DNA of 64,000 nucleotides, from assembly GCF_000011305.1 (NCBI RefSeq), contig NC_004369.1, forward strand, positions 372,001 through 436,000, in the 5' to 3' direction. Below are positions 1 to 64,000 of the stretch, in pieces (position 1 is the first letter of the stretch; every line of letters starts with the position of its first letter). The notes beneath the pieces are model-generated. The model was not told the origin of the DNA and did no database searches. It saw nothing but the letters and a program-made list of their open reading frames with translations. The position numbers were made by a program, and so were the translations under genes. This stretch comes from Corynebacterium efficiens YS-314 (GTDB lineage Bacteria; Actinomycetota; Actinomycetes; Mycobacteriales; Mycobacteriaceae).

Positions 1-143
1 GCGATGATGTCTGGGGCGACACCGTCATCGAGAAGTAGAAGTGCTTCGGCTTTGTGTTGGACAAGGCTAAATCGGGAGCGTTTGTAGCTTTTGAGGATGG
101 TGATTTCCTCGTCGGTGAGGGCAATCTTCGGGGAGGCGACCAT
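1..143 (-). pseudogene. IS630-type transposase, N-terminal part (runs off window)
   Basis: Reading leftward from an ATG at 143, the frame is open to the window edge. It encodes about 47 residues beginning MVASPKIALTDEE, followed by a helix-turn-helix-like stretch with KAEALLLLDDGV. That pattern resembles the N-terminal HTH of IS630-family transposases. The rest lies outside the window, so it is unknown whether the gene is intact. The family call is an inference from a short segment. Confidence 0.45.
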
Positions 144-192
144 GGTTCAAAAGTCAACAACCCCGGTGAAGCAGATCAGCGCTCAAACACGC

Positions 193-363
193 TTATCCGG
201 AAGCTTTTGTTTTGAGAGAGCTATATTTTCTGGCTGCAGGTTGATTATGCGCGCAGGTGCACCACTGGTTCGGTGCCACACTGGCCTTGACCTGATCAAT
301 ATGCTGGCCGCAGCCATCCCAGGTGGTCTTTCCGCAGGTGGGACATTTAACGGGGTAACACAT
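193..363 (-). CDS. Small Cys-rich (zinc-ribbon-like) protein, 56 aa
   Basis: A 56-residue protein starts at the ATG at 363, with AAGGAG about 8 bases upstream. The N-terminal half carries CPTCGKTTWDGCG and then a CTCAH segment, five cysteines spaced as in a small metal-binding ribbon. Short proteins starting MCYPV-C-x2-CGKTTW are common in actinobacteria but have no assigned function that I know of. A palindrome resembling a CsoR copper-repressor operator lies 46-61 bases upstream, so a copper- or metal-buffering role is a reasonable inference. The C-terminal 20 residues are basic and may be disordered. Confidence 0.7.
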   Translation of the reverse strand: MCYPVKCPTCGKTTWDGCGQHIDQVKASVAPNQWCTCAHNQPAARKYSSLKTKASG

Positions 364-408
364 GGGGGTCTCCTTAAAGCAGGGGGAAGGATTATTTTGC
401 CCTTCAGT

Positions 409-424
409 ATACCCCCTGGGGTAT
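409..424 (-). promoter_or_regulatory. CsoR-like operator palindrome
   Basis: ATACCCCCTGGGGTAT is an almost perfect inverted repeat with only the central pair unmatched. It matches the general form of CsoR/RicR copper operators (TACCC...GGGTA). It sits just upstream of the Cys-rich small protein gene read leftward, where a promoter would lie. Copper control is inferred, not shown. Confidence 0.55.
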
Positions 425-486
425 GTTCGTCCAAGCTGTTGTGAGTAGATTCACCCACATGCAGTCACCCACTTTACGCCGGTAGC

Positions 487-849
487 TCAAGTCCTGTCGG
501 CAGCCCTACCCGCCAGGTAGGTGGCATACATCAGGATCACTACCTCCACCGCGAGACCTGTCAGACCAGCCACGATGCCCCAGGCGCCGCCGAGCTGCCA
601 CTGCAGCACCACGGCCCCCACCACGGTCACGCCAGCCACCCACCATAACCGGCTCAGAATGGGTAACGCCGCCGCATGCCCCGCCTCCCAGGCGGCAGCC
701 GAGCGCATGGTCCGGCGCGTCCGGATCCCCACCGAGCCGTCCACCGGGAGGCGGCCCTCCGCCGCGGCGCGGGTGATCCACACGCACAGCCCGGTGAGCA
801 GCACCACGGAGAACAGCAGCGCCGCCAGTCCGACGGCCTCCTCGCTCAT
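487..849 (-). CDS. SdpI-family membrane protein
   Basis: The 120-residue protein has three hydrophobic segments (about residues 5-26, 65-85 and 88-112). Between the first and second lies GIRTRRTMRSAAAWEAGHAAA, truncated here to the recognisable core GIRTRRTM...W..GH typical of the SdpI/YfhL family. In Bacillus SdpI confers immunity to the SdpC toxin, but most family members have unknown roles. It starts 15 bases after the rmlA stop on the same strand, so it may be read with the rhamnose genes. No toxin gene is visible beside it. Confidence 0.7.
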   Translation of the reverse strand: MSEEAVGLAALLFSVVLLTGLCVWITRAAAEGRLPVDGSVGIRTRRTMRSAAAWEAGHAAALPILSRLWWVAGVTVVGAVVLQWQLGGAWGIVAGLTGLAVEVVILMYATYLAGRAADRT

Positions 850-864
850 GAGCCCGAACTTGCC

Positions 865-1731
865 CTACCGCTCGCCCGCGGCGCGCAGTAGGTAGTTGCC
901 GTACCCGGATTTCTTCAGGCTCCCACCCAGTTCCACCAGCTGCTCGGTGCTGATGAACCCGGCCCGGTGCGCTGCGACCTCAGGCGAGCCGATGATGAGG
1001 CCGGTACGTTTCTGCAGCACCTCCACATAGGCAGATGCCTCACTCATGGAGTCGATGGTGCCGGTATCCAGCCACACATCACCACGGTCTAGTCGCTGCA
1101 CGGTCAGGGCACCGGCCTGCAGGTAGGCCTCGTTGACGGAGGTGATCTCCAGCTCGCCACGCTCGGAGGGCTCAATCGACTTGGCGATCTCCACCACCCG
1201 GTTGTCATAGAAGTACAGTCCCACCACCGCGAAATTCGACTTCGGCTGCGCGGGTTTCTCCTCGATGGACACAGCACGGTTATTGGCGTCGAATTCCACC
1301 ACGCCGTAGCGCTCCGGGTCGGAGACCTCATAGGCGAAGACGATGCCGCCATCGGGATCGGAGCAGGCCTTGAGTGCGCGGCCGAGCTGGGCGCCGTCGA
1401 AGATGTTGTCGCCAAGCACCAGCGCCACATCGTCATCGCCGATGAAATCCTCGCCGATGATGAACGCCTGCGCCAGGCCATCCGGCGACGGCTGGACGGC
1501 GTAGGACAGCGAGATACCCCAGCCGGAACCATCACCGAGCAGTCGCTCGAACGCGCTGCGGTCCTCGGGTGTGGTGATGATGAGGATCTCGCGGATGCCG
1601 GCCTGGATGAGCGTGGTCAGGGGGTAGTAGACCATCGGTTTGTCATAGATCGGCATCAGCTGCTTCGAGATGCCCTTGGTGATCGGATACAGCCGCGTGC
1701 CGGATCCACCGGCGAGAATAATGCCCTTCAC
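865..1731 (-). CDS. rmlA: Glucose-1-phosphate thymidylyltransferase
   Basis: The 288-residue enzyme condenses dTTP and glucose 1-phosphate to dTDP-glucose, the first step to dTDP-L-rhamnose, which links arabinogalactan to peptidoglycan. The nucleotidyltransferase signature [11 protein letters not shown] is at residues 8-18, and later come LVLGDNIF and a conserved EEKP motif. Length is normal for RmlA. The start is a GTG one base after the rmlCD stop codon, so translation is probably coupled. It is the third gene of the leftward rmlB-rmlCD-rmlA run. Confidence 0.95.
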
Positions 1732-1732
1732 G

Positions 1733-3112
1733 TTATAACTCCTCCAGGTAGTCGGCCAGCCGTGCGCGCCAATCCGGCGCGGTGAACCCCGTCGCGGTCA
1801 GTTTGCCAAGGTCCAGCCGCGAGTTCAGCGGGCGCGGGGCGGCGCCCTGCTTATCGACGAAATACTCCGCCGTACTCACTCCCGTCACCGCAGCAGGGTC
1901 ACGGAAGATCATCCGCGCCACATCCGCCCACGATGCCGGCTCCCCGGAGTTGGTGAGGTTGTATGTGCCATACGCGGCACGGGTGTCCAGCAGGTGCTTG
2001 ATGCCGGCGGCGATGTCCTGGGTGAAGCTCAGGCGACCGATCTGATCATCCACCACAGATGGGGTGATACCGCGGGCATCCAGGGATTTCATGGTGCGCA
2101 CGAAGTTGCCACCATCGCCGATCACCCAGGAGGTGCGCACCACATAGTGCTGCGGTGCGCCGGTGGCAGCCAGGTCACCGGCTGCTTTGGTCTGGCCGTA
2201 GACCCCGAGTGGGGACAACGGTGCATCTTCGGTGTACTCACCAGGTGCGGTGCCGTCGAAGACATAATCCGAGGACACATGCACCAGGGTGAGGTTGTTC
2301 TCCCGTGCCACCGCAGCGAGGTTCGCCACGGCGGTGGCGTTGACGGCCCAGGCATCCGCGCGGCCCTCACCCTCGGCCTTGTCCACCGCGGTGTAGGCGG
2401 CAGCGTTGATGATCGCGGAGTACTGCTTCCACGGGCGCGCCGAACTCAGGTCGGAGGTGATGTCCAGATCCTGCCGGCTGACGAACTCCGCATCCGGGAA
2501 CACCGCCCGCAGGGCGGTGCCCAACTGGCCACCCGCGCCCGTCACCAGAACCTTGCGGGCTGGGACGCCGGTAGCGTCGACAAGCATGGGGTGGTTTTTG
2601 TCCTTCTCGGACATCTCAGTCAGGGGGAGCGGCCACTCGATGCCGAGCGCCGGGTCGGCGAGGTTGACGTTGGAGTACTGCGCGTCGGGCGACCAGTGAT
2701 CGTTGACCAGGTAGGTGTAGAGGGTCTCATCCTCCAGCGCCTGGAAACCGTTGGCCACCCCGCGCGGGACGTAGACGCCGATATCCGGGGTAATCTCCTG
2801 CGTGACCACCGCGCCGTAGGTGGCAGACCCCTCCCGCAGATCGCACCACGCACCGAACACGCGGCCGGTGCCGACGGAGACGAACTTGTCCCACGGCTCG
2901 GCATGCAGGCCACGGGTGGTGCCAGCGGTGGCGTTGAAACTCATGTTGTTCTGCACGGGGCCGAAATCGGGCAGGCCCACAGCTAGCATTTTCTGCCGCT
3001 GCCAGTTCTCCTTGAACCAGCCGCGGTTGTCGCCGTGGACGGGGAAATCGACAATGAGCAGGCCGTCGATCGCGGTGTCGCGGACGGTTAACTCCTTATT
3101 GAATGAGGTCAT
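1733..3112 (-). CDS. rmlCD: Bifunctional dTDP-4-dehydrorhamnose 3,5-epimerase / reductase (RmlC-RmlD fusion)
   Basis: The 459-residue protein joins two enzymes. Residues 1 to about 185 form the RmlC cupin ([26 protein letters not shown]). From about 187 an RmlD short-chain reductase begins with VTGAGGQLG and continues with [10 protein letters not shown] and the YGQTKAAGD active-site Tyr/Lys. Together they convert dTDP-4-keto-6-deoxyglucose to dTDP-L-rhamnose. Most bacteria encode them separately; the fusion is established for corynebacteria. The start lies 3 bases after the rmlB stop. Confidence 0.95.
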
Positions 3113-3115
3113 GGG

Positions 3116-6075
<2,960 letters not shown>

Positions 6076-6080
<5 letters not shown>

Positions 6081-6897
6081 GATAAACGGCTACGACCCTA
6101 ACCACTACGAGAGGACCTGGAATTTTGAAATCTTCCTCAGAGAAATCGCCCCCGTATAGGGCACCCAGCGACCCATATAACTTCTCAGGTTTCATTTGTC
6201 GCCTCATTGCACGAGTCATTCCGCCCGAAAAGAATCGTTCAAGAGAATAGCTTCCACCCTCGGGTTTAAAAGTCTCAATCAGACCGAGAATCGTTTTATC
6301 ATCTTCCAGGTCATCTTCAGAGTAATTTCTCACAAGTAGGTCAGAATCTAAGAGGGCAATTATTTTGTACTCATCACCCGGTTCCTCCAGCTTTGACAAA
6401 ACGATCTTCCGGTTTGAAGTCGAATCTGGGGAAATGAAACTGGCGATCACTTGAGGAGGCATTTCTGAGGCGTGCATGATGTTGGGATCCTTAACCATCA
6501 GCTGGATGAGGGATCCCACCGTGGAACCAATCTCAGTTACCGGTGAGATCTCCCAATCACCTTCGATCTCCACCAAAGATGATTTCCGTATTGCTCCATC
6601 CCCTAGATTAGTAAGCTCATTCTCTTGGTAAAGACGGTCGATTAGTTCATTGAGGGCTGATCCTGGGTGCGCCTTGATTGTTCGCTTCTGGAAAATCTCG
6701 GCTTCAGCACCGCCTCCGATGTTTATCCCTGCGGAACCGATTCCGGCGATTGATGCCCTGCCTTCAAGTCCGCCCTTTTTATCGGTGAAGTCACGGGCAG
6801 TGACTTCTACTTCTGTATCAACTTCTATTCCCCACCGATTAGCAATGGGGGTGAGGATAGCTTTATCGATGTAAACGGGATCTCGATAGATTGTCAC
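6076..6897 (-). CDS. Hypothetical protein, 3' end altered by the IS1380 element
   Basis: The 273-residue soluble, acidic protein begins MTIYRDPVYIDKAILTPIANRWGIEV. It has a Gly-rich segment at about 45-62 (GIGSAGINIGGGAEAEIF) and no membrane segment. I do not recognise a characterised family; the N-terminal Y-x-D-x2-x-I-D-K pattern only loosely recalls DUF6414-type proteins. The TAA stop lies inside the terminal inverted repeat of the neighbouring IS element, so the natural C-terminus is probably lost. It sits in an accessory block with a NYN protein and an ATPase/nuclease pair. Confidence 0.6.
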
Positions 6898-7261
6898 GCT
6901 CTCATTCTAGAGGCGAATTCGTAGGGAAGCCGGTCTGAGACGAGAGAGAAGGAGCGGAAAATAGGCCTTTTCTCTATTAAAGAAGCTGATAGCCGATGGT
7001 TACCGTCAGCAGGAAGACGGTGCTATTGAAAAACTTTTGTCTGCATTCGGTACGGAAATGCAGTTCGCTACCTTCCTGTATTACCGTCTTAAGCTGTAGC
7101 TATTCTCAGAATTTCTGGGGTGAAATGAAGAAGGGCAAAATTGTCTGCGCAAATTGCTTTTCGTGGGAGACTATGTAGAATAATTTCATCACCCCTTGCC
7201 GTTGACCCTCCACCTATCAGGAGAGCTGCCGATGACAAGGGGTTCTATCATTTAGGGGTAA
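6898..7261. other. Intergenic region between divergent accessory genes
   Basis: This 364-base stretch must hold the promoters of the leftward unknown gene and the rightward NYN gene. Near its end an AGGAG at 7219 precedes a possible 7-codon reading frame (ATG at 7232, TAG at 7253) that stops 6 bases before the NYN start codon. It may be a leader peptide or chance. A 34-codon open stretch around 6985-7100 without a start codon looks weakly protein-like, but I cannot assign it. Confidence 0.3.
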
Positions 7262-8107
7262 ATGATGTCGGGTAAAAGCGTAGATAAATCGCGCGCAAAG
7301 AAGAACTCTCATGGATCTCGCTCGTCTCAGCAACGGGTGCGTGGTTCGGAATCAGAACGTCAAGTGCAGTTACGCCCTGTAGTCACCGCGATTCTGGTTG
7401 ATGGCGGTTTTTATCGTAGGCGGGCCAACACACTGTTCGGAAAAAAGGGGCCGGAGGACAGGGCTACCGAGCTGGTCAAATACGCCAGGCGTCACATCGC
7501 TCAGTCTCGCAGCAGTCTCTATCGAATTTTCTATTACGATTGTCCGCCCTCGGAAAAAGTTCTTTTTCATCCCCTGACACGGACACAAGTCAACCTCGCC
7601 AAATCAGAGCAATTCGAATGGACGAATGCTTTCTTCGAAGCGCTGACCCATAAGCGAAAAGTTGCATTGCGTAGAGGTGAGGAGCTCGAAACCCAGCAGG
7701 GCTACATCTTGAAGCCGGATCCATTAAAGAAGCTTCTCAACAATACTCTCACCCTGGATGAATTAACCGAGAGGGATTTCCAACTTGAGATCACTCAAAA
7801 GGGTGTGGACATGCGGATTGGGTTAGATATTGCTTCCCTAGCCGAGAGGCAAACGGTGAACCAGATCGTGATGATCACAGGTGACAGCGATTTCGTGCCC
7901 GCCGCTAAACATGCGCGTCGCGAGGGCATAGATTTCATTCTTGACCCGATGTGGGCACCCATTGCCAAAAGTCTGAGCGAACATGTTGACGGCATTCGGC
8001 AGTGTGTATTCAAGAAGCCCGAGAATGAAAAGGATCCCCTGCATATAAACCGGTTGTCAGAGGCACCTTCCAATCAACCCCGCCCTGAGGATGACGAAGA
8101 GCTTTAA
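7262..8107 (+). CDS. NYN (PIN-like) domain protein, putative ribonuclease
   Basis: The 281-residue protein has a NYN/LabA-type PIN-like fold from about residue 40 to 245. The acidic motifs are ILVDGGF at 43-49, VDMRIGLDIA at about 180-190 and ITGDSDFVPAAKHARREG at about 204-221, matching the metal-binding aspartates of NYN RNases. A basic, Ser/Arg-rich tail of about 40 residues precedes the domain. Such proteins cleave RNA in the few cases studied; the substrate here is unknown. Two consecutive ATG codons (7262 and 7265) could start it. It lies in the accessory block upstream of the ATPase/nuclease pair. Confidence 0.8.
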   Translation: MMSGKSVDKSRAKKNSHGSRSSQQRVRGSESERQVQLRPVVTAILVDGGFYRRRANTLFGKKGPEDRATELVKYARRHIAQSRSSLYRIFYYDCPPSEKVLFHPLTRTQVNLAKSEQFEWTNAFFEALTHKRKVALRRGEELETQQGYILKPDPLKKLLNNTLTLDELTERDFQLEITQKGVDMRIGLDIASLAERQTVNQIVMITGDSDFVPAAKHARREGIDFILDPMWAPIAKSLSEHVDGIRQCVFKKPENEKDPLHINRLSEAPSNQPRPEDDEEL

Positions 8108-8274
8108 TGAAAATTCATACCCTAGCGAGTAGAAGTATAAGAGCTGGATGCTCCGTATGCCGTGGGGGAGTTGTCAGTCTATGAATCACAATTCCATGTC
8201 GATTCCACCCTCTAGCATGAAATACATTGTCCTTACCTGGCCCCGTCCATATTGTGGGGCCAAGGAGGTCCACA

Positions 8275-9219
8275 ATGAACATGCAACCGAGCGAAACCAC
8301 ACCAAACTCAGGTTCCACCGCGGCTGGCACGACTCATCAGACCGCGAATCAAAACCGCCATGGTGGAGCGAATTCCACAGACACCCAGGATGACCGCGCT
8401 GATCACACCCGCCCAGCTGACACCACCGATGTTGGCTGGGCGATGCCTATTCTTACGGTCATCGTCACCGCTTTCGCCATCTTCACCGCATTCTTCGGCA
8501 GTGGCGCGATCGGTGGCACTCCGATCGCAGAGGCTGCCGGCGGGGCACTGTCAGCAGATGCCACACCATTGGCACCAGCCAGCACCGCCTTCAGCATTTG
8601 GAGTGTGATCTACGCAGGTCTTGCAGGTTATGCCATCTGGCAACTATTCCCCGCAGCCCGGCGTTCGCCCAGGCAGAAACACCTACGCCCCTGGGCGATT
8701 GTTTCTGTCGTGCTCAACTCTGTCTGGATCTGGACCGTGCAATTCGACCAAGTCTGGGCGTCCGTGCTGGTGATCACAGCCTTGCTCGTGGTCCTCATCC
8801 GCATCATGTACATCCTGGGTGGGCCGCGCACGGGGGGCTGGCCTGACCTGATTTTCACCGAGGCAACTTTCGGCTTGTACTTCGGTTGGGTGTTGGTGGC
8901 TACTTTCGCCAACCTCTTCGCTTATTTCTCCGCCGAGGGACTCGACGCTTTTACCACCATCCCGGTCGGCGTTGGCGGAATCGTCCTGGCCGGACTGATC
9001 GGCGTTGTCGCAGCCATTATCGACGGCGGCCGCATCGCCCCGGCCCTCGCCACCTCCTGGGGCCTGGCCTGGATTGCGGTGGCGCGCACCACCGGTGCCT
9101 ATGAATCCCAGGCACTTGTGATCACGGCTGCCGCAGCCTCTGCAGTTGTCCTGCTGACCGCCATTATCGCCTGGTCACTTAGGCGCTCTGCGAGCACACC
9201 CGCGGTGATGACGCAGTGA
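8275..9219 (+). CDS. TspO/MBR-family membrane protein
   Basis: The ATG at 8275 is preceded by a strong AAGGAGGT, giving 314 residues. The first 65 are hydrophilic and low in complexity (Thr, Asn, Asp-rich), then about seven hydrophobic segments follow. FSIWSVIYAGLAGYAIWQL in the second segment and NSVWIWTVQFDQVWASV in the next are typical of TspO/MBR (tryptophan-rich sensory) relatives, although classic TspO has five helices and about 160 residues. The role may be transport or tetrapyrrole-linked; this is not established for this branch. It is a single-gene unit. Confidence 0.65.
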   Translation: MNMQPSETTPNSGSTAAGTTHQTANQNRHGGANSTDTQDDRADHTRPADTTDVGWAMPILTVIVTAFAIFTAFFGSGAIGGTPIAEAAGGALSADATPLAPASTAFSIWSVIYAGLAGYAIWQLFPAARRSPRQKHLRPWAIVSVVLNSVWIWTVQFDQVWASVLVITALLVVLIRIMYILGGPRTGGWPDLIFTEATFGLYFGWVLVATFANLFAYFSAEGLDAFTTIPVGVGGIVLAGLIGVVAAIIDGGRIAPALATSWGLAWIAVARTTGAYESQALVITAAAASAVVLLTAIIAWSLRRSASTPAVMTQ

Positions 9220-9306
9220 GTGCCGTGCTCAGCGGAGTGGAAGGATCCCTTCGGTTAGCGGGTGGTATACCCTGTTTCGTTTTCTCACTATCCGTAGGAT
9301 GACACC

Positions 9307-10356
9307 ATGCCTACCTATCCAATCTCGCGGATCCGAGCGAAGTCTTTTGGCCCGTTCAAAGACATAGACGTTGAGTTGACTGATGGCCTCAATGTAATTG
9401 TCGGTGATAATGCAACAGGGAAATCCCAACTTCTCAAGTTGATGTATTCCTGCACAAAGGCCGTAAAGGATTCGGAGACCCTCACTAAGCGTGATCTAAG
9501 CGGGGGTATAGCGTCGAAACTTATTGGTGTCTTTCGTCCCCAACGTTTGGGCCGTCTTACCCGTCGTACCCAAGGAAGAGCAAAGGCAGAAGTATCCCTC
9601 AAGTATGCGGGTATTGCTGATCCTCTTGAGTTTTCCTTCTCATCCCCATCTTCCCGTGAAGTGACGATCGGAAAAATGCCAGACCGTCCTCTGACGGATG
9701 AGCCGGTTCTGCTTCCCACCCACGAGCTTCTGACCCTCGCCAGTAGTTTCCTGGGTTTGTACAGCACCTACGACACCGGATTTGAAGAAACCTGGAAGGA
9801 CACCACGGAGCTCTTACTGCGTCCCGCGCTTCTCGGGCCACGTGGAAATCAGGCGAATGCGATGCTTGAGCCTTTCTCCAATCTCCTCCAAGGGGGAACC
9901 GTGGTTGAGGAAGGGGGGGAGTTCTACTTGAAACAACCAGGAGTCGGCACTATCGAAGCCCCGCTTCTTGCCGAGGGGCACCGAAAACTGGCGATGCTTG
10001 TGCGCCTCATCTCCAATGGCGTCCTCCTTGAGGGGGGCTACCTATTCTGGGACGAACCGGAGGCCAATTTGAATCCTGCATCCCAGCGAGCCATAGCGCA
10101 CGCCCTGGTGCATCTTGCCAACCATGGAACACAGATTGTGGTGGCGACCCACAGTATGTTCCTACTTCGTGAGATTCAGATGAGCAGTGAGAAGATCAGC
10201 CCACGGTTCATCGGCTTGAACCGGCAGCAGGATAGCGAACAACCGATGGCTGCAGCGCAAGTGGTGGCCCAGACGAGCGACGATCTCGACGATTTGGATT
10301 ACGTCGCTGCTTTGGAGGCTGAGGTTGAGCAGGCCAATCGGTACCTGGGGTGGTAG
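9307..10356 (+). CDS. ABC-type AAA ATPase (AAA_21/OLD-like), putative defence ATPase
   Basis: The 349-residue soluble ATPase starts at ATG 9307. Walker A GDNATGKS is at residues 33-40, a signature-like LAEGHRKLAML at about 222, Walker B YLFWDEPEANLNP at about 245-257, and the switch histidine in ATHS at about 281. This is the compact ABC-ATPase layout seen in SMC/OLD-like defence ATPases (PtuA of Septu, AriA of PARIS are comparators), without a TOPRIM or coiled-coil insert. The following gene begins 5 bases after the stop and encodes a putative nuclease, so the two probably work together. Confidence 0.85.
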   Translation: MPTYPISRIRAKSFGPFKDIDVELTDGLNVIVGDNATGKSQLLKLMYSCTKAVKDSETLTKRDLSGGIASKLIGVFRPQRLGRLTRRTQGRAKAEVSLKYAGIADPLEFSFSSPSSREVTIGKMPDRPLTDEPVLLPTHELLTLASSFLGLYSTYDTGFEETWKDTTELLLRPALLGPRGNQANAMLEPFSNLLQGGTVVEEGGEFYLKQPGVGTIEAPLLAEGHRKLAMLVRLISNGVLLEGGYLFWDEPEANLNPASQRAIAHALVHLANHGTQIVVATHSMFLLREIQMSSEKISPRFIGLNRQQDSEQPMAAAQVVAQTSDDLDDLDYVAALEAEVEQANRYLGW

Positions 10357-10361
10357 ATCTA

Positions 10362-10913
10362 ATGTCTCAACCGAAAAATATCCTGAACGTGGACGGTACC
10401 ATTTTTGAATTCCCGAAACACTGGCGTGTTTCGATATTCGACGAGTGGGAGCAATTCAAGAGACCAGCAAGCGAGCTGCATCTCAAAGGATGTGACATCG
10501 TTGCTTTTGATGGCGAGACCTTGTGGCTGATTGAAGTCAAGGACTACACCTACCTTGATGCATCGATTCCGAAAGACCTGACTCAGATTGTGGGGCAGAA
10601 AGCGGCCGGAACAATGGCGCTGTTGTATGCTCTTGAACGCCGGGAAGCCGAGAGCCACGCGGTTGAATTTGCCAGGGCATGCTCCCAGACAACACGAATC
10701 AACCTCGTTCTTCATATCGAGGTTAAAGACGGCGGACGGAAAGAACACGTTCCCACTCTTCTCGCTCCCTTCAAGAACAAGCTGAGCAGCGTGGGCAGGA
10801 GCCTGGGTTTGGCTAAATCCCTGATTTCCTCCAGTGCTGTATCTTCCTCGAACATCCCATGGGATGCCCGTAGAGACCCACAAACGCGAGGTCTCCATTC
10901 AGATCGACGTTAA
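10362..10913 (+). CDS. PD-(D/E)XK-like nuclease paired with the ATPase
   Basis: The 183-residue protein has a clear PD-(D/E)XK core: Asp in GCDIVAF (about residue 44), then LWLIEVKDY carrying E-x-K at 58-60, then GQKAAGTMALLYAL as the usual following helix. The ATG at 10362 is preferred over an in-frame GTG at 10350 because GGGGTGG precedes it at suitable spacing. The ATPase stop is 5 bases upstream. The C-terminal 30 residues are Ser/Arg-rich and look disordered. No fully matching named family is known to me, so the nuclease role is inferred from the motif. Confidence 0.75.
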   Translation: MSQPKNILNVDGTIFEFPKHWRVSIFDEWEQFKRPASELHLKGCDIVAFDGETLWLIEVKDYTYLDASIPKDLTQIVGQKAAGTMALLYALERREAESHAVEFARACSQTTRINLVLHIEVKDGGRKEHVPTLLAPFKNKLSSVGRSLGLAKSLISSSAVSSSNIPWDARRDPQTRGLHSDRR

Positions 10914-10943
10914 TCAGATCCGATGAAGAGCCTCAACCGACGC

Positions 10944-12212
10944 TCAAATTAACGATTCTGGGGCGCTCAAACCCCCCACCCCCACCACCGGCGCGTTCTT
11001 CCCGAACAGCGCCACCAAGTGCACAACCAGGCCCACCAGCGGGCCAACAATCAACGCCAGCGCAGCGGCCGTCGCCAGCTCCCACGGCCCCATGAGAATG
11101 CCCACGGCAACGACCGTCGCCACGACCCAGCCGGCCAGGTACAGGCCGTGCCGATCGTAGGCGATCGTCGCGCAGCCGGTCACCATCAGGGTCGCGGTCG
11201 TGGTCGCGCCCAGCGTCAGCGCCGCCAGCAGACTGCCCGGCACGGCGAAGATCTCCTGGCGCAGGATCAACTCAAACAGCCACGGCCCGATCAGCCGCGC
11301 CAGCCCGGAGCCGACCAGACCCACAGCCCACACGATCGCCAGCGGTCCCGCAAGCGCTGCCCACGGCGAGCGACCCTCCTGAACAAAGCGCACAAACCGC
11401 ACAATGATCGCCGACTGGAACTGCTGCAGCGGCACCAACAGTGGAGCGCGCGTCAGCGTCACTGCATAGATCACGGCCGCAGCCGTCACAGCTTGCCCGG
11501 TAGTATCCGGGTTGGTGAGTTTCACGAGCGTCGGAAAGCCTGTGATCAGCACGGCCGTCGAGCCGGATGCCGCCATCGCGGTGAGTGCCTGGCGCAGAAA
11601 CACCCGCCCCGACACATCCGTCACGGCCCCTAACGCCGAACGCGCCGAGCGTGACAGCCCCACGATCACCATCCACGACACCGCACCCACCACGGTGATG
11701 AACAGGAACGCCAGCAGCTGGAATCCCAGCAGCCACGCCACCACGGCCAGAATCATGCGTACGCCGGTGTCCAGGGAGATCAGTGCGGCGTACTGCTTCC
11801 ACAGCTGGCACCCGGACAGGATACCGGCCACGGTCGCCTGCACCGCGTAGCTGCCTAAGCCCACGGCAAGCATGCCGACGCCGATGCCCTGGTGCTCGCT
11901 CAGCAGCCGTCCGATCCATAAGGGAGCGGTCAGCCCGAGCACCACCGCGGTCACCGCGGCGGCCCCCAGCGAAAACACAATCGGCCGGACAGCAACACCA
12001 GAACCAGAACCAGCACCCCGCGCCGCCGACACCGCCCTCGTCGTCTCCTGGGTCAGCCCCGTCAGCACACCGGTGCCCGCGAAGAACAGCCCCCAGTAGG
12101 CGGTGAACTCCTCGGTCAGTGTGCCGGAGGAGCCGAGCGCCCAGGCGGCGATGATGATGACCACAAAACCGGAGATGCCGGCGATGATGGTGGCCAGGGT
12201 CAGGTATCTCAT
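10944..12212 (-). CDS. Polytopic membrane protein, flippase-like (polysaccharide biosynthesis type)
   Basis: The 422-residue protein is almost entirely hydrophobic, with about twelve membrane segments and short loops. The N-terminus (IIAGISGFVVIIIAAWALGSSG..TEEFTAYWGLFFAGTGVLTGLTQE) resembles Wzx/MATE-like polysaccharide exporters of the MOP superfamily. The substrate is unknown. Its start overlaps the stop of the upstream M1 peptidase gene by 4 bases, so the pair is translationally coupled. It is convergent with the ATPase/nuclease pair, 30 bases away. Confidence 0.6.
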   Translation of the reverse strand: MRYLTLATIIAGISGFVVIIIAAWALGSSGTLTEEFTAYWGLFFAGTGVLTGLTQETTRAVSAARGAGSGSGVAVRPIVFSLGAAAVTAVVLGLTAPLWIGRLLSEHQGIGVGMLAVGLGSYAVQATVAGILSGCQLWKQYAALISLDTGVRMILAVVAWLLGFQLLAFLFITVVGAVSWMVIVGLSRSARSALGAVTDVSGRVFLRQALTAMAASGSTAVLITGFPTLVKLTNPDTTGQAVTAAAVIYAVTLTRAPLLVPLQQFQSAIIVRFVRFVQEGRSPWAALAGPLAIVWAVGLVGSGLARLIGPWLFELILRQEIFAVPGSLLAALTLGATTTATLMVTGCATIAYDRHGLYLAGWVVATVVAVGILMGPWELATAAALALIVGPLVGLVVHLVALFGKNAPVVGVGGLSAPESLI

Positions 12213-13609
12213 GCCTGACCGGTAACAACCTCAGGAAATGCCGGCAGCGCCGGGTTCTTCAACCACGCATTCCACACCGCAGCCAGCTCGGACTCCGCCA
12301 CACCCGCGGACGCACACGCAGCAGCAAGGTGCCGCCACAGATCCCGCGGTTCGACCAGTCCGTGCTTGCCCTCGGCTACGTAGGCGCGAATGGCGGGGAA
12401 GAAGTGGTCGTCGCCAAGCAGCACGCGGAAGGCGTGGACGGTGAGCGCACCGCGCTTGTACACGCGGTCGTCGAACATGTCCTTAGGCCCGGGGTCGGCC
12501 AACACGATGTCCTGGTCCAGCTCAGCGATCTTGGCGTAGTGTCGGCGGGCGCTCTCCGCGGCGGGCACCCCGGCGGACTTCTCAAACCACAACCACTCCG
12601 CGTAGCAGGCGAAGCCCTCGTTGAGCCAGATGTCATTCCACTGCGCCAGGCCGAGCGAGTTGCCGAACCACTGGTGGGAGAGTTCGTGGGCGATGAGTCG
12701 TTCCCATTCGCCGTCGCCGGTGGCGAAGTTGGAGCCGAAGGTGGACAGGCCCTGGGCCTCGATGGGGATCTCCAGGTCATCCTCGACGATCACCACGCGG
12801 TAGTTGGCGAAGGGGTAGGGGCCGAACAGCTCCTCGTACACGTCCACCATCTGCGCCTGCGCGCGGAAGTCCTGCAGTACCCGTTCACGCAGCTTCGCAT
12901 CGCCGGTGGGGATATACGCCAGCACGGGCACGCCGGATTTAGACGACCCCAGCGAGACCTCCTCATACGAACCCACCTGGATGGTGGCCAGGTAGGTGGC
13001 CATGGGTTCGCGGGTGCGGTAGTGCCAGGTGGTGGCGCTGCCGCGCGTGATGCGGCCGACCAGGTCGCCGTTGGAGATCACCATGTAGCCATTGTCGGCG
13101 GTGATCTTGATGTCGAAACGCGCCTTCTCATCGGGCGTGTCATCGCTGGGCAGCCAGCTCGGCGCGCCACACGGCTGCGAGGCCACCAGCGCGCCGTTGT
13201 CCAGCTCCTCCCAGCCGATCCCACCCCAGGGCGTGCGGGTGGGGCGTGGGTTGCCGCGGTAGCGGATGGTCAGGGAGAACTCCTGGTCCACCGGGATCTC
13301 CTCGCGGAAGGTGATGTGCAGCTTCTTGTTGCTATGCCGGAAGCGCGCCACCTGCACCTGGGTGCCGGCGGTGCCCTGGGCGGTGACCTTCTCCACCCGG
13401 AGGTTGTTGCTCAAATCCAGGGTCAGCGACTTGAGCGGATGGTAGTTATCCATGTGCAGGGTCGCGGTACCCATCAGCAGATTCGGCGCCACGCGGTAGG
13501 TGAGGTCGAGCTCGTAGTTCCGGATATGGAAACCGAGGTTGAAATCAATACCGGTGTAGGAATCACGGGTACCGGGAACTGGGGTGGATCGCATCCGTCG
13601 CATAGTCAT
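12209..13609 (-). CDS. M1-family zinc metallopeptidase
   Basis: The 466-residue aminopeptidase-like enzyme has HELSHQWFGN with the HExxH zinc motif at about 310, followed by WLNEGFACYAEW supplying the third ligand 18 residues later. Upstream, IPIEAQGLSTFG takes the place of the usual GAMEN exopeptidase motif, as in short actinobacterial M1 proteins. It lacks the long C-terminal domain of PepN. No signal peptide is seen, so it is probably cytosolic. The start is 12 bases after the prolyl oligopeptidase stop, so the two peptidases likely form an operon. Confidence 0.85.
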   Translation of the reverse strand: MTMRRMRSTPVPGTRDSYTGIDFNLGFHIRNYELDLTYRVAPNLLMGTATLHMDNYHPLKSLTLDLSNNLRVEKVTAQGTAGTQVQVARFRHSNKKLHITFREEIPVDQEFSLTIRYRGNPRPTRTPWGGIGWEELDNGALVASQPCGAPSWLPSDDTPDEKARFDIKITADNGYMVISNGDLVGRITRGSATTWHYRTREPMATYLATIQVGSYEEVSLGSSKSGVPVLAYIPTGDAKLRERVLQDFRAQAQMVDVYEELFGPYPFANYRVVIVEDDLEIPIEAQGLSTFGSNFATGDGEWERLIAHELSHQWFGNSLGLAQWNDIWLNEGFACYAEWLWFEKSAGVPAAESARRHYAKIAELDQDIVLADPGPKDMFDDRVYKRGALTVHAFRVLLGDDHFFPAIRAYVAEGKHGLVEPRDLWRHLAAACASAGVAESELAAVWNAWLKNPALPAFPEVVTGQA

Positions 13610-13621
13610 CGCTAGGAGATA

Positions 13622-15643
13622 TTACCCCTCATCAGTGGAAATCAGCCCAAGGGACTTCTCGATCCACGTGTAGATCAGGGATTCCATATGTGCCACCTGC
13701 TCATTATCGGCGGCTCCGGCGTGACCGCCTTCGGTGTTCTCGTAATAATCCACGGGCTGTCCGGCGTCGAGAAGCGCCTGCGCAAACAGGCGGGCGTGCG
13801 CGGGGTGCACGCGGTCGTCCCGCGTCGAGGTGGTCACCAGCGCCGGTGGGTAGGGGCGCTTGTTTGCGCTTTCCACATTATGCAACGGTGAATACGTTTC
13901 AATGACCGCCCGTTCCTCCGGATCCTCCGGGTTTCCGTACTCCGCCATCCAGGACGCACCCGCTGACCAGGTGTGATAGCGCAGCATGTCGGTCAGTGGC
14001 ACCTGCACCACCGCGGCGCCGAAGGCCTCGGGGTACTGGGTGAGCGCACCACTGGTGAGCAGCCCGCCGTTGGACCCACCGCGGATGGCGATGAGCTCCG
14101 GGGTGGCATACCCGCGCGCCACAATGTCCTCGAGCACCGCCTGGTGGTCCTCCCACACCTTGCGGCGGTTCTTCTTCACCGCCTGGGAATGCCACTGCGG
14201 CCCGAACTCGCCGCCGCCGCGCAGGTTGGCCTCCACGAACAGGTAGCCCTTCTCCAACCAGGCGATACCGCGGGTGGGGGAGTGGCCCGGGGTGAGTGAG
14301 ACCTCGAAACCTCCATAGGCATGCACCAGCGTTGGCTTGGGCTCCTCGCCGAAACGCCCGGAGATGAAATACGGGATCTTCGTGCCATCGGCGGAGGTGG
14401 CCCAGTGCTGGCGCGTGTCCAGGCCGGCGTTGTTCCACTGCAGGGGCGAGCGGCGCACCTCGGTCAGCTCGAGGGAGTCGGAGAGATCCCCGCGCAGCAG
14501 TGTGCCCGGCTGGGTGAAGGTGGCGGCCTGCACCCAGATCTCATCCCCATCCAGTGCAGCAGTGGCCACGATGTGCGCGGTGGTGTGCTCCGGTACGGCC
14601 AGGGTGCGCTGTGGGCCGGTTGGATCATGGATATCCACCACCACGATCGAGGTGGACACATCATCCAGCAGCGTCAGCAGCAGGTGGTTTTCCGTGGTGG
14701 ATAGGCCCTGCAGGGAGGTCGAGGCGGTGGGGGTGAACACGGGCTGGAACTCACGCTGGCCGGCGAGGAAGGCCTCGAATTCCATCACGCCCAGCCCACC
14801 GGCGGGGATGCCGGCGAACTCGGTGCGGGGATTGATGAAGATCCACTGCCTGCGCACCACCACATCACAGTCATCGGGGACGTCGATGAAGGTGAGCTCG
14901 CCGTCGACCTCCACGAACTCGCGGGAGTTGTAGAAATCCACCGCGCGGGAGACGAAGGTGCGCTCCCAGCCGGGGGTCGGATCCACCCATGCGCCGACGG
15001 CGACATCCTCGCGCTCGCCGGTGAAGAACAGTGGGGCGTCGACAAGCTCCGTCCCGCGCTTCCAGGTGCGCACGCGCGCCGGGTAGCCGGAGGTGGTCAG
15101 CGAGCCCTCGCCGGTGTCCGTGCCGATCAGCAGCGTATCCCGGTCCAGCCAGGACACATCGGTCTTGGCCTCTTCGACGATGAAGGGATCGGTGTCCACG
15201 AACGTGGCGGTGGCGAGGTCGAATTCCCGGATGACAGTGGCATCGGCACCCCCACGCGACAGCTTCACCAGCGCGCGGTCATATTCCGGGGCGCGGACAT
15301 GCGCACCCTTCCACACCCAGTTCTCATCCTCGGCCTCGGCCAGGGCATCAACATCAATGAGCACCTTCCAGGTCGGCTCGCCGGTGAGGTAGGACTCCAG
15401 CGTGGTCGTGCGCCACAACCCCCGCGGATGGGCGGCGTCGCGCCAGAAGTTGTACAGTGTCTCCCCGCGCCTGCTCACATACGGGATCCGGTCGTCGGTG
15501 TTCAGCGCCTCCAGGAGGCGGTCCCGTAGTGCGGTGCGTGGCGCCTCGGGGAGCTTGTCGACGGTCACCTCTGACCACTTTTCAGCCCATTTGAGGGCCT
15601 CGGGGGAATCGATGGGTTCGAGGAAGGAGTAATTGTCGGTCAT
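13622..15643 (-). CDS. Prolyl oligopeptidase family serine peptidase (S9A)
   Basis: The 673-residue enzyme begins MTDNYSFLEPIDSPEALKW at ATG 15643; an upstream extension to 15709 lacks support. Residues about 70-400 form the beta-propeller, and the C-terminal 250 residues form the alpha/beta hydrolase. The Ser is in IRGGSNGGLLT, the Asp in TSTRDDRVHP and the His in EGGHAGAA. S9A enzymes cleave short proline-containing peptides. No signal peptide is present. The start is only 31 bases from the divergent gene at 15675, so their promoters overlap. Confidence 0.9.
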   Translation of the reverse strand: MTDNYSFLEPIDSPEALKWAEKWSEVTVDKLPEAPRTALRDRLLEALNTDDRIPYVSRRGETLYNFWRDAAHPRGLWRTTTLESYLTGEPTWKVLIDVDALAEAEDENWVWKGAHVRAPEYDRALVKLSRGGADATVIREFDLATATFVDTDPFIVEEAKTDVSWLDRDTLLIGTDTGEGSLTTSGYPARVRTWKRGTELVDAPLFFTGEREDVAVGAWVDPTPGWERTFVSRAVDFYNSREFVEVDGELTFIDVPDDCDVVVRRQWIFINPRTEFAGIPAGGLGVMEFEAFLAGQREFQPVFTPTASTSLQGLSTTENHLLLTLLDDVSTSIVVVDIHDPTGPQRTLAVPEHTTAHIVATAALDGDEIWVQAATFTQPGTLLRGDLSDSLELTEVRRSPLQWNNAGLDTRQHWATSADGTKIPYFISGRFGEEPKPTLVHAYGGFEVSLTPGHSPTRGIAWLEKGYLFVEANLRGGGEFGPQWHSQAVKKNRRKVWEDHQAVLEDIVARGYATPELIAIRGGSNGGLLTSGALTQYPEAFGAAVVQVPLTDMLRYHTWSAGASWMAEYGNPEDPEERAVIETYSPLHNVESANKRPYPPALVTTSTRDDRVHPAHARLFAQALLDAGQPVDYYENTEGGHAGAADNEQVAHMESLIYTWIEKSLGLISTDEG

Positions 15644-15674
15644 GGGACAAGGGTAGCTGCGTATCCTGGGGACC

Positions 15675-15983
15675 ATGACTACACTCCTGGTTTTCGAATT
15701 CCCCTCCACCGGCCCCTTCGGCGCAGACGCCGAGACCGCCTACGCCGACCTGGCCCACGACATCGCCGGTGAGGCCGGCCTGATCTGGAAGGTTTGGACG
15801 GAAGACCCGCAGCGTGAGGTTGCTGGCGGTGTCTATCTCTTTGCCGATGAGGCGAGCACGCAGGCCTATGTGGAGAAACACACCGCCCGGCTGGCTGGTT
15901 TCGGCATCACCGATATCACTGCAACGTCCTATGAGGTCAATGAGGTACTATCGCGTATCGATCACGCGGTGTTGGGGCGTTGA
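15675..15983 (+). CDS. YdhR-type putative monooxygenase
   Basis: The 102-residue protein has the small alpha+beta ferredoxin-like pattern of YdhR/Dabb-type monooxygenases: LLVFEFPSTGPFG, GLIWKVWTEDP, GGVYLFADEASTQAYVEKHTARL. The substrate is unknown. It is divergent from the prolyl oligopeptidase gene and ends just before a strong terminator that it shares with cmt1. Confidence 0.7.
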   Translation: MTTLLVFEFPSTGPFGADAETAYADLAHDIAGEAGLIWKVWTEDPQREVAGGVYLFADEASTQAYVEKHTARLAGFGITDITATSYEVNEVLSRIDHAVLGR

Positions 15984-16011
15984 GTTTCTGCGGGCAGGGT
16001 TGAAAGCCAAA

Positions 16012-16047
16012 AACAGCACCCCACCTGATGACAGGCGGGGTGCTGTT
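16012..16047. terminator. Bidirectional terminator between the YdhR-type gene and cmt1
   Basis: AACAGCACCCC and GGGGTGCTGTT form an 11-base-pair stem with a 14-base loop. It lies between two convergent stop codons and can serve both strands. Confidence 0.85.
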
Positions 16048-16068
16048 GAGGATTAGAGAGAAAAGCCT

Positions 16069-17175
16069 TTAGGCGTTCTCGTTCTCCAGTCCGAAGGAGC
16101 GGGCAAAGGTGTCCCAGGAGCCGCGGAGGTCATCCTGCCACCAGCCCCAGGAGTGGGTTCCGGTAGGGCGCAGGTTCCAGTCGGCTGGGATGCCGGCGTG
16201 GTCGAGCTTGGCCTTGAGATCATGGGTGCACTTGTTAGTGGCTGCCTCGATGAGGCCACCGGTGACGATGGTCTCGGTCATGGCCAGGGACAGGTATGCC
16301 TGGTCCAGGCCGTTGAAGCGTGGGCTGTTGGCTGACTCCCAGTGACCGGCCAGGCCGGAGGCGTTGGAGATGTAGAGGTCAGTGCCGCGCAGCTTGTCGG
16401 AGTTGATCAGGGCATCGTTGTAGATGTTGACTTCTCCACCGCGTGGGCCCCACATCTGCTCGGGGGTGGCGTTGCCGCGGTCCAGGGTCAGACGGATGTA
16501 CTCCCAGGGCAGTGGCTGGGAGGTGGAGGCACAACCGGAGAAGGATGCTGCTGCGTCGTAGAAACCGGGGTAGTGCTGGGGGAATAGCAGAGAGGTGGTG
16601 GCGGACATGGACATGCCGGCAATGGCACGCTGACCGTCAGCGTTGAGCTCCTCCTCGAGCGGGCCGGGGAGTTCCTTGACCAGGAAGGTCTCCCACATCT
16701 GCTTACCGCCGAGTGCTGCGTTCTCCTGCACCCAGTCGGTGTAGTAGGAGAACTTGCCCTCCATAGGGATGACCACGTTGACGTTCTTCTCCAGGTAGAA
16801 GTCGATCACGTCGGTCTGCATGATCCAGTTGGCATTGCCCTCGCCACCGTCACCACCGTTGAGCAGGTAGATCACGGGGCGTGGGCCGGCGGACTCATCG
16901 GCGGTGATAACCACGAGGGGGACATCGCGATCCATGGATGGCGAGTAGGCCCACATCTCCTTCACACGCTCGCCGGAGGCATTGACGCGTGCGCGCCAAC
17001 GCGGAGCCGGCTGCTCTGGGTACTTCGCCCCGACGGTGATGGTGGATTGCGGGGTGTCACCAGCGACTGCTGCTGGGGTCAGCTCGGCTGCGGAGACGGC
17101 GGTGGGAGCCACCACAGTGGACAGGGCAATGCCCAGCGCGGCGACAGGCGCGGCAATGCGGCGAAGAAGCTTCAT
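16069..17175 (-). CDS. cmt1: Trehalose corynomycolyltransferase (antigen 85 type)
   Basis: The 368-residue secreted esterase transfers corynomycolates between trehalose and the arabinogalactan or other trehalose. The signal peptide MKLLRRIAAPVAALGIALS ends near AVSAA at 29-30. The nucleophile Ser is in GMSMSATTS, the catalytic His in GTHSWGWW, and YLLNGGDGG marks the oxyanion region. The ATG at 17175 is preferred over 17214 because it starts the signal peptide and GAGGGAAAG precedes it. Acts in the periplasm/cell wall. Not fused to the LGFP repeats seen in larger Cop1 proteins. Confidence 0.92.
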   Translation of the reverse strand: MKLLRRIAAPVAALGIALSTVVAPTAVSAAELTPAAVAGDTPQSTITVGAKYPEQPAPRWRARVNASGERVKEMWAYSPSMDRDVPLVVITADESAGPRPVIYLLNGGDGGEGNANWIMQTDVIDFYLEKNVNVVIPMEGKFSYYTDWVQENAALGGKQMWETFLVKELPGPLEEELNADGQRAIAGMSMSATTSLLFPQHYPGFYDAAASFSGCASTSQPLPWEYIRLTLDRGNATPEQMWGPRGGEVNIYNDALINSDKLRGTDLYISNASGLAGHWESANSPRFNGLDQAYLSLAMTETIVTGGLIEAATNKCTHDLKAKLDHAGIPADWNLRPTGTHSWGWWQDDLRGSWDTFARSFGLENENA

Positions 17176-17741
17176 AAGTCTTTCCCTCGTGAAATTGTGG
17201 TGGATTGCTCCCAAAAGCTTAAGAGCAACCCGATCGGGACGTCCGGGCGATTAAACCCACTGATCCATAATATAAACCAAAAGTGAGCACAGGGCTCATT
17301 TACGAGACCTCTAAAGGCCAGTTGAGCTTCCGGTGAGGAGAGCATCTTTTGGTTACATCGGGAATGGGACAATGGACGTTAACAGAGGCCTGGGAAATCT
17401 GGAATGGTGTATTTAAATTCCTCGGAGCAGTTTTGCGTGGGAGCTTGGGCTAAGTGTGCTCATTTCCCGTCTGAAATGGCATTTCTTGATGGTTGAGCAG
17501 TCCTCTCTCCCCATAGAGGGGGAGAACGGGGGAGGTGCTTCTTGTAAATGTCCTGCCTTGACGGTGCTGACAGGCTACATTTATTAATTCGAGTCTCCGA
17601 GGACTCCGGTGGTGGTGATTCACAGTTTGATGGCTTAGGCAAATGTGAAGTATAGCTGGATTTTCCCTGGAGATAGCGTGAATGGTTAGGTATTGCTACC
17701 GTCCTAACTAATAAATCCCCAAGTAAGAAGGCTCCGCAAAC
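17176..17741. other. Divergent promoter region cmt1 / wzz
   Basis: This 566-base AT-richer region has no convincing gene. It must hold the leftward promoter of cmt1 and the rightward promoter of the polysaccharide operon. A small hairpin (CTCTCCCC / GGGGGAG) occurs near 17502-17523. AAGAAGG at about 17725 is the ribosome site of wzz. Confidence 0.5.
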
Positions 17742-19139
17742 ATGGAATTACGCGAGTACGCGACAATCTTGATGAAGAACTGGGTGTTGATTGTCATAAC
17801 ATCCATTCTCGGAGTTGCTGCGGGAGCCGGATTTTCCCTCCTTGCAACCCCCGAATATCAATCGCGGACGCAAATCTATGTTTCGGTCCGATCTGCGGCT
17901 GGAACCACCGGTGATTTGGTCCAGGGTGCAAACTTCTCCCGGCAGATCGTCAACTCTTATGTTGATGTAGCCAAAACTGGTCTGGTGCTAGAACCGGTAA
18001 TTGATGAGCTCGGTCTCGAGATGTCGGCGAATCAACTCGCCTCCCATCTCACGGTTGCGTCGCCAACCGATACGGCGCTAATCAACATCACTGCTAGCAG
18101 TCCCTCGCCGGAGCAGGCCGCTGAGATTGCCAACGCGGTGGGTGAAAGCTTCAAGAATGTGGTTCAAACCCAACTCGAGCCAGACGCGGATGCTGAAAAT
18201 AGTCTCATCAACCTCACCACCACGCAAAATGCGCTCCCACCCTCTTCTCCTGTGAGTCCTAACATTCCCATGAATATTGTCCTCGGACTGTTAGTGGGCT
18301 TGGCTATTGGTGTGGGTATCGCAGTTCTGCGTACGGTTCTGGATACGCGCATTCATTCACTAAAGGATGTTGAAGCTATCACTGACAAGCCGTTGCTTGG
18401 CGGTGTCCTGGAGGATCCAGAGGTAAAGAAGAACCCTCTGGTGATGCAGACCAAACCGCATAGCCCAAATGCAGAGGCGTATCGAGCATTCCGCACCAAC
18501 CTGCAGTTCCTCAACGTTGATGAAAGCTCTTCCATATTTGTGATCACCTCCCCCAACCCGGGTGAGGGAAAGTCCACCACCTCTATCAATCTTGCTCTTG
18601 CGCTGGCTGAATCAGGTTCCCGCGTGGCTCTGATAGAAGCGGACCTCCGCCTACCGAAGATAAGCAAGTACCTGAATATGGAGGGAGGTGCCGGCCTCAC
18701 CGACGTGCTCATTGGCAAAGCGGAGCTGAATGATGTTCTCCAGCGATGGGGCAGGACCCAACTCTATGTTCTTCCCGCAGGCCGTATCCCCCCGAACCCC
18801 AGTGAACTCCTGGGTTCTAGTGCCATGACTCAGATTATTGATGAAGTGGATGAAGGCTTTGACTATGTGATCATTGACGCGCCTCCGATCCTTGCTGTCA
18901 CTGATGCTGCCGTGATCGGACATGGTAAAGCTGGAGTTCTGGTGGCTGTTGCCTCAGGAGCAACCAAGAGGCCTGAACTGGAAGCTGCGATTCAGACTCT
19001 TGATCATGCGGGTTCCAATATGCTCGGTGTTGTTGTAACCATGCTGCCGGCCAAGGCTGCTGCCGGTTATGGCTACGGCAATTACGGTTATGGTAATCCA
19101 AAAAAGATCGAAGCCTCCCTGGGAAGCTCCCATGAGTGA
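17742..19139 (+). CDS. Wzz-type chain-length regulator fused to BY-kinase
   Basis: The 465-residue inner-membrane protein controls polysaccharide chain length and autophosphorylates on tyrosine. Membrane segments lie at about 13-34 and 180-198 and bracket a Wzz domain. The cytoplasmic kinase has Walker A PNPGEGKSTT at about 270, A' LIEADLRLPK and Walker B DYVIIDAPP. The tail is Tyr/Gly-rich (GYGYGNYGYGN), the usual autophosphorylation cluster. It heads the operon, and its stop overlaps the tyrosine phosphatase start, as expected for a kinase/phosphatase pair. Confidence 0.93.
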   Translation: MELREYATILMKNWVLIVITSILGVAAGAGFSLLATPEYQSRTQIYVSVRSAAGTTGDLVQGANFSRQIVNSYVDVAKTGLVLEPVIDELGLEMSANQLASHLTVASPTDTALINITASSPSPEQAAEIANAVGESFKNVVQTQLEPDADAENSLINLTTTQNALPPSSPVSPNIPMNIVLGLLVGLAIGVGIAVLRTVLDTRIHSLKDVEAITDKPLLGGVLEDPEVKKNPLVMQTKPHSPNAEAYRAFRTNLQFLNVDESSSIFVITSPNPGEGKSTTSINLALALAESGSRVALIEADLRLPKISKYLNMEGGAGLTDVLIGKAELNDVLQRWGRTQLYVLPAGRIPPNPSELLGSSAMTQIIDEVDEGFDYVIIDAPPILAVTDAAVIGHGKAGVLVAVASGATKRPELEAAIQTLDHAGSNMLGVVVTMLPAKAAAGYGYGNYGYGNPKKIEASLGSSHE

Positions 19140-19737
19140 TAGCTTTCGGATTCTTACCGTCTGTACCGGCAATATCTGTAGGTCACCGCTGGCTGAGCAG
19201 TTGCTGAAGTCCAGGTTTCAGGGGGTTGATCAAATTGAGTTTGATTCAGCCGGAACCCAGGCGATGGTCGATGATCCTATGCCTGAGCACTCCTTAAGAA
19301 TCGCACGTGGCCTTGAGATTCTTGACTCTGAACTGCATCGTGGAAAGCAATTGACGGAGGCACACCTTGATGCAGCTGATCTGATTCTGGCCATGGATCG
19401 GGGGCACCGCAGACAAATTGTAGAACTCAGCCCGCGTGCTACACGTAAGGTCTTTACCATCCGGGAGTTCAAAAGGCTGATTGATGTAACCAGGGATGAG
19501 GATCTCCGGGCTGAGGTCATAGCCTCCGATGGCACACCCGTTGGGAAGCTTCGAGCAGCTGTTGAGGCCGCGCGGTTGGGCCGAAGTGACTTAAGCCCAC
19601 TGGACAACCCGGATGATGATGATGTTATTGATCCTTATGGAAAGTTTGAAGCCGTGTATGACGCTTCTGCACAGCAGTTGATCCCTGTGGTGGAGGTAGT
19701 GGCCTCATACCTCAGGCGTGCAATGGAGATTGGGTAA
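19132..19737 (+). CDS. Low-molecular-weight protein tyrosine phosphatase
   Basis: The 201-residue phosphatase has the P-loop VCTGNICRSP near residues 9-18 (C-x5-R) and the general-acid region DDDVIDPYGK near 160-170. It is longer than the typical 150-residue Wzb because of an insert around residues 110-150. It probably dephosphorylates the upstream BY-kinase. The ATG at 19132 overlaps the kinase stop by 8 bases, and the next gene starts within its TAA (TAATG). Confidence 0.92.
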   Translation: MSDSFRILTVCTGNICRSPLAEQLLKSRFQGVDQIEFDSAGTQAMVDDPMPEHSLRIARGLEILDSELHRGKQLTEAHLDAADLILAMDRGHRRQIVELSPRATRKVFTIREFKRLIDVTRDEDLRAEVIASDGTPVGKLRAAVEAARLGRSDLSPLDNPDDDDVIDPYGKFEAVYDASAQQLIPVVEVVASYLRRAMEIG

Positions 19738-20744
19738 TGGCGAAAAGACAGCGAAAAGCACAGAGACAGGGATTGTCCCTGGGGGCAAACATAGCCATTA
19801 TCGTGGTTCTTGCACTTGGTGCTGTTGCTCTGTCCTACCTCGCTTTTCAGAACTTAAATGATCCAAACCCCCAGGGCTTTGCGACGAGGAACAGCGATAC
19901 ATCCGAATCCTCTACCGTCACGCAGCCAACCGACTCCGTGGAACAAGAAGAAGTTCCCAGTACATCTGTGGGTGAAGAGACTCAGGAAGCTCAGGAAAAC
20001 CAAAGCACCGTAGAACAAATCGAGTTGGTTGCGCAGTCTCGTCTCATGGCCCTGGATGGATCCTTAGGTGTGCGCGCAGAAGTAGGAGAATGCACCGACC
20101 CGGGGAACATTGAATTTTCCACGGATGCTGGGCAAACCTGGATTCCATCAACGGCATTTGAAGAAACCAACGCAACCCAGATCCTGCGTATCTTGCCTGG
20201 AAACGGTGGAGCCACCTTTATAGTGGCGTTAAATGAGGCGTGCACACCACAGATTTACTCCACCCCAGATAATGGAAGCACCTGGAATGGGCCCCTTTCT
20301 GCAGTGGGAACCTGGTTTTTAGATCCCGAGACGCCCTCCTTCTTAGGTGCACCGGGTGGAGCCAAAACAATTGCATGTGAGGCGCTGGGGATTTCTCCGG
20401 TGACAGATCGCGACGTAGGAGTCTTGTGCTCTGATGGTTCCGTCCTTATCACCATTGATGGTGGCACAACCTGGTCTGATCCAGTGTCTGTAAACGGCAT
20501 TGCGGCGTTAGCTTATTCAAAGCAGAACCTACTGGGTGTTGCGAATGGGGATGAAATCTGTTCCGGATTGAAGCTTGTGAAGCTGGGGACAGATACTGGT
20601 GTAGAAGAAATATCCTGTGTTGAGATAGATCCCGGAACAGTGACCGCCGGGGAAGTGGCATTAGCAGAATCAAATAGCAGCCTCATCTTGTGGGCTGGCG
20701 AGAATCAATATATTTCGATGAATGGGGGACAAACATGGCTGTAA
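19737..20744 (+). CDS. Membrane-anchored protein with Asp-box (BNR-like) repeats
   Basis: The 335-residue protein has a basic N-terminus and one membrane segment at about 18-40. An extracytoplasmic Ser/Thr/Glu-rich linker follows to about 95. The remaining domain carries four Asp-box-like repeats: STDAGQTW, TPDNGSTW, TIDGGTTW and SMNGGQTW. Asp boxes sit at turns of beta-propeller folds such as sialidases and VPS10/YCF48-like proteins. It lies between the phosphatase and capD with overlaps on both sides, so it likely acts at the membrane in polysaccharide assembly. No enzymatic residues could be assigned. Confidence 0.75.
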   Translation: MAKRQRKAQRQGLSLGANIAIIVVLALGAVALSYLAFQNLNDPNPQGFATRNSDTSESSTVTQPTDSVEQEEVPSTSVGEETQEAQENQSTVEQIELVAQSRLMALDGSLGVRAEVGECTDPGNIEFSTDAGQTWIPSTAFEETNATQILRILPGNGGATFIVALNEACTPQIYSTPDNGSTWNGPLSAVGTWFLDPETPSFLGAPGGAKTIACEALGISPVTDRDVGVLCSDGSVLITIDGGTTWSDPVSVNGIAALAYSKQNLLGVANGDEICSGLKLVKLGTDTGVEEISCVEIDPGTVTAGEVALAESNSSLILWAGENQYISMNGGQTWL

Positions 20745-22546
20745 AAAACAATGGGGGCGTCACTAAAACCACGCCAGGCGTGCCGGTTGGAAAGACCCTT
20801 TTTATCCTTGATGCATTTGCTTGGATAATGGCGGTTTTTCTGGCGAAGCTCTTCCGCTATGAATTCAATATGACTAACGTGCACTGGAATGCCTTTGTGG
20901 GGTTCGCAGTGGCCGCAGTATTACTGCAGTTATTATTTGGTATTTTCCTTCACCTCTACCGTAAGGGATTACGCCACCCGTTCGGCAGTTTTGAAGACAC
21001 CTTGAATGTCTCCATTTCTGTAGGCGGCGTGGGTATTATCCTCTGGATTGTCTCCCTGGTGTTTGGAGATACGTGGGGGGTATCGCGCGGTGTCATGCTG
21101 ATTGCTACGCCTCTAGCACTGGTGATGATTCTAGGTATCCGTTACGCAGCCCGCATGAGAGTGGAGAGGCTGCGGAGGCCTGCTGCTGATTCCACGCCAG
21201 CGCTTATTCTCGGCGGCGGGTACATCGGAACAAACCTCATCCAGTGGATGATGTCTGATCCGAGGTCTCCCTTCCGTCCGGTAGGGGTTATTGATGATAA
21301 TCCGGACCTAGCATGGCAGAAGATTCGTGGTGTTCAGGTACTAGGGACCTTCGAGGACATTGAAAAAGTTGCATCCGATACCGGTGCTGAAATGGTAATC
21401 GTAGCCATCAACGACGCAGATGCAACCTTGCTCCGGCGGGTCCAAGATGTAGCTAATAAAAGTGGGCTTGCGGTCAAAGTGATGCCTGCAATCGATCGAG
21501 TGGTATCCAAAGGTGTTCGAGGAGACGATCTGCGAGACCTTTCCATCGAGGATCTTCTGGGCCGACAGCCTGTAGACACAAACGTGTCTGAGATTGCTGG
21601 TTATGTGACCGGCAAGCGTGTTTTAGTTACTGGCGCCGGTGGATCTATTGGTTCTCAGCTGTGTACCGAGATCTCTAAGTATGGTCCTGCGGAGCTGATC
21701 ATGCTTGACCGTGATGAGACAGGCCTCCAACAGGTTCTGATCAATGTTGCGGGCAACGGTCTTCTGGACACTGACGCAGTGGTGCTTGCCGATATCCGCG
21801 AGGCTGATGCGCTGAAGAAACTATTCCAGGAGCGCCGACCAGAGGTTGTTTTCCATGCAGCAGCCCTCAAGCACCTTCCCATGCTGGAGCAGTATCCAGA
21901 TGAAGGATGGAAGACGAATGTTCTAGGAACTTTAAATGTGCTGGCGGCAGCTGATGCTGTCGACGTGGAAACCTTTGTGAACATCTCCACAGATAAAGCA
22001 GCGAATCCAACAAGCGTGCTTGGTCATTCCAAACGCGTGGCAGAAAAATTAACTGCTTGGTATGGGCAACACACCGGCAAAAGGTATCTTTCGGTTCGTT
22101 TTGGCAATGTGATCGGTAGCCGCGGATCTATGCTTCCCACCTTCACTAGGCTCATCATGGAAGATAAGCCATTAACTGTGACGCATCCGGATGTGACCAG
22201 GTTTTTCATGACGATCCCGGAAGCATGCCAGCTGGTGCTTCAGGCTGGTGGCATTGGACGCACCGGCGAGGTTCTGATTTTGGATATGGGCGAACCGGTG
22301 AGCATTCTTGAGATTGCTCAGCGAATGATTGCTATGTCCGGCAAAGACATCGACATTGTGTTCACTGGTTTGCGTGAAGGCGAAAAGATGCATGAGGAGC
22401 TTGTTGGTGATGGTGAATCGGAGGACCGTCCCTTCCACTCTAAGATTTCTCATGCTCAAGCTGAAAGTCTTGCGCCAGAAAAACTAGATAGGGATCGTTT
22501 CATGGAGCGAGCCGGAAAAGCGGAAAAACAGGAAAAGATTCTCTAA
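20735..22546 (+). CDS. CapD/WbpM-type membrane-bound nucleotide-sugar 4,6-dehydratase
   Basis: The 603-residue protein starts at ATG 20735, overlapping the previous gene by 10 bases. Four N-terminal membrane segments (about 15-130) are followed by a first nucleotide-binding domain (ILGGGYIGTN) and then the SDR domain with VTGAGGSIGSQ at about 297 and STDKAANPTSVLG at about 419. WbpM/CapD enzymes make 4-keto-6-deoxy sugars from UDP-GlcNAc. The usual Tyr of SDR enzymes is replaced by Met/other in this subfamily; here the region reads ADAVDVETFVNISTDKA. Confidence 0.9.
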   Translation: MAVKNNGGVTKTTPGVPVGKTLFILDAFAWIMAVFLAKLFRYEFNMTNVHWNAFVGFAVAAVLLQLLFGIFLHLYRKGLRHPFGSFEDTLNVSISVGGVGIILWIVSLVFGDTWGVSRGVMLIATPLALVMILGIRYAARMRVERLRRPAADSTPALILGGGYIGTNLIQWMMSDPRSPFRPVGVIDDNPDLAWQKIRGVQVLGTFEDIEKVASDTGAEMVIVAINDADATLLRRVQDVANKSGLAVKVMPAIDRVVSKGVRGDDLRDLSIEDLLGRQPVDTNVSEIAGYVTGKRVLVTGAGGSIGSQLCTEISKYGPAELIMLDRDETGLQQVLINVAGNGLLDTDAVVLADIREADALKKLFQERRPEVVFHAAALKHLPMLEQYPDEGWKTNVLGTLNVLAAADAVDVETFVNISTDKAANPTSVLGHSKRVAEKLTAWYGQHTGKRYLSVRFGNVIGSRGSMLPTFTRLIMEDKPLTVTHPDVTRFFMTIPEACQLVLQAGGIGRTGEVLILDMGEPVSILEIAQRMIAMSGKDIDIVFTGLREGEKMHEELVGDGESEDRPFHSKISHAQAESLAPEKLDRDRFMERAGKAEKQEKIL

Positions 22547-22548
22547 AG

Positions 22549-23559
22549 ATGAATGTCGAGCTGATGTCCGCAGTTCTGCTCACTGCGACAATCGTGTCAT
22601 TAATTTCACCGTTGGGTTGGAGGTTGCTTCTTAAAAAAGCTGGGATTTTTGACGTGCCTAATCATCGGTCGTCTCACAACAAGCCCACTTTGAGAGGTGG
22701 TGGGCTTGCTCCTATGACGGGTATGATAACTGCGGGTATTGCCATACCGCTTATATTTAGTTCAGGCAGGGACCTCTATACCGCATTCGTAGTGATTAGT
22801 TTCAGCCTGTTAATTTGTTGGGTTGGTTTGATAGAAGATATAAGGGGCATCCCTACTAAGATCAGAGCCTTTTTACAACTTGCATTTGGGTTAGCCCTTG
22901 GAATTTCGATTTTAAGTCAAGCTAGCAATGGATGGGTATGGATTCCATTAATCGCTTTGTTCTACGCTGCTAACGTAAATTTCGTTAATTTTATGGATGG
23001 CGTTAATGGAATATCTGGCATGTTCGCTGTAGTAGTAGGAGTTGTTTACGGGATTATCGGATGGGCTGAAGAAGAGCATTGGTTAATATTTTGCGGTTTA
23101 TTGATAGTGGCCCTTTTTGCGCCTTTCCTCGGTTGGAATTTAACCCCTCCGGGAATGTTTCTCGGTGACGTAGGAAGCTATTTGTTAGGTGGGTTAACGG
23201 CAGCAATCGTGATAGCTGGCATTGGAATGGGAATCAATCCAATTGCGATGCTTGCTCCCGTTAGCATTTACTGGGTTGATACGGTTAGTACTCTTTTCAG
23301 ACGGGCTTTGACGCGTCAACCTCTTCTCGAACCGCACCGGTCCCATATTTACCAACAGCTCACTGATAAAAGGCTTTCTCATCTAACTGTGGCTGCGATT
23401 GCCGCTCTCTATTCAGCTGTTGCAGCAGCTGTTGGTTTAATATCGTTATCATCAAGTGGCTATGTAGAAACAATTGCCATTCTTGCAGCTTTGGTTTTCA
23501 TCTGGGGAGCATATATAGCTCTACCCGTTATATTAAAAAGCAGAAAGGCACTTAGTTAA
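22549..23559 (+). CDS. WecA/MraY-family polyprenyl-phosphate sugar-1-phosphate transferase
   Basis: The 336-residue polytopic enzyme has about ten membrane segments. Motifs are NHRSSHNKPTLRGGG near 38-52, NFVNFMDGVNGISG near 145-158, MFLGDVGSYLLGG near 203-215 and HRSHIYQ near 263. It should prime polysaccharide synthesis by moving a HexNAc-1-phosphate to polyprenyl phosphate. It begins 2 bases after capD. From this gene on the DNA becomes clearly more AT-rich than the flanks. Confidence 0.9.
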   Translation: MNVELMSAVLLTATIVSLISPLGWRLLLKKAGIFDVPNHRSSHNKPTLRGGGLAPMTGMITAGIAIPLIFSSGRDLYTAFVVISFSLLICWVGLIEDIRGIPTKIRAFLQLAFGLALGISILSQASNGWVWIPLIALFYAANVNFVNFMDGVNGISGMFAVVVGVVYGIIGWAEEEHWLIFCGLLIVALFAPFLGWNLTPPGMFLGDVGSYLLGGLTAAIVIAGIGMGINPIAMLAPVSIYWVDTVSTLFRRALTRQPLLEPHRSHIYQQLTDKRLSHLTVAAIAALYSAVAAAVGLISLSSSGYVETIAILAALVFIWGAYIALPVILKSRKALS

Positions 23560-24504
23560 ATGCGAGTGTTGATTACCGGAGCAAATGGTTTTATAGGCAG
23601 ATACTTGGTCGACAAGCTTGCCTCGACTCATGAGGTGATTGCCGCCGTGAGAACAGATACTGTTTTTCCACAGGGGGTAGAGGTGCGAGTTATTCCTAGT
23701 ATAGACTCGCAGTCTGACTGGGTGGGATTATTAAGCGATATAGACGTTGTCGTGCACCTAGCAGCTAGGGTTCATGTGATGAACGAGTCGGCGGAAGATC
23801 CCCTTTCGGAGTTTCGTGAAGTGAACGCTTTAGGAACTAGCAAACTTGCAGGGGCTGCTGCTGAGCAAGGTGTAAAACGATTCGTATTTATGAGTTCGAT
23901 CAAGGCAAATGGGGAAGGCAATTCGCATGCGCCTTACTCAGATACTGATGTTCCGGCGCCGGTTGATCCATATGGTGTTTCCAAATGGGAGGCAGAACAA
24001 CTGGTTACCAGCGTTGGGAATGAAACCGGAATGGAAATTGTGATTCTTCGGGCTCCAGTTGTTTATGGGCCTGGTGTCAGAGGAAACATAAAAAGGCTGT
24101 CTCAGCTGGTAAGGCTTGGACTTCCTCTTCCATTTGGAGCCGTGAATAATCGGCGAACAATGTTGTCATTACAGAACCTCGGGGTATGGGTTGGTAGGGC
24201 GATTTCCGAAGCATCACCTCCAGAGAGGGCTGTATTGATGGGGGATCCCTCTCCAGTTTCGACAAGGGTTCTAGTAGAAGAATTGGCCCTAGGGATGGGC
24301 AAGCGAGCAATTCTCCTGCCAATTCCTGTTTCCTTAATGGAGAGAGTTGCTCGGTTGATTGGGAAAGAGCAAATAACGCAAAGACTCTTCTCAGATCTTG
24401 AAGTACGTCCCAGTTTTCAAGCATTTCAAGGCATTGAATCGGAGCTTGCTCCTGAGAATCAATCCATCCAAGAAGCTGGTGCAGCTTTCGGTTTGAGGAA
24501 TTAG
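23560..24504 (+). CDS. NAD-dependent sugar epimerase/dehydratase
   Basis: The 314-residue extended SDR protein has the NAD motif ITGANGFIGRYLV at the N-terminus, FMSSIKANGEG and the catalytic YGVSKWEAEQL. Such proteins often sit beside a WecA-like transferase (as WbpV/WbcP-type genes do) and epimerise UDP-HexNAc at C4. The exact substrate is not determinable. It starts 1 base after the preceding stop, so the two are coupled. Confidence 0.85.
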   Translation: MRVLITGANGFIGRYLVDKLASTHEVIAAVRTDTVFPQGVEVRVIPSIDSQSDWVGLLSDIDVVVHLAARVHVMNESAEDPLSEFREVNALGTSKLAGAAAEQGVKRFVFMSSIKANGEGNSHAPYSDTDVPAPVDPYGVSKWEAEQLVTSVGNETGMEIVILRAPVVYGPGVRGNIKRLSQLVRLGLPLPFGAVNNRRTMLSLQNLGVWVGRAISEASPPERAVLMGDPSPVSTRVLVEELALGMGKRAILLPIPVSLMERVARLIGKEQITQRLFSDLEVRPSFQAFQGIESELAPENQSIQEAGAAFGLRN

Positions 24505-24721
24505 TTGGCAAATACTAATTAAGAAAGAGGCAGGGACCATGATCTGGAAGTGGTTAACGCACTGCGCTAGGTAAATTCCGGATAAATGTTGTTGACACCA
24601 ATTAAGAACCACAACCCGGTTAGTACTTAGATGCAATGAAGAAATATAGGCTTAAAGAAGTGAAAAACCATTGCTAAAACGTACTCGCAAAGGTTATTTT
24701 GAAGAACGGGAATTACAAGAC

Positions 24722-25945
24722 ATGAAGAAGAAATGTTCTCTCCAGACTTCTAGCACTTCTTCTGGTCCTCCTAATAAACCAAAATTAGTTGCAGGCGTAA
24801 CTATAGGAAGTAGCGCTTTTTCTTTTCTAAGGGGGCAGCTGAAATGGTTCGTTGAACACAACTGGGATGTCGTCCTTGTGTCTTCTCCCGACAGGAAAGC
24901 CCGTGCTGCAGCCGAGCGTGAGGGCGTACCTTTGGTTGGAATTCCGATGGACCGTGGTATTAGCCCGATAAGAGACATGGTTTCTTTAATTCGATGGGTG
25001 AAGTATTTAGCGAGGGAACGCCCAGGAGCTCTCAGCGTCGGAACTCCGAAAGCATCGTTTCTGGGGATTCTGGCAGCTTATATAGTTGGCGTTCCTCGTC
25101 GGCTTTATATCGTTCGAGGCCTAAGGCTGGAGGGAGCAAAGAAGCCATTAAGTTACATTCTGTGGTTAATGGAGTGGGTGACTATGTTGCTTGCAACGGA
25201 TGTTTTCTATGTCAGTAAGTCCCTCGCGTCTGAGTGTAAAAGGCGTAAGCTATATTTTCCTGCTAAATCCTGGCTCATCGGAGAAGGAAGTAGTAATGGA
25301 GTGGATGCAATCGGGATTCAGGAAGTAGTGGAGAAAGTTGATCGGGACAATTTCCGATCGGAAATCGGATTTTCTTCGCAAGATTTCGTCGTTGGGTTTG
25401 TTGGGAGGATTAATACCGATAAAGGGGTAAATATGATTCTTCAGGCTCTAGAAGACCCCAAGTTAGCAGCGAATATTCGTGTTTTAATGCTCGGTGACAT
25501 TGAGGATGATTCGTTAGCTGAAAAGATTAGATCTTTCGACGATAGAATCGTGAATGTTGGTTGGAAAGACGACGCTTGGAGTTATTTCCCTGCGATGGAT
25601 GTGCTTTGTCTTCCGACGAGAAGAGAGGGTTTTCCCAATGTAGTTTTGGAAGCAGGCGCAGCTGGCATTCCAACCCTCACTACTGAGGTCACGGGTGCGA
25701 TAGACTCGGTTATTCCTGGACAGACAGGGGCGCTCGTAAAGTTTGGTGATGTAACAGAGATAGTTGATGCTCTTAATACCTTTGCTAGTAATCCCGCGGC
25801 CGCGAAGGAAATGGGCCAGGCAGCTCGCGAACGAGTATTAGCTGATTTCAATCCTGAATCAATCTGGAACGGGTTAAATGAAATCTTAACCGGACAAGAT
25901 TGCCCCCGATTTGCAAAACGCTGTCTTAAAGAAAGCCGAATGTGA
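24722..25945 (+). CDS. GT4-family glycosyltransferase
   Basis: The 407-residue GT-B enzyme has an N-terminal domain from KLVAGVTIG, a short amphipathic region at about 150-185, and a C-terminal donor domain with VGFVGRINTDKGVNMI and LPTRREGFPNVVLEAGAAG. The latter contains the E-x7-E donor motif. The ATG at 24722 is my choice; a TTG at 24671 would add 17 residues and has a comparable AAAGAAG upstream. About 220 bases separate it from the epimerase. The last 20 residues are basic. Immediately downstream lies the IS3-family element. Confidence 0.85.
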   Translation: MKKKCSLQTSSTSSGPPNKPKLVAGVTIGSSAFSFLRGQLKWFVEHNWDVVLVSSPDRKARAAAEREGVPLVGIPMDRGISPIRDMVSLIRWVKYLARERPGALSVGTPKASFLGILAAYIVGVPRRLYIVRGLRLEGAKKPLSYILWLMEWVTMLLATDVFYVSKSLASECKRRKLYFPAKSWLIGEGSSNGVDAIGIQEVVEKVDRDNFRSEIGFSSQDFVVGFVGRINTDKGVNMILQALEDPKLAANIRVLMLGDIEDDSLAEKIRSFDDRIVNVGWKDDAWSYFPAMDVLCLPTRREGFPNVVLEAGAAGIPTLTTEVTGAIDSVIPGQTGALVKFGDVTEIVDALNTFASNPAAAKEMGQAARERVLADFNPESIWNGLNEILTGQDCPRFAKRCLKESRM

Positions 25946-26058
25946 AGATGAATAACCACCCCGATCAGAGCACAAGTGTTGAGTTCATTGGACCTGACCC
26001 CCGTTTGGTGGACACCTAACATCCCAACATTCTGGGACTGAAAGGTAATCTCCACACC

Positions 26059-26353
26059 ATGCCGATCAAGACCTATTCAGAGGAGTTCAAGCGCGACGGA
26101 AGTCGCCTTGTATGAGAACTCCCCGGGCACCTCGATCCAGACCATCGCCACTGATCTCGGGGTCAACCGCGCCACATTGGCGAACTGGGTGAAAAAATAC
26201 GGCACCGCAGCTCCCACTGAAAAACCCTCGCCAACCTGGGTGAACGAAGCCGAGCGGATCAGACAGCTGGAACGGGAAGTCCGCAAGCTCCGGGAGGAAC
26301 GCGATATTCTGCGAAAGGCGGCCAAATATTTCGCGGAAGAGACGAACTGGTGA
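26059..26353 (+). pseudogene. IS3-family orfA, frameshifted
   Basis: The ATG at 26059 reads MPIKTYSEEFKRDG and then goes out of frame. Compared with the intact copy at 32052, one extra base lies in the region 26096-26104 (GACGGAAGTC against GACGCTGTC). From 26108 the correct frame continues as YENSPGTSIQTIATDLGVNRATLANW and the leucine-zipper-like region RQLEREVRKLREERD. OrfA would supply the HTH DNA-binding part. Confidence 0.85.
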
Positions 26354-27046
26354 TCCGCTTGAAGGTTCGTTGATGACGCCCAGAAAAACCATTCGGTTAA
26401 GCGGTTATGTGAGGTCCTGGGCCTCAATAGGTCCTTCTACTATAAATGGAAAAACAGCTGTTCAGCCCGTAGAAAACGCCTCATATCCGACGCTCTCCTC
26501 GGTGCCCGGGTCACAACCGTATTCACGAAAGAACGCGGCTGTTACGGTGCCAAGCGCATTACCGCTTCAACTCAAAGACCAGGCAGGTCATGAACCGGTG
26601 AATCATAAGCGGGTCGCCCGAATCATGCGGTCGCTGAAACTATTCGGCTATACAAAGAAACGCAAGGTCACCACCACAATCTCCGATCAGAAGAAACCAG
26701 TGTTCCCTGACCTGGTGGGCCGGAAATTCACCGCCGACAAGCCGAATCAGGTGTACGTCGGGGACATCACTTACCTGCCGATCGCGGATGGGTCGAATAT
26801 GTACCTGGCCACCGTCATCGACTGCTATTCCCGCAGGTTGGTGGGCTTTGCGATCGCCGATCACATGCGGACCAGCCTGGTCCAGGACGCACTGTTGATG
26901 TGCCAAATGGGGTTTTGGGGTACCGGGATTCCGGGGATCGTGGTACCCCATTCTGATCCAGTGGTACCGCAGGTAGAAATAAAGGTGGCGGCTACAGCAC
27001 ATCCGCTGATAGCCGTGACACGCCCCCTTACTTCCATGGAGGAACC

Positions 27047-28696
27047 ATGGCTTCTACCCGGGACATCATCACCGCAGTCCTATTCGGTGATTCCTATACC
27101 ACCATCAGCACCAGGCTGAAATGCTCGCGCAGAGACATCTCCGCAGCGCATAAGCTCATCGACGCCCATCAGATCACGCTGCACTCACTGAGCCAGATCA
27201 CCGATGAGGAACTCGAGGAGTGGAAAAATCCCCTCCGTGGGCTGCCGCAAGAATCGAAGTACCTGGCACCAGACTTTGCCACCACCTTGCACCGGCTGAA
27301 AACCAATCCGCATCACACCCTCCTGCTGGACTGGCGCTACTACCTCGTCGAAGCAGGCAGTGCAGCTAAACAGCCCTATTCCTACTCGCATTACTGCCAG
27401 CGTTTCCATGCCTATGTCGACGCCCATGACCTCTACCGCACGCTGCATCACCAGCCAGGACGCACGATGCAGGTTGATTGGGCAGGCGATACCATCAAGA
27501 TCACCGACCGGATCACCGGCCAGGCACGCAAGGTGCATTTCTTCACCGCGGTTTTGCCGTACTCATCGATGATGTATGTCCACCCCAGTTTCACCATGGA
27601 TATCAAGGCCTGGCTGAATTGCCATATCGCTGCACTGCGCTACTTCGGCGGGGCCCCGTTTGTCCTGGTCCCTGACAATGACACCGCAGCGATCTACCGG
27701 CCGAAGAAAAACGACCCCGCCCGTGCCGTGAGTGCTGAGTATGAAGCATTGGCCAAGTTCTACAACACTGCCGTGATGCCGACTGATGTCCGAGCCCCGA
27801 AACAAAAGGCCGGGGTGGAACGATCCGTTCAAATCGCCTACAGCCGCATCCTGGGGGTGCTGGAAATGGAAGGCCCCTTCCACAGCATCGACCAGATTGA
27901 GGACATCGTTGCTGATCAGGTCCATGAGATCAACTACGACATCGTCCGGGTAGATGGGACACGCAGGAACGAGCAATTCCAGGCTGAAGAACGCCACCTG
28001 CTGATCCCACTGCCGGATCAGGACTACACCTCCTATGAGTGGAAGGAGCTAAAAGTCCAGCGCAACTACCATATTTCCTGCGATAAGCAGTACTACTCGG
28101 TGCCCTGGAAACTTGTGGGATCCACCGTCAAAGCCCGGTTATCCAACACCGACATCACGGTCTTTGCCGGAGATCAGGTTGTGGCTACGCACCGTCGACT
28201 CCATGGGCGCTTCGGGCAATATTCCACCCACGCCGATCATGTCCCACCAGCACACCTGGATACTGCAGAGTTGTGGAGTGACCAGTGGTTTATCAACCAG
28301 GCACGCCTGGTTGGTCCCGCGACCACCACGGTGATCGAGATGATGATCAATCGGCACGCCCATCATGCCCATGGCTGGTTGGACTGCCAAAACATCCTGA
28401 AAACGCTGGGCGGGAAAAGCCGCAGCGGGTTGGAACAGGCCTGCCAAGAGCTTCTTGATGCTGATCTGTACCCGACGTATTCGGTGATCAAAAAGCTGCA
28501 GTCATCGATTATCACCAACCGCGATACCCACAAACGCAGCGTTGCTGGATCTGCGCCGACGCCGGCTCCTGATCTGGTGAAACCACAACCAGTCCAGGAT
28601 CTGGATACGGGTGTGTTTCTGCGCTCATCCAGCGCCTATGAGGTCGATGATATTCCGTCTTTGTCTTTTGATGATGAGCAGGAGGGCAACCAGTGA
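27047..28696 (+). CDS. istA: IS21-family transposase IstA
   Basis: The 549-residue transposase has an N-terminal HTH (STRLKCSRRDISAAHKLI) and a DDE integrase core with QVDWAGDTI near 142, VPDNDTAAI near 208 and the Glu around 265. A Mu-like C-terminal beta-barrel region follows (YSVPWKLVGSTVKARLS). It ends in the 4-base overlap typical of istA/istB. DNA cleavage and joining require IstB. Confidence 0.93.
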   Translation: MASTRDIITAVLFGDSYTTISTRLKCSRRDISAAHKLIDAHQITLHSLSQITDEELEEWKNPLRGLPQESKYLAPDFATTLHRLKTNPHHTLLLDWRYYLVEAGSAAKQPYSYSHYCQRFHAYVDAHDLYRTLHHQPGRTMQVDWAGDTIKITDRITGQARKVHFFTAVLPYSSMMYVHPSFTMDIKAWLNCHIAALRYFGGAPFVLVPDNDTAAIYRPKKNDPARAVSAEYEALAKFYNTAVMPTDVRAPKQKAGVERSVQIAYSRILGVLEMEGPFHSIDQIEDIVADQVHEINYDIVRVDGTRRNEQFQAEERHLLIPLPDQDYTSYEWKELKVQRNYHISCDKQYYSVPWKLVGSTVKARLSNTDITVFAGDQVVATHRRLHGRFGQYSTHADHVPPAHLDTAELWSDQWFINQARLVGPATTTVIEMMINRHAHHAHGWLDCQNILKTLGGKSRSGLEQACQELLDADLYPTYSVIKKLQSSIITNRDTHKRSVAGSAPTPAPDLVKPQPVQDLDTGVFLRSSSAYEVDDIPSLSFDDEQEGNQ

Positions 28697-29475
28697 CACT
28701 GTTTAATGATGATGATCACGCGTTGTTTCGCAGTCTGCGGGCCAGTAGCTTGGCTAGGGCCTTTGAAGAGATCGTCACCGCCAACATCGATGACGATAAT
28801 CCTGATGTGCTAACCCCGGAGGAGGCGTTTCGGTTGGCTGGCCAGCAGGTGGCCAGGGATCGAGAGGCTAAACGTATTTCCGAGGCGATTAGGAAAGCGA
28901 GGTTTCCTATTATGGATGCCTCGATCGCGGAAATTCGCTATGAACAGGGTCGAAATCTTAATCCGATGACGATGAAGCGTCTGGGTAATCATGATTGGGG
29001 TGCAGATCCGACCAACTTGTTGATCTTGTCGCCGACGGGGTCCGGGAAGACGTATCTGACCTGTGCGGTGGGGATTTCTGCGTGCCATAACGGCTATTCG
29101 GTGGCGTATTGGCGCATGGATGATCTGGCTAGGCGTTTGGCGGTCACTCGGATCGACACGTTGGAACACGAGGACATGCTGGCAGGCTTGTTTGGTGTTG
29201 ATGTGTTGATTCTGGATGATTTTCTCACCGTGGGTGTTGATGAACGCACTGCAAGTGACCTGTTTGCGATTCTAGCGAATCGGGAGAATATTCACGCAAC
29301 GATCATCGGGTCGCAGTCGACTCCGGGGCATTGGTTGGATGTGTTACCGGATAAGAACTCCGGGGATTCCATTGTCAACCGTTTATCGAGATCGTCTCGC
29401 AAGATCACCTTAGGCACGGTGGATATGCGTGAGATCACCAGTCGGGAGCGGATCGCTGCCCACGATGGTCAGTAG
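28693..29475 (+). CDS. istB: IS21-family helper ATPase IstB
   Basis: The 260-residue AAA+ ATPase starts with GTG inside the istA stop. Walker A SPTGSGKTYL is near residue 113 and Walker B VLILDDFLTV near 172. It selects the target and stimulates IstA. Length is normal for the family. Confidence 0.93.
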   Translation: MTLFNDDDHALFRSLRASSLARAFEEIVTANIDDDNPDVLTPEEAFRLAGQQVARDREAKRISEAIRKARFPIMDASIAEIRYEQGRNLNPMTMKRLGNHDWGADPTNLLILSPTGSGKTYLTCAVGISACHNGYSVAYWRMDDLARRLAVTRIDTLEHEDMLAGLFGVDVLILDDFLTVGVDERTASDLFAILANRENIHATIIGSQSTPGHWLDVLPDKNSGDSIVNRLSRSSRKITLGTVDMREITSRERIAAHDGQ

Positions 29476-30051
29476 CTAAAAGCACGGCCCTGTCCCTGAT
29501 GCTGGCGGGTTTCCTGTTTTTGAGGGAGCCTGCCGGTACCACGGGATCAGAACGCAGTACCAGTGCTCCGGAATTGCAGTACCATTTCACCCCATTTGGC
29601 ATGATGGCCAAGGGCCAGCGCGGAAGCCTGAAAGGCTCAATCTTTCACTCGGATCACGGAAGTGTTTATACGTCGAACGCATTCCAGGACACCTGCACCG
29701 AGCTGGGGATCAAGCAGTCGATGGGATCAATCGGGACCAGTGCGGATAACGCCTTGGCGGAGTCCTTCAACGCCGCGATGAAGCGGGAAGTCCTTCAGGA
29801 TTCCCAGACATTCATGAACCAGTTGCTCTGCCGCCGAGACGTCTTCCGCTGGTGCACCCGCTACAACACGGTGCGCCGGCATTCCTGGTGTAAATATCTC
29901 GCCCCTGCGGTGTTTGAGGAGAGCGGTCTTGCTATCCTGAAATCTGCTTCCTGACTAAATCCTCCGTGTCTACTATCCGGGGGTCGGGCCCCACTGACAG
30001 CTTATGATCACTGAACCTATTAGGACTTAATCATCTAGGGGGTCGAACCCA

Positions 30052-31281
30052 TCATAGAATTTGAGTTTCCAGTTCATTCGGGATCGGCTTGGATTCAGTC
30101 CGAGGTTGATTCACTGCAGCGGATCTTTGAAATACTAATATCATACTTCCAGAAAGCGCAATCAGTATCCAGAGAAATCCATCTCGCATTCCGTTATGAC
30201 TGAGGCCATATAAGAATACCGCCCCAAAAGGAATCAGACTTGCAACATGCTTTCGAATTATGGTGTAAATTGAACCAGCAAAAAGAACGAAACCAATTAA
30301 TCCATATGAGAAAAATACATTCCCTAAAAGGGAGTGGAGCTCCAAAGTGGTATCAAATCGAGGTAAGCCGCCTTCACCCGCCCCCAAAACCCAGTATTGA
30401 ACATTCTCGAAAATTCGCTCATATCCACGCTCGGCAAACGCACCACTCGAATCACTACTTTTAACTTCAGAACGCTCCCCCCAAGATGCAAACAGAATCT
30501 CGAGAGGTGCTCGCAACAAGAGAGCAAAAATTGCCAACAAAAAAGTTACCAAAATAAGCTTCTTAATACTAAATCGGAGTTTTATGCTTAGGCCGTGTGT
30601 TTCGAAGACTACGGCGCAGACTACTAGGAATAACGCAGCAACAATCGCACCACGAGACAGTGAGGCTGCAGTTAAAAAGAGGCATGCGAACAAACTAAGC
30701 ATATGGAGGAGTAGAGGAATTTTCCGAAAAGCAAACAATACAATCAATAAGGCTGCTACTAGAAGTGCAAAATAACCTAGCTGATTAGGATTATTAAAAA
30801 ACAACCTTGTTCGTTGCCCTTGGCTGCCAATCATCAAAACTGCAAAAATCGATTGTATTACTATTGATACGATTAGAGACTTCTGCAGAACCCGAATTAA
30901 ATCGCTCGTAAAATGAAGAACTAAATATGAAACAGCAACCAAAGTGAAGAAATTGAAAAGTAAGAAAAGGGCACTTCTAATGAATGTAGCTTTCTCGGAA
31001 TAAATCAACGCCCACACAAGATTTACTAGTGTTGCGTAGTATACGAAAGCTGCAATTAAGATCAAGAACTTCTGTGCAAAAATAGAGTTTCTTTCGACGC
31101 GCCTGGAATCCCTTGAACCCCAGAATGCACTTGCAAAAACCCATGTGATCAATAGAACCAAGATGAGATCCGCAAGTTGAGGCAGACCGCTGCCCCAAAA
31201 ATAAAACGGGTTAAGAACTACATAGAGAGCTATAAGAGCCTTTCCCGTCATGGGCATACTATTGCCAAACTTAGCTTGCAA
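30052..31281 (-). CDS. Wzy/O-antigen-ligase-like polymerase
   Basis: The 409-residue protein has about eleven membrane segments. RLFFNNPNQLGYFALLVA in the middle is the hallmark of the O-antigen ligase/polymerase superfamily, and a larger extracytoplasmic loop follows at about 260-310. It would polymerise lipid-linked repeat units outside the membrane. The TTG at 31281 is chosen because GGAG lies 5 bases before it; an ATG at 31257 is possible. It is AT-rich and stranded between the IS21/IS3 element and the IS palindrome, away from the other leftward polysaccharide genes. Confidence 0.8.
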   Translation of the reverse strand: MQAKFGNSMPMTGKALIALYVVLNPFYFWGSGLPQLADLILVLLITWVFASAFWGSRDSRRVERNSIFAQKFLILIAAFVYYATLVNLVWALIYSEKATFIRSALFLLFNFFTLVAVSYLVLHFTSDLIRVLQKSLIVSIVIQSIFAVLMIGSQGQRTRLFFNNPNQLGYFALLVAALLIVLFAFRKIPLLLHMLSLFACLFLTAASLSRGAIVAALFLVVCAVVFETHGLSIKLRFSIKKLILVTFLLAIFALLLRAPLEILFASWGERSEVKSSDSSGAFAERGYERIFENVQYWVLGAGEGGLPRFDTTLELHSLLGNVFFSYGLIGFVLFAGSIYTIIRKHVASLIPFGAVFLYGLSHNGMRDGFLWILIALSGSMILVFQRSAAVNQPRTESKPIPNELETQIL

Positions 31282-31639
31282 TACCGCTCCTTAGTAGTCG
31301 ATGTCAAAACCTGCAGCCAACTTAGTAAGCTAATGCAGGACACGCAATGACAAACCCTGCCTAAGTATACCGCTGCGATTGTCTGGGGGCGTCACGGGCA
31401 CGTGTTGATCTCATTTCAATTTCGAGACCATGACTAAAAAGACAAGAGCTGAATGGGCAAATACCAGCGTGGCCCAAAGGGGCATTAGAGAGCGCGAGTT
31501 CAGTCAGGACAACGTAGTGTGCGAAACAGCATTTAGAAATAGTCCGGCCTTAAGGCAGTCACATAGGTGTTCACTGGTTCACGGCTGGAGCCAAAATCAT
31601 GGCATAGTCCTGCCCATCAAGAGCACGGTCCAGCCCCTC
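31282..31639. other. Gene-free stretch upstream of the Wzy-like gene
   Basis: 358 bases with no convincing coding sequence. The part nearest 31282 must carry the promoter and ribosome site of the Wzy-like gene unless that gene was cut off from its operon by the IS insertions. Confidence 0.4.
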
Positions 31640-31857
31640 TCTAAACCTGGATTCACCGATGTGATTCAGGTGTAACGGCGTGGGAAAATAGGAAATGCCC
31701 TCCTGGGCAGGAAGAATAGAGCTTGTCTAGAGTTCAATTCCACCGCCCAGAAAGGCACCTCACAGGTGCAATTATTACATAACCCCACAGCGATGTCCGC
31801 ATCCTTTGATGACCCCAACCTCATCTCCACCGCTGGGCTGGTCCCAACCATGGCCCT
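31640..31857 (+). mobile_element. Remnant of an IS1380-family element (one end plus transposase start)
   Basis: The end CTAAACCTGGATTCACCGATG matches the terminal repeat of the element at 4386-6080. After a leader, 31766-31850 encodes MQLLHNPTAMSASFDDP..LVPTM, corresponding to the first 30 residues of the IS1380-type transposase. Homology stops near 31857. The following 31858-31985 is unassigned, with a GC-rich hairpin (CCCCGGGC / GCCCGGGG) at about 31901-31917. Confidence 0.75.
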
Positions 31858-32051
31858 AGTACTACAGTCGTACTTATCGTGTCGGTGTGCGGCGTTTCGA
31901 CCCCGGGCATGGCCCGGGGTCTTGGTATATGTTGTCCATGAACGACAACGTAGGCGTGGCCGAGGTACACACCTGGGCCGATGGGGGACCTGACCCCCGG
32001 ATGGTAGACACCCTGATGCCAGCATGATGCTGGGAAAGGTAATCTGCCACC

Positions 32052-32360
32052 ATGCCAAGCAAGACCTACACAGAGGAGTTCAAGCGCGACGCTGTCGCCT
32101 TGTATGAGAACTCCCCAGGGGCTTCGATTCAGACCATTGCCGCTGACCTCGGGATCAACCGGGCTACCCTTCATAACTGGTTAAAGAAGTACGGGACAGG
32201 TGCGCGCACCAAAACCGGCACCGCGGAGTCGCCCTCGTCGATGTCGGTGACCGAGGCTGAGCGGATCCGCCAACTAGAACGGGAAGTCAGCCGACTGCGC
32301 GAAGAGCGTGACATCCTGCGGAAAGCAGCCAAATATTTCGCGGAAGAGACGAACTGGTGA
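32052..32360 (+). CDS. IS3-family transposase OrfA (first copy)
   Basis: The 102-residue protein has an HTH (IQTIAADLGINRATLHNWLKKY) at about 25-46 and a coiled-coil region (RQLEREVSRLREERDILRK) at about 75-93. It is identical to the product at 34878. The partner orfB is truncated here, so this copy cannot make a full transposase by itself. Confidence 0.9.
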   Translation: MPSKTYTEEFKRDAVALYENSPGASIQTIAADLGINRATLHNWLKKYGTGARTKTGTAESPSSMSVTEAERIRQLEREVSRLREERDILRKAAKYFAEETNW

Positions 32361-32641
32361 TCCGCTTCCAGTTCGTTGACGACGCCCAGAAGAACCATTC
32401 GGTTAAGCGGATATGTGAAGTCCTGAAACTCAACAGGTCCTCCTATTACAAATGGAAAAACAGCAGCTCAGCCCGGAGAAAACGACTCATATCCGACGCC
32501 ATCCTCGGTGCACGGGTCACGACTGTCTTCACCGCCGAAAATGGTTGCTACGGGGCCAAACGGATCACGGCCGAACTCAAAGATCAGATAGATCATGACC
32601 CCGTGAATCACAAGCGGGTCGCCCGGATCATGCGCTCGTTG
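32357..32641 (+). pseudogene. IS3-family orfB, 5' part only
   Basis: It starts with GTG overlapping orfA by 4 bases and encodes MIRFQFVDDAQKNHSVKRIC through ARIMRSL, about 95 residues with the HTH_21-like part. It is cut at TTG (32639-32641) by the inverted right end of the element. The frame continues to 32800 into IS end and IS110 leader sequence without meaning. The missing 3' half lies inverted at 34197-34811. Confidence 0.9.
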
Positions 32642-32664
32642 GGGCCCGACCCCCGGAAAGTGGA

Positions 32665-32903
32665 CGCTGATAATGGGAGTACGGGATCGGAGCCATCCGA
32701 AATGACCCCAAAGTGGACTGGCCACACTGTGTGCCTTGCTCGTGATCTGTCTTTCGGAGTAGTTCCGGTCCCGTACCGCGATCCGGAGTTTCGGTCATGA
32801 CCTTATAGGAGCGTGACCGTTTCCGTGACCACCCTGGCAGGTGTCATGGTAGTAGTCCCATCAGCGTCTTGTCTGTCTGAAGCTCCGGATATGTGGATCC
32901 CCC
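32665..32903 (+). ncRNA. Candidate bridge-RNA region of the IS110-family element
   Basis: This is the only sizeable non-coding segment of the element and lies in its left end. IS110-group elements transcribe a structured RNA from this position that guides target and donor recognition. It is inferred from position and length; I did not derive the fold. The mirrored copy is at 37373-37611. Confidence 0.4.
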
Positions 32904-32936
32904 GTGTCCCACCGCTTCAGAAAGCCCGTGAACATC

Positions 32937-34166
32937 ATGCCCACACCAACCATTGACCTTGCTGGCCCCGTAGCCGGCATCGATACGCACACCGATACCC
33001 ACACCGTGGCCATCGTGACCGAGACTGGTAAACATCTGGCGACCGATACCTTTCCCACCACCAGCAACGGATACCAGCAGGTCACCGAGTTCCTCTCAGC
33101 TTACAGCGTCGTAGCTGCGGGGATAGAAGGTACTAACTCCTACGGAGCTGGTCTGACCCGGCATCTTATTGGCCATGGACATGTAGTTTTCGAGGTTTTG
33201 CGTCCTACCCGTGCCCTTCGACGCCGGGATGGCAAATCAGACCCTGTTGATGCACTCGCCGCCGCCCGGCAGGTGCTCACCGGTCAAGCACTCAGCATCC
33301 CGAAAGACACCACCGGGCCAGTGGAGTCACTGCGCATGCTCCAGATTACCCGCCATCAACTGGTCGCCACGGCGGCAAAACTATTGACTCTCATCAAGTC
33401 TCTGCTGGTCACGGCCCCCGTGACTGTTCGGCAGCGTTATGCGACGATGACGACCACCACCCTGGTTATGACATTGTCGCGGTGCCGCCCACCCGCAGAT
33501 GTCACTGATCCCGTCAATGGCACCTTAACCAGTTTGAAGAGCTTGGCTACCACCTACAACATGCTGCGGGCGCAATGCGATGAACTCGATAACAAGATCA
33601 CCGATCTGGTCGAGGTCATCAATCCCGCGATGACACAAATTTTCGGCTGCAGGGCTGTTACTGCCGCAGAATTGCTGGTGAGCCTCGGTGAGAATCCACA
33701 ACGGATCCGATCACAGGCTGCGTTGGCTCATCTGTGGGGCGTTGCACCTATCCCGGCGAGCTCAGGGCGGACGAACCGACACCGGTTAAATAGAGGGGGT
33801 GATCGCCAAGCCAACGCAGCACTGCACCGCATAGTCCTGGTCAGGATGCGTCACGATGAACGCACCAGGGACTATGTTCAACGTCGAATCAAAGAAGGGT
33901 TGTCGAAGAAAGAAATCATGCGGTGCTTAAAACGCGCCATCGTCCGAGAGATCTATCAAGTGCTGTGTCTGGGGCGACCTGTGAGACAATCCAGTGGGTT
34001 GCGTAGCGATGAATTCAGAGCTCTGCGCTCGAAAAAAGGGCTTTCACAAACCCAAGTCGCCAAGAAACTTGGATGCGCTCCAGCAAGAATTAGCGATATT
34101 GAAACCGGCAAGCGTCGACTATCGGAGTTGAAGTTAACCTACGAAGAATTCCTTAAAACTGCTTGA
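32937..34166 (+). CDS. IS110-family transposase with C-terminal XRE-type HTH (copy 1)
   Basis: The 409-residue protein begins MPTPTIDLAGPVAGID (an in-frame GTG at 32904 would add 11 residues). The RuvC-like DEDD domain shows AGIDTHTDTHT, AAGIEGTNSYG and KSDPVDALAAA. The Transposase_20 domain carries the catalytic Ser region PIPASSGRTNRHRLNRGG. An extra 50-60 residues follow with an XRE-type HTH, LRSKKGLSQTQVAKKLGCA and DIETGKRRLSE. Typical IS110 transposases end before such a domain. Confidence 0.92.
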   Translation: MPTPTIDLAGPVAGIDTHTDTHTVAIVTETGKHLATDTFPTTSNGYQQVTEFLSAYSVVAAGIEGTNSYGAGLTRHLIGHGHVVFEVLRPTRALRRRDGKSDPVDALAAARQVLTGQALSIPKDTTGPVESLRMLQITRHQLVATAAKLLTLIKSLLVTAPVTVRQRYATMTTTTLVMTLSRCRPPADVTDPVNGTLTSLKSLATTYNMLRAQCDELDNKITDLVEVINPAMTQIFGCRAVTAAELLVSLGENPQRIRSQAALAHLWGVAPIPASSGRTNRHRLNRGGDRQANAALHRIVLVRMRHDERTRDYVQRRIKEGLSKKEIMRCLKRAIVREIYQVLCLGRPVRQSSGLRSDEFRALRSKKGLSQTQVAKKLGCAPARISDIETGKRRLSELKLTYEEFLKTA

Positions 34167-34196
34167 CACACCATAGGAGCATCACGGAGGATTTAA

Positions 34197-34811
34197 TCAG
34201 GAAGCAGATTTCAGGATAGCAGGACCACGCTCCTCAAACACCGCAGGGGCGAGATATCTGCACCAGGAATGCCGGCGCACCGTGTTATAGCGGGTACACC
34301 AGCGGAAGACGTCCCGGCGACAGAGCAACTGGTTCATGAATGTCTTGGAATCCTGGAGGACTTCCCGCTTCAGTGCTGCGTTGAAGGACTCCGCGAGGGC
34401 GTTGTCAGCACTGGTCCCGATTGATCCCATCGACTGCTTAATCCCGAGGTCTTTACAGGCGTCCTGGAATGCGTTCGACGTATAAACACTGCCGTGGTCC
34501 GAGTGAAAAATCGCACCCTTGAGGTTTCCGCGCTGGCCCTTGGCCATCAGCAGCGCATCCTGGACCAAGCTCGTGCGCATGTGATCTGCGATAGAAAAAC
34601 CCACCAACCTGCGGGAATAACAATCAATAACCGTGGCCAGGTACATATTCGACCCATCCGCGATCGGTAGGTAGGTAATGTCCCCGACGTAGAGCTGGTT
34701 CGGCTTGTCGGCGGTGAATTTCCGACCGACAAGGTCAGGAAACACTGGTTTCTTCTGATCGGACACGGTGGTGGTGACCTTGCGTTTCTTGGTGTATCCA
34801 CACAGTTTCAA
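34197..34811 (-). pseudogene. IS3-family orfB, 3' part only, inverted
   Basis: Read leftward, it encodes KLCGYTKKRKVTTTV through the DDE core (VGDITYLP, FHSDHGSVY, NALAESFNAALK) to the natural stop. It lacks the first 95 residues, which are at 32357-32641 on the other strand. The open frame extends to 35000 across the adjoining left IS end, but that part is artificial. Confidence 0.9.
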
Positions 34812-34877
34812 GGACCTGACCCCCGGATGGTAGACACCCTGATGCCAGCATGATGCTTGGAAAGGTAATCTGCCACC

Positions 34878-35186
34878 ATGCCAAGCAAGACCTACACAGA
34901 GGAGTTCAAGCGCGACGCTGTCGCCTTGTATGAGAACTCCCCAGGGGCTTCGATTCAGACCATTGCCGCTGACCTCGGGATCAACCGGGCTACCCTTCAT
35001 AACTGGTTAAAGAAGTACGGGACAGGTGCGCGCACCAAAACCGGCACCGCGGAGTCGCCCTCGTCGATGTCGGTGACCGAGGCTGAGCGGATCCGCCAAC
35101 TAGAACGGGAAGTCAGCCGACTGCGCGAAGAGCGTGACATCCTGCGGAAAGCAGCCAAATATTTCGCGGAAGAGACGAACTGGTGA
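34878..35186 (+). CDS. IS3-family transposase OrfA (intact copy)
   Basis: 102 residues, identical to the product at 32052: an HTH at about 25-46 and a leucine-zipper-like coiled coil at about 75-93. It ends in a 4-base GTGA overlap with orfB. IS3 elements usually make an OrfAB fusion by frameshifting near this point; here the overlap would also allow coupled translation. Confidence 0.92.
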   Translation: MPSKTYTEEFKRDAVALYENSPGASIQTIAADLGINRATLHNWLKKYGTGARTKTGTAESPSSMSVTEAERIRQLEREVSRLREERDILRKAAKYFAEETNW

Positions 35187-36079
35187 TCCGCTTCCAGTTC
35201 GTTGACGACGCCCAGAAGAACCATTCGGTTAAGCGGATATGTGAAGTCCTGAAACTCAACAGGTCCTCCTATTACAAATGGAAAAACAGCAGCTCAGCCC
35301 GGAGAAAACGACTCATATCCGACGCCATCCTCGGTGCACGGGTCACGACTGTCTTCACCGCCGAAAATGGTTGCTACGGGGCCAAACGGATCACGGCCGA
35401 ACTCAAAGATCAGATAGATCATGACCCCGTGAATCACAAGCGGGTCGCCCGGATCATGCGCTCGTTGAAACTGTGTGGATACACCAAGAAACGCAAGGTC
35501 ACCACCACCGTGTCCGATCAGAAGAAACCAGTGTTTCCTGACCTTGTCGGTCGGAAATTCACCGCCGACAAGCCGAACCAGCTCTACGTCGGGGACATTA
35601 CCTACCTACCGATCGCGGATGGGTCGAATATGTACCTGGCCACGGTTATTGATTGTTATTCCCGCAGGTTGGTGGGTTTTTCTATCGCAGATCACATGCG
35701 CACGAGCTTGGTCCAGGATGCGCTGCTGATGGCCAAGGGCCAGCGCGGAAACCTCAAGGGTGCGATTTTTCACTCGGACCACGGCAGTGTTTATACGTCG
35801 AACGCATTCCAGGACGCCTGTAAAGACCTCGGGATTAAGCAGTCGATGGGATCAATCGGGACCAGTGCTGACAACGCCCTCGCGGAGTCCTTCAACGCAG
35901 CACTGAAGCGGGAAGTCCTCCAGGATTCCAAGACATTCATGAACCAGTTGCTCTGTCGCCGGGACGTCTTCCGCTGGTGTACCCGCTATAACACGGTGCG
36001 CCGGCATTCCTGGTGCAGATATCTCGCCCCTGCGGTGTTTGAGGAGCGTGGTCCTGCTATCCTGAAATCTGCTTCCTGA
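35183..36079 (+). CDS. IS3-family transposase OrfB (intact copy)
   Basis: The 298-residue DDE transposase starts with GTG. An HTH_21-like N-terminal region is followed by the integrase core: VGDITYLPIADG (first Asp), FHSDHGSVYTS (second Asp) and NALAESFNAALKRE (Glu). The C-terminus reads TVRRHSWCRYLAPAVFEE. This is the only uninterrupted orfB of the family in the window. Confidence 0.93.
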   Translation: MIRFQFVDDAQKNHSVKRICEVLKLNRSSYYKWKNSSSARRKRLISDAILGARVTTVFTAENGCYGAKRITAELKDQIDHDPVNHKRVARIMRSLKLCGYTKKRKVTTTVSDQKKPVFPDLVGRKFTADKPNQLYVGDITYLPIADGSNMYLATVIDCYSRRLVGFSIADHMRTSLVQDALLMAKGQRGNLKGAIFHSDHGSVYTSNAFQDACKDLGIKQSMGSIGTSADNALAESFNAALKREVLQDSKTFMNQLLCRRDVFRWCTRYNTVRRHSWCRYLAPAVFEERGPAILKSAS

Positions 36080-36093
36080 TTAAATCCTCCGTG

Positions 36094-37611
36094 ATGCTCC
36101 TATGGTGTGTCAAGCAGTTTTAAGGAATTCTTCGTAGGTTAACTTCAACTCCGATAGTCGACGCTTGCCGGTTTCAATATCGCTAATTCTTGCTGGAGCG
36201 CATCCAAGTTTCTTGGCGACTTGGGTTTGTGAAAGCCCTTTTTTCGAGCGCAGAGCTCTGAATTCATCGCTACGCAACCCACTGGATTGTCTCACAGGTC
36301 GCCCCAGACACAGCACTTGATAGATCTCTCGGACGATGGCGCGTTTTAAGCACCGCATGATTTCTTTCTTCGACAACCCTTCTTTGATTCGACGTTGAAC
36401 ATAGTCCCTGGTGCGTTCATCGTGACGCATCCTGACCAGGACTATGCGGTGCAGTGCTGCGTTGGCTTGGCGATCACCCCCTCTATTTAACCGGTGTCGG
36501 TTCGTCCGCCCTGAGCTCGCCGGGATAGGTGCAACGCCCCACAGATGAGCCAACGCAGCCTGTGATCGGATCCGTTGTGGATTCTCACCGAGGCTCACCA
36601 GCAATTCTGCGGCAGTAACAGCCCTGCAGCCGAAAATTTGTGTCATCGCGGGATTGATGACCTCGACCAGATCGGTGATCTTGTTATCGAGTTCATCGCA
36701 TTGCGCCCGCAGCATGTTGTAGGTGGTAGCCAAGCTCTTCAAACTGGTTAAGGTGCCATTGACGGGATCAGTGACATCTGCGGGTGGGCGGCACCGCGAC
36801 AATGTCATAACCAGGGTGGTGGTCGTCATCGTCGCATAACGCTGCCGAACAGTCACGGGGGCCGTGACCAGCAGAGACTTGATGAGAGTCAATAGTTTTG
36901 CCGCCGTGGCGACCAGTTGATGGCGGGTAATCTGGAGCATGCGCAGTGACTCCACTGGCCCGGTGGTGTCTTTCGGGATGCTGAGTGCTTGACCGGTGAG
37001 CACCTGCCGGGCGGCGGCGAGTGCATCAACAGGGTCTGATTTGCCATCCCGGCGTCGAAGGGCACGGGTAGGACGCAAAACCTCGAAAACTACATGTCCA
37101 TGGCCAATAAGATGCCGGGTCAGACCAGCTCCGTAGGAGTTAGTACCTTCTATCCCCGCAGCTACGACGCTGTAAGCTGAGAGGAACTCGGTGACCTGCT
37201 GGTATCCGTTGCTGGTGGTGGGAAAGGTATCGGTCGCCAGATGTTTACCAGTCTCGGTCACGATGGCCACGGTGTGGGTATCGGTGTGCGTATCGATGCC
37301 GGCTACGGGGCCAGCAAGGTCAATGGTTGGTGTGGGCATGATGTTCACGGGCTTTCTGAAGCGGTGGGACACGGGGGATCCACATATCCGGAGCTTCAGA
37401 CAGACAAGACGCTGATGGGACTACTACCATGACACCTGCCAGGGTGGTCACGGAAACGGTCACGCTCCTATAAGGTCATGACCAAAACTCCGGATCGCGG
37501 TACGGGACCGGAACTACTCCGAAAGACAGATCACGAGCAAGGCACACAGTGTGGCCAGTCCACTTTGGGGTCATTTCGGATGGCTCCGATCCCGTACTCC
37601 CATTATCAGCG
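36094..37611 (-). mobile_element. IS110-family element nested in the IS3 right end (copy 2)
   Basis: Mirror image of 32665-34182. It is inserted between CCTCCGTG and TCCACTTTCCGGGGG of the IS3 right end. The long non-coding left end, a candidate bridge-RNA locus, is at 37373-37611. Confidence 0.75.
36110..37339 (-). CDS. IS110-family transposase with C-terminal XRE-type HTH (copy 2)
   Basis: The 409-residue product is identical to that at 32937-34166, with the same DEDD motifs (AGIDTHTD, GIEGTNSYG, DPVDAL), Ser motif (ASSGRTNR) and C-terminal XRE HTH (KKGLSQTQVAKKLG). An in-frame GTG at 37372 is an alternative start. Identity of both copies is explained by their being duplicated together with the host IS3. 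Confidence 0.92.
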   Translation of the reverse strand: MPTPTIDLAGPVAGIDTHTDTHTVAIVTETGKHLATDTFPTTSNGYQQVTEFLSAYSVVAAGIEGTNSYGAGLTRHLIGHGHVVFEVLRPTRALRRRDGKSDPVDALAAARQVLTGQALSIPKDTTGPVESLRMLQITRHQLVATAAKLLTLIKSLLVTAPVTVRQRYATMTTTTLVMTLSRCRPPADVTDPVNGTLTSLKSLATTYNMLRAQCDELDNKITDLVEVINPAMTQIFGCRAVTAAELLVSLGENPQRIRSQAALAHLWGVAPIPASSGRTNRHRLNRGGDRQANAALHRIVLVRMRHDERTRDYVQRRIKEGLSKKEIMRCLKRAIVREIYQVLCLGRPVRQSSGLRSDEFRALRSKKGLSQTQVAKKLGCAPARISDIETGKRRLSELKLTYEEFLKTA

Positions 37612-37634
37612 TCCACTTTCCGGGGGTCGGGCCC

Positions 37635-37732
37635 CTCCTCTGCGTAGGTCTTGCTTGGCATGGTGTGGAGATTACCTTTCAGTCCCAGATTGTTGGGATG
37701 TTAGGTGCCTACCAAACGGGGGTCAGGCCCCC
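37635..37732 (-). mobile_element. IS3-family left-end fragment (other subtype), inverted
   Basis: Read leftward, it holds the terminal CCTGACCCCCGTTTGG, the leader CATCCCAACAATCTGGGACTG and the first nine codons of orfA (MPSKTYAEE). It stops where the 34812-37634 element is joined. It closely matches the left end of the degenerate element at 25989, which lies in the opposite orientation. The fragment begins 10 bases from the stop codon of the Wzx-like gene. Confidence 0.85.
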
Positions 37733-37742
37733 AGAAAGATCA

Positions 37743-38957
37743 TTACTGAATTTTTTCAGTGACTCGGGATACGATGACAGCCATAAAAAGTGCTCGAGTT
37801 ACAGAGCCCGAAAATGCGCAGATTGCTCCAATAGTTAAGTCGGGAACGCCTACAAAAAAAGCGATTAAGCCGTTTAATACTGCCACTAAACAGCTTCCCG
37901 CCATAGACCAAGTCACTATGCTATATCGGTTAAGGACATTCAAAGTGACACTCTGAACATACGCCATAATATTCAACAATGCTGCAAGGCTTATTAGAAC
38001 AATCGGTAGGACGGGGATTGCGAAAGCAGGGCCATATATAACTTGAAACAATTTGGAGCCCCAGAATGCCACCAGAATGACTGGTATAATTCCGATGAAA
38101 GCGATTGATCGCGTAACCGCGAATGCACGTCTCGCGACCGCCTTCACCCCGTTCTTTTCCCGTTCACGCCGAAATGGAGTATTTAATATTGTTTGTAAAG
38201 ATGACCCAAAAATATTCGCGATAGTGAGTAGGTAAGCGCTCGCCGCGAATACACCTACCGTCTGAGGGTTGCTAATCATACCCAGAAAAAGCACAGGAAT
38301 TTGAAACAGGAAAGTGGATAGAAACTGTGAAGCAGTCACAGGGATGCTGGCTTGGATAATTCCTCTGTATCCACCCTTTTCGTGCACACTTGCGTATTCA
38401 AATCGGCGCCCCAGTAAAGCGTGTGCCATGGCAAAGATTGCTGAGGTCATCGCTGCAGCCACTATCGCCCAAGTTACAGAATGAAATACATACACACTGA
38501 TTGAGGCGAGAAGGATGGTAATCAACGATGATAAAATAGACAGCAGACCCAGGGTCTGGATCTGATGGAAATACTGCAAGCGGGCAGCATAAATATCGCT
38601 TATGGAATCAGCTATTTTTAGTAAAGTAATAGCCAATCCTAAATAAAAAGGTACATTGGCTGTGAAGAATACATAGGTGAGAAGTATGGTCATCCCTATG
38701 AACGTGCCCATGCCACGGAGAAATAGGTAAGTAGACCAGGGCCATCGAGTCTCATGAGAAACAAAAATAGTTCTTAGCCCCAGCTGGGCTGTGACGAAAA
38801 GGGGGGTCGCCACAGCCAAAACCATACTATATAAACCAACCGCTTCAGCCCCCCCGTCCGACTGGGCAAATAACCATACTAGAAACCACTTCGAGAAAGC
38901 GGAAGATATTGTCCCGCTGATTACTAGAATGTATGAAAACTTAGTGGTGCGTTTCAC
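37743..38957 (-). CDS. Wzx-like polysaccharide flippase
   Basis: The 404-residue protein has about twelve membrane segments and short loops. The pattern GTISSAFSKWFLVWLFAQ...GLYSMVLAVATPLFVTAQLGLR is typical of Wzx/RfbX exporters of the MOP superfamily. It would flip lipid-linked repeat units. The start is a GTG at 38957. It is the last intact gene of the leftward polysaccharide run; IS debris begins right after its stop, which probably separates it from the Wzy-like gene. Confidence 0.82.
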   Translation of the reverse strand: MKRTTKFSYILVISGTISSAFSKWFLVWLFAQSDGGAEAVGLYSMVLAVATPLFVTAQLGLRTIFVSHETRWPWSTYLFLRGMGTFIGMTILLTYVFFTANVPFYLGLAITLLKIADSISDIYAARLQYFHQIQTLGLLSILSSLITILLASISVYVFHSVTWAIVAAAMTSAIFAMAHALLGRRFEYASVHEKGGYRGIIQASIPVTASQFLSTFLFQIPVLFLGMISNPQTVGVFAASAYLLTIANIFGSSLQTILNTPFRREREKNGVKAVARRAFAVTRSIAFIGIIPVILVAFWGSKLFQVIYGPAFAIPVLPIVLISLAALLNIMAYVQSVTLNVLNRYSIVTWSMAGSCLVAVLNGLIAFFVGVPDLTIGAICAFSGSVTRALFMAVIVSRVTEKIQ

Positions 38958-38971
38958 GATGACTTTTAAAC

Positions 38972-40039
38972 CTATTCCAGGGCAGTTGCACCAGTATAAG
39001 CCTCTTCGGCTCGGCGTTTATATCCAGTAGGAGACATACCACTTCGGGTCTCATCATCGAGAAGGGCTCTAATCCCAGCGCCCCAGCCGTCAGCTACGTT
39101 AACCAATAGCTTAGAATTTAACCTAATATCTTCCGCAAAATCAATGCATTTCGCGTGATGGCCATCTAACAAAAAAGGAACATCGGCAAGATATGAAACT
39201 ATCGCTCCATGCAAGCGTTGAGACCATACCATTGAACTTTCAGTTAAAATTTCAATCATGCCTCTAATTCCGACTGCTGAATAAGGTACAAACTTTACCG
39301 AGTACCCTAGCTCGGTCAGCTTTTCACTTAACAACTGACCTATAGGCTCATCGTTTGCAGTAGGAGTGGATGCTAGGGCTAGAATATTCACGTCAGGCTT
39401 AGCATCGTAAAATTCCGACACCTGCTGGAGCCCTTTTCGTACCTCGTGATATAGGACCGAAAACTCAGTTCGAGAAGCTGCCGAAGGGCAAATGGATATA
39501 GCTCCAGACTTAGAATCACTCTTCTTAATTGATCTGTTTAGGGCTACGAGATCGCCTCCTAATAGAGTGCGGTCTGTAGTGAAACCTAGCGTTAGAGCTC
39601 TTTCGGCAGAAGAGGGATCACGGACTACAAGGCGATCGACTTGATCTGCTAAATCCTTTACCCGACTTTCAGCTTCCGGATTTTGAAAAGGACCAATGGA
39701 CACCCCTAGTGCCTCAACCCGTTTAAAAGGCAATGCATGTTGACGCCATCGAGCTATTCCTTTTACATCTTGCATAATGGAACCGCCGCAAAGGGAAATC
39801 GTATCGGCCCACATTAAACCTGCCAGAGCTGTGCCAGCCCTTAGCAACTTTCCCAGCGCGTTCGGTTGTGCATACACATTAGATTTTAAGGGAGCAAAAG
39901 TGCGCATTTTAGCTCCAGGCCAGATTTCTGCGGATCGTTGCATCAGAGTATTAACGAAAAGATCGTCACCAAAATTCTGATATCCGTAAGATCCGACTGC
40001 TTGAACCCGTCGAGAATCCCTTGATTTAGAATCCTTCAT
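38972..40039 (-). CDS. Polysaccharide pyruvyl transferase family protein
   Basis: The 355-residue protein starts at ATG 40039 after AGAGGAG. N-terminal GSYGYQNFGDDLFV, the GGGS-like LCGGSIMQDVKG and C-terminal WSQRLHGAIVSYLADVPF with the conserved R-x-H pattern fit the CsaB/WcaK pyruvyltransferase family. These enzymes add ketal-linked pyruvate from phosphoenolpyruvate to sugars and make a polymer acidic. It ends 14 bases before the Wzx-like gene. The acceptor sugar is unknown. Confidence 0.87.
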   Translation of the reverse strand: MKDSKSRDSRRVQAVGSYGYQNFGDDLFVNTLMQRSAEIWPGAKMRTFAPLKSNVYAQPNALGKLLRAGTALAGLMWADTISLCGGSIMQDVKGIARWRQHALPFKRVEALGVSIGPFQNPEAESRVKDLADQVDRLVVRDPSSAERALTLGFTTDRTLLGGDLVALNRSIKKSDSKSGAISICPSAASRTEFSVLYHEVRKGLQQVSEFYDAKPDVNILALASTPTANDEPIGQLLSEKLTELGYSVKFVPYSAVGIRGMIEILTESSMVWSQRLHGAIVSYLADVPFLLDGHHAKCIDFAEDIRLNSKLLVNVADGWGAGIRALLDDETRSGMSPTGYKRRAEEAYTGATALE

Positions 40040-40056
40040 AAAATCTCCTCTTATTT

Positions 40057-40914
40057 CTATTTTCTTTTGGAGCGAGTAAGTGTTCCATTGTTGGATGTTT
40101 GATTTCCAAAATTTCGTAACTTGTCCACCGAAACCAGCAGCATTCGCCGACCAAATCTCACAGCTGCTGAACTGATAGCAAGAGAGAGAAGAGGAATTGA
40201 TATAAGAGAGTCCTCGTATAGCCCCTGAAATACGCGGTATTGACCTTGGAACATTTTGAGGTATTGGCCACTGGCTCCTTCCGCACTGCGGATGGGCTTG
40301 TGGTAAAAGGTTAGAAAACTTTGAAGATTTGCAGCTAAATGGGTAGCAAGGATGACTCTGCACCACAAGTCATTATCTTCAGAATATCGTAAATTCTCAT
40401 TAAAACGGTTATTAATAGTCCTGCTTACAACCACAGATGAGGTCACGAAACGATTCCGAAATAACTGTTTTGCAGGTGTAATTAGACTAATTCGAGATTC
40501 TTTTTCATTTTCCGGATGGGAATCTTCTCTATAACTCCTAGCCGTTCCAAGCAGTACTATTTCCGGGTTTTTTTGTAAAGTATTAGCTTGCAATTCCAGT
40601 TTGGAAGGATGCCAGGAGTCATCCGCATCTAAAAAGGCTACAAAATCCGCTGTTGCGTTTTTCCATCCTGCATTTCGAGCCGTAGAGGGACCCTGATTCT
40701 CAGGCAGAACGATTAGGGAGGGCTGGAGATGGGAATACTCTATGAGTATTTCTCTCAATTTTGCGTTTTCGACTTCGGTACTTGCGTCATCTACTATTAT
40801 TACTTCTGCTGGTAATAACGTTTGGTTACTTATGGAATCTAAAGCTCTGCGAATTGTAGCTGAATCATTGAAGAACGGAATTAATACCGAAAAACTCACA
40901 TTTTTTGAGTTCAT
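40057..40914 (-). CDS. GT2-family glycosyltransferase
   Basis: The 285-residue GT-A enzyme begins MNSKNVSFSVLIPFFNDSATIRR, here recognised by FSVLIPFFND. EVIIVDDASTE and FLDADDSWHPSKL contain the nucleotide- and metal-binding aspartates (DxD-like DAD). The ATG at 40914 starts the fold correctly; an open extension to 41067 has no homology-like content. The C-terminal 60 residues are basic and may contact the membrane. It ends 17 bases before the pyruvyltransferase start. Confidence 0.85.
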   Translation of the reverse strand: MNSKNVSFSVLIPFFNDSATIRRALDSISNQTLLPAEVIIVDDASTEVENAKLREILIEYSHLQPSLIVLPENQGPSTARNAGWKNATADFVAFLDADDSWHPSKLELQANTLQKNPEIVLLGTARSYREDSHPENEKESRISLITPAKQLFRNRFVTSSVVVSRTINNRFNENLRYSEDNDLWCRVILATHLAANLQSFLTFYHKPIRSAEGASGQYLKMFQGQYRVFQGLYEDSLISIPLLSLAISSAAVRFGRRMLLVSVDKLRNFGNQTSNNGTLTRSKRK

Positions 40915-41464
40915 GTTTGTTACTGCCTTTCGAAAGATGCTGTCTGCAAGGAATGAAAATTTTTTAAGAGACACATGAGTTTGAATACCCTTATATCTCT
41001 TTGTTCTCTTCTCATACGTAGTAGGGAATATGTATAGGTAAGAGTTCCTTAAACCCAAGGCCGTCAATCATTTTCTTCGCATGTTTCTATATAAAGAAAC
41101 ATAGATAGGGTAACTCAGAAATTGAGGCCCACTAGGAGTTTAGAGTCTTAAATTCATTCTTTAATTCACTACCGGCCGTGTTTTGAGCTGTCTCCTAAGG
41201 CGTTTATCTTGGGTTGTAAAGACATCAATCGGCGTGATCTAATCTCCGAGACTTTCTCTTCTCGCATGCATACCATCCCGGTTATGTGAATGCATGTGGC
41301 AATAATTTCAAAGGAATTATGAGTTTATCTCCCTTATAGGGAAAGTCACCTTTAGCCACCTAAAATTCCAGGGCTTAATTTCAGTTTAAAAGGATTTTTA
41401 GTCTTTTTTAACTGGGTTTATGTAGCCGAGTCCTTTAAGGTAGCTTATCCGGTTTAACAGCTAT
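40915..41464. other. AT-rich gene-free stretch between GT2 and epimerase genes
   Basis: 550 bases without a convincing gene. The part near 40915 must carry the ribosome site and possibly a promoter for the GT2-pyruvyltransferase-Wzx run. Around 41387-41432 an imperfect AT-rich hairpin (CAGTTTAAAA / TTTTTTAACTG) might end transcription from the epimerase gene. A lost gene here is possible but cannot be shown. Confidence 0.4.
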
Positions 41465-42388
41465 TTACTTCTTCCTGAACCACTCGATGGTTTTAGCGAT
41501 ACCCTCGGAGAGGCCCACGGGGTTAATCTCAGGGAAGAGAGAGATTAATTGGTCGTTTGCAGCTTGTGAATCTCTCACATCACCGGTTCGAGACTCTTTA
41601 TGGTCCCGATCTAGGGGAGAACCCAGTATTTCCTCCATTACCTCGATGACATCCAGAAGTGAGTGCCTCGTTCCAAAAGCGAGGTTTACGGAATCTTCTG
41701 ATCGGATGTGTTCTCTCGCAGCCCGAGAAATGGTCTGAGTTACTGTGTCCACGAATGTAAAGTCTCTAGTTTGCAAACCATCACCTTGGATCGGTAGTGG
41801 AAGACCCTTTAGAGCCGCATCTACAAACGCAGGAATTACTGCCGCGTAGGCGTGCCCAGCAGCCTGTCCTGGACCGTACACATTGAAAAACCTAAAGGGA
41901 AGCACCGGGAGATCATAGACAGCACTATATGCCAAAGCATAGGTCTCAGTCGCCAGTTTGCTAACTGCATATGGGCTGATTGGCATCGCACGGAGCTTTT
42001 CTGATTTGGGCAGAACCTTATTAGCGCCATAAACCGAAGAAGACGATGCCAGCGTGACGTGGGCATTTTCTACGCGGGCAGCCTCAAGAACATATAGGGT
42101 TCCTGTTGCATTCGCATGGTGTGAAGCGACGGGATCTTGAATCGATCGTGGTACGGATGGGCGCGCTGCGAGGTGAACTACTGCGTGAGCACCTCGGGTC
42201 GCTTCCGCTAGTAGTTCCCGATCTAAAATAGAACCTTCGAACAATGTGATGTCTAGACCATCAAGGTTTTTTCGAAAACCCGTCGAAAAATCATCAATAA
42301 CAGCAACATCGGATACACCGTCTTTTTGGAGCTGTTTTACAAGGTTTGAGCCAATGAAACCAGCGCCACCTGTGACGAGAATTTTCAA
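41465..42388 (-). CDS. UDP-sugar 4-epimerase-like SDR protein
   Basis: The 307-residue extended SDR has [13 protein letters not shown] at the N-terminus, ASSSSVYGA with the catalytic Ser/Thr region, and YAVSKLATETYA with the YxxxK pair. It resembles GalE and the UDP-GlcNAc(A) epimerases WbpP/TviC. It follows a TviB/WbpA-like dehydrogenase gene by 36 bases, which suggests joint formation of a UDP-HexNAc uronic acid. Confidence 0.87.
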   Translation of the reverse strand: MKILVTGGAGFIGSNLVKQLQKDGVSDVAVIDDFSTGFRKNLDGLDITLFEGSILDRELLAEATRGAHAVVHLAARPSVPRSIQDPVASHHANATGTLYVLEAARVENAHVTLASSSSVYGANKVLPKSEKLRAMPISPYAVSKLATETYALAYSAVYDLPVLPFRFFNVYGPGQAAGHAYAAVIPAFVDAALKGLPLPIQGDGLQTRDFTFVDTVTQTISRAAREHIRSEDSVNLAFGTRHSLLDVIEVMEEILGSPLDRDHKESRTGDVRDSQAANDQLISLFPEINPVGLSEGIAKTIEWFRKK

Positions 42389-42424
42389 TTTAATTTCCTT
42401 TCACCATACTGGGGGACCCGCAGA

Positions 42425-43708
42425 TTAAAGACGTAGGTCGGACTCGGCCTTATCGAGCACGTATTTGAGGTCATAAACAATAGATTCAGGTTTTCCGAGA
42501 TCACGAATTGCTTGTGCTCCCATTTCGATGAATTCCCTGTGGGCAACCGCAACGATTACGGAATCATAGGTTGAAGGTTCCAATTCACTTTTAAGAGTTA
42601 TCCCGTACTCGTGCTCTACTTCGAATGGGGCAGCCCAGGGATCATAAGCATCAACTGAAATGCCGTAGTCTTCCAGTTCCGCGATGATGTCCACCACGCG
42701 TGTATTACGAATATCCGGAGTATTCTCTTTGAATGTAAGTCCGAGAATCAAAACTCGCGCGTTCTCAATACGCGTGGACTTACGGAGCATTGCTTTGACT
42801 AACTGGCTGGCAATGTACTGACCCATCGAATCATTTAGTCGCCTTCCGGCAAGAATGATCTCGGGATTATGCCCAACTGCCTGCGCCTTATGTGTCAAGT
42901 AGTAAGGGTCAACACCAATACAATGGCCACCCACGAGGCCGGGGCGGAATGGCAGGAAATTCCACTTAGTTCCCGCTGCCTCCAGAACAGCCTGAGTATC
43001 AATATCCATCTTGTTGAAAAGCAGTGCCAATTCGTTGATCAATGCGATGTTGACGTCACGCTGAGTATTTTCAATTACCTTCGCAGCTTCTGCTACCTTG
43101 ATGCTTGAGGCCTTGTGCGTTCCAGCAGTGATGATGGTTCGATACAACTCATCTACAAACTCTGCGACCTCTGGTGTGGATCCAGAGGTTATCTTCACAA
43201 TATTTGGCAAACGGTGTATTTTGTCGCCTGGGTTGATTCGTTCTGGACTGTAGCCTGCGTAGAAAGATTCATTGAACTTCAGTCCGCTAACCTTTTCAAT
43301 TACCGGCACACACTCTTCCTCGGTTACGCCCGGATAAACCGTAGATTCGTAGATGACAATATCGCCAGGATTCATAGTTGATGCAATTGTGCGGGTCGCA
43401 GCAAGAATGATCCTGAGATCGGGTTTCTTGTGCTCATCAATGGGCGTAGGGGTCGTTACGAGGTAAACGTTTGCAGCACGAAGATCCTCTGGGTTTGCCG
43501 TGAATTGCAGCTGCGTAGCTGAAATAAGCTCTTCTTTAGAGGACTCAAGAGTTTTGTCAACACCCTCTTTTAATTCCGCGATTCGGGTTTCATTGATGTC
43601 ATATCCAATAACGGGAAACTGCTTCCCAAACTCCACTGCGAGAGGTAACCCCACGTACCCTAGGCCAATCACAGCAATTTTTACATCGGATATTTTAGGT
43701 GTGCTCAT
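42425..43708 (-). CDS. UDP-N-acetylhexosamine/UDP-glucose 6-dehydrogenase (TviB/WbpA-like)
   Basis: The 427-residue enzyme oxidises C6 of a UDP-sugar to a uronic acid with two NAD. The N-terminal Rossmann motif is [12 protein letters not shown], followed by [12 protein letters not shown] and the active-site Cys in [13 protein letters not shown] at about 260. The C-terminal domain begins at [19 protein letters not shown]. The pattern is nearer to UDP-GlcNAc/ManNAc dehydrogenases than to UDP-glucose dehydrogenase, but the substrate is not certain. It heads the leftward polysaccharide run. Confidence 0.9.
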
Positions 43709-44175
43709 AACGTCCTTATGAATTTCGCAGTTATTAGTTATTTAAATAGAGAATCAAACTCCGACCTAGCCTCTGCCGATGCTAAAAGTCAGCTGACCCC
43801 TTGGGGCGCTTCATTTGAAACTGCGACCAAGCTCATGAATGCGCGAAAGCATTTCCATTATAAGGGTAAGCTGTAAGAATAGTGGGAGAAAATGTTCAGT
43901 CGTGTTCTAACTCACTTGAGAAATTCCATTTTTCTGGGCTTCTCTCAAATAGATTAAGTGGCCCGTATGCTGGATTTCTAGAATATTTAGAAGCGCGCCA
44001 ACTCATGATTATGTATTGTATAAGCCTCAAAGACCGAATAGATTACTAACATTTAAGTGGACCAGAGCGTTAGAAGCTTTGTAGAGTGCTCATTCCTTGC
44101 TGACGGCAAGGGTTTCCTACCATGAGATAGATCGGCAGATAGTTGGTTTGTAAAAATTTTTAAGGACGGTCCGCA
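43709..44175. other. AT-rich intergenic region upstream of the UDP-sugar dehydrogenase and the small peptide gene
   Basis: 467 bases with no clear gene. It separates the polysaccharide locus from the conserved lpd side and must hold a leftward promoter for the dehydrogenase and a rightward promoter for the 36-residue peptide, whose TAAGGACGG ribosome site is at 44161-44169. Confidence 0.45.
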
Positions 44176-44286
44176 ATGTCAATTCTTGAACAGATCATCT
44201 TCTTCATCAACACCATCTTGGGTTATGGTCTGCACGCTGGTTCTTCCGCTTCCAGCAACCTTTCTCACACGATCGGCCTGTTCTAG
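44176..44286 (+). CDS. Small hydrophobic peptide, 36 aa
   Basis: ATG at 44176, seven bases after AAGGACGG, encodes MSILEQIIFFINTILGYGLH followed by a Ser-rich AGSSASSNLSHTIGLF. Residues 4-19 form one hydrophobic amphipathic helix, and there is no classic signal peptide. A strong terminator follows 30 bases after the stop, so it has its own transcript. Size and amphipathic character recall the very small corynebacterial cell-wall porins (PorA/PorH), but no sequence match is claimed. Confidence 0.65.
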   Translation: MSILEQIIFFINTILGYGLHAGSSASSNLSHTIGLF

Positions 44287-44315
44287 GCCTAATTGGTAAT
44301 AAGGCTGTGTAACAG

Positions 44316-44368
44316 TCGCCCGCGTGATTGTGTCTTTTTAGGCGCCCGCGCGGGCGATTTTCGGTTTT
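44316..44368 (+). terminator. Terminator of the small peptide gene
   Basis: TCGCCCGCG and CGCGGGCGA form the outer stem, followed by TTTTCGGTTTT. A tighter alternative hairpin (GCCCGCGCGGGC at 44344-44355) lies in its right half. Confidence 0.85.
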
Positions 44369-44449
44369 CATCTTTTTTAAATTGAGTTTGGAAGATCAAG
44401 TGCCCCCGGATGCACGACAATGCTATGCCGAACACGTATTGTTGAAATC

Positions 44450-45859
44450 GTGACTGAACATTATGACGTAGTAGTACTCGGAGCTGGCCCCGGTGGCTAT
44501 GTCTCCGCCATCCGCGCCGCGCAGCTCGGTAAGAAAGTTGCGGTTATCGAGAAGCAGTACTGGGGAGGTGTCTGCCTGAATGTGGGTTGTATCCCATCTA
44601 AGGCGTTGATCAAGAACGCTGAGATCGCCCACATCTTCAACCATGAGAAGAAGACCTTCGGCATCAACGGCGAGGTCACCTTCAACTACGAGGATGCCCA
44701 CAAGCGTTCCCGTGGTGTCTCCGACAAGATCGTCGGCGGTGTTCACTACTTGATGAAGAAGAACAAGATCACCGAGATCGACGGTTTCGGCACCTTCAAG
44801 GATGCCAAGACCATCGAGGTGACCGATGGTAAGGATGCCGGCAAGACCGTCACCTTCGATGACTGCATCATCGCCACCGGTTCCGTGGTCAACTCCCTCC
44901 GTGGTGTTGAGTTCTCCGAGAACGTGGTCTCCTACGAGGAGCAGATCCTCAACCCGGTGGCGCCTAAGAAGATGGTCATCGTCGGTGGCGGCGCCATCGG
45001 TATGGAATTCGCCTACGTTCTGGGCAACTACGGTGTGGACGTAACCCTCATCGAGTTCATGGACCGCGTTCTGCCGAACGAGGATCCAGAGGTGTCCAAG
45101 GTTATCGCCAAGGCCTACAAGAAGATGGGCATCAAGCTCCTCCCGGGCCACGCAACCACCGCGGTGCGCGACAATGGCGATTCCGTTGAGGTCGATTACC
45201 AGAAGAAGGGCTCGGACAAGACCGAGACCATCACCGTCGACCGTGTTCTTATCTCCGTCGGCTTCCGCCCACGCGTCGAGGGCTTCGGCCTGGAGAACAC
45301 CGGCGTCAAGCTCACCGAACGCGGTGCCATCGACATTGATGAGCATATGCGCACCAACGTCGACGGCATCTACGCCATCGGTGACGTCACCGCCAAGCTG
45401 CAGCTGGCACACGTCGCCGAGGCACAGGGCATTGTCGCCGCCGAGACACTCGCCGGCGCAGAAACCCAGACCCTGGGCGACTACATGATGATGCCGCGTG
45501 CCACCTTCTGCAACCCACAGGTTGCCTCCTTCGGTTACACCGAGGAGCAGGCCAAGGAGAAGTGGCCGGATCGAGAGATCAAGGTGTCCTCCTTCCCGTT
45601 CTCCGCGAACGGCAAGGCCGTCGGCCTGGCTGAGACCGATGGTTTCGCCAAGATCGTCGCCGACGCTGAGTTCGGTGAACTGCTGGGTGGCCACATTGTC
45701 GGTGCCAACGCCTCCGAGCTGCTCAACGAGCTGGTGCTGGCCCAGAACTGGGATCTCACCACCGAGGAGATCAGCCGCAGCGTCCACATCCACCCGACCC
45801 TGTCGGAGGCTGTCAAGGAAGCTGCCCACGGCGTCAACGGCCACATGATCAACTTCTAA
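44450..45859 (+). CDS. lpd: Dihydrolipoamide dehydrogenase
   Basis: The 469-residue flavoprotein re-oxidises dihydrolipoamide of the 2-oxoacid dehydrogenase complexes with NAD. FAD motif VLGAGPGGYVSAIRA, the redox disulphide GGVCLNVGCIPSKAL at about 39-53, the NAD motif VGGGAIGMEFA and the C-terminal HIHPTLSEA with the catalytic His are all present. The GTG at 44450 gives the known corynebacterial N-terminus MTEHYDVVVLG; the ten codons upstream are not included. Single gene with its own terminator. Confidence 0.96.
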   Translation: MTEHYDVVVLGAGPGGYVSAIRAAQLGKKVAVIEKQYWGGVCLNVGCIPSKALIKNAEIAHIFNHEKKTFGINGEVTFNYEDAHKRSRGVSDKIVGGVHYLMKKNKITEIDGFGTFKDAKTIEVTDGKDAGKTVTFDDCIIATGSVVNSLRGVEFSENVVSYEEQILNPVAPKKMVIVGGGAIGMEFAYVLGNYGVDVTLIEFMDRVLPNEDPEVSKVIAKAYKKMGIKLLPGHATTAVRDNGDSVEVDYQKKGSDKTETITVDRVLISVGFRPRVEGFGLENTGVKLTERGAIDIDEHMRTNVDGIYAIGDVTAKLQLAHVAEAQGIVAAETLAGAETQTLGDYMMMPRATFCNPQVASFGYTEEQAKEKWPDREIKVSSFPFSANGKAVGLAETDGFAKIVADAEFGELLGGHIVGANASELLNELVLAQNWDLTTEEISRSVHIHPTLSEAVKEAAHGVNGHMINF

Positions 45860-45878
45860 ATCCCGTCAGACAAATGCA

Positions 45879-45915
45879 AATCCCCTCACCGATGGCATAT
45901 CGGTGAGGGGATTTT
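45879..45915 (+). terminator. lpd terminator
   Basis: AATCCCCTCACCGAT and ATCGGTGAGGGGATT form a perfect 15-base-pair stem with a 5-base loop, followed by TTTCTC. Confidence 0.92.
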
Positions 45916-45939
45916 CTCATGCACGTAAAATCATAATCC

Positions 45940-46437
45940 ATGGCAAGGAAAGTCGACAACAGCGCCGCTACCCCCGCATTGATTAAGCTCACTGCGGACC
46001 AGATCCCGTATGAGTTGGACATCCATGGGTTCGACACGAAATCAGATAAGGGCTTCGGTCTCGATGCCGCCGAGACCATGGGCGTTGATCCAGCCCGGGT
46101 GTTCAAAACCCTCATGGCGGAGATCGATGGGGAACATGTGGTGGCCATTGTTCCGGTCAGCACCACGCTCAACCTCAAGGCTCTGGCGAAGGCCGGCGGG
46201 GGCAAGCGGGCCGAGATGATGGACCGTTCCCGCGCCCAGGTGGTCACTGGTTATGTGCCCGGTGGAATCTCGCCGATCGGGCAGAAACATCCCCACCGGG
46301 TGTTCCTCGATGAATCCGCCATCCTGCAGGAGACTATCTATATCAGTGCGGGCCGGCGCGGGTGGTCGCTGATCATGGCTCCGGATGATGTGCTGCGCGC
46401 CGCCGGTGGGCAGTACGCGGACATCGCTGATCACTGA
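45940..46437 (+). CDS. YbaK/EbsC-type aminoacyl-tRNA deacylase
   Basis: The 165-residue protein is full length for YbaK. It hydrolyses mischarged tRNA (Cys-tRNAPro in the E. coli protein). Motifs are VFKTLMAEIDGEHVVAIVP around residue 55-73, LNLKALAKA, and GYVPGGISPIGQKHP with the GGxSP substrate loop at about 105. It lies between lpd and ramB, convergent with ramB. Confidence 0.9.
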   Translation: MARKVDNSAATPALIKLTADQIPYELDIHGFDTKSDKGFGLDAAETMGVDPARVFKTLMAEIDGEHVVAIVPVSTTLNLKALAKAGGGKRAEMMDRSRAQVVTGYVPGGISPIGQKHPHRVFLDESAILQETIYISAGRRGWSLIMAPDDVLRAAGGQYADIADH

Positions 46438-46443
46438 AATGAC

Positions 46444-46480
46444 AAAAGATCTCCGCCACGGGAAAATGGGGAGATCTTTT
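46444..46480. terminator. Bidirectional terminator between ybaK and ramB
   Basis: AAAAGATCTCC and GGAGATCTTTT form an 11-base-pair stem with U-runs on both strands, placed between convergent genes. Confidence 0.9.
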
Positions 46481-46494
46481 CGTCGACAAGCACC

Positions 46495-47919
46495 CTAGTA
46501 CGGCGCCACCGTCGACTCATGCGCATCGATGTCGATGCGTTTGTGCACGGAGGGGAAGGCGCGTTGGGCGCAGTTCTCGCGGGTGCACACGCGGCAGCCG
46601 GAGCCGATGGGGGTGGCGGTGGAGAGGTCCTGGAGGTTGAAGCCGCGGGAGTACACGGTGCGGTCGGCGTGGCGGGCCTCGCAACCCAGGCCGATGGCGA
46701 AGAGTTTGCCGGTGTCACCGAAGCGGGCCTGGTGGTGGCGCACGGTGCGTGAGATCCACAGGTAGTTCCTGCCGTCGGGCATCTGCGCGAACTGTCGCAG
46801 CACCTTCTCGGGGTTGGTGAAGGTCTCGAACACGTTCCACAGGGGGCAGGTGCCGCCGTAGTGGGTGAAGTGGAATCCGGTGGCGGATTGGCGTTTGGAC
46901 ATGTTGCCGGCGCGATCAACTCGCACGAAGGTGAACGGGATGCCGCGCAGGTTGGGTCGTTGCAGGGTGGACAGGCGGTGGGCGGTGGTTTCATAGCCCA
47001 CGCCGAAAACCTGGCCCAGGTATTCGATGTCGTAGCCGGAGCGTTCGGCCTCGGAGTGGAAGAGTTTGTAGGGCAGCATGACCGCGGCGGCGAAGTAGGA
47101 GGCCACACCGCGAATGGCCAGGGTGCGGGCCTCGGGGGTGGTCCAGTGGCCGTCGTCGACGATGCCCTCGATGAGGTCATTGGCCTCCAGGTAGCCCAGT
47201 TCGGTGGCCAGGCGGAAGGCCTTCTGGCCCGGGGTGAGGCGGGCGTGGACGTTGAGCACGCGGGTCTCGGTGTTGAAGTGGTGGAGCACCCCGGATTCCT
47301 CGGTGGAGTTCTCGATGGTCACATTGTGATCCAGCTGGAGGCGCCGGGTGATGGCATCCTCCATGGCGCGCGCATCATAGGGCTGCCAGCCGAGCTGGGC
47401 GGCGATCGCCTCCGCGCGGCGGTCGAGGGTGTCGAAGTAGTTCTGGCGCGCATAGATGAAGTCACGGACCTCCTCATGCGGCATGCTCACGGCCTCGGCG
47501 ATGGGGCGGCGTTCCTCAGGGGAGTTGTGCCGGTTGTCCACCGCGATGGAGAGCTTGTCCCGCACATTGCGGTAGCGGCGGTGCATCTCCACCATGGCGC
47601 GCGCCAGCTGCGGATGGTTGTAGACCATCTCTGACAGTTCCTGCAGCTCGATGCTCGAGGGGTTGATCTCCCGGTCGAGCATGACATCCTGCACCTCCGC
47701 GAGCAGACGGGAATCATCATCGCGGGAGAAGAAGGTGGCATCCACACCGAAGGCCTCGGTGATGCGCAGGAGCACAGGGACGGTCAGTGGCCGTACATCG
47801 TGTTCGATCTGATTCACATAACTTGCAGAAAGCCCCAGCGTGGCGGCCAGGGAGGCCTGGCTGAGGTCGCGTTCCCGGCGCAGTTGGCGCAGCCTGGACC
47901 CTACATATGTCTTACCCAT
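46495..47919 (-). CDS. ramB: Transcriptional regulator of acetate metabolism RamB
   Basis: The 474-residue regulator has an N-terminal XRE HTH ([26 protein letters not shown], core [11 protein letters not shown]) and a long central region related to the ImmA/IrrE and MCE-like ScfRs family. The C-terminus has a cysteine cluster, [15 protein letters not shown]. In C. glutamicum RamB represses acetate and glyoxylate-cycle genes during growth on glucose and controls its own gene. The position between lpd and sdhCAB matches that genome. A TTTGCAAA site and a GlxR-like site lie upstream. Confidence 0.94.
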
Positions 47920-47932
47920 GGCATGACTATAG

Positions 47933-47948
47933 CGTGATCAGGGTCACC
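47933..47948. promoter_or_regulatory. GlxR-like (cAMP-receptor-type) site upstream of ramB
   Basis: CGTGATCAGGGTCACC matches the palindrome TGTGA-N6-TCACA at eight of ten defined bases. It lies 14 bases before the ramB start codon, where binding could block expression. Confidence 0.45.
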
Positions 47949-47971
47949 TTAACCATTCTTGGCACTGAGGT

Positions 47972-47979
47972 TTTGCAAA
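47972..47979. promoter_or_regulatory. RamB-type operator half (TTTGCAAA) upstream of ramB
   Basis: TTTTGCAAAC at 47971-47980 contains the TTTGCAAA core typical of RamB-binding sites, about 53 bases before the ramB start. RamB autoregulation is established in C. glutamicum, so this is the likely site here. Confidence 0.55.
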
Positions 47980-48236
47980 CTTGTGTATTCGCTGTCCTAC
48001 CCCCGAGGGGCTAACCCGCTTGTCGACGCCGCCCTCACCGCGGTGCGCACCCGTGCGCGCCGGGGGAGCGGTCGGTGACTTTTCCCTGCGTGGTGGGAGT
48101 CCCCGGGTATCGGTGGGGGAGTGGCGGGTCTGGAATAGGAAGGCTTGAGAAAAGTTCCCGGATTGATAGATAAGGGTGCCGACTAAACTTTTCGGTTGAT
48201 ACCAAACGGGGTTAATATCTTCCGCGAACAGATCCT

Positions 48237-48252
48237 TGTGAGCAGTATCACT
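48237..48252. promoter_or_regulatory. GlxR-like site upstream of sdhCAB
   Basis: TGTGAGCAGTATCACT matches TGTGA-N6-TCACA at nine of ten defined bases, about 207 bases before the sdhC start. GlxR control of sdhCAB is known in C. glutamicum. Confidence 0.65.
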
Positions 48253-48328
48253 TGCCTGGCTAAATGTCGGTTAAGACCCACGTTTCCGCAGGTAGATCGG
48301 GGTCGTTTCGGGCGGCTCCAGAGGGGCG

Positions 48329-48347
48329 CGAGGTGAGGCTAGCCTAA
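48329..48347. promoter_or_regulatory. DtxR-box-like site upstream of sdhCAB
   Basis: CGAGGTGAGGCTAGCCTAA agrees with the 19-base DtxR consensus (TTAGGTTAGGCTAACCTAA) at 15 positions, including the whole right half except one base. It lies 112 bases before sdhC. It would tie succinate dehydrogenase, an iron-sulphur enzyme, to iron supply. Confidence 0.6.
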
Positions 48348-48458
48348 AAACTCCACATCGCGGGGTTTGAACCGGCCCCAGCATTCTCACAGCTGCCTGA
48401 TCATAACTAGTTAAACGAAGAACGCTAGAAGTAGAGTGATCTCGACACTGGAGGTGCC

Positions 48459-49232
48459 ATGACTGTTAGAAATCCCGACCGTGAGGCAATCCGTCACGGA
48501 TACATTACGACGGAGGCGCTGCGTCAGCGCCCCGCATACCCGACATGGGCAATGAAGCTGACCATGGCCATCACCGGCCTGATCTTCGGTGGCTTCGTTC
48601 TCGTCCACATGATCGGAAACCTGAAATTCTTCATGCCGGATTATGGAGCCGACTCCACACATCCGGGTGAACGCCAGATCGATGTTTACGGCTCGTTCCT
48701 GCGTGAGATCGGTGAACCGCTCTTCCCATACGAGTCCATCCTCTGGATCCTTCGTATCATCCTGCTGGTTGCTCTCGTGCTGCACATCTACTGTGCCTTC
48801 GCACTGACTTCCCGCTCCCGCCACTCCCGCGGCAAGTTCAGCCGCACCGGAATGATGGGTGGATACAACACCTTTGCCACCCGCACCATGCTGGTCACCG
48901 GCATCGTGCTGCTTGCCTTCATCATCTTCCACGTCCTCGACCTGACCGTCGGCGTTCAGCCCGCGGCCCCGGAGACCTTCGAACATGGTGCGGTCTACGC
49001 CAACCTGATTGCCACCTTCAGCCGCTGGCCTGTGGCTATCTGGTACATCATTGCCAACCTGGTGCTCTTCGTGCACCTGTCCCACGGTATCTGGGTTGCG
49101 GTCAGCGACCTCGGTATCACGGGCCGTCGTTGGAGGGCGATCCTGCTGGCAGTTGCCTACATCGTCCCGGCACTGGTTCTGATCGGCAATGTCTCTATTC
49201 CGCTCGTGATCGCACTCGGCTGGATTAGCTAG
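48459..49232 (+). CDS. sdhC: Succinate dehydrogenase cytochrome b subunit
   Basis: The 257-residue diheme membrane anchor belongs to the succinate:menaquinone oxidoreductase of the type B (fused SdhC/D) class. Five membrane segments are seen; likely heme histidines lie in FVLVHMIGNL, HIYCAF, IIFHVLDL and VHLSHGIWV. The ATG at 48459 follows GGAGGTG. First gene of sdhCAB, with a 539-base regulatory region upstream. Confidence 0.93.
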   Translation: MTVRNPDREAIRHGYITTEALRQRPAYPTWAMKLTMAITGLIFGGFVLVHMIGNLKFFMPDYGADSTHPGERQIDVYGSFLREIGEPLFPYESILWILRIILLVALVLHIYCAFALTSRSRHSRGKFSRTGMMGGYNTFATRTMLVTGIVLLAFIIFHVLDLTVGVQPAAPETFEHGAVYANLIATFSRWPVAIWYIIANLVLFVHLSHGIWVAVSDLGITGRRWRAILLAVAYIVPALVLIGNVSIPLVIALGWIS

Positions 49233-49252
49233 GTAGAAGGTTAGGAATATAT

Positions 49253-51265
49253 ATGAGCATTCAAACTGAGACGACTCCACGCCCGGAGTTCAACCACCCG
49301 GCGTCCATCCTTCCGGAGGTCAAGCCAGGCACCGTCCTGGATGCCAACGAGCCGGTCGGCGTGCCGATGAAGGACATGTGGGACTACAACAAGGACCACA
49401 TGAACCTTGTTTCCCCACTGAACCGTCGCAAGTTCCGCGTCCTGGTTGTCGGCACCGGCCTGTCCGGTGGCGCCGCCGCCGCGGCACTCGGTGAGCTCGG
49501 CTACGACGTGAAGGCGTTCACCTACCACGACGTCGCACGACGCGCCCACTCCATCGCCGCCCAGGGTGGCGTGAACTCCGCCCGTGGCAAGAAGGTGGAC
49601 AATGACTCCGCCTACCGCCACGTCAAGGACACCGTCAAGGGTGGCGACTACCGCTGCCGCGAGTCCGACTGCTGGCGTCTGGCCATCGAGTCCGCCCGCG
49701 TCATCGACCACATGAACGCCATCGGTGCACCATTCGCCCGCGAATACGGCGGCACCCTGGCCACCCGTTCCTTCGGTGGTGTGCAGGTCTCCCGTACCTA
49801 CTACACCCGTGGACAGACCGGTCAGCAGCTGCAGCTGGCCACCGCATCCGCACTGACCCGCCAGATCCACCTCGGATCCGTGGAGATGTTCACCCACAAC
49901 GAGATGGTCGACGTCATCGTCACCGAGCGTCACGGTGAGAAGCGCTGCGAAGGCCTGATCATGCGCAACCTGATCACCGGCGAGCTCTCCGTCCACACCG
50001 GACACGCCGTGATCCTGGCCACCGGTGGTTACGGCAACGTGTACCACATGTCCACCCTGGCGAAGAACTCCAACGCCTCGGCGATCATGCGTGCCTACGA
50101 GGCCGGCGCCTACCTGGCATCCCCGTCCTTCATCCAGTTCCACCCGACGGGCCTGCCGGTGAACTCCACCTGGCAGTCCAAGACCACCCTGATGTCGGAG
50201 TCGCTGCGTAACGACGGCCGCATCTGGTCCCCGAAGAACCCGAAGGACGACCGCGACCCCAACTCCATCCCGGAGGAGGAGCGCGACTACTTCCTGGAGC
50301 GCCGCTACCCGGCATTCGGTAACCTCGTCCCCCGCGACGTGGCATCCCGTGCGATCTCCCAGCAGATCAACGCCGGTCTCGGTGTCGGCCCGATGCACAA
50401 TGCCGCGTACCTGGACTTCTCCGACGCCATCGAGCGACTCGGCGTGGACACCATCCGCGAGCGTTACTCCAACCTGTTCGTCATGTACGAAGAGGCCATC
50501 GGCGAGGACCCCTACACCACCCCGATGCGTATCGCCCCGACCTGCCACTTCACCATGGGTGGCCTGTGGACCGACTTCAATGAGATGACGTCCATCCCGG
50601 GTCTGTTCGCAGCCGGTGAGGCATCCTGGACCTACCACGGTGCCAACCGTCTCGGTGCAAACTCCCTGCTCTCGGCATCGGTTGACGGCTGGTTCACCCT
50701 GCCGTTCACCATCCCGAACTACCTCGGCCCACTGCTGGGTCAGGAGCGACTGGCAGAGGACGCACCCGAGGCACTGGCGGCACTCGAGCGCGCCCAGGCA
50801 CGTATCGACCGCCTGATGAACATCAAGGGCGACAACCCACACGGCCCGGAGTACTACCACCGCCAGCTCGGCGAGATCCTGTACTTCTCCTGTGGTGTGT
50901 CCCGAAACATCAAGGACCTCCAGGACGGCATCGCCAAGATCCGCGCACTCCGCGAGGATTTCTGGAACAACGTTCAGATCACCGGCACCCCGGACGAGAT
51001 GAACCAGGTCCTCGAGAACGCAGCACGCGTTGCCGACTACATCGACCTCGGTGAGCTCATGTGCATCGATGCCCTCGACCGCGATGAGTCCTGTGGTGCA
51101 CACTTCCGCGACGACCACCTCTCCGAGGACGGCGAAGCAGAACGTGACGATGAGAACTGGTGCTTTGTCTCCGCATGGGAGCCAGGCGAGAATGGAACCT
51201 TCATCCGCCACGCAGAGCCTCTGTTCTTCGAGTCCATCCCGCTGCAGACAAGGAACTACAAGTAA
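49253..51265 (+). CDS. sdhA: Succinate dehydrogenase flavoprotein subunit
   Basis: The 670-residue FAD subunit oxidises succinate. The FAD motif VVGTGLSGGAAAAALGELG lies at about 63-81, then HSIAAQGGVN with the His for covalent FAD, QFHPTGLP with the substrate-binding His, and GANRLGANSLL near 465. It starts 20 bases after sdhC and ends in TAATG shared with sdhB. Confidence 0.95.
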   Translation: MSIQTETTPRPEFNHPASILPEVKPGTVLDANEPVGVPMKDMWDYNKDHMNLVSPLNRRKFRVLVVGTGLSGGAAAAALGELGYDVKAFTYHDVARRAHSIAAQGGVNSARGKKVDNDSAYRHVKDTVKGGDYRCRESDCWRLAIESARVIDHMNAIGAPFAREYGGTLATRSFGGVQVSRTYYTRGQTGQQLQLATASALTRQIHLGSVEMFTHNEMVDVIVTERHGEKRCEGLIMRNLITGELSVHTGHAVILATGGYGNVYHMSTLAKNSNASAIMRAYEAGAYLASPSFIQFHPTGLPVNSTWQSKTTLMSESLRNDGRIWSPKNPKDDRDPNSIPEEERDYFLERRYPAFGNLVPRDVASRAISQQINAGLGVGPMHNAAYLDFSDAIERLGVDTIRERYSNLFVMYEEAIGEDPYTTPMRIAPTCHFTMGGLWTDFNEMTSIPGLFAAGEASWTYHGANRLGANSLLSASVDGWFTLPFTIPNYLGPLLGQERLAEDAPEALAALERAQARIDRLMNIKGDNPHGPEYYHRQLGEILYFSCGVSRNIKDLQDGIAKIRALREDFWNNVQITGTPDEMNQVLENAARVADYIDLGELMCIDALDRDESCGAHFRDDHLSEDGEAERDDENWCFVSAWEPGENGTFIRHAEPLFFESIPLQTRNYK

Positions 51266-52014
51266 TGAAACTGACACTTGAGATCTGGCGTCAGGCAGGT
51301 CCGACGGCAGAAGGAAAGTTCGAAACCGTCGAGGTCCCCGACGCAGTTGAGCAGATGTCCATCCTGGAGCTGCTCGACCACGTGAACAACCGCTACATCG
51401 AGGAAGGCCGCGAGCCTTTCGCATTCGCCTCCGACTGCCGCGAAGGCATCTGTGGCACCTGTGGTCTGCTGGTCAACGGTCGCCCCCACGGCGCCGACCA
51501 GAACAAGCCCGCCTGTGCCCAGCGCCTGGTCAGCTACAACGATGGCGATGTGCTCAAGATCGAGCCGATGCGTTCCGCCGCATACCCGGTGATCAAGGAC
51601 ATGGTTGTCGACCGTTCCGCTCTGGACCGCGTCGTTCAGCAGGGTGGTTACATCTCCGTCAACGCCGGTACCGCACCGGACGCTGACACCCTGCACCTCA
51701 ACCACGAGGTCGCTGAGCTCGCTCTCGACCACGCTGCCTGCATCGGCTGTGGTGCCTGCGTCGCCGCCTGCCCGAACGGTGCAGCCCACCTGTACACCGG
51801 TTCCAAGCTGGTCCACCTCTCCCTCCTGCCCCTGGGCAAGGAAGAGCGCGGCCTGCGTGCCCGTAAGATGATCGATGAGATGGAGACCAACTTCGGTCAC
51901 TGCTCCCTCTACGGTGAGTGTGCGGATGTCTGCCCGGCAGGTATCCCTCTGACCGCTGTTTCTGCCATCAACAAGGAACGCGCACGTGCCGCTTTCCGAG
52001 GCAAAGACAACTAG
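51265..52014 (+). CDS. sdhB: Succinate dehydrogenase iron-sulphur subunit
   Basis: The 249-residue subunit carries electrons from FAD to the quinone. CREGICGTCGLL binds the 2Fe-2S centre near 62-73, CIGCGACVAACPNG and later CSLYGECADVCPAG bind the 4Fe-4S and 3Fe-4S centres. The ATG at 51265 overlaps the sdhA stop (TAATG); the open frame upstream to 51160 lies inside sdhA and is not coding. Confidence 0.95.
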   Translation: MKLTLEIWRQAGPTAEGKFETVEVPDAVEQMSILELLDHVNNRYIEEGREPFAFASDCREGICGTCGLLVNGRPHGADQNKPACAQRLVSYNDGDVLKIEPMRSAAYPVIKDMVVDRSALDRVVQQGGYISVNAGTAPDADTLHLNHEVAELALDHAACIGCGACVAACPNGAAHLYTGSKLVHLSLLPLGKEERGLRARKMIDEMETNFGHCSLYGECADVCPAGIPLTAVSAINKERARAAFRGKDN

Positions 52015-52080
52015 GCTAGAGTCCAGGTTAAGAGCACACCGCAGTCCGCTTGAACGGCTTCATAACAACAAGAAAGACGA

Positions 52081-52428
52081 GTGAACGCCATGTCCGAATC
52101 TCACGCGAGTTACATCAAGTCAGCTCCTGAGCGTATGAACTACATCGATGGGTACACCCCGGTGAGTTACTCCGCTCCGCACTCCTCCCTGGAGCGTGGT
52201 ACCACGTGGACCGGCATGGGCTTTCTGCTGGTCTCCCTCGCTGGCATTGGAGTCGTCCTCTTCGGCTGGGGTGCAAACTCCGTCGGAACCCAGCCTGACA
52301 ACTGGATGCTCTACATCATCCTCGGTGCGATCTTCTTCATCATCACCGGTATCATTGGTTTCGTGCTGATCTGGAAGGGTCGGGCACCGTACCGCAGGTA
52401 CGTCAAGGAAACCGGTCGCGAGCACTAG
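52081..52428 (+). CDS. Small membrane protein downstream of sdhB
   Basis: 115 residues with two membrane segments (about 48-66 and 77-99) and a conserved-looking soluble N-terminus (MNYIDGYTPVSYSAPHSSLERGT, core YIDGYTPVSY). It begins 67 bases after sdhB in the same direction, so it may be read with sdhCAB; the same neighbour exists in C. glutamicum. The start may be the GTG at 52081 or the ATG at 52090. No function can be assigned. Confidence 0.75.
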   Translation: MNAMSESHASYIKSAPERMNYIDGYTPVSYSAPHSSLERGTTWTGMGFLLVSLAGIGVVLFGWGANSVGTQPDNWMLYIILGAIFFIITGIIGFVLIWKGRAPYRRYVKETGREH

Positions 52429-52466
52429 AGTTCTTCTAGATCCAGACCTGCCGTCACGGCCCCTAG

Positions 52467-54155
52467 GAGCGTGGGTCTTTAGTCGGTGACCTGAACCCGG
52501 GTGTCTCCCCCCGGTCCTGCTGGGTGACGTGGGATAATAACCTCCATGAGTGGTGGATCCGATGATGGCTTGTTCCCCGAAGAGACTCTCCAGCGGGTCC
52601 CGGCCCCGGACCCGGTGGAAGCGCCGGTGGATAAACGCTTCGCCCCGTTCAACCCCCACGCGGTGATGCTGCTGCCGCCGTCGCTGGATGAGTGGCTGCC
52701 TGATAACCACCTCGCCCGGTTCATCGCCGACCTCGTCGACACGGAACTGGATCTGACCGGGTTCTATGATTCCTACACCCGGTCCAAGGGGCGCCCACCC
52801 TATGATCCCCGGATGATGCTGCGGGTCATGCTCTACGGCTACTGCACCGGGGTACGGTCCTCCCGGAAACTGGAAACAGCGTGTATCGACAGCGTGGCGT
52901 TTCGCTGGCTCGCCGCTGGCGCAGGCCCGGATTTCCGGGCGTTTAGCCGGTTTCGGGCCCGCCACCTTCAGGCGTTGGCCGGGGTGTTTGTCCAGGCGTT
53001 GGCCCTGTGCCGGGAAGCGGGCATGGTGAAACTGGGCACGGTTGCGTTGGACGGGACGAAGGTGCAGGCGAATGCCTCCCGTCGTAAGGCCATGAGTTAC
53101 CAGCGCCTGGTCCCGGCCGAGGAGAAGCTGGCTGAGCAGGTCGAGCAGATGCTTAACGATGCGGCGACCACGGATGAGGTCGAGGATCAGCGTTACGGGG
53201 TCGATGCCCGCGGTGATGAGTTGCCTGAGGAGTTGGTCAGCCGGTCCGCCCGGTTGGCAACGCTGCGTCGGGCGCGCCAGCAGTTGGAACAGGACGCCGC
53301 GGACAAAGCACGGCAGGTGGCGGAAACCAAGGCACGGGACCGGGGTGATGATGACGACACGGTCGCGGACAAGGGGCAGGCCGCGGCGGATACGGCAGTG
53401 GTGAAACCCTCGGCGCAGCGTAATTTCACGGATCCGGATGCCCGGATCATGAAGCTGAGTTCCGGTGGGTTTGATTACTGCTATAACGCGCAGACGGTGG
53501 TGGATGCTGAGCATCAGGTGATCGTGGCCACCGAGTTGAGTAACACCGCCACCGATGTCGGTGCGACGGTGCCGATGGTGCTGGCCACGGCTGAGCAATT
53601 GGGGGTCTGGCCGGCCCGGTGGTTGATGGATGCCGGGTACTGCTCGAAGAAGAACCTCACCGAAGTCGCTGGCCTGGAGGACACGCACGACACGGAGTTT
53701 TTCATCGCGACCGGGCGGGTCAAACACGGAGAGAAGATCCCGGATGCCCCACGCGGCAGGATCCCTAACGATGCCACCTTACGGGAGCGGATGGGACGTA
53801 GGCTGCGCACGAAGCGGGGCAAGGCGGTGTACGGGAAACGTAAGTCAGTGATCGAGCCGGTGTTCGGTCAGATCGCCACGCGGCAGGGCAAGCACGTGGT
53901 GCTGCGGGGGTTGGCGGCGGCTCGGGCGGAGTGGGATCTGGTGGCGGGGTGTCATAACCTGTTGAAGCTGTTTTCCTTCCGACAGACGGCCTGAGCCCGC
54001 CGGGAAACCGGCAGGCCCGGTGGCCCGAACCACGGCTTTCTTGCCGGGGGCGGATATCGGGGTCCGATCGAGTGATTCTGGGCGGGTCGGGGCCGGTGGT
54101 GGCTCTGGGGAACCGAATTTTGGTGTCCCCCGCTACCGACTAACGACCCACGCTC
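52467..54155 (+). mobile_element. IS1182-family insertion sequence with CTAG target duplication
   Basis: GAGCGTGGGTC...TTAGTCGGT at the left and its complement at the right form inverted repeats of about 21 bases with one mismatch. CTAG flanks both ends (52463-52466 and 54156-54159), fitting the palindromic target preference of this family. One transposase gene lies inside. Confidence 0.88.
52546..53994 (+). CDS. IS1182-family transposase
   Basis: The 482-residue DDE transposase has the N-terminal DUF772-type region (LPPSLDEWLPDNHLARF, RPPYDPRMMLRVMLYGYCTGVRSSRKLE). KLGTVALDGTKVQANASR carries the first Asp, VIVATELSN..VGATVPM and LMDAGYCSKKNL the second, and KSVIEPVFGQI the Glu. A charged, coiled-coil-like insert spans about 200-280. 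It is uninterrupted and probably functional. Confidence 0.93.
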   Translation: MSGGSDDGLFPEETLQRVPAPDPVEAPVDKRFAPFNPHAVMLLPPSLDEWLPDNHLARFIADLVDTELDLTGFYDSYTRSKGRPPYDPRMMLRVMLYGYCTGVRSSRKLETACIDSVAFRWLAAGAGPDFRAFSRFRARHLQALAGVFVQALALCREAGMVKLGTVALDGTKVQANASRRKAMSYQRLVPAEEKLAEQVEQMLNDAATTDEVEDQRYGVDARGDELPEELVSRSARLATLRRARQQLEQDAADKARQVAETKARDRGDDDDTVADKGQAAADTAVVKPSAQRNFTDPDARIMKLSSGGFDYCYNAQTVVDAEHQVIVATELSNTATDVGATVPMVLATAEQLGVWPARWLMDAGYCSKKNLTEVAGLEDTHDTEFFIATGRVKHGEKIPDAPRGRIPNDATLRERMGRRLRTKRGKAVYGKRKSVIEPVFGQIATRQGKHVVLRGLAAARAEWDLVAGCHNLLKLFSFRQTA

Positions 54156-54191
54156 CTAGGCTAAAACCCCCTGGGCCCCAAGGCACCTCCA

Positions 54192-54240
54192 CCCACACCC
54201 GCTCTCCCTCACTACGAGGGGCAGCGGGTGTGGGCATTTC
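54192..54240. terminator. Terminator after the IS1182-type element
   Basis: CCCACACCCGCT and AGCGGGTGTGGG pair over 12 bases, followed by CATTTC. Before the IS insertion it would have ended the transcript of the small membrane protein downstream of sdhB. Confidence 0.8.
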
Positions 54241-54267
54241 TATCTGCGCTGGTTTAGATTGGGTGCC

Positions 54268-54453
54268 ATGTCCGGCAACTTCCGCATGATCCAGATGGTG
54301 GTGATCGGCCTGATCACGCTCCTGGTGGCCATCAGCCTGATCAGGTTCACCATGGGCATCTTCTCCGGGGAGGTGGAGGTGCGGGATCCGGTGATCGGGC
54401 CGGGCTCGGGATCGGTGTCGGAGCCCACGCCCACCAGCACAGTTCCCGCCTAA
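54268..54453 (+). CDS. Small single-pass membrane protein
   Basis: 61 residues from ATG 54268 (a TTG at 54259 is an alternative). One membrane segment spans about 9-28 (MVVIGLITLLVAISLIRF), and a short Ser/Pro/Thr-rich tail follows. It converges with the winged-helix gene and overlaps it by 4 bases at the 3' end. No family recognised. Confidence 0.6.
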   Translation: MSGNFRMIQMVVIGLITLLVAISLIRFTMGIFSGEVEVRDPVIGPGSGSVSEPTPTSTVPA

Positions 54454-55436
54454 GCTGGCAGCGCCTCACCCGCCACCACGCGGAAGGCCCGGAAGACCCC
54501 GTTCTTGCCAGGGCCGATGGTGGTGGAGTGTTCGGTGTCCATGACATGGCTGCGGTCGGCATAGGACAGCAGGTATTCATCGAAGGCCGGCAGCAGCAGT
54601 TCAGGTTCCAGTGCCTGGCGGATCTCCGCATCGGTGACATCCAGGGCCCAGGACGGCATCCACATCGCCTCCCCGTGGGGGCCGGTGACGGGGTGAATCT
54701 CCCTGGAATCGCTGGCCAGTTCAAGGCCCCGGCGTACCTGGGCCACCGTGAGTCCGGACCACCACTGCAGATCCTTCGCGGTGGCCGCGCCCCGGGCCCG
54801 GACATAGCGCACGGTCATCTCCTCCAGGGCGGCATCGCCCTCCAGTCCCAGCGATAACACGCAGACGCTGTCGAGCAGCACAAAGGTATCCTCCGAACCC
54901 TGCGGTGGGCCCTGCACGATGGTGCCCTCCCCACCGAAGTGGCGCAGCAAGTGCTGACCGCGATTGTCCCCGGGATCCACACCCACGGATGCAAAAAGCG
55001 AATATGCCTCGGTGCGGGTCACAGGCTGCTCGGCCCGGGTGGCCCGCTCCGCGAGGATGTCGCGGGCGCTGTCAACAGCTGCGCTATCAAGCCCGAGACT
55101 GCCCCGACGCTTGGCGGAGGCAGCCAGGATGCGTGGGGAACACAGCAACGTCATCCAGCGCACGTCTTCTGCTGCGAGCAGGTGGTGCGTGCCGCGCTGG
55201 CTCCACGTGCGGATGAGCAACGATGATCCGATGGCCTCGGCTGTGCCGCCCTGGGCACCGGAACGCAGATCAATGGCGAGCAGGGAGGCAGGACGGTTCT
55301 GGGCCTGGGTGGCCAGCATGTGTTTGGCCACGCCCACCGCGGTGGTCGGGGTGTGGGGGCGTGCGGCCGAGGGGGCGAGCAGCTGCGCGATCAGGCGTAC
55401 GCCACGAAGGTGGTCCAGGGTGAGCTGTGCAGTCAT
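54450..55436 (-). CDS. Winged-helix DNA-binding protein (HTH_42/AlkZ-like)
   Basis: The 328-residue protein fits the HTH_42 (DUF1006-type) family: N-terminal LRGVRLIAQLL..A.VAKHMLATQAQNRPASLLAIDLR, central RGTHHLLAAEDVRWMT, and the C-terminal LLPAFDEYLLSYADRS block. Some members, such as AlkZ, are DNA glycosylases that unhook crosslinks using a QxQ or QxD motif; QAQ occurs near residue 45. Glycosylase activity here is therefore possible but unproven. Confidence 0.75.
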   Translation of the reverse strand: MTAQLTLDHLRGVRLIAQLLAPSAARPHTPTTAVGVAKHMLATQAQNRPASLLAIDLRSGAQGGTAEAIGSSLLIRTWSQRGTHHLLAAEDVRWMTLLCSPRILAASAKRRGSLGLDSAAVDSARDILAERATRAEQPVTRTEAYSLFASVGVDPGDNRGQHLLRHFGGEGTIVQGPPQGSEDTFVLLDSVCVLSLGLEGDAALEEMTVRYVRARGAATAKDLQWWSGLTVAQVRRGLELASDSREIHPVTGPHGEAMWMPSWALDVTDAEIRQALEPELLLPAFDEYLLSYADRSHVMDTEHSTTIGPGKNGVFRAFRVVAGEALPA

Positions 55437-55523
55437 GCCCTCCCAGGATAGTGGCAGGCGTCACGGAGGGGTTGGGGGAAACCCCGGATACCGGGAGTGG
55501 GTGTAAGCGTCCATAATGGTGAC

Positions 55524-56888
55524 ATGGGAAAACACGAACTGCCCGAAACCACCGGTGCGGCCGGAACGGTCGCCGTCACAACTGTCCGCGGACCGGAGAA
55601 GGATCCACTCGCGGTACCGGGGCCGTCGGCGGAGGTGGAGGCGCAGCGTCGAAAAGCACTGCGCAGGCACAAGGCCTTCGCGCTCGGGCTGCTGATCTTC
55701 GCGGCTGTTGTTTACCTGATCTGCCGGTATATCGAAACCCGGCCCGGGGACACAGCCGCCTGGGTGGGGTTTGTGCGCGCCGCCTCGGAGGCCGGGATGA
55801 TCGGCGGGCTGGCGGACTGGTTCGCGGTCACCGCGTTGTTCCGGCACCCCATGGGTCTGCCGATCCCGCACACCGCGCTGATCCGGAAGAAGAAGGATGA
55901 ACTGGGTGTGGCGCTGAGCAGCTTCGTGGGGGAGAACTTCCTCAACGCCCAGCTGATCACCGAGAAGGTCCGCCAGGCGAAGATCCCGGAGCGGGCGGGG
56001 CAGTGGCTCGCGCAACCGGAGAACAGCGAGGTGGTGTCGCGGGAGGTCGGCAAACTGACGGCGAATGTGGTCAAGGCGATCGACCCGGAGGACGCGGAGG
56101 CGGTGATCAACTCCGCGCTCATTGACAAACTCGCCGAACCCGCGTGGGGGCCACCGCTGGGCCGACTGCTCGACCAGCTCATCGCCGAGGGCAAGGCCGA
56201 ACCCGTGGTGCAGCAGCTGACGGAGTGGGTGCATAAGAAGGCGCTCGGCTCCGAGGACCTGATCGACCGCCTGCTCAATGAACGCCGCCCCATTTGGGCG
56301 CCGAAGTTTGTCAACGAGCTGGTCGGTGACCGCGTCTACCGTGAACTCATCCAGTTTACCGAGGCCGTCTCCACCGATCCCAACCACGAGGCGCGCCAGT
56401 CCATCCGCCGTTTCCTCACCAAACTGGCCACCGACCTGCAGTACGACGCCGGCATGATCACCAAGGTCGAGGAGATCAAACACGACGTCATGGGTTCCGC
56501 GGCCGTCACCCAGGCCGCGCCGACCATCTGGGCGTCCGCGTCCGCCTCGCTCATCGACGCCGCCTCCGACCCCGACTCCATGCTGCGCCGCAAGATCGCC
56601 GAGCTCTCCGTGCGCTGGGGTGAGCGGGTGCTTAACGACGAAACCCTCCGCACCGACCTCGACCGGCGCCTCATGGGAGCCGCGACCTTCCTCGCCGACA
56701 ACTACGCCCCCGAGGTCACCGGTATCATCTCCGAAACCATCGAACGCTGGGACGCCGACGAGGCCTCCGACAAGATCGAACTGATGGTGGGCAAGGACCT
56801 GCAGTGGATCCGCGTCAACGGCACCGTTGTGGGTGCACTCGCCGGTCTGGCCATTTACACTGTGTCCCATCTGATGTTTGGTGCTTGA
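55524..56888 (+). CDS. DUF445-family membrane protein
   Basis: The 454-residue protein has a hydrophilic N-terminus and a membrane segment at about 52-72. The DUF445 hallmark AASEAGMIGGLADWFAVTALFRHP (core GGLADWFAVTALF) is at about 90-113, and a last membrane segment lies at about 435-452. The long middle part is helical and acidic. Function unknown in the family. The ATG at 55524 is chosen; the frame is open to 55497 but lacks a better ribosome site. Confidence 0.85.
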   Translation: MGKHELPETTGAAGTVAVTTVRGPEKDPLAVPGPSAEVEAQRRKALRRHKAFALGLLIFAAVVYLICRYIETRPGDTAAWVGFVRAASEAGMIGGLADWFAVTALFRHPMGLPIPHTALIRKKKDELGVALSSFVGENFLNAQLITEKVRQAKIPERAGQWLAQPENSEVVSREVGKLTANVVKAIDPEDAEAVINSALIDKLAEPAWGPPLGRLLDQLIAEGKAEPVVQQLTEWVHKKALGSEDLIDRLLNERRPIWAPKFVNELVGDRVYRELIQFTEAVSTDPNHEARQSIRRFLTKLATDLQYDAGMITKVEEIKHDVMGSAAVTQAAPTIWASASASLIDAASDPDSMLRRKIAELSVRWGERVLNDETLRTDLDRRLMGAATFLADNYAPEVTGIISETIERWDADEASDKIELMVGKDLQWIRVNGTVVGALAGLAIYTVSHLMFGA

Positions 56889-56914
56889 TTCTTCTGATTA
56901 CAAAGGATGAGACG

Positions 56915-57373
56915 ATGAGCGACAAGGACAGCGTGCTGGGTAACCTGGGCGACCTCACCGGCCAGGTGGTGAAGAAGGTCCGCGAGGATGTCACCTCCGA
57001 CGGGAAGCTGGACAAGCTGAAGAAGGAAGCCAGCGAGGCCATGGAAACCGCGAAGAGCGGGGACTACCTGGAGGCCGGCAAGGATTTTGCCAAGGACGCC
57101 GGGGAGTTCATCAAGGACGTCGCCGGTTCCGTGAAGGCCGCGGTGGGGGAGGCCAGGGACACCGACGAGGCGGTGGCCGTGAAGAGCAGGTTCGCGTCCG
57201 TGGTGGAAAGCTCCCGCGACAAACTCGATGACACCGTGGACAAGGTGCGGGCGAAACGGGCCGGTTCGGCCGGTGTTGCGGAGACTGCCGAATCCACAAA
57301 TGACGCGGGAGACGATATCATCGACGGTGAAGTTGTCACCAACCCCGACGACCCGCACACCCCCAGCGCCTAG
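56915..57373 (+). CDS. Hypothetical charged helical protein, 152 aa
   Basis: ATG at 56915 follows AAAGGA. The product is highly charged (Lys, Asp, Glu, Ala-rich), with heptad-like helices through residue 120 and a disordered acidic tail. Such proteins sit between DUF445 and DUF2516 genes in corynebacteria, but no function is known to me. It starts 26 bases after the DUF445 gene, so it is likely cotranscribed. Confidence 0.75.
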   Translation: MSDKDSVLGNLGDLTGQVVKKVREDVTSDGKLDKLKKEASEAMETAKSGDYLEAGKDFAKDAGEFIKDVAGSVKAAVGEARDTDEAVAVKSRFASVVESSRDKLDDTVDKVRAKRAGSAGVAETAESTNDAGDDIIDGEVVTNPDDPHTPSA

Positions 57374-57395
57374 ACGAGGAAAGCACCACGCCACC

Positions 57396-57692
57396 ATGGA
57401 CCTGTCACTGCTCTTAACCGCCACCGGATGGATCGTCCAGGGCATCTACCTGGTCATCGCGCTCTTCGCCTTCATCGGTGCCTTCATGGTGGCCACCACC
57501 CGCGAGGACGCCTTCGAGGTGGCCGGACGCCAGAGCAAACTGATCTGGACCGCGCTGCTGGGTGTCTCCGGCTTCGCGCTGCTGCTGGGCCTGCCGTTCC
57601 TCACCTGGGTGGGCATGGTGATTGTGGGTCTGTACTGGTGGGATGTGCGCCCCCAGATCCAGAACATCCTCAGTGGTAATGGTGGCTGGTAG
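57396..57692 (+). CDS. DUF2516-family small membrane protein
   Basis: 98 residues with three hydrophobic segments at about 9-32, 48-66 and 68-82, and the C-terminal YWWDVRPQIQNILSG typical of actinobacterial DUF2516. Function unknown. It lies 22 bases after the charged helical protein gene, and a strong terminator follows, closing a three-gene unit with DUF445. Confidence 0.85.
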   Translation: MDLSLLLTATGWIVQGIYLVIALFAFIGAFMVATTREDAFEVAGRQSKLIWTALLGVSGFALLLGLPFLTWVGMVIVGLYWWDVRPQIQNILSGNGGW

Positions 57693-57713
57693 CTCAGCGT
57701 TTACTGGAGTGCG

Positions 57714-57752
57714 TCCCCTGCCCGGGTTTCCCCGGGCGGGGGATTTTTTATG
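57714..57752 (+). terminator. Terminator after the DUF2516 gene
   Basis: CCCCTGCCCGGG and CCCGGGCGGGGG pair with a loop of three to four bases, followed by ATTTTTTA. Confidence 0.9.
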
Positions 57753-57794
57753 CGCTGGGTCACTGGGGGCTTCTGGCTAGGCAGACTTCACCCG

Positions 57795-57825
57795 GTGCAA
57801 TATTGCACTCGGTGCAAGTTTGCAC
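57795..57825. promoter_or_regulatory. Double palindromic operator of the TetR gene
   Basis: GTGCAATATTGCAC (57795-57808, perfect palindrome) and GTGCAAGTTTGCAC (57812-57825, one central mismatch) lie in tandem with centres 17 bases apart, just upstream of the regulator start. This is the usual layout for cooperative TetR autoregulation. Confidence 0.8.
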
Positions 57826-57838
57826 TAGGTTTACTGAT

Positions 57839-58492
57839 GTGATCAGTGCAGAACAACCCTCGCTGCGCGAGATGAAGCGCCGACAGACCCTGGAGGCGAT
57901 CGAAGACCACGCCACCAGCCTCGTGCTGGAGCGTGGGTTCGATGACGTCACCGTCGACGACATCTGTGCCGGGGCGGGGATCTCCAAACGAACCTTCTTC
58001 AACTATGTGGAATCCAAGGAGGTCGCCGTCGTCGGGCCCGGCCCGCGGGTGCCCACCGAGGACGAACGCCAGGCTTTCCTGGACACCGAACACCCGGACC
58101 TGCTCCGCGCGGCCCTGGATCAGATGGTCTGCCTCTTCGGCGACCATGACGGCACCGGCCCCGGACTGACCGATGAGATCAGGCGCCGACGCAGGTGCAT
58201 CCGCGCCGACCATCCCACCCTGGCCATGCAACACTTCGCCCGGATCCACGAAGCCCGGGCAGCCCTCGAGGAGCTGGTGGCCGAATATCTGCGCCGCTGG
58301 CCGGATGCCCGCCGGCTCGCCGATGCTCCGGAGGTCGAGGCCATCACCATCGTCGGACTGCTCCTCACCGCCGTCCACCAGGGAAGTCGCGCCTGGCACG
58401 AACTTGATAATGCAGCATCCGCGGATTTCGCAGACTGCTGCCGGAAAGCCCTGAATGATATTTTTCTTCTCAAAGATGGATCGAATAAATGA
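57839..58492 (+). CDS. TetR-family repressor of the adjacent exporter
   Basis: The 217-residue regulator has an N-terminal HTH (VDDICAGAGISKRTFFNYVESKE) at about 40-62 and a ligand-binding C-terminal domain. The GTG at 57839 is chosen; an upstream TTG at 57803 would lie inside the operator. The gene overlaps the exporter start by 4 bases (ATGA), so both form one autoregulated operon. The inducing compound is unknown. Confidence 0.88.
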   Translation: MISAEQPSLREMKRRQTLEAIEDHATSLVLERGFDDVTVDDICAGAGISKRTFFNYVESKEVAVVGPGPRVPTEDERQAFLDTEHPDLLRAALDQMVCLFGDHDGTGPGLTDEIRRRRRCIRADHPTLAMQHFARIHEARAALEELVAEYLRRWPDARRLADAPEVEAITIVGLLLTAVHQGSRAWHELDNAASADFADCCRKALNDIFLLKDGSNK

Positions 58493-60072
58493 CACAGATA
58501 GATAATGAGCGGGAGATCGCGTCGCAAAGCAGCGTTGAACCCCCCGTGGAAAAGAAGAATCTCCCGCTGATCATCGGCGCCCTCATGCTGACGATGCTGC
58601 TCAGCGCCCTGGGCCAGACCATCTTCGGCGCGGCCCTGCCGACCATCGTCGGTGAACTCGGCGGCGTGAACCACATGTCCTGGGTGGTCACCGCCTTCCT
58701 GCTCGGCCAGACCATCTCACTGCCGATCTTCGGCAAACTCGGCGATCAGTTCGGCCGCAAATACCTGTTCATGTTCTCCATCGCGCTGTTCGTGGTGGGC
58801 TCCGCCGTGGGTGCCATGGCCCAGAGCATGGCCGTGCTCATCGTCGCCCGCGCCATGCAGGGTGTCGCCGGCGGTGGCCTGATGATCCTCTCCCAGGCCA
58901 TCCTCGCCGACGTCACCACCGCCCGTGAACGCGCCAAGTACATGGGCATCATGGGCTCCGTCTTCGGACTCAGCTCCGTGCTCGGCCCCCTGCTCGGTGG
59001 TTGGTTCACCGACGGACCCGGCTGGCGCTGGGGGCTGTGGTTCAACGTGCCGCTCGGTATCGTCGCGCTGCTCTCCATCGCGGCATTCCTCAAACTGCCG
59101 GTGCGGGCCCGCGGCAAGATCACCATTGACTGGCTGGGTGGCGTCTTCCTCGCGATCGCGACCACCGCCACCGTGCTCACCGTCACCTGGGGCGGCAATG
59201 AATACGACTGGGGCTCCCCGCTGATCATCGGCATGATCATCACCGCCGTGGTGGCGACCGTCATCTTCGTGTTCGTCGAACGACGCGCCGTCGACCCGCT
59301 GGTTCCGATGTACCTGTTCCGCAACCGCAACTTTGTGCTCACCGCCGTCGCCGGTGTGGGCGTGGGCCTGTTCATGATGGGCACCCTCGCCTACATGCCG
59401 ACCTACCTCCAGATGGTCCACGGCCTCAACCCCACCGAAGCCGGCCTCATGCTCATCCCCATGATGATCGGCCTGATCGGCACCTCCACCATCGTCGGCT
59501 CCCTGGTGTCCAAGACCGGTAAATACAAGTGGTACCCGTTCACCGGCATGCTCATCATGGTCGTCGCCCTGTTCCTGCTGTCCACGCTCTCACCGGCCGA
59601 CACCCTCGTGACCATCGGCTTCTACTTCTTCATCTTCGGCTTCGGCCTGGGCATGGCGATGCAGATCCTCGTGCTCATCGTCCAGAACTCCTTCCCGATC
59701 ACCATCGTGGGCACCGCCACCGGCGCGAACAACTTCTTCCGCCAGATCGGTGGCGCCGTGGGCTCCGCCTTCATCGGTGGCCTGTTCACCAGCAACCTGA
59801 TCAGCCGCTTCAATGAGAACGTGCCCCCCGCCGTCGCCTCGATGAGGGAGGAGGGCGCCGACTTCGCCGCCCGCATGGCCGATGGTTCCGCCATGCAGAA
59901 CCTCACCCCGCAGATGCTGGATACCCTGCCCGCCGTCATCCGCGATGCCATCCAGCTGGCCTACAACGACGCACTGACCCCGGTGTTCCTCATGCTGGTC
60001 CCCGTTGCCGTCCTGTCTGCTGTGCTGCTGTTCTTCATCAAGGAGGAGCACCTCAAGGAGACGATCGACTAG
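58489..60072 (+). CDS. MFS drug exporter, DHA2 (14-TM) family
   Basis: The 527-residue proton-coupled exporter has about fourteen membrane segments. Motif A GKLGDQFGRKYLF is near residue 82, and motif C-like GSVFGLSSVLGPLLGGWF near 158-175. It is similar in kind to LmrB/EmrB/QacA multidrug exporters. Start overlaps the TetR stop. The C-terminus ends shortly before a repeat/terminator module at 60087-60196. Confidence 0.92.
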   Translation: MTQIDNEREIASQSSVEPPVEKKNLPLIIGALMLTMLLSALGQTIFGAALPTIVGELGGVNHMSWVVTAFLLGQTISLPIFGKLGDQFGRKYLFMFSIALFVVGSAVGAMAQSMAVLIVARAMQGVAGGGLMILSQAILADVTTARERAKYMGIMGSVFGLSSVLGPLLGGWFTDGPGWRWGLWFNVPLGIVALLSIAAFLKLPVRARGKITIDWLGGVFLAIATTATVLTVTWGGNEYDWGSPLIIGMIITAVVATVIFVFVERRAVDPLVPMYLFRNRNFVLTAVAGVGVGLFMMGTLAYMPTYLQMVHGLNPTEAGLMLIPMMIGLIGTSTIVGSLVSKTGKYKWYPFTGMLIMVVALFLLSTLSPADTLVTIGFYFFIFGFGLGMAMQILVLIVQNSFPITIVGTATGANNFFRQIGGAVGSAFIGGLFTSNLISRFNENVPPAVASMREEGADFAARMADGSAMQNLTPQMLDTLPAVIRDAIQLAYNDALTPVFLMLVPVAVLSAVLLFFIKEEHLKETID

Positions 60073-60086
60073 GAGTGCTTGACGAT

Positions 60087-60196
60087 TTCGACACAGACCG
60101 CCCGTTGGGTGCGGTGTGTGTCGAAAACTTCTACCAGGAAAATACTAGCCCCGACTGCACACCATTGAATATGGTGCCAGTCGGGGCTGGTCTGTG
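60087..60196 (+). repeat. Composite palindrome plus hairpin repeat, copy 1
   Basis: TTCGACACA (60087) and TGTGTCGAA (60117-60125) bracket a 21-base spacer. Then come AACTTCTACCAGGAA and a long hairpin AGCCCCGACTG...CAGTCGGGGCT with the inner stem CACCAT/ATGGTG. The same order of parts recurs at 61571-61757. The hairpin also serves as the exporter terminator. Confidence 0.75.
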
Positions 60197-60329
60197 CAGA
60201 AAAGCAACTCCTCGAAGATCACCGTGCAGTCTCCGAGCTATAAACATGGACCGCATAGGCAAGAAGCGGCACAGCTCATTTCTTGAATGAGCATTCTCCT
60301 TGAAGTGAAGAATATAAGAAACCGTACGT

Positions 60330-61304
60330 TTAGGACGGTGGAGAGGCCCCGATCCACAGTTCTAGTCTTTTCCACTGGGGAGGAAAACCCATGGATTCTA
60401 TATCGAGATACGCAGTAGCCGGGAATTTCTCAACAAGCTCAACAACCTGTCTTGGCCAGGTTGTCTCTGGTTCAATATTGGAGAGCAGGTAAGCCATAAT
60501 GGCGATCACATTATAAAGCCCAAAGCCACCTTTCGAAGAGCCTGGCTCATTTAGATGCTCCAGCAGGGGGATAGAACCCGCTTTGGGACGTTTCGGAGCG
60601 TGTACGAGCTTGCGGTTGAACAAGCGCGCATGGTGAGCAGAGAAATTCCGCACGTCATTAATGCTGGCTAACCAGCTGCGGAAATGTGTCTTCGTGTGCA
60701 CCCCGTACCCTTGCGCCAGCTCGGTGGCGAGTTCCCGTTGAAAACCTCCATAGAGTACCGCAAGCTGGCCGAGCTCTAGAAGTTCGGTCAATGCCCAGAT
60801 AGGTAGCTGTCCTTCATAGGCATCCTCAAAATGCTTGACGAACATCTCATGTGAACGTTGATGACTTTCCTGAGCTTTGGCCACCCACGCACCGTGCCTG
60901 TAACGACGGACAAAGTTCTCTTCAAAAGTAGAACTATCGAGATGAGCGAATGGTGACTTTCTGCCCAGGGTGTACCCGATGCGCATGCGCACCGAGATCT
61001 CAATCCGCTCGACGGCATCGAGCATGAGTAACCGAAGGTGGCGATCATAATCAATGAGAGCCATTACCTGGTCAAGGGTTGTTCCCGGCTCATAAGAACT
61101 CAACAGGGTGACCTGGGGGACTCCATCGTCACCAGTATGAACCACCTTCTCACGGAAAGGGTGCAGGTATCCCGTCAAACGGTAATAACCTACCCGCATC
61201 AGCGCCTGAGCAGCTTTGGAGGAATCGCCGATCTCTAGATTCCGACTCTTAAGTTTCTGAACCTGGTCTTCTACGCTCAGCCAGGGTTTTTGATACTGGG
61301 CCAT
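60330..61304 (-). CDS. Abi_2-family (AbiD/F-like) abortive infection protein
   Basis: The 324-residue protein fits the Abi_2 family: YYRLTGYLHPFR near 46-57, LIDYDRHLRLLMLDAVERIEISVR (core DRHLRLL..ERIEIS) near 84-107, WALTELLELGQLAVLYGGF near 165, and INDVRNFSAHHARLFNR near 213-229. RNFSAHH is an R-x4-H HEPN-type RNase motif. Such proteins block phage growth in lactococci. The ATG at 61304 has GTGGAG 6 bases upstream; a GTG at 61316 lies within that site. It is a single gene between two copies of a composite repeat. Confidence 0.88.
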   Translation of the reverse strand: MAQYQKPWLSVEDQVQKLKSRNLEIGDSSKAAQALMRVGYYRLTGYLHPFREKVVHTGDDGVPQVTLLSSYEPGTTLDQVMALIDYDRHLRLLMLDAVERIEISVRMRIGYTLGRKSPFAHLDSSTFEENFVRRYRHGAWVAKAQESHQRSHEMFVKHFEDAYEGQLPIWALTELLELGQLAVLYGGFQRELATELAQGYGVHTKTHFRSWLASINDVRNFSAHHARLFNRKLVHAPKRPKAGSIPLLEHLNEPGSSKGGFGLYNVIAIMAYLLSNIEPETTWPRQVVELVEKFPATAYLDIESMGFPPQWKRLELWIGASPPS

Positions 61305-61570
61305 GGGCATCTCCACAGAAATGAAAATCAGCCCGAGCCACCAAGGTGGCGAGCGGACTGATCATGATGGAATCAGCTTAACATGGTTGGCCAACAAGTG
61401 GAACCCTCACGAAACGCCAACCAGGCCGGAATTCCGGGCAAGATGATACCGAACCATTGTGTTCACAACGTCACGGGGCAATACAGCTAGAAACCAAACG
61501 TCCGTGATCCTGCCGCATGGACTTCGAATGGCTCCATAGCAACGGGGACGTCGAGGAGAGTGATTAAATC

Positions 61571-61757
61571 TCGACACAGCCCGGCTGGAGCGGCGGTGGT
61601 GTGTCGAAAAAGTCGAAGGGAAGCGCCGGGAAATCGTGAAAAATTCGACACACCAGCCTCCGGAGATCCCACTTGTGTCGAAAAATTCTTCCACCGGGAA
61701 CAGCAGGCAGCCCCGCCGGCGCACCATCAACACTGGTGCACGGGCGGGGCTGAGGGG
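61571..61757 (+). repeat. Composite palindrome plus hairpin repeat, copy 2 (double palindrome)
   Basis: Two palindromic units occur, TCGACACA...TGTGTCGA (61571-61607) and TTCGACACA...TGTGTCGAA (61644-61682). AATTCTTCCACCGGGAA follows, then a hairpin with AGCCCCGCC/GGCGGGGCT and inner GCACCA/TGGTGC. It matches copy 1 part by part and in the same orientation. The hairpin can terminate purU transcripts. Confidence 0.75.
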
Positions 61758-61778
61758 GTTTCGTCGACAAGCGAGACG

Positions 61779-62696
61779 TTAGTCGAAGATGACGGTGCGG
61801 TTGCCGTAGACCAGGATGCGGTCCTCGAGGTGGAAGCGCAGGCCGCGGGCCAGCACCTGCTTCTCTGCGTCACGGCCGACGCGCTGCAGCTCGGTGGGGG
61901 AGTCCTTGTGGGTGACGCGGATGACGTCCTGCTCGATGATGGGGCCGTCGTCGAGGTCCGGGGTGGCGTAGTGGCAGGTCGCGCCGATCAGTTTCACGCC
62001 GCGGCTGTGTGCCTGGTGGTAGGGGCGCGCGCCCATGAAGGACGGCAGGAAGCTGTGGTGGATGTTGAGCACACGCCCGGCCCACATCTCGCACAGGTCG
62101 GGTGGCAGGATCTGCATGAAACGCGCCATGACGATGGCATCGGGGTTGAGCTCATTGACAATCTCCGTCACGGCATCGAAGGCGCGGCGCTTGCCCACGG
62201 CGTCCTTGGGGAAGGGGATGTGGTGGAAGGGCACGCCGTGGTTCTTGGCGATGTACTCCAGGTTGTCATGATTGCCGATGACCGCGACGACCTCCATGGG
62301 GTAGTCGTTTTCCGCGACGCGTCCCAGCAGATCGTGGAGGCAGTGACCCTCCTTGGACACGAGGATGACGGCCTTCTTCACCTGGGCGGTGTCGGTGAAC
62401 TGCCAGCGGGCGCGGGGGCCGAATTCCTCCTCGGCGAAGGCGGCAAATTCCTCGCGTAGTTCCTCGATCTCCATGTCGATGGATTCGGCGCGCACGGCCT
62501 GGCGGGTGAAGAACCAGTTGCTGTCCGGGTCGGTGAAGTATCCGGCTTCGGTAATCCATCCTCCGCGTTCCGCGAGGAACGACGACAGTTTCGCCACGAT
62601 TCCGGTGGAGTCGGGGCAGCCGAAGGTGAGCACATATTGGCGCTCTTCGGGCGCCGTGCCGGGACGGTTACGGATCTCAGTGAAACTCGGGGTCAT
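61779..62696 (-). CDS. purU: Formyltetrahydrofolate deformylase
   Basis: The 305-residue enzyme hydrolyses 10-formyl-tetrahydrofolate to formate and balances one-carbon pools. An N-terminal ACT domain ([25 protein letters not shown]) is followed by the formyltransferase domain, with [29 protein letters not shown] (catalytic His) and [19 protein letters not shown] (catalytic Asp). Length is normal. Divergent from deoC. Confidence 0.94.
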
Positions 62697-62767
62697 TGCA
62701 CGGATTCTACGTACATGGCCAGGGCTTTACTAATCCGGGGTGGGCATCGGTCACTAGGCTGATGGGT

Positions 62768-63436
62768 ATGACTATCACCCGGGCCGAGATGGCCTCGATT
62801 CTTGATTACACGCTGCTCGGCCCCGAGGTCACCACCGCGGACCTCCAGGCGCTTATCGACGATGCCCTCACCCTCGGCGTCCCCACCATCTGCATCCCGC
62901 CGTCCATGATGAACGCCACCAAACGCGCCCAGGATGCCGGCCTGCGGATCGCCACCGTCGCCGGTTTCCCGCACGGTAAATCCGCCCCGCTGGTCAAGGC
63001 CGCCGAGGCGCGCCTAGCGGTGCAGTACGGTGCGTCCGAGGTGGATGTGGTGCTGGATATCGCCGCGGTGAAAGCCGCTGATGACAATGCCCTGTTGGCG
63101 GAGATGGTCGCCATCCGCGAGGCGCTCGCCTCACCGGTGACCCTGAAATTCATCGTGGAATCCGCGGTGGTGGATGATGTTGCCCTCGAGGTGGCCACCC
63201 ACGCCGCCCGTGCCGCGGGTGCTGATTTCATCAAGACCTCCACCGGTTTCCACCCCGCCGGTGGTGCCACCGTGGAAGCCGTGCGGGTCCTGGCCGGCGC
63301 CGCCCAGGGGCAGATCGGTGTGAAGGCCTCCGGTGGTATCCGCACCTGGGAACAGGCGGTGGCCATGGTGGAGGCCGGTGCCACGCGCATCGGCACCTCC
63401 AATGCGCGTGCGATCCTGGAGGGTGCGCCGGCATAA
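62768..63436 (+). CDS. deoC: Deoxyribose-phosphate aldolase
   Basis: The 222-residue class I aldolase splits 2-deoxyribose 5-phosphate to glyceraldehyde 3-phosphate and acetaldehyde. [11 protein letters not shown] contains the active-site Asp region, KFIVESAVV precedes, and [14 protein letters not shown] holds the Schiff-base Lys near 155, with [13 protein letters not shown] following. The ATG at 62768 is chosen; an ATG at 62762 is two codons earlier. The start of purU is 72 bases away on the other strand. Confidence 0.93.
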
Positions 63437-63547
63437 CGGCAGCAGAACAGAGACATGTTTATGACCTGCCGCACAATGGGTGCCTATGAGAGTGATAAAT
63501 GACACTCCACATTAGCAGGCATTGGTCACACCTTTAAAATTAGTGGT

Positions 63548-64000
63548 ATGACCACAGTTCCCGCCCTTACCCGTGAAGAAGCCCGCCAGATCGACGCCTG
63601 ATGGCGCGCCAACAACTACCTCACCGTTGGCCAGATCTACCTCAAGTCCAACCCCCTGCTGGAGCGCCCGCTCACCGCCGACGACATCAAGCCCCGCCTC
63701 CTCGGCCACTGGGGAACCTCCCCGGGCCTGTCCTTCATCTACGCTCACCTCAACCGCCTGATCAAGCACACCGACCAGGATTTCATCTACATCACCGGCC
63801 CTGGACACGGTGGCCCCGCAGTGGTGTCCGCCTCCTACCTGGAGGGCTCCTACACCGAGTGCTTCCCCCGCATCACCGCTGACGCCGACGGCATGGCCAA
63901 GCTCTTCCGCCAGTTCTCCTCACCGGGTGGCATCCCCTCCCATGCATCGGTCACCACCCCGGGCTCCATCCACGAGGGCGGCGAGGGGTTACGCCCTGTC
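63548..64000 (+). pseudogene. xfp: Phosphoketolase, 5' part, with in-frame TGA at codon 18 (runs off window)
   Basis: ATG at 63548 encodes MTTVPALTREEARQIDA, then TGA at 63599-63601, then [20 protein letters not shown] in the same frame to the window edge. That continuation plus [12 protein letters not shown] is unmistakable xylulose-5-phosphate/fructose-6-phosphate phosphoketolase. The stop sits where family members carry an aromatic residue (D-A-aromatic-W-R-A), so TGG to TGA is the likely change. Translation could restart only at a much weaker downstream site. It may be a real nonsense mutation or a sequencing error. Confidence 0.85.

Follow-up and report, generated by a model that had tools for sequence, protein, structure and literature searches.

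An intact, solitary copy of the two-gene defence candidate HEC-02 in Corynebacterium efficiens YS-314

We analysed a window of 64,000 nucleotides of Corynebacterium efficiens YS-314 (contig NC_004369.1, positions 372,001 to 436,000), and all coordinates below count from its first letter. Two intact open reading frames follow each other on the + strand. The first (9307..10356) encodes a PtuA-like ATPase of the ABC/AAA_21 type (349 aa) and the second (10362..10913) a putative nuclease of the PD-(D/E)XK type (183 aa); both are assigned below to HEC-02. The TAG of the ATPase gene ends at 10356 and the ATG of the nuclease gene is at 10362, leaving a gap of 5 bases. The nuclease has an alternative in-frame start, GTG at 10350, which would make it overlap the ATPase gene and give a protein of 187 aa. 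The 3.2-Mb genome contains one full-length copy of each gene. A second ATPase match elsewhere in this genome (48 residues, G000:C3:2818420) proved to be a fragment of generic ABC type and was left out.

The original prediction had described a compact ABC-type ATPase with the motifs GDNATGKS (containing K39), FWDEPEANLNP and ATHS, and all three were confirmed in the intact frame. To place them we used an alignment of 11 ATPases, consisting of the window copy and ten others with 27–66% identity to it. Walker A (GDNATGKS, 9403..9426, + strand, residues 33–40) has G33, N35, G38 and K39 invariant in all 11 sequences. The Walker B and D-loop segment LFWDEPEANLNP (10042..10077, + strand, residues 246–257) has seven invariant positions (D249, E250, P251, E252, N254, L255 and P257), and the H-loop residues T281-H282 (10147..10152, + strand) are likewise the same in 11/11. 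There is also an ABC signature-like stretch, AEGHRKLA (9970..9993, + strand, residues 222–229), with E223, G224 and K227 invariant throughout; its first six residues (AEGHRK, 222–227) were missing from the earlier list of motifs. Against Pfam the protein matched AAA_21 (E=2.6e-17), AAA_15 and related generic families, and nothing else.

The downstream protein was compared with its counterparts in other genomes, giving a set of 17 proteins in which the other 16 are 13–51% identical to the window copy. A 183-residue protein with a D...E-x-K core had been predicted 5 bases after the ATPase, and this held: the core residues are D45 (10494..10496, + strand), which is D in 16/17 proteins and E in one, and E58-V-K60 (10533..10541, + strand), where both E and K are found in 17/17. 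Two further residues belong to the conserved set of these downstream proteins. D27, an acidic residue of helix 1 (10440..10442, + strand), is D in 16/17 proteins, the window copy included, and K80, a lysine in the helix after the core strands (10599..10601, + strand), is conserved in all 17. The pattern [DE]-x(9-16)-hydrophobic-E-hydrophobic-K, which was composed after inspection of the alignment, occurs in 17/17 proteins; 1000 shuffles gave it in 1.3 proteins on average and in 8/17 at most.

No Pfam family reached its cut-off for the nuclease (the sub-threshold matches were pPIWI_RE_REase at E=0.12 and Hjc at E=0.2), and NCBIfam gave no match at E≤1. A single-chain AlphaFold2 model made from 9 sequences had a pLDDT of 83.5. 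The order of its elements (helix 26–33, strands 46–49 and 53–62, helix 73–92, strand 112–121, helix 127–147 and strand 152–157) fits the alpha-beta-beta-beta-alpha-beta core of PD-(D/E)XK enzymes, with D45 just ahead of the first core strand and E58 and K60 on the second; the conserved D...(D/E)xK of the core strands is thus present. When the model was searched with Foldseek, Hjc Holliday junction resolvases came first (best E=0.01) and there was nothing at E≤0.001. In a VIA alignment, AF1548, a CdiA toxin domain, Cdn1, FokI, McrBC, Can2 and Card1 were found at Z 5.4–6.7, and unrelated folds (acetyl-CoA carboxylase at Z 5.5, Rho/Rag GTPases) appeared in the same list at similar or slightly lower Z. 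Since unrelated folds score about as well, the predicted PD-(D/E)XK assignment draws on the conserved residues and the element order more than on Z; these fit the class, and the match to any subfamily is weak.

The actinobacterial members of the nuclease set have a C-terminal tail, which in the window copy is PWDARRDPQTRGLHSDR (10857..10907, + strand). All 6 intact actinobacterial nucleases (the window copy, L003, L006, L007, L008 and L017) end in HxDR, the window copy having one further R after it, and the other 7 nucleases in the 13-row alignment lack this tail. The tail end, residues 179–183, has a pLDDT under 50 in the nuclease model.

Profile searches against PADLOC-DB v2.0.0 identified the pair. 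The ATPase matched the HEC-02 model PDLC04146 at E=8.2e-103 over residues 8–348, and PDLC04213 and PDLC04214 also matched; the next system for the ATPase was PARIS, with its AriA model at 7e-18. The nuclease matched the HEC-02 model PDLC04145 at E=3.7e-17 over residues 13–124, and five more HEC-02 models matched it more weakly, four of them at E≤0.01. The same two models recover the wider families, PDLC04146 matching 11/11 ATPases at E≤1e-15 and PDLC04145 matching 11/13 nucleases at E≤0.01 (the window protein counted in both cases), while each of them matched 0/14 well-known control genomes. The window pair is thus an intact and solitary copy of the catalogued two-gene defence candidate HEC-02. 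The original prediction knew of no named system with this pairing and had proposed a PADLOC search as a check on novelty; because that search returned a known system for both proteins, the claim of an undescribed pairing is refuted. Dyads of an ABC ATPase and a PD-(D/E)XK nuclease are also in print, as far as the available part of PMC12839542 shows.

The letters of the HEC-02 models are swapped within PADLOC. The ATPase is 'B' in PDLC04146 and 'A' in PDLC04213 and PDLC04214, and the nuclease is 'A' in PDLC04145 and 'B' in the other matched models (range compared: PDLC04213, PDLC04214 and 04220–04229).

The window copy shares with HEC-02 the arrangement as two adjacent genes, both best matched by HEC-02 models, and the protein sizes are similar (ATPase models of 337–344 positions, nuclease models of 170–199). 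It differs in three respects: its immediate neighbours are a TspO-like gene and a membrane-protein gene; the surrounding open reading frames of the window that were searched or read by eye include no Hma helicase or methylase; and its nuclease diverges from the models, the best stretch being residues 13–124 of 183, and carries the extra C-terminal tail. According to the accessible text of PMC10855318, HEC stands for 'Hma embedded candidates'. Several HECs, HEC-06 among them, were antiviral in assays (PMC12988326, in the excerpt consulted), and HEC-05 and HEC-06 are named in the consulted portion of PMC11411939, which cites Payne et al. 2024. For HEC-02 itself no report of activity was found among the papers listed from the open-licence, non-preprint literature, and we found no mention of an ATPase/PD-(D/E)XK pairing in the part of the DefensePredictor paper that was available.

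In a profile search of solved chains with the ATPase, one chain named just 'AAA family ATPase' came first (1.1e-13), then PtuA proteins of retron Ec78 and Septu (E 7.7e-13 and weaker), and then an ABC transporter ATPase (1.8e-11). A single-chain AlphaFold2 model of the ATPase had a pLDDT of 78.0, and its top Foldseek match was Septu PtuA (8eea, E=2.5e-13, TM about 0.5, rmsd 11.4), after which came retron PtuA and then SMC and Rad50 heads from about 3e-11. With 2.5e-13 against about 3e-11, PtuA is only slightly ahead of the SMC and Rad50 heads in this modelled comparison, and it superposes loosely. The predicted architecture of ATPase plus nuclease thus resembles Septu with the HNH protein exchanged.

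The presence of Rad50 and SMC heads among the ATPase matches, and of Hjc among the fold and sequence matches of the nuclease, would also be expected of a housekeeping DNA repair pair, in which a RecF/SbcCD-like ATPase worked with an Hjc-like junction nuclease. Against this stand the distribution and the setting of the genes: the pair genes are carried by only 6–7 of the 201 genomes sampled from the genus (the window genome counted), three relatives have an empty site and the GC content is lower than that of the flanking genes. We therefore regard a repair function as very improbable.

Comparison with named systems places the pair close to, and distinct from, several of them. It shares with Septu (PtuAB) and the retron Ec78/Eco7 effectors an ATPase accompanied by a small nuclease, PtuA being the closest relative of the ATPase by profile and predicted fold. 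It differs in that the nuclease appears to be of the PD-(D/E)XK type and theirs is HNH (no PtuB-type HNH match was found in the second gene, which has D..ExK instead), and in that the ATPase has 349 aa as opposed to 465–550 in most solved PtuA chains. Although PtuA is the nearest solved fold, the HEC-02 models outscore the PtuA models by more than 90 orders of magnitude. Unlike retrons, the window has no reverse transcriptase match among the neighbours sent to Pfam. PARIS (AriA/AriB) also has an ABC-type ATPase of the AAA_21/AAA_15 kind adjoining a nuclease, but the AriA model falls behind the HEC-02 model by 85 orders of magnitude, and no TOPRIM match of the AriB type was found in the second gene with Pfam, PADLOC or NCBIfam. 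Finally, OLD-ABC ATPases paired with HNH, PD-(D/E)XK or PIN nucleases occur in BREX and related systems, earlier reports being noted there (PMC12839542, in the part seen). The window pair can be likened to the OLD-ABC/PD-(D/E)XK dyads by their description in that part, as the same pairing of enzyme classes, and one related pair precedes a large methylase-like gene (L029, see below); the difference is that no BREX gene was matched beside the window copy.

To examine how regularly the two genes occur together, ATPase relatives were gathered from the genus, the class, plasmids, phage records and virus-binned contigs, and a locus from Corynebacterium lowii was added that had been found via the nuclease. 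After removal of copies and of 11 short partial matches, 21 distinct ATPase loci remained; three named phyla are represented, besides virus-binned contigs. The partial matches were the viral loci L033–L043 (eleven), where the ATPase match was limited to about 37–66 N-terminal residues; the copies were L032, a copy of L031, and L027, a near copy of L028 in which the downstream frame ends early after about 68 shared residues. An intact D/E..ExK protein lies directly downstream of the ATPase at 17/21 loci, and in all 17 the first start codon of the nuclease overlaps the ATPase gene or follows it by no more than 6 bases. Named hosts of intact pairs include C. lowii, Paracoccus and two Pseudanabaena. 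The survey of distant genomes suggested with the original prediction thus bore out the co-occurrence, and comparison of the sequences shows that the ATPase and nuclease genes form a unit that recurs in distantly related bacteria.

At one of the remaining loci the nuclease is frame-broken (G180), and three have no detectable nuclease: G148, a Sulfuricystis plasmid and a gut phage scaffold (L022). A tblastn search with the 17 nucleases at E≤1e-3 found nothing in L013 (the G148 locus), L062, L018 or L022; a remnant of the nuclease N-terminus suspected by eye in L013 was not upheld by it. At L022 the frame of the ATPase continues into a region that codes, on the other strand, for a small protein, which we take to resemble a transposon protein, so the missing nuclease may here be an interruption. 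Two genomes of the genus hold incomplete copies: in G180 (L009/L016) both genes are frame-broken, and in G148 (L013) the ATPase stands alone.

The pair is rare and patchily distributed. In the genus sample of 201 genomes (window genome counted), 7 carry the ATPase and 6 of these carry the nuclease as well; none has the nuclease alone. The class sample gave the ATPase in 2/394 genomes, again counting the window genome, and in the phylum sample the nuclease profile found 1/396, which was the window genome. A single nuclease query of genome contigs returned just C. lowii, by coordinates the same locus as G083. The nuclease query of virus-binned contigs found no relative, and the viral adjacencies were therefore found from the ATPase side.

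The one genome of the genus sample in which the ATPase occurs without the nuclease (G148), the reverse never being seen, would be expected if the ATPase restrains the nuclease; the number is tiny, and the observation fits restraint. The Sulfuricystis plasmid, whose ATPase likewise has no detectable nuclease, agrees with this. It could also be read in terms of a toxin-antitoxin or addiction module, with the ATPase as antitoxin of a nuclease toxin that stabilizes a mobile segment and phage defence secondary or absent. The ATPase without detectable nuclease in G148 and Sulfuricystis, never the opposite in the genus sample, and the ATPase relatives on 4 plasmid records speak for such a module. However, the full catalytic ABC set is kept, which a simple antitoxin would presumably not need, and some of the neighbourhoods are defence-like. 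We consider a pure addiction role unlikely, and note that the toxin-antitoxin and defence readings overlap, depositors having named the PARIS ATPase 'AriA antitoxin'.

The pair occupies a site that varies between relatives. In three of them (G044, G117 and G046) the two genes that flank it are adjacent and the pair is absent. The left flank is a TspO/MBR-like gene (8227..9219, + strand; TspO_MBR E=7.3e-05 and 23.0 bits, just under the Pfam cut-off of 24) and the right flank a membrane protein gene (10944..12212, − strand), flippase-like by eye and without a Pfam match at E≤0.1; both are common to the relatives. Matches to the relatives' flanks end at 9174–9191 and restart at 10959–11020, and the inserted segment thus has an approximate extent of 9192..10958. 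In the three genomes without the pair the restart is at 10982–11020, with 22 to 177 bases between the two flank matches. The longest word common to the two junctions (9150–9320 versus 10850–11010) was 7 bases, and therefore no target-site duplication was seen. The pair genes have a GC content of 54.5 and 51.4%, below that of the two flanking genes (61.1 and 67.0%) yet near the mean of the whole window (56.6%).

A fourth relative (G156) has another pair in the same gap (L057:10999-12500), consisting of a DO-GTPase2-like protein (389 aa) and a 111-aa protein. The 111-aa partner has no Pfam match and neither protein hits PADLOC at E≤1e-5; an undescribed defence pair is possible. Upstream of the TspO-like gene, G156 carries a GAP1-N2 protein and then a second DO-GTPase protein (L057:4480-8687), and G044 has type III-A retron genes (L056:5461-8256; RT E=4.9e-145, PRTase E=3.9e-48), which sit between the TspO-like gene and a gene read by eye as rfbB. 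In the window this upstream region holds a DDE transposase, a DUF6414 protein (6076–6897, − strand, GC 47.8%) and an NYN-domain protein (7262–8107, + strand, GC 50.8%). The genes for the latter two had no DNA match in the stretches L056–L059 of four relatives, and their products may be further cargo with a role in defence or conflict. The pair had been placed within a variable block with the NYN protein, an orphan protein (DUF6414) and an IS element (the DDE transposase); these are present, but the TspO-like gene separates them from the pair. The slot is empty in some genomes and filled by HEC-02 or by a double-GTPase pair in others, and two relatives have retron or GAP1/GTPase genes just upstream of it; it has the look of a small defence hotspot.

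Some of the other copies also have defence genes nearby. In C. lowii (L003) the pair adjoins type III restriction-modification genes, the restriction gene being split over two open reading frames, and AbiD lies a few kb from the frame-broken copy of G180 (L065). On one virus-binned contig (L029:4971-10139) the pair directly precedes an open reading frame of up to 1241 aa that is methylase-like by eye; this order suggests a BREX- or type IIG-like operon. No defence neighbour was noticed on reading L060–L064, where the family search covered one protein (DUF2891, in L060).

The DNA methylase neighbours in L003, L018 and L029 (in L029 by eye), and the moderate resemblance of the predicted nuclease fold to chains of McrBC and FokI (Z 5.0–6.1), would suit a restriction-like barrier to entry, where the pair cut incoming DNA directly by its modification or ends, as McrBC and GmrSD do, without suicide of the cell. 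Against such a barrier, Pfam matched no DNA-recognition domain in either protein, and the ATPase is PtuA/ABC-like and not a McrB-type GTPase; it seems to us improbable, somewhat more so than the addiction module.

We consider it probable that the pair is a member of HEC-02 that works like Septu with another nuclease, as an anti-phage defence. An anti-phage role is likely because the pair is conserved across distant bacteria, lies at a variable site and has a Septu-like ATPase, so that of the 'possible undescribed defence system' first proposed, the defence role survives and the undescribed status does not. The defence reading is favoured by the top HEC-02 hits, the pairing, the likeness to PtuA, the patchiness, the empty sites and the defence-like neighbours; the weak fold matches of the nuclease, the small lead of PtuA, the 3/21 loci without a nuclease, the genomes in which no defence neighbour was noticed (L060–L064) and the GC content near the window mean count against it.

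By analogy with Septu, retron and PARIS systems, we infer that the ATPase would act as sensor and restraint and the nuclease as effector. The ATPase would dimerize or oligomerize, bind the nuclease and keep it inactive. A phage product, or a nucleic-acid state made by the phage, would shift the nucleotide state of the ATPase, and the nuclease would then be released or switched on to cut nucleic acid. PD-(D/E)XK enzymes favour DNA as substrate, and DNA is the more likely target; tRNA is possible. Septu has been reported to cut tRNA-Tyr (PMC13096335, in the section available). Cleavage would stop phage replication, probably at a cost to the cell.

A more specific proposal can be offered tentatively, and we lean against it on balance. 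HEC-02 might be a further branch of PtuA-like ATPase/effector systems, in which HNH was swapped for a PD-(D/E)XK nuclease with an Hjc-like active site (D27, D45, E58 and K60), and actinobacterial members might have gained in addition a conserved WxxRR...HxDR peptide that docks the nuclease either to its partner ATPase or to a host factor specific to the lineage.

We make no claim to discovery of the pairing itself. What is new is a further copy of HEC-02, a catalogued and poorly understood candidate, that is compact (1.6 kb), intact and located at a mapped empty site. Its genus, Corynebacterium, also includes a laboratory strain for which phages are known. The window copy is therefore a practical place to learn how phage is recognized by HEC-02 and which substrate its nuclease attacks.
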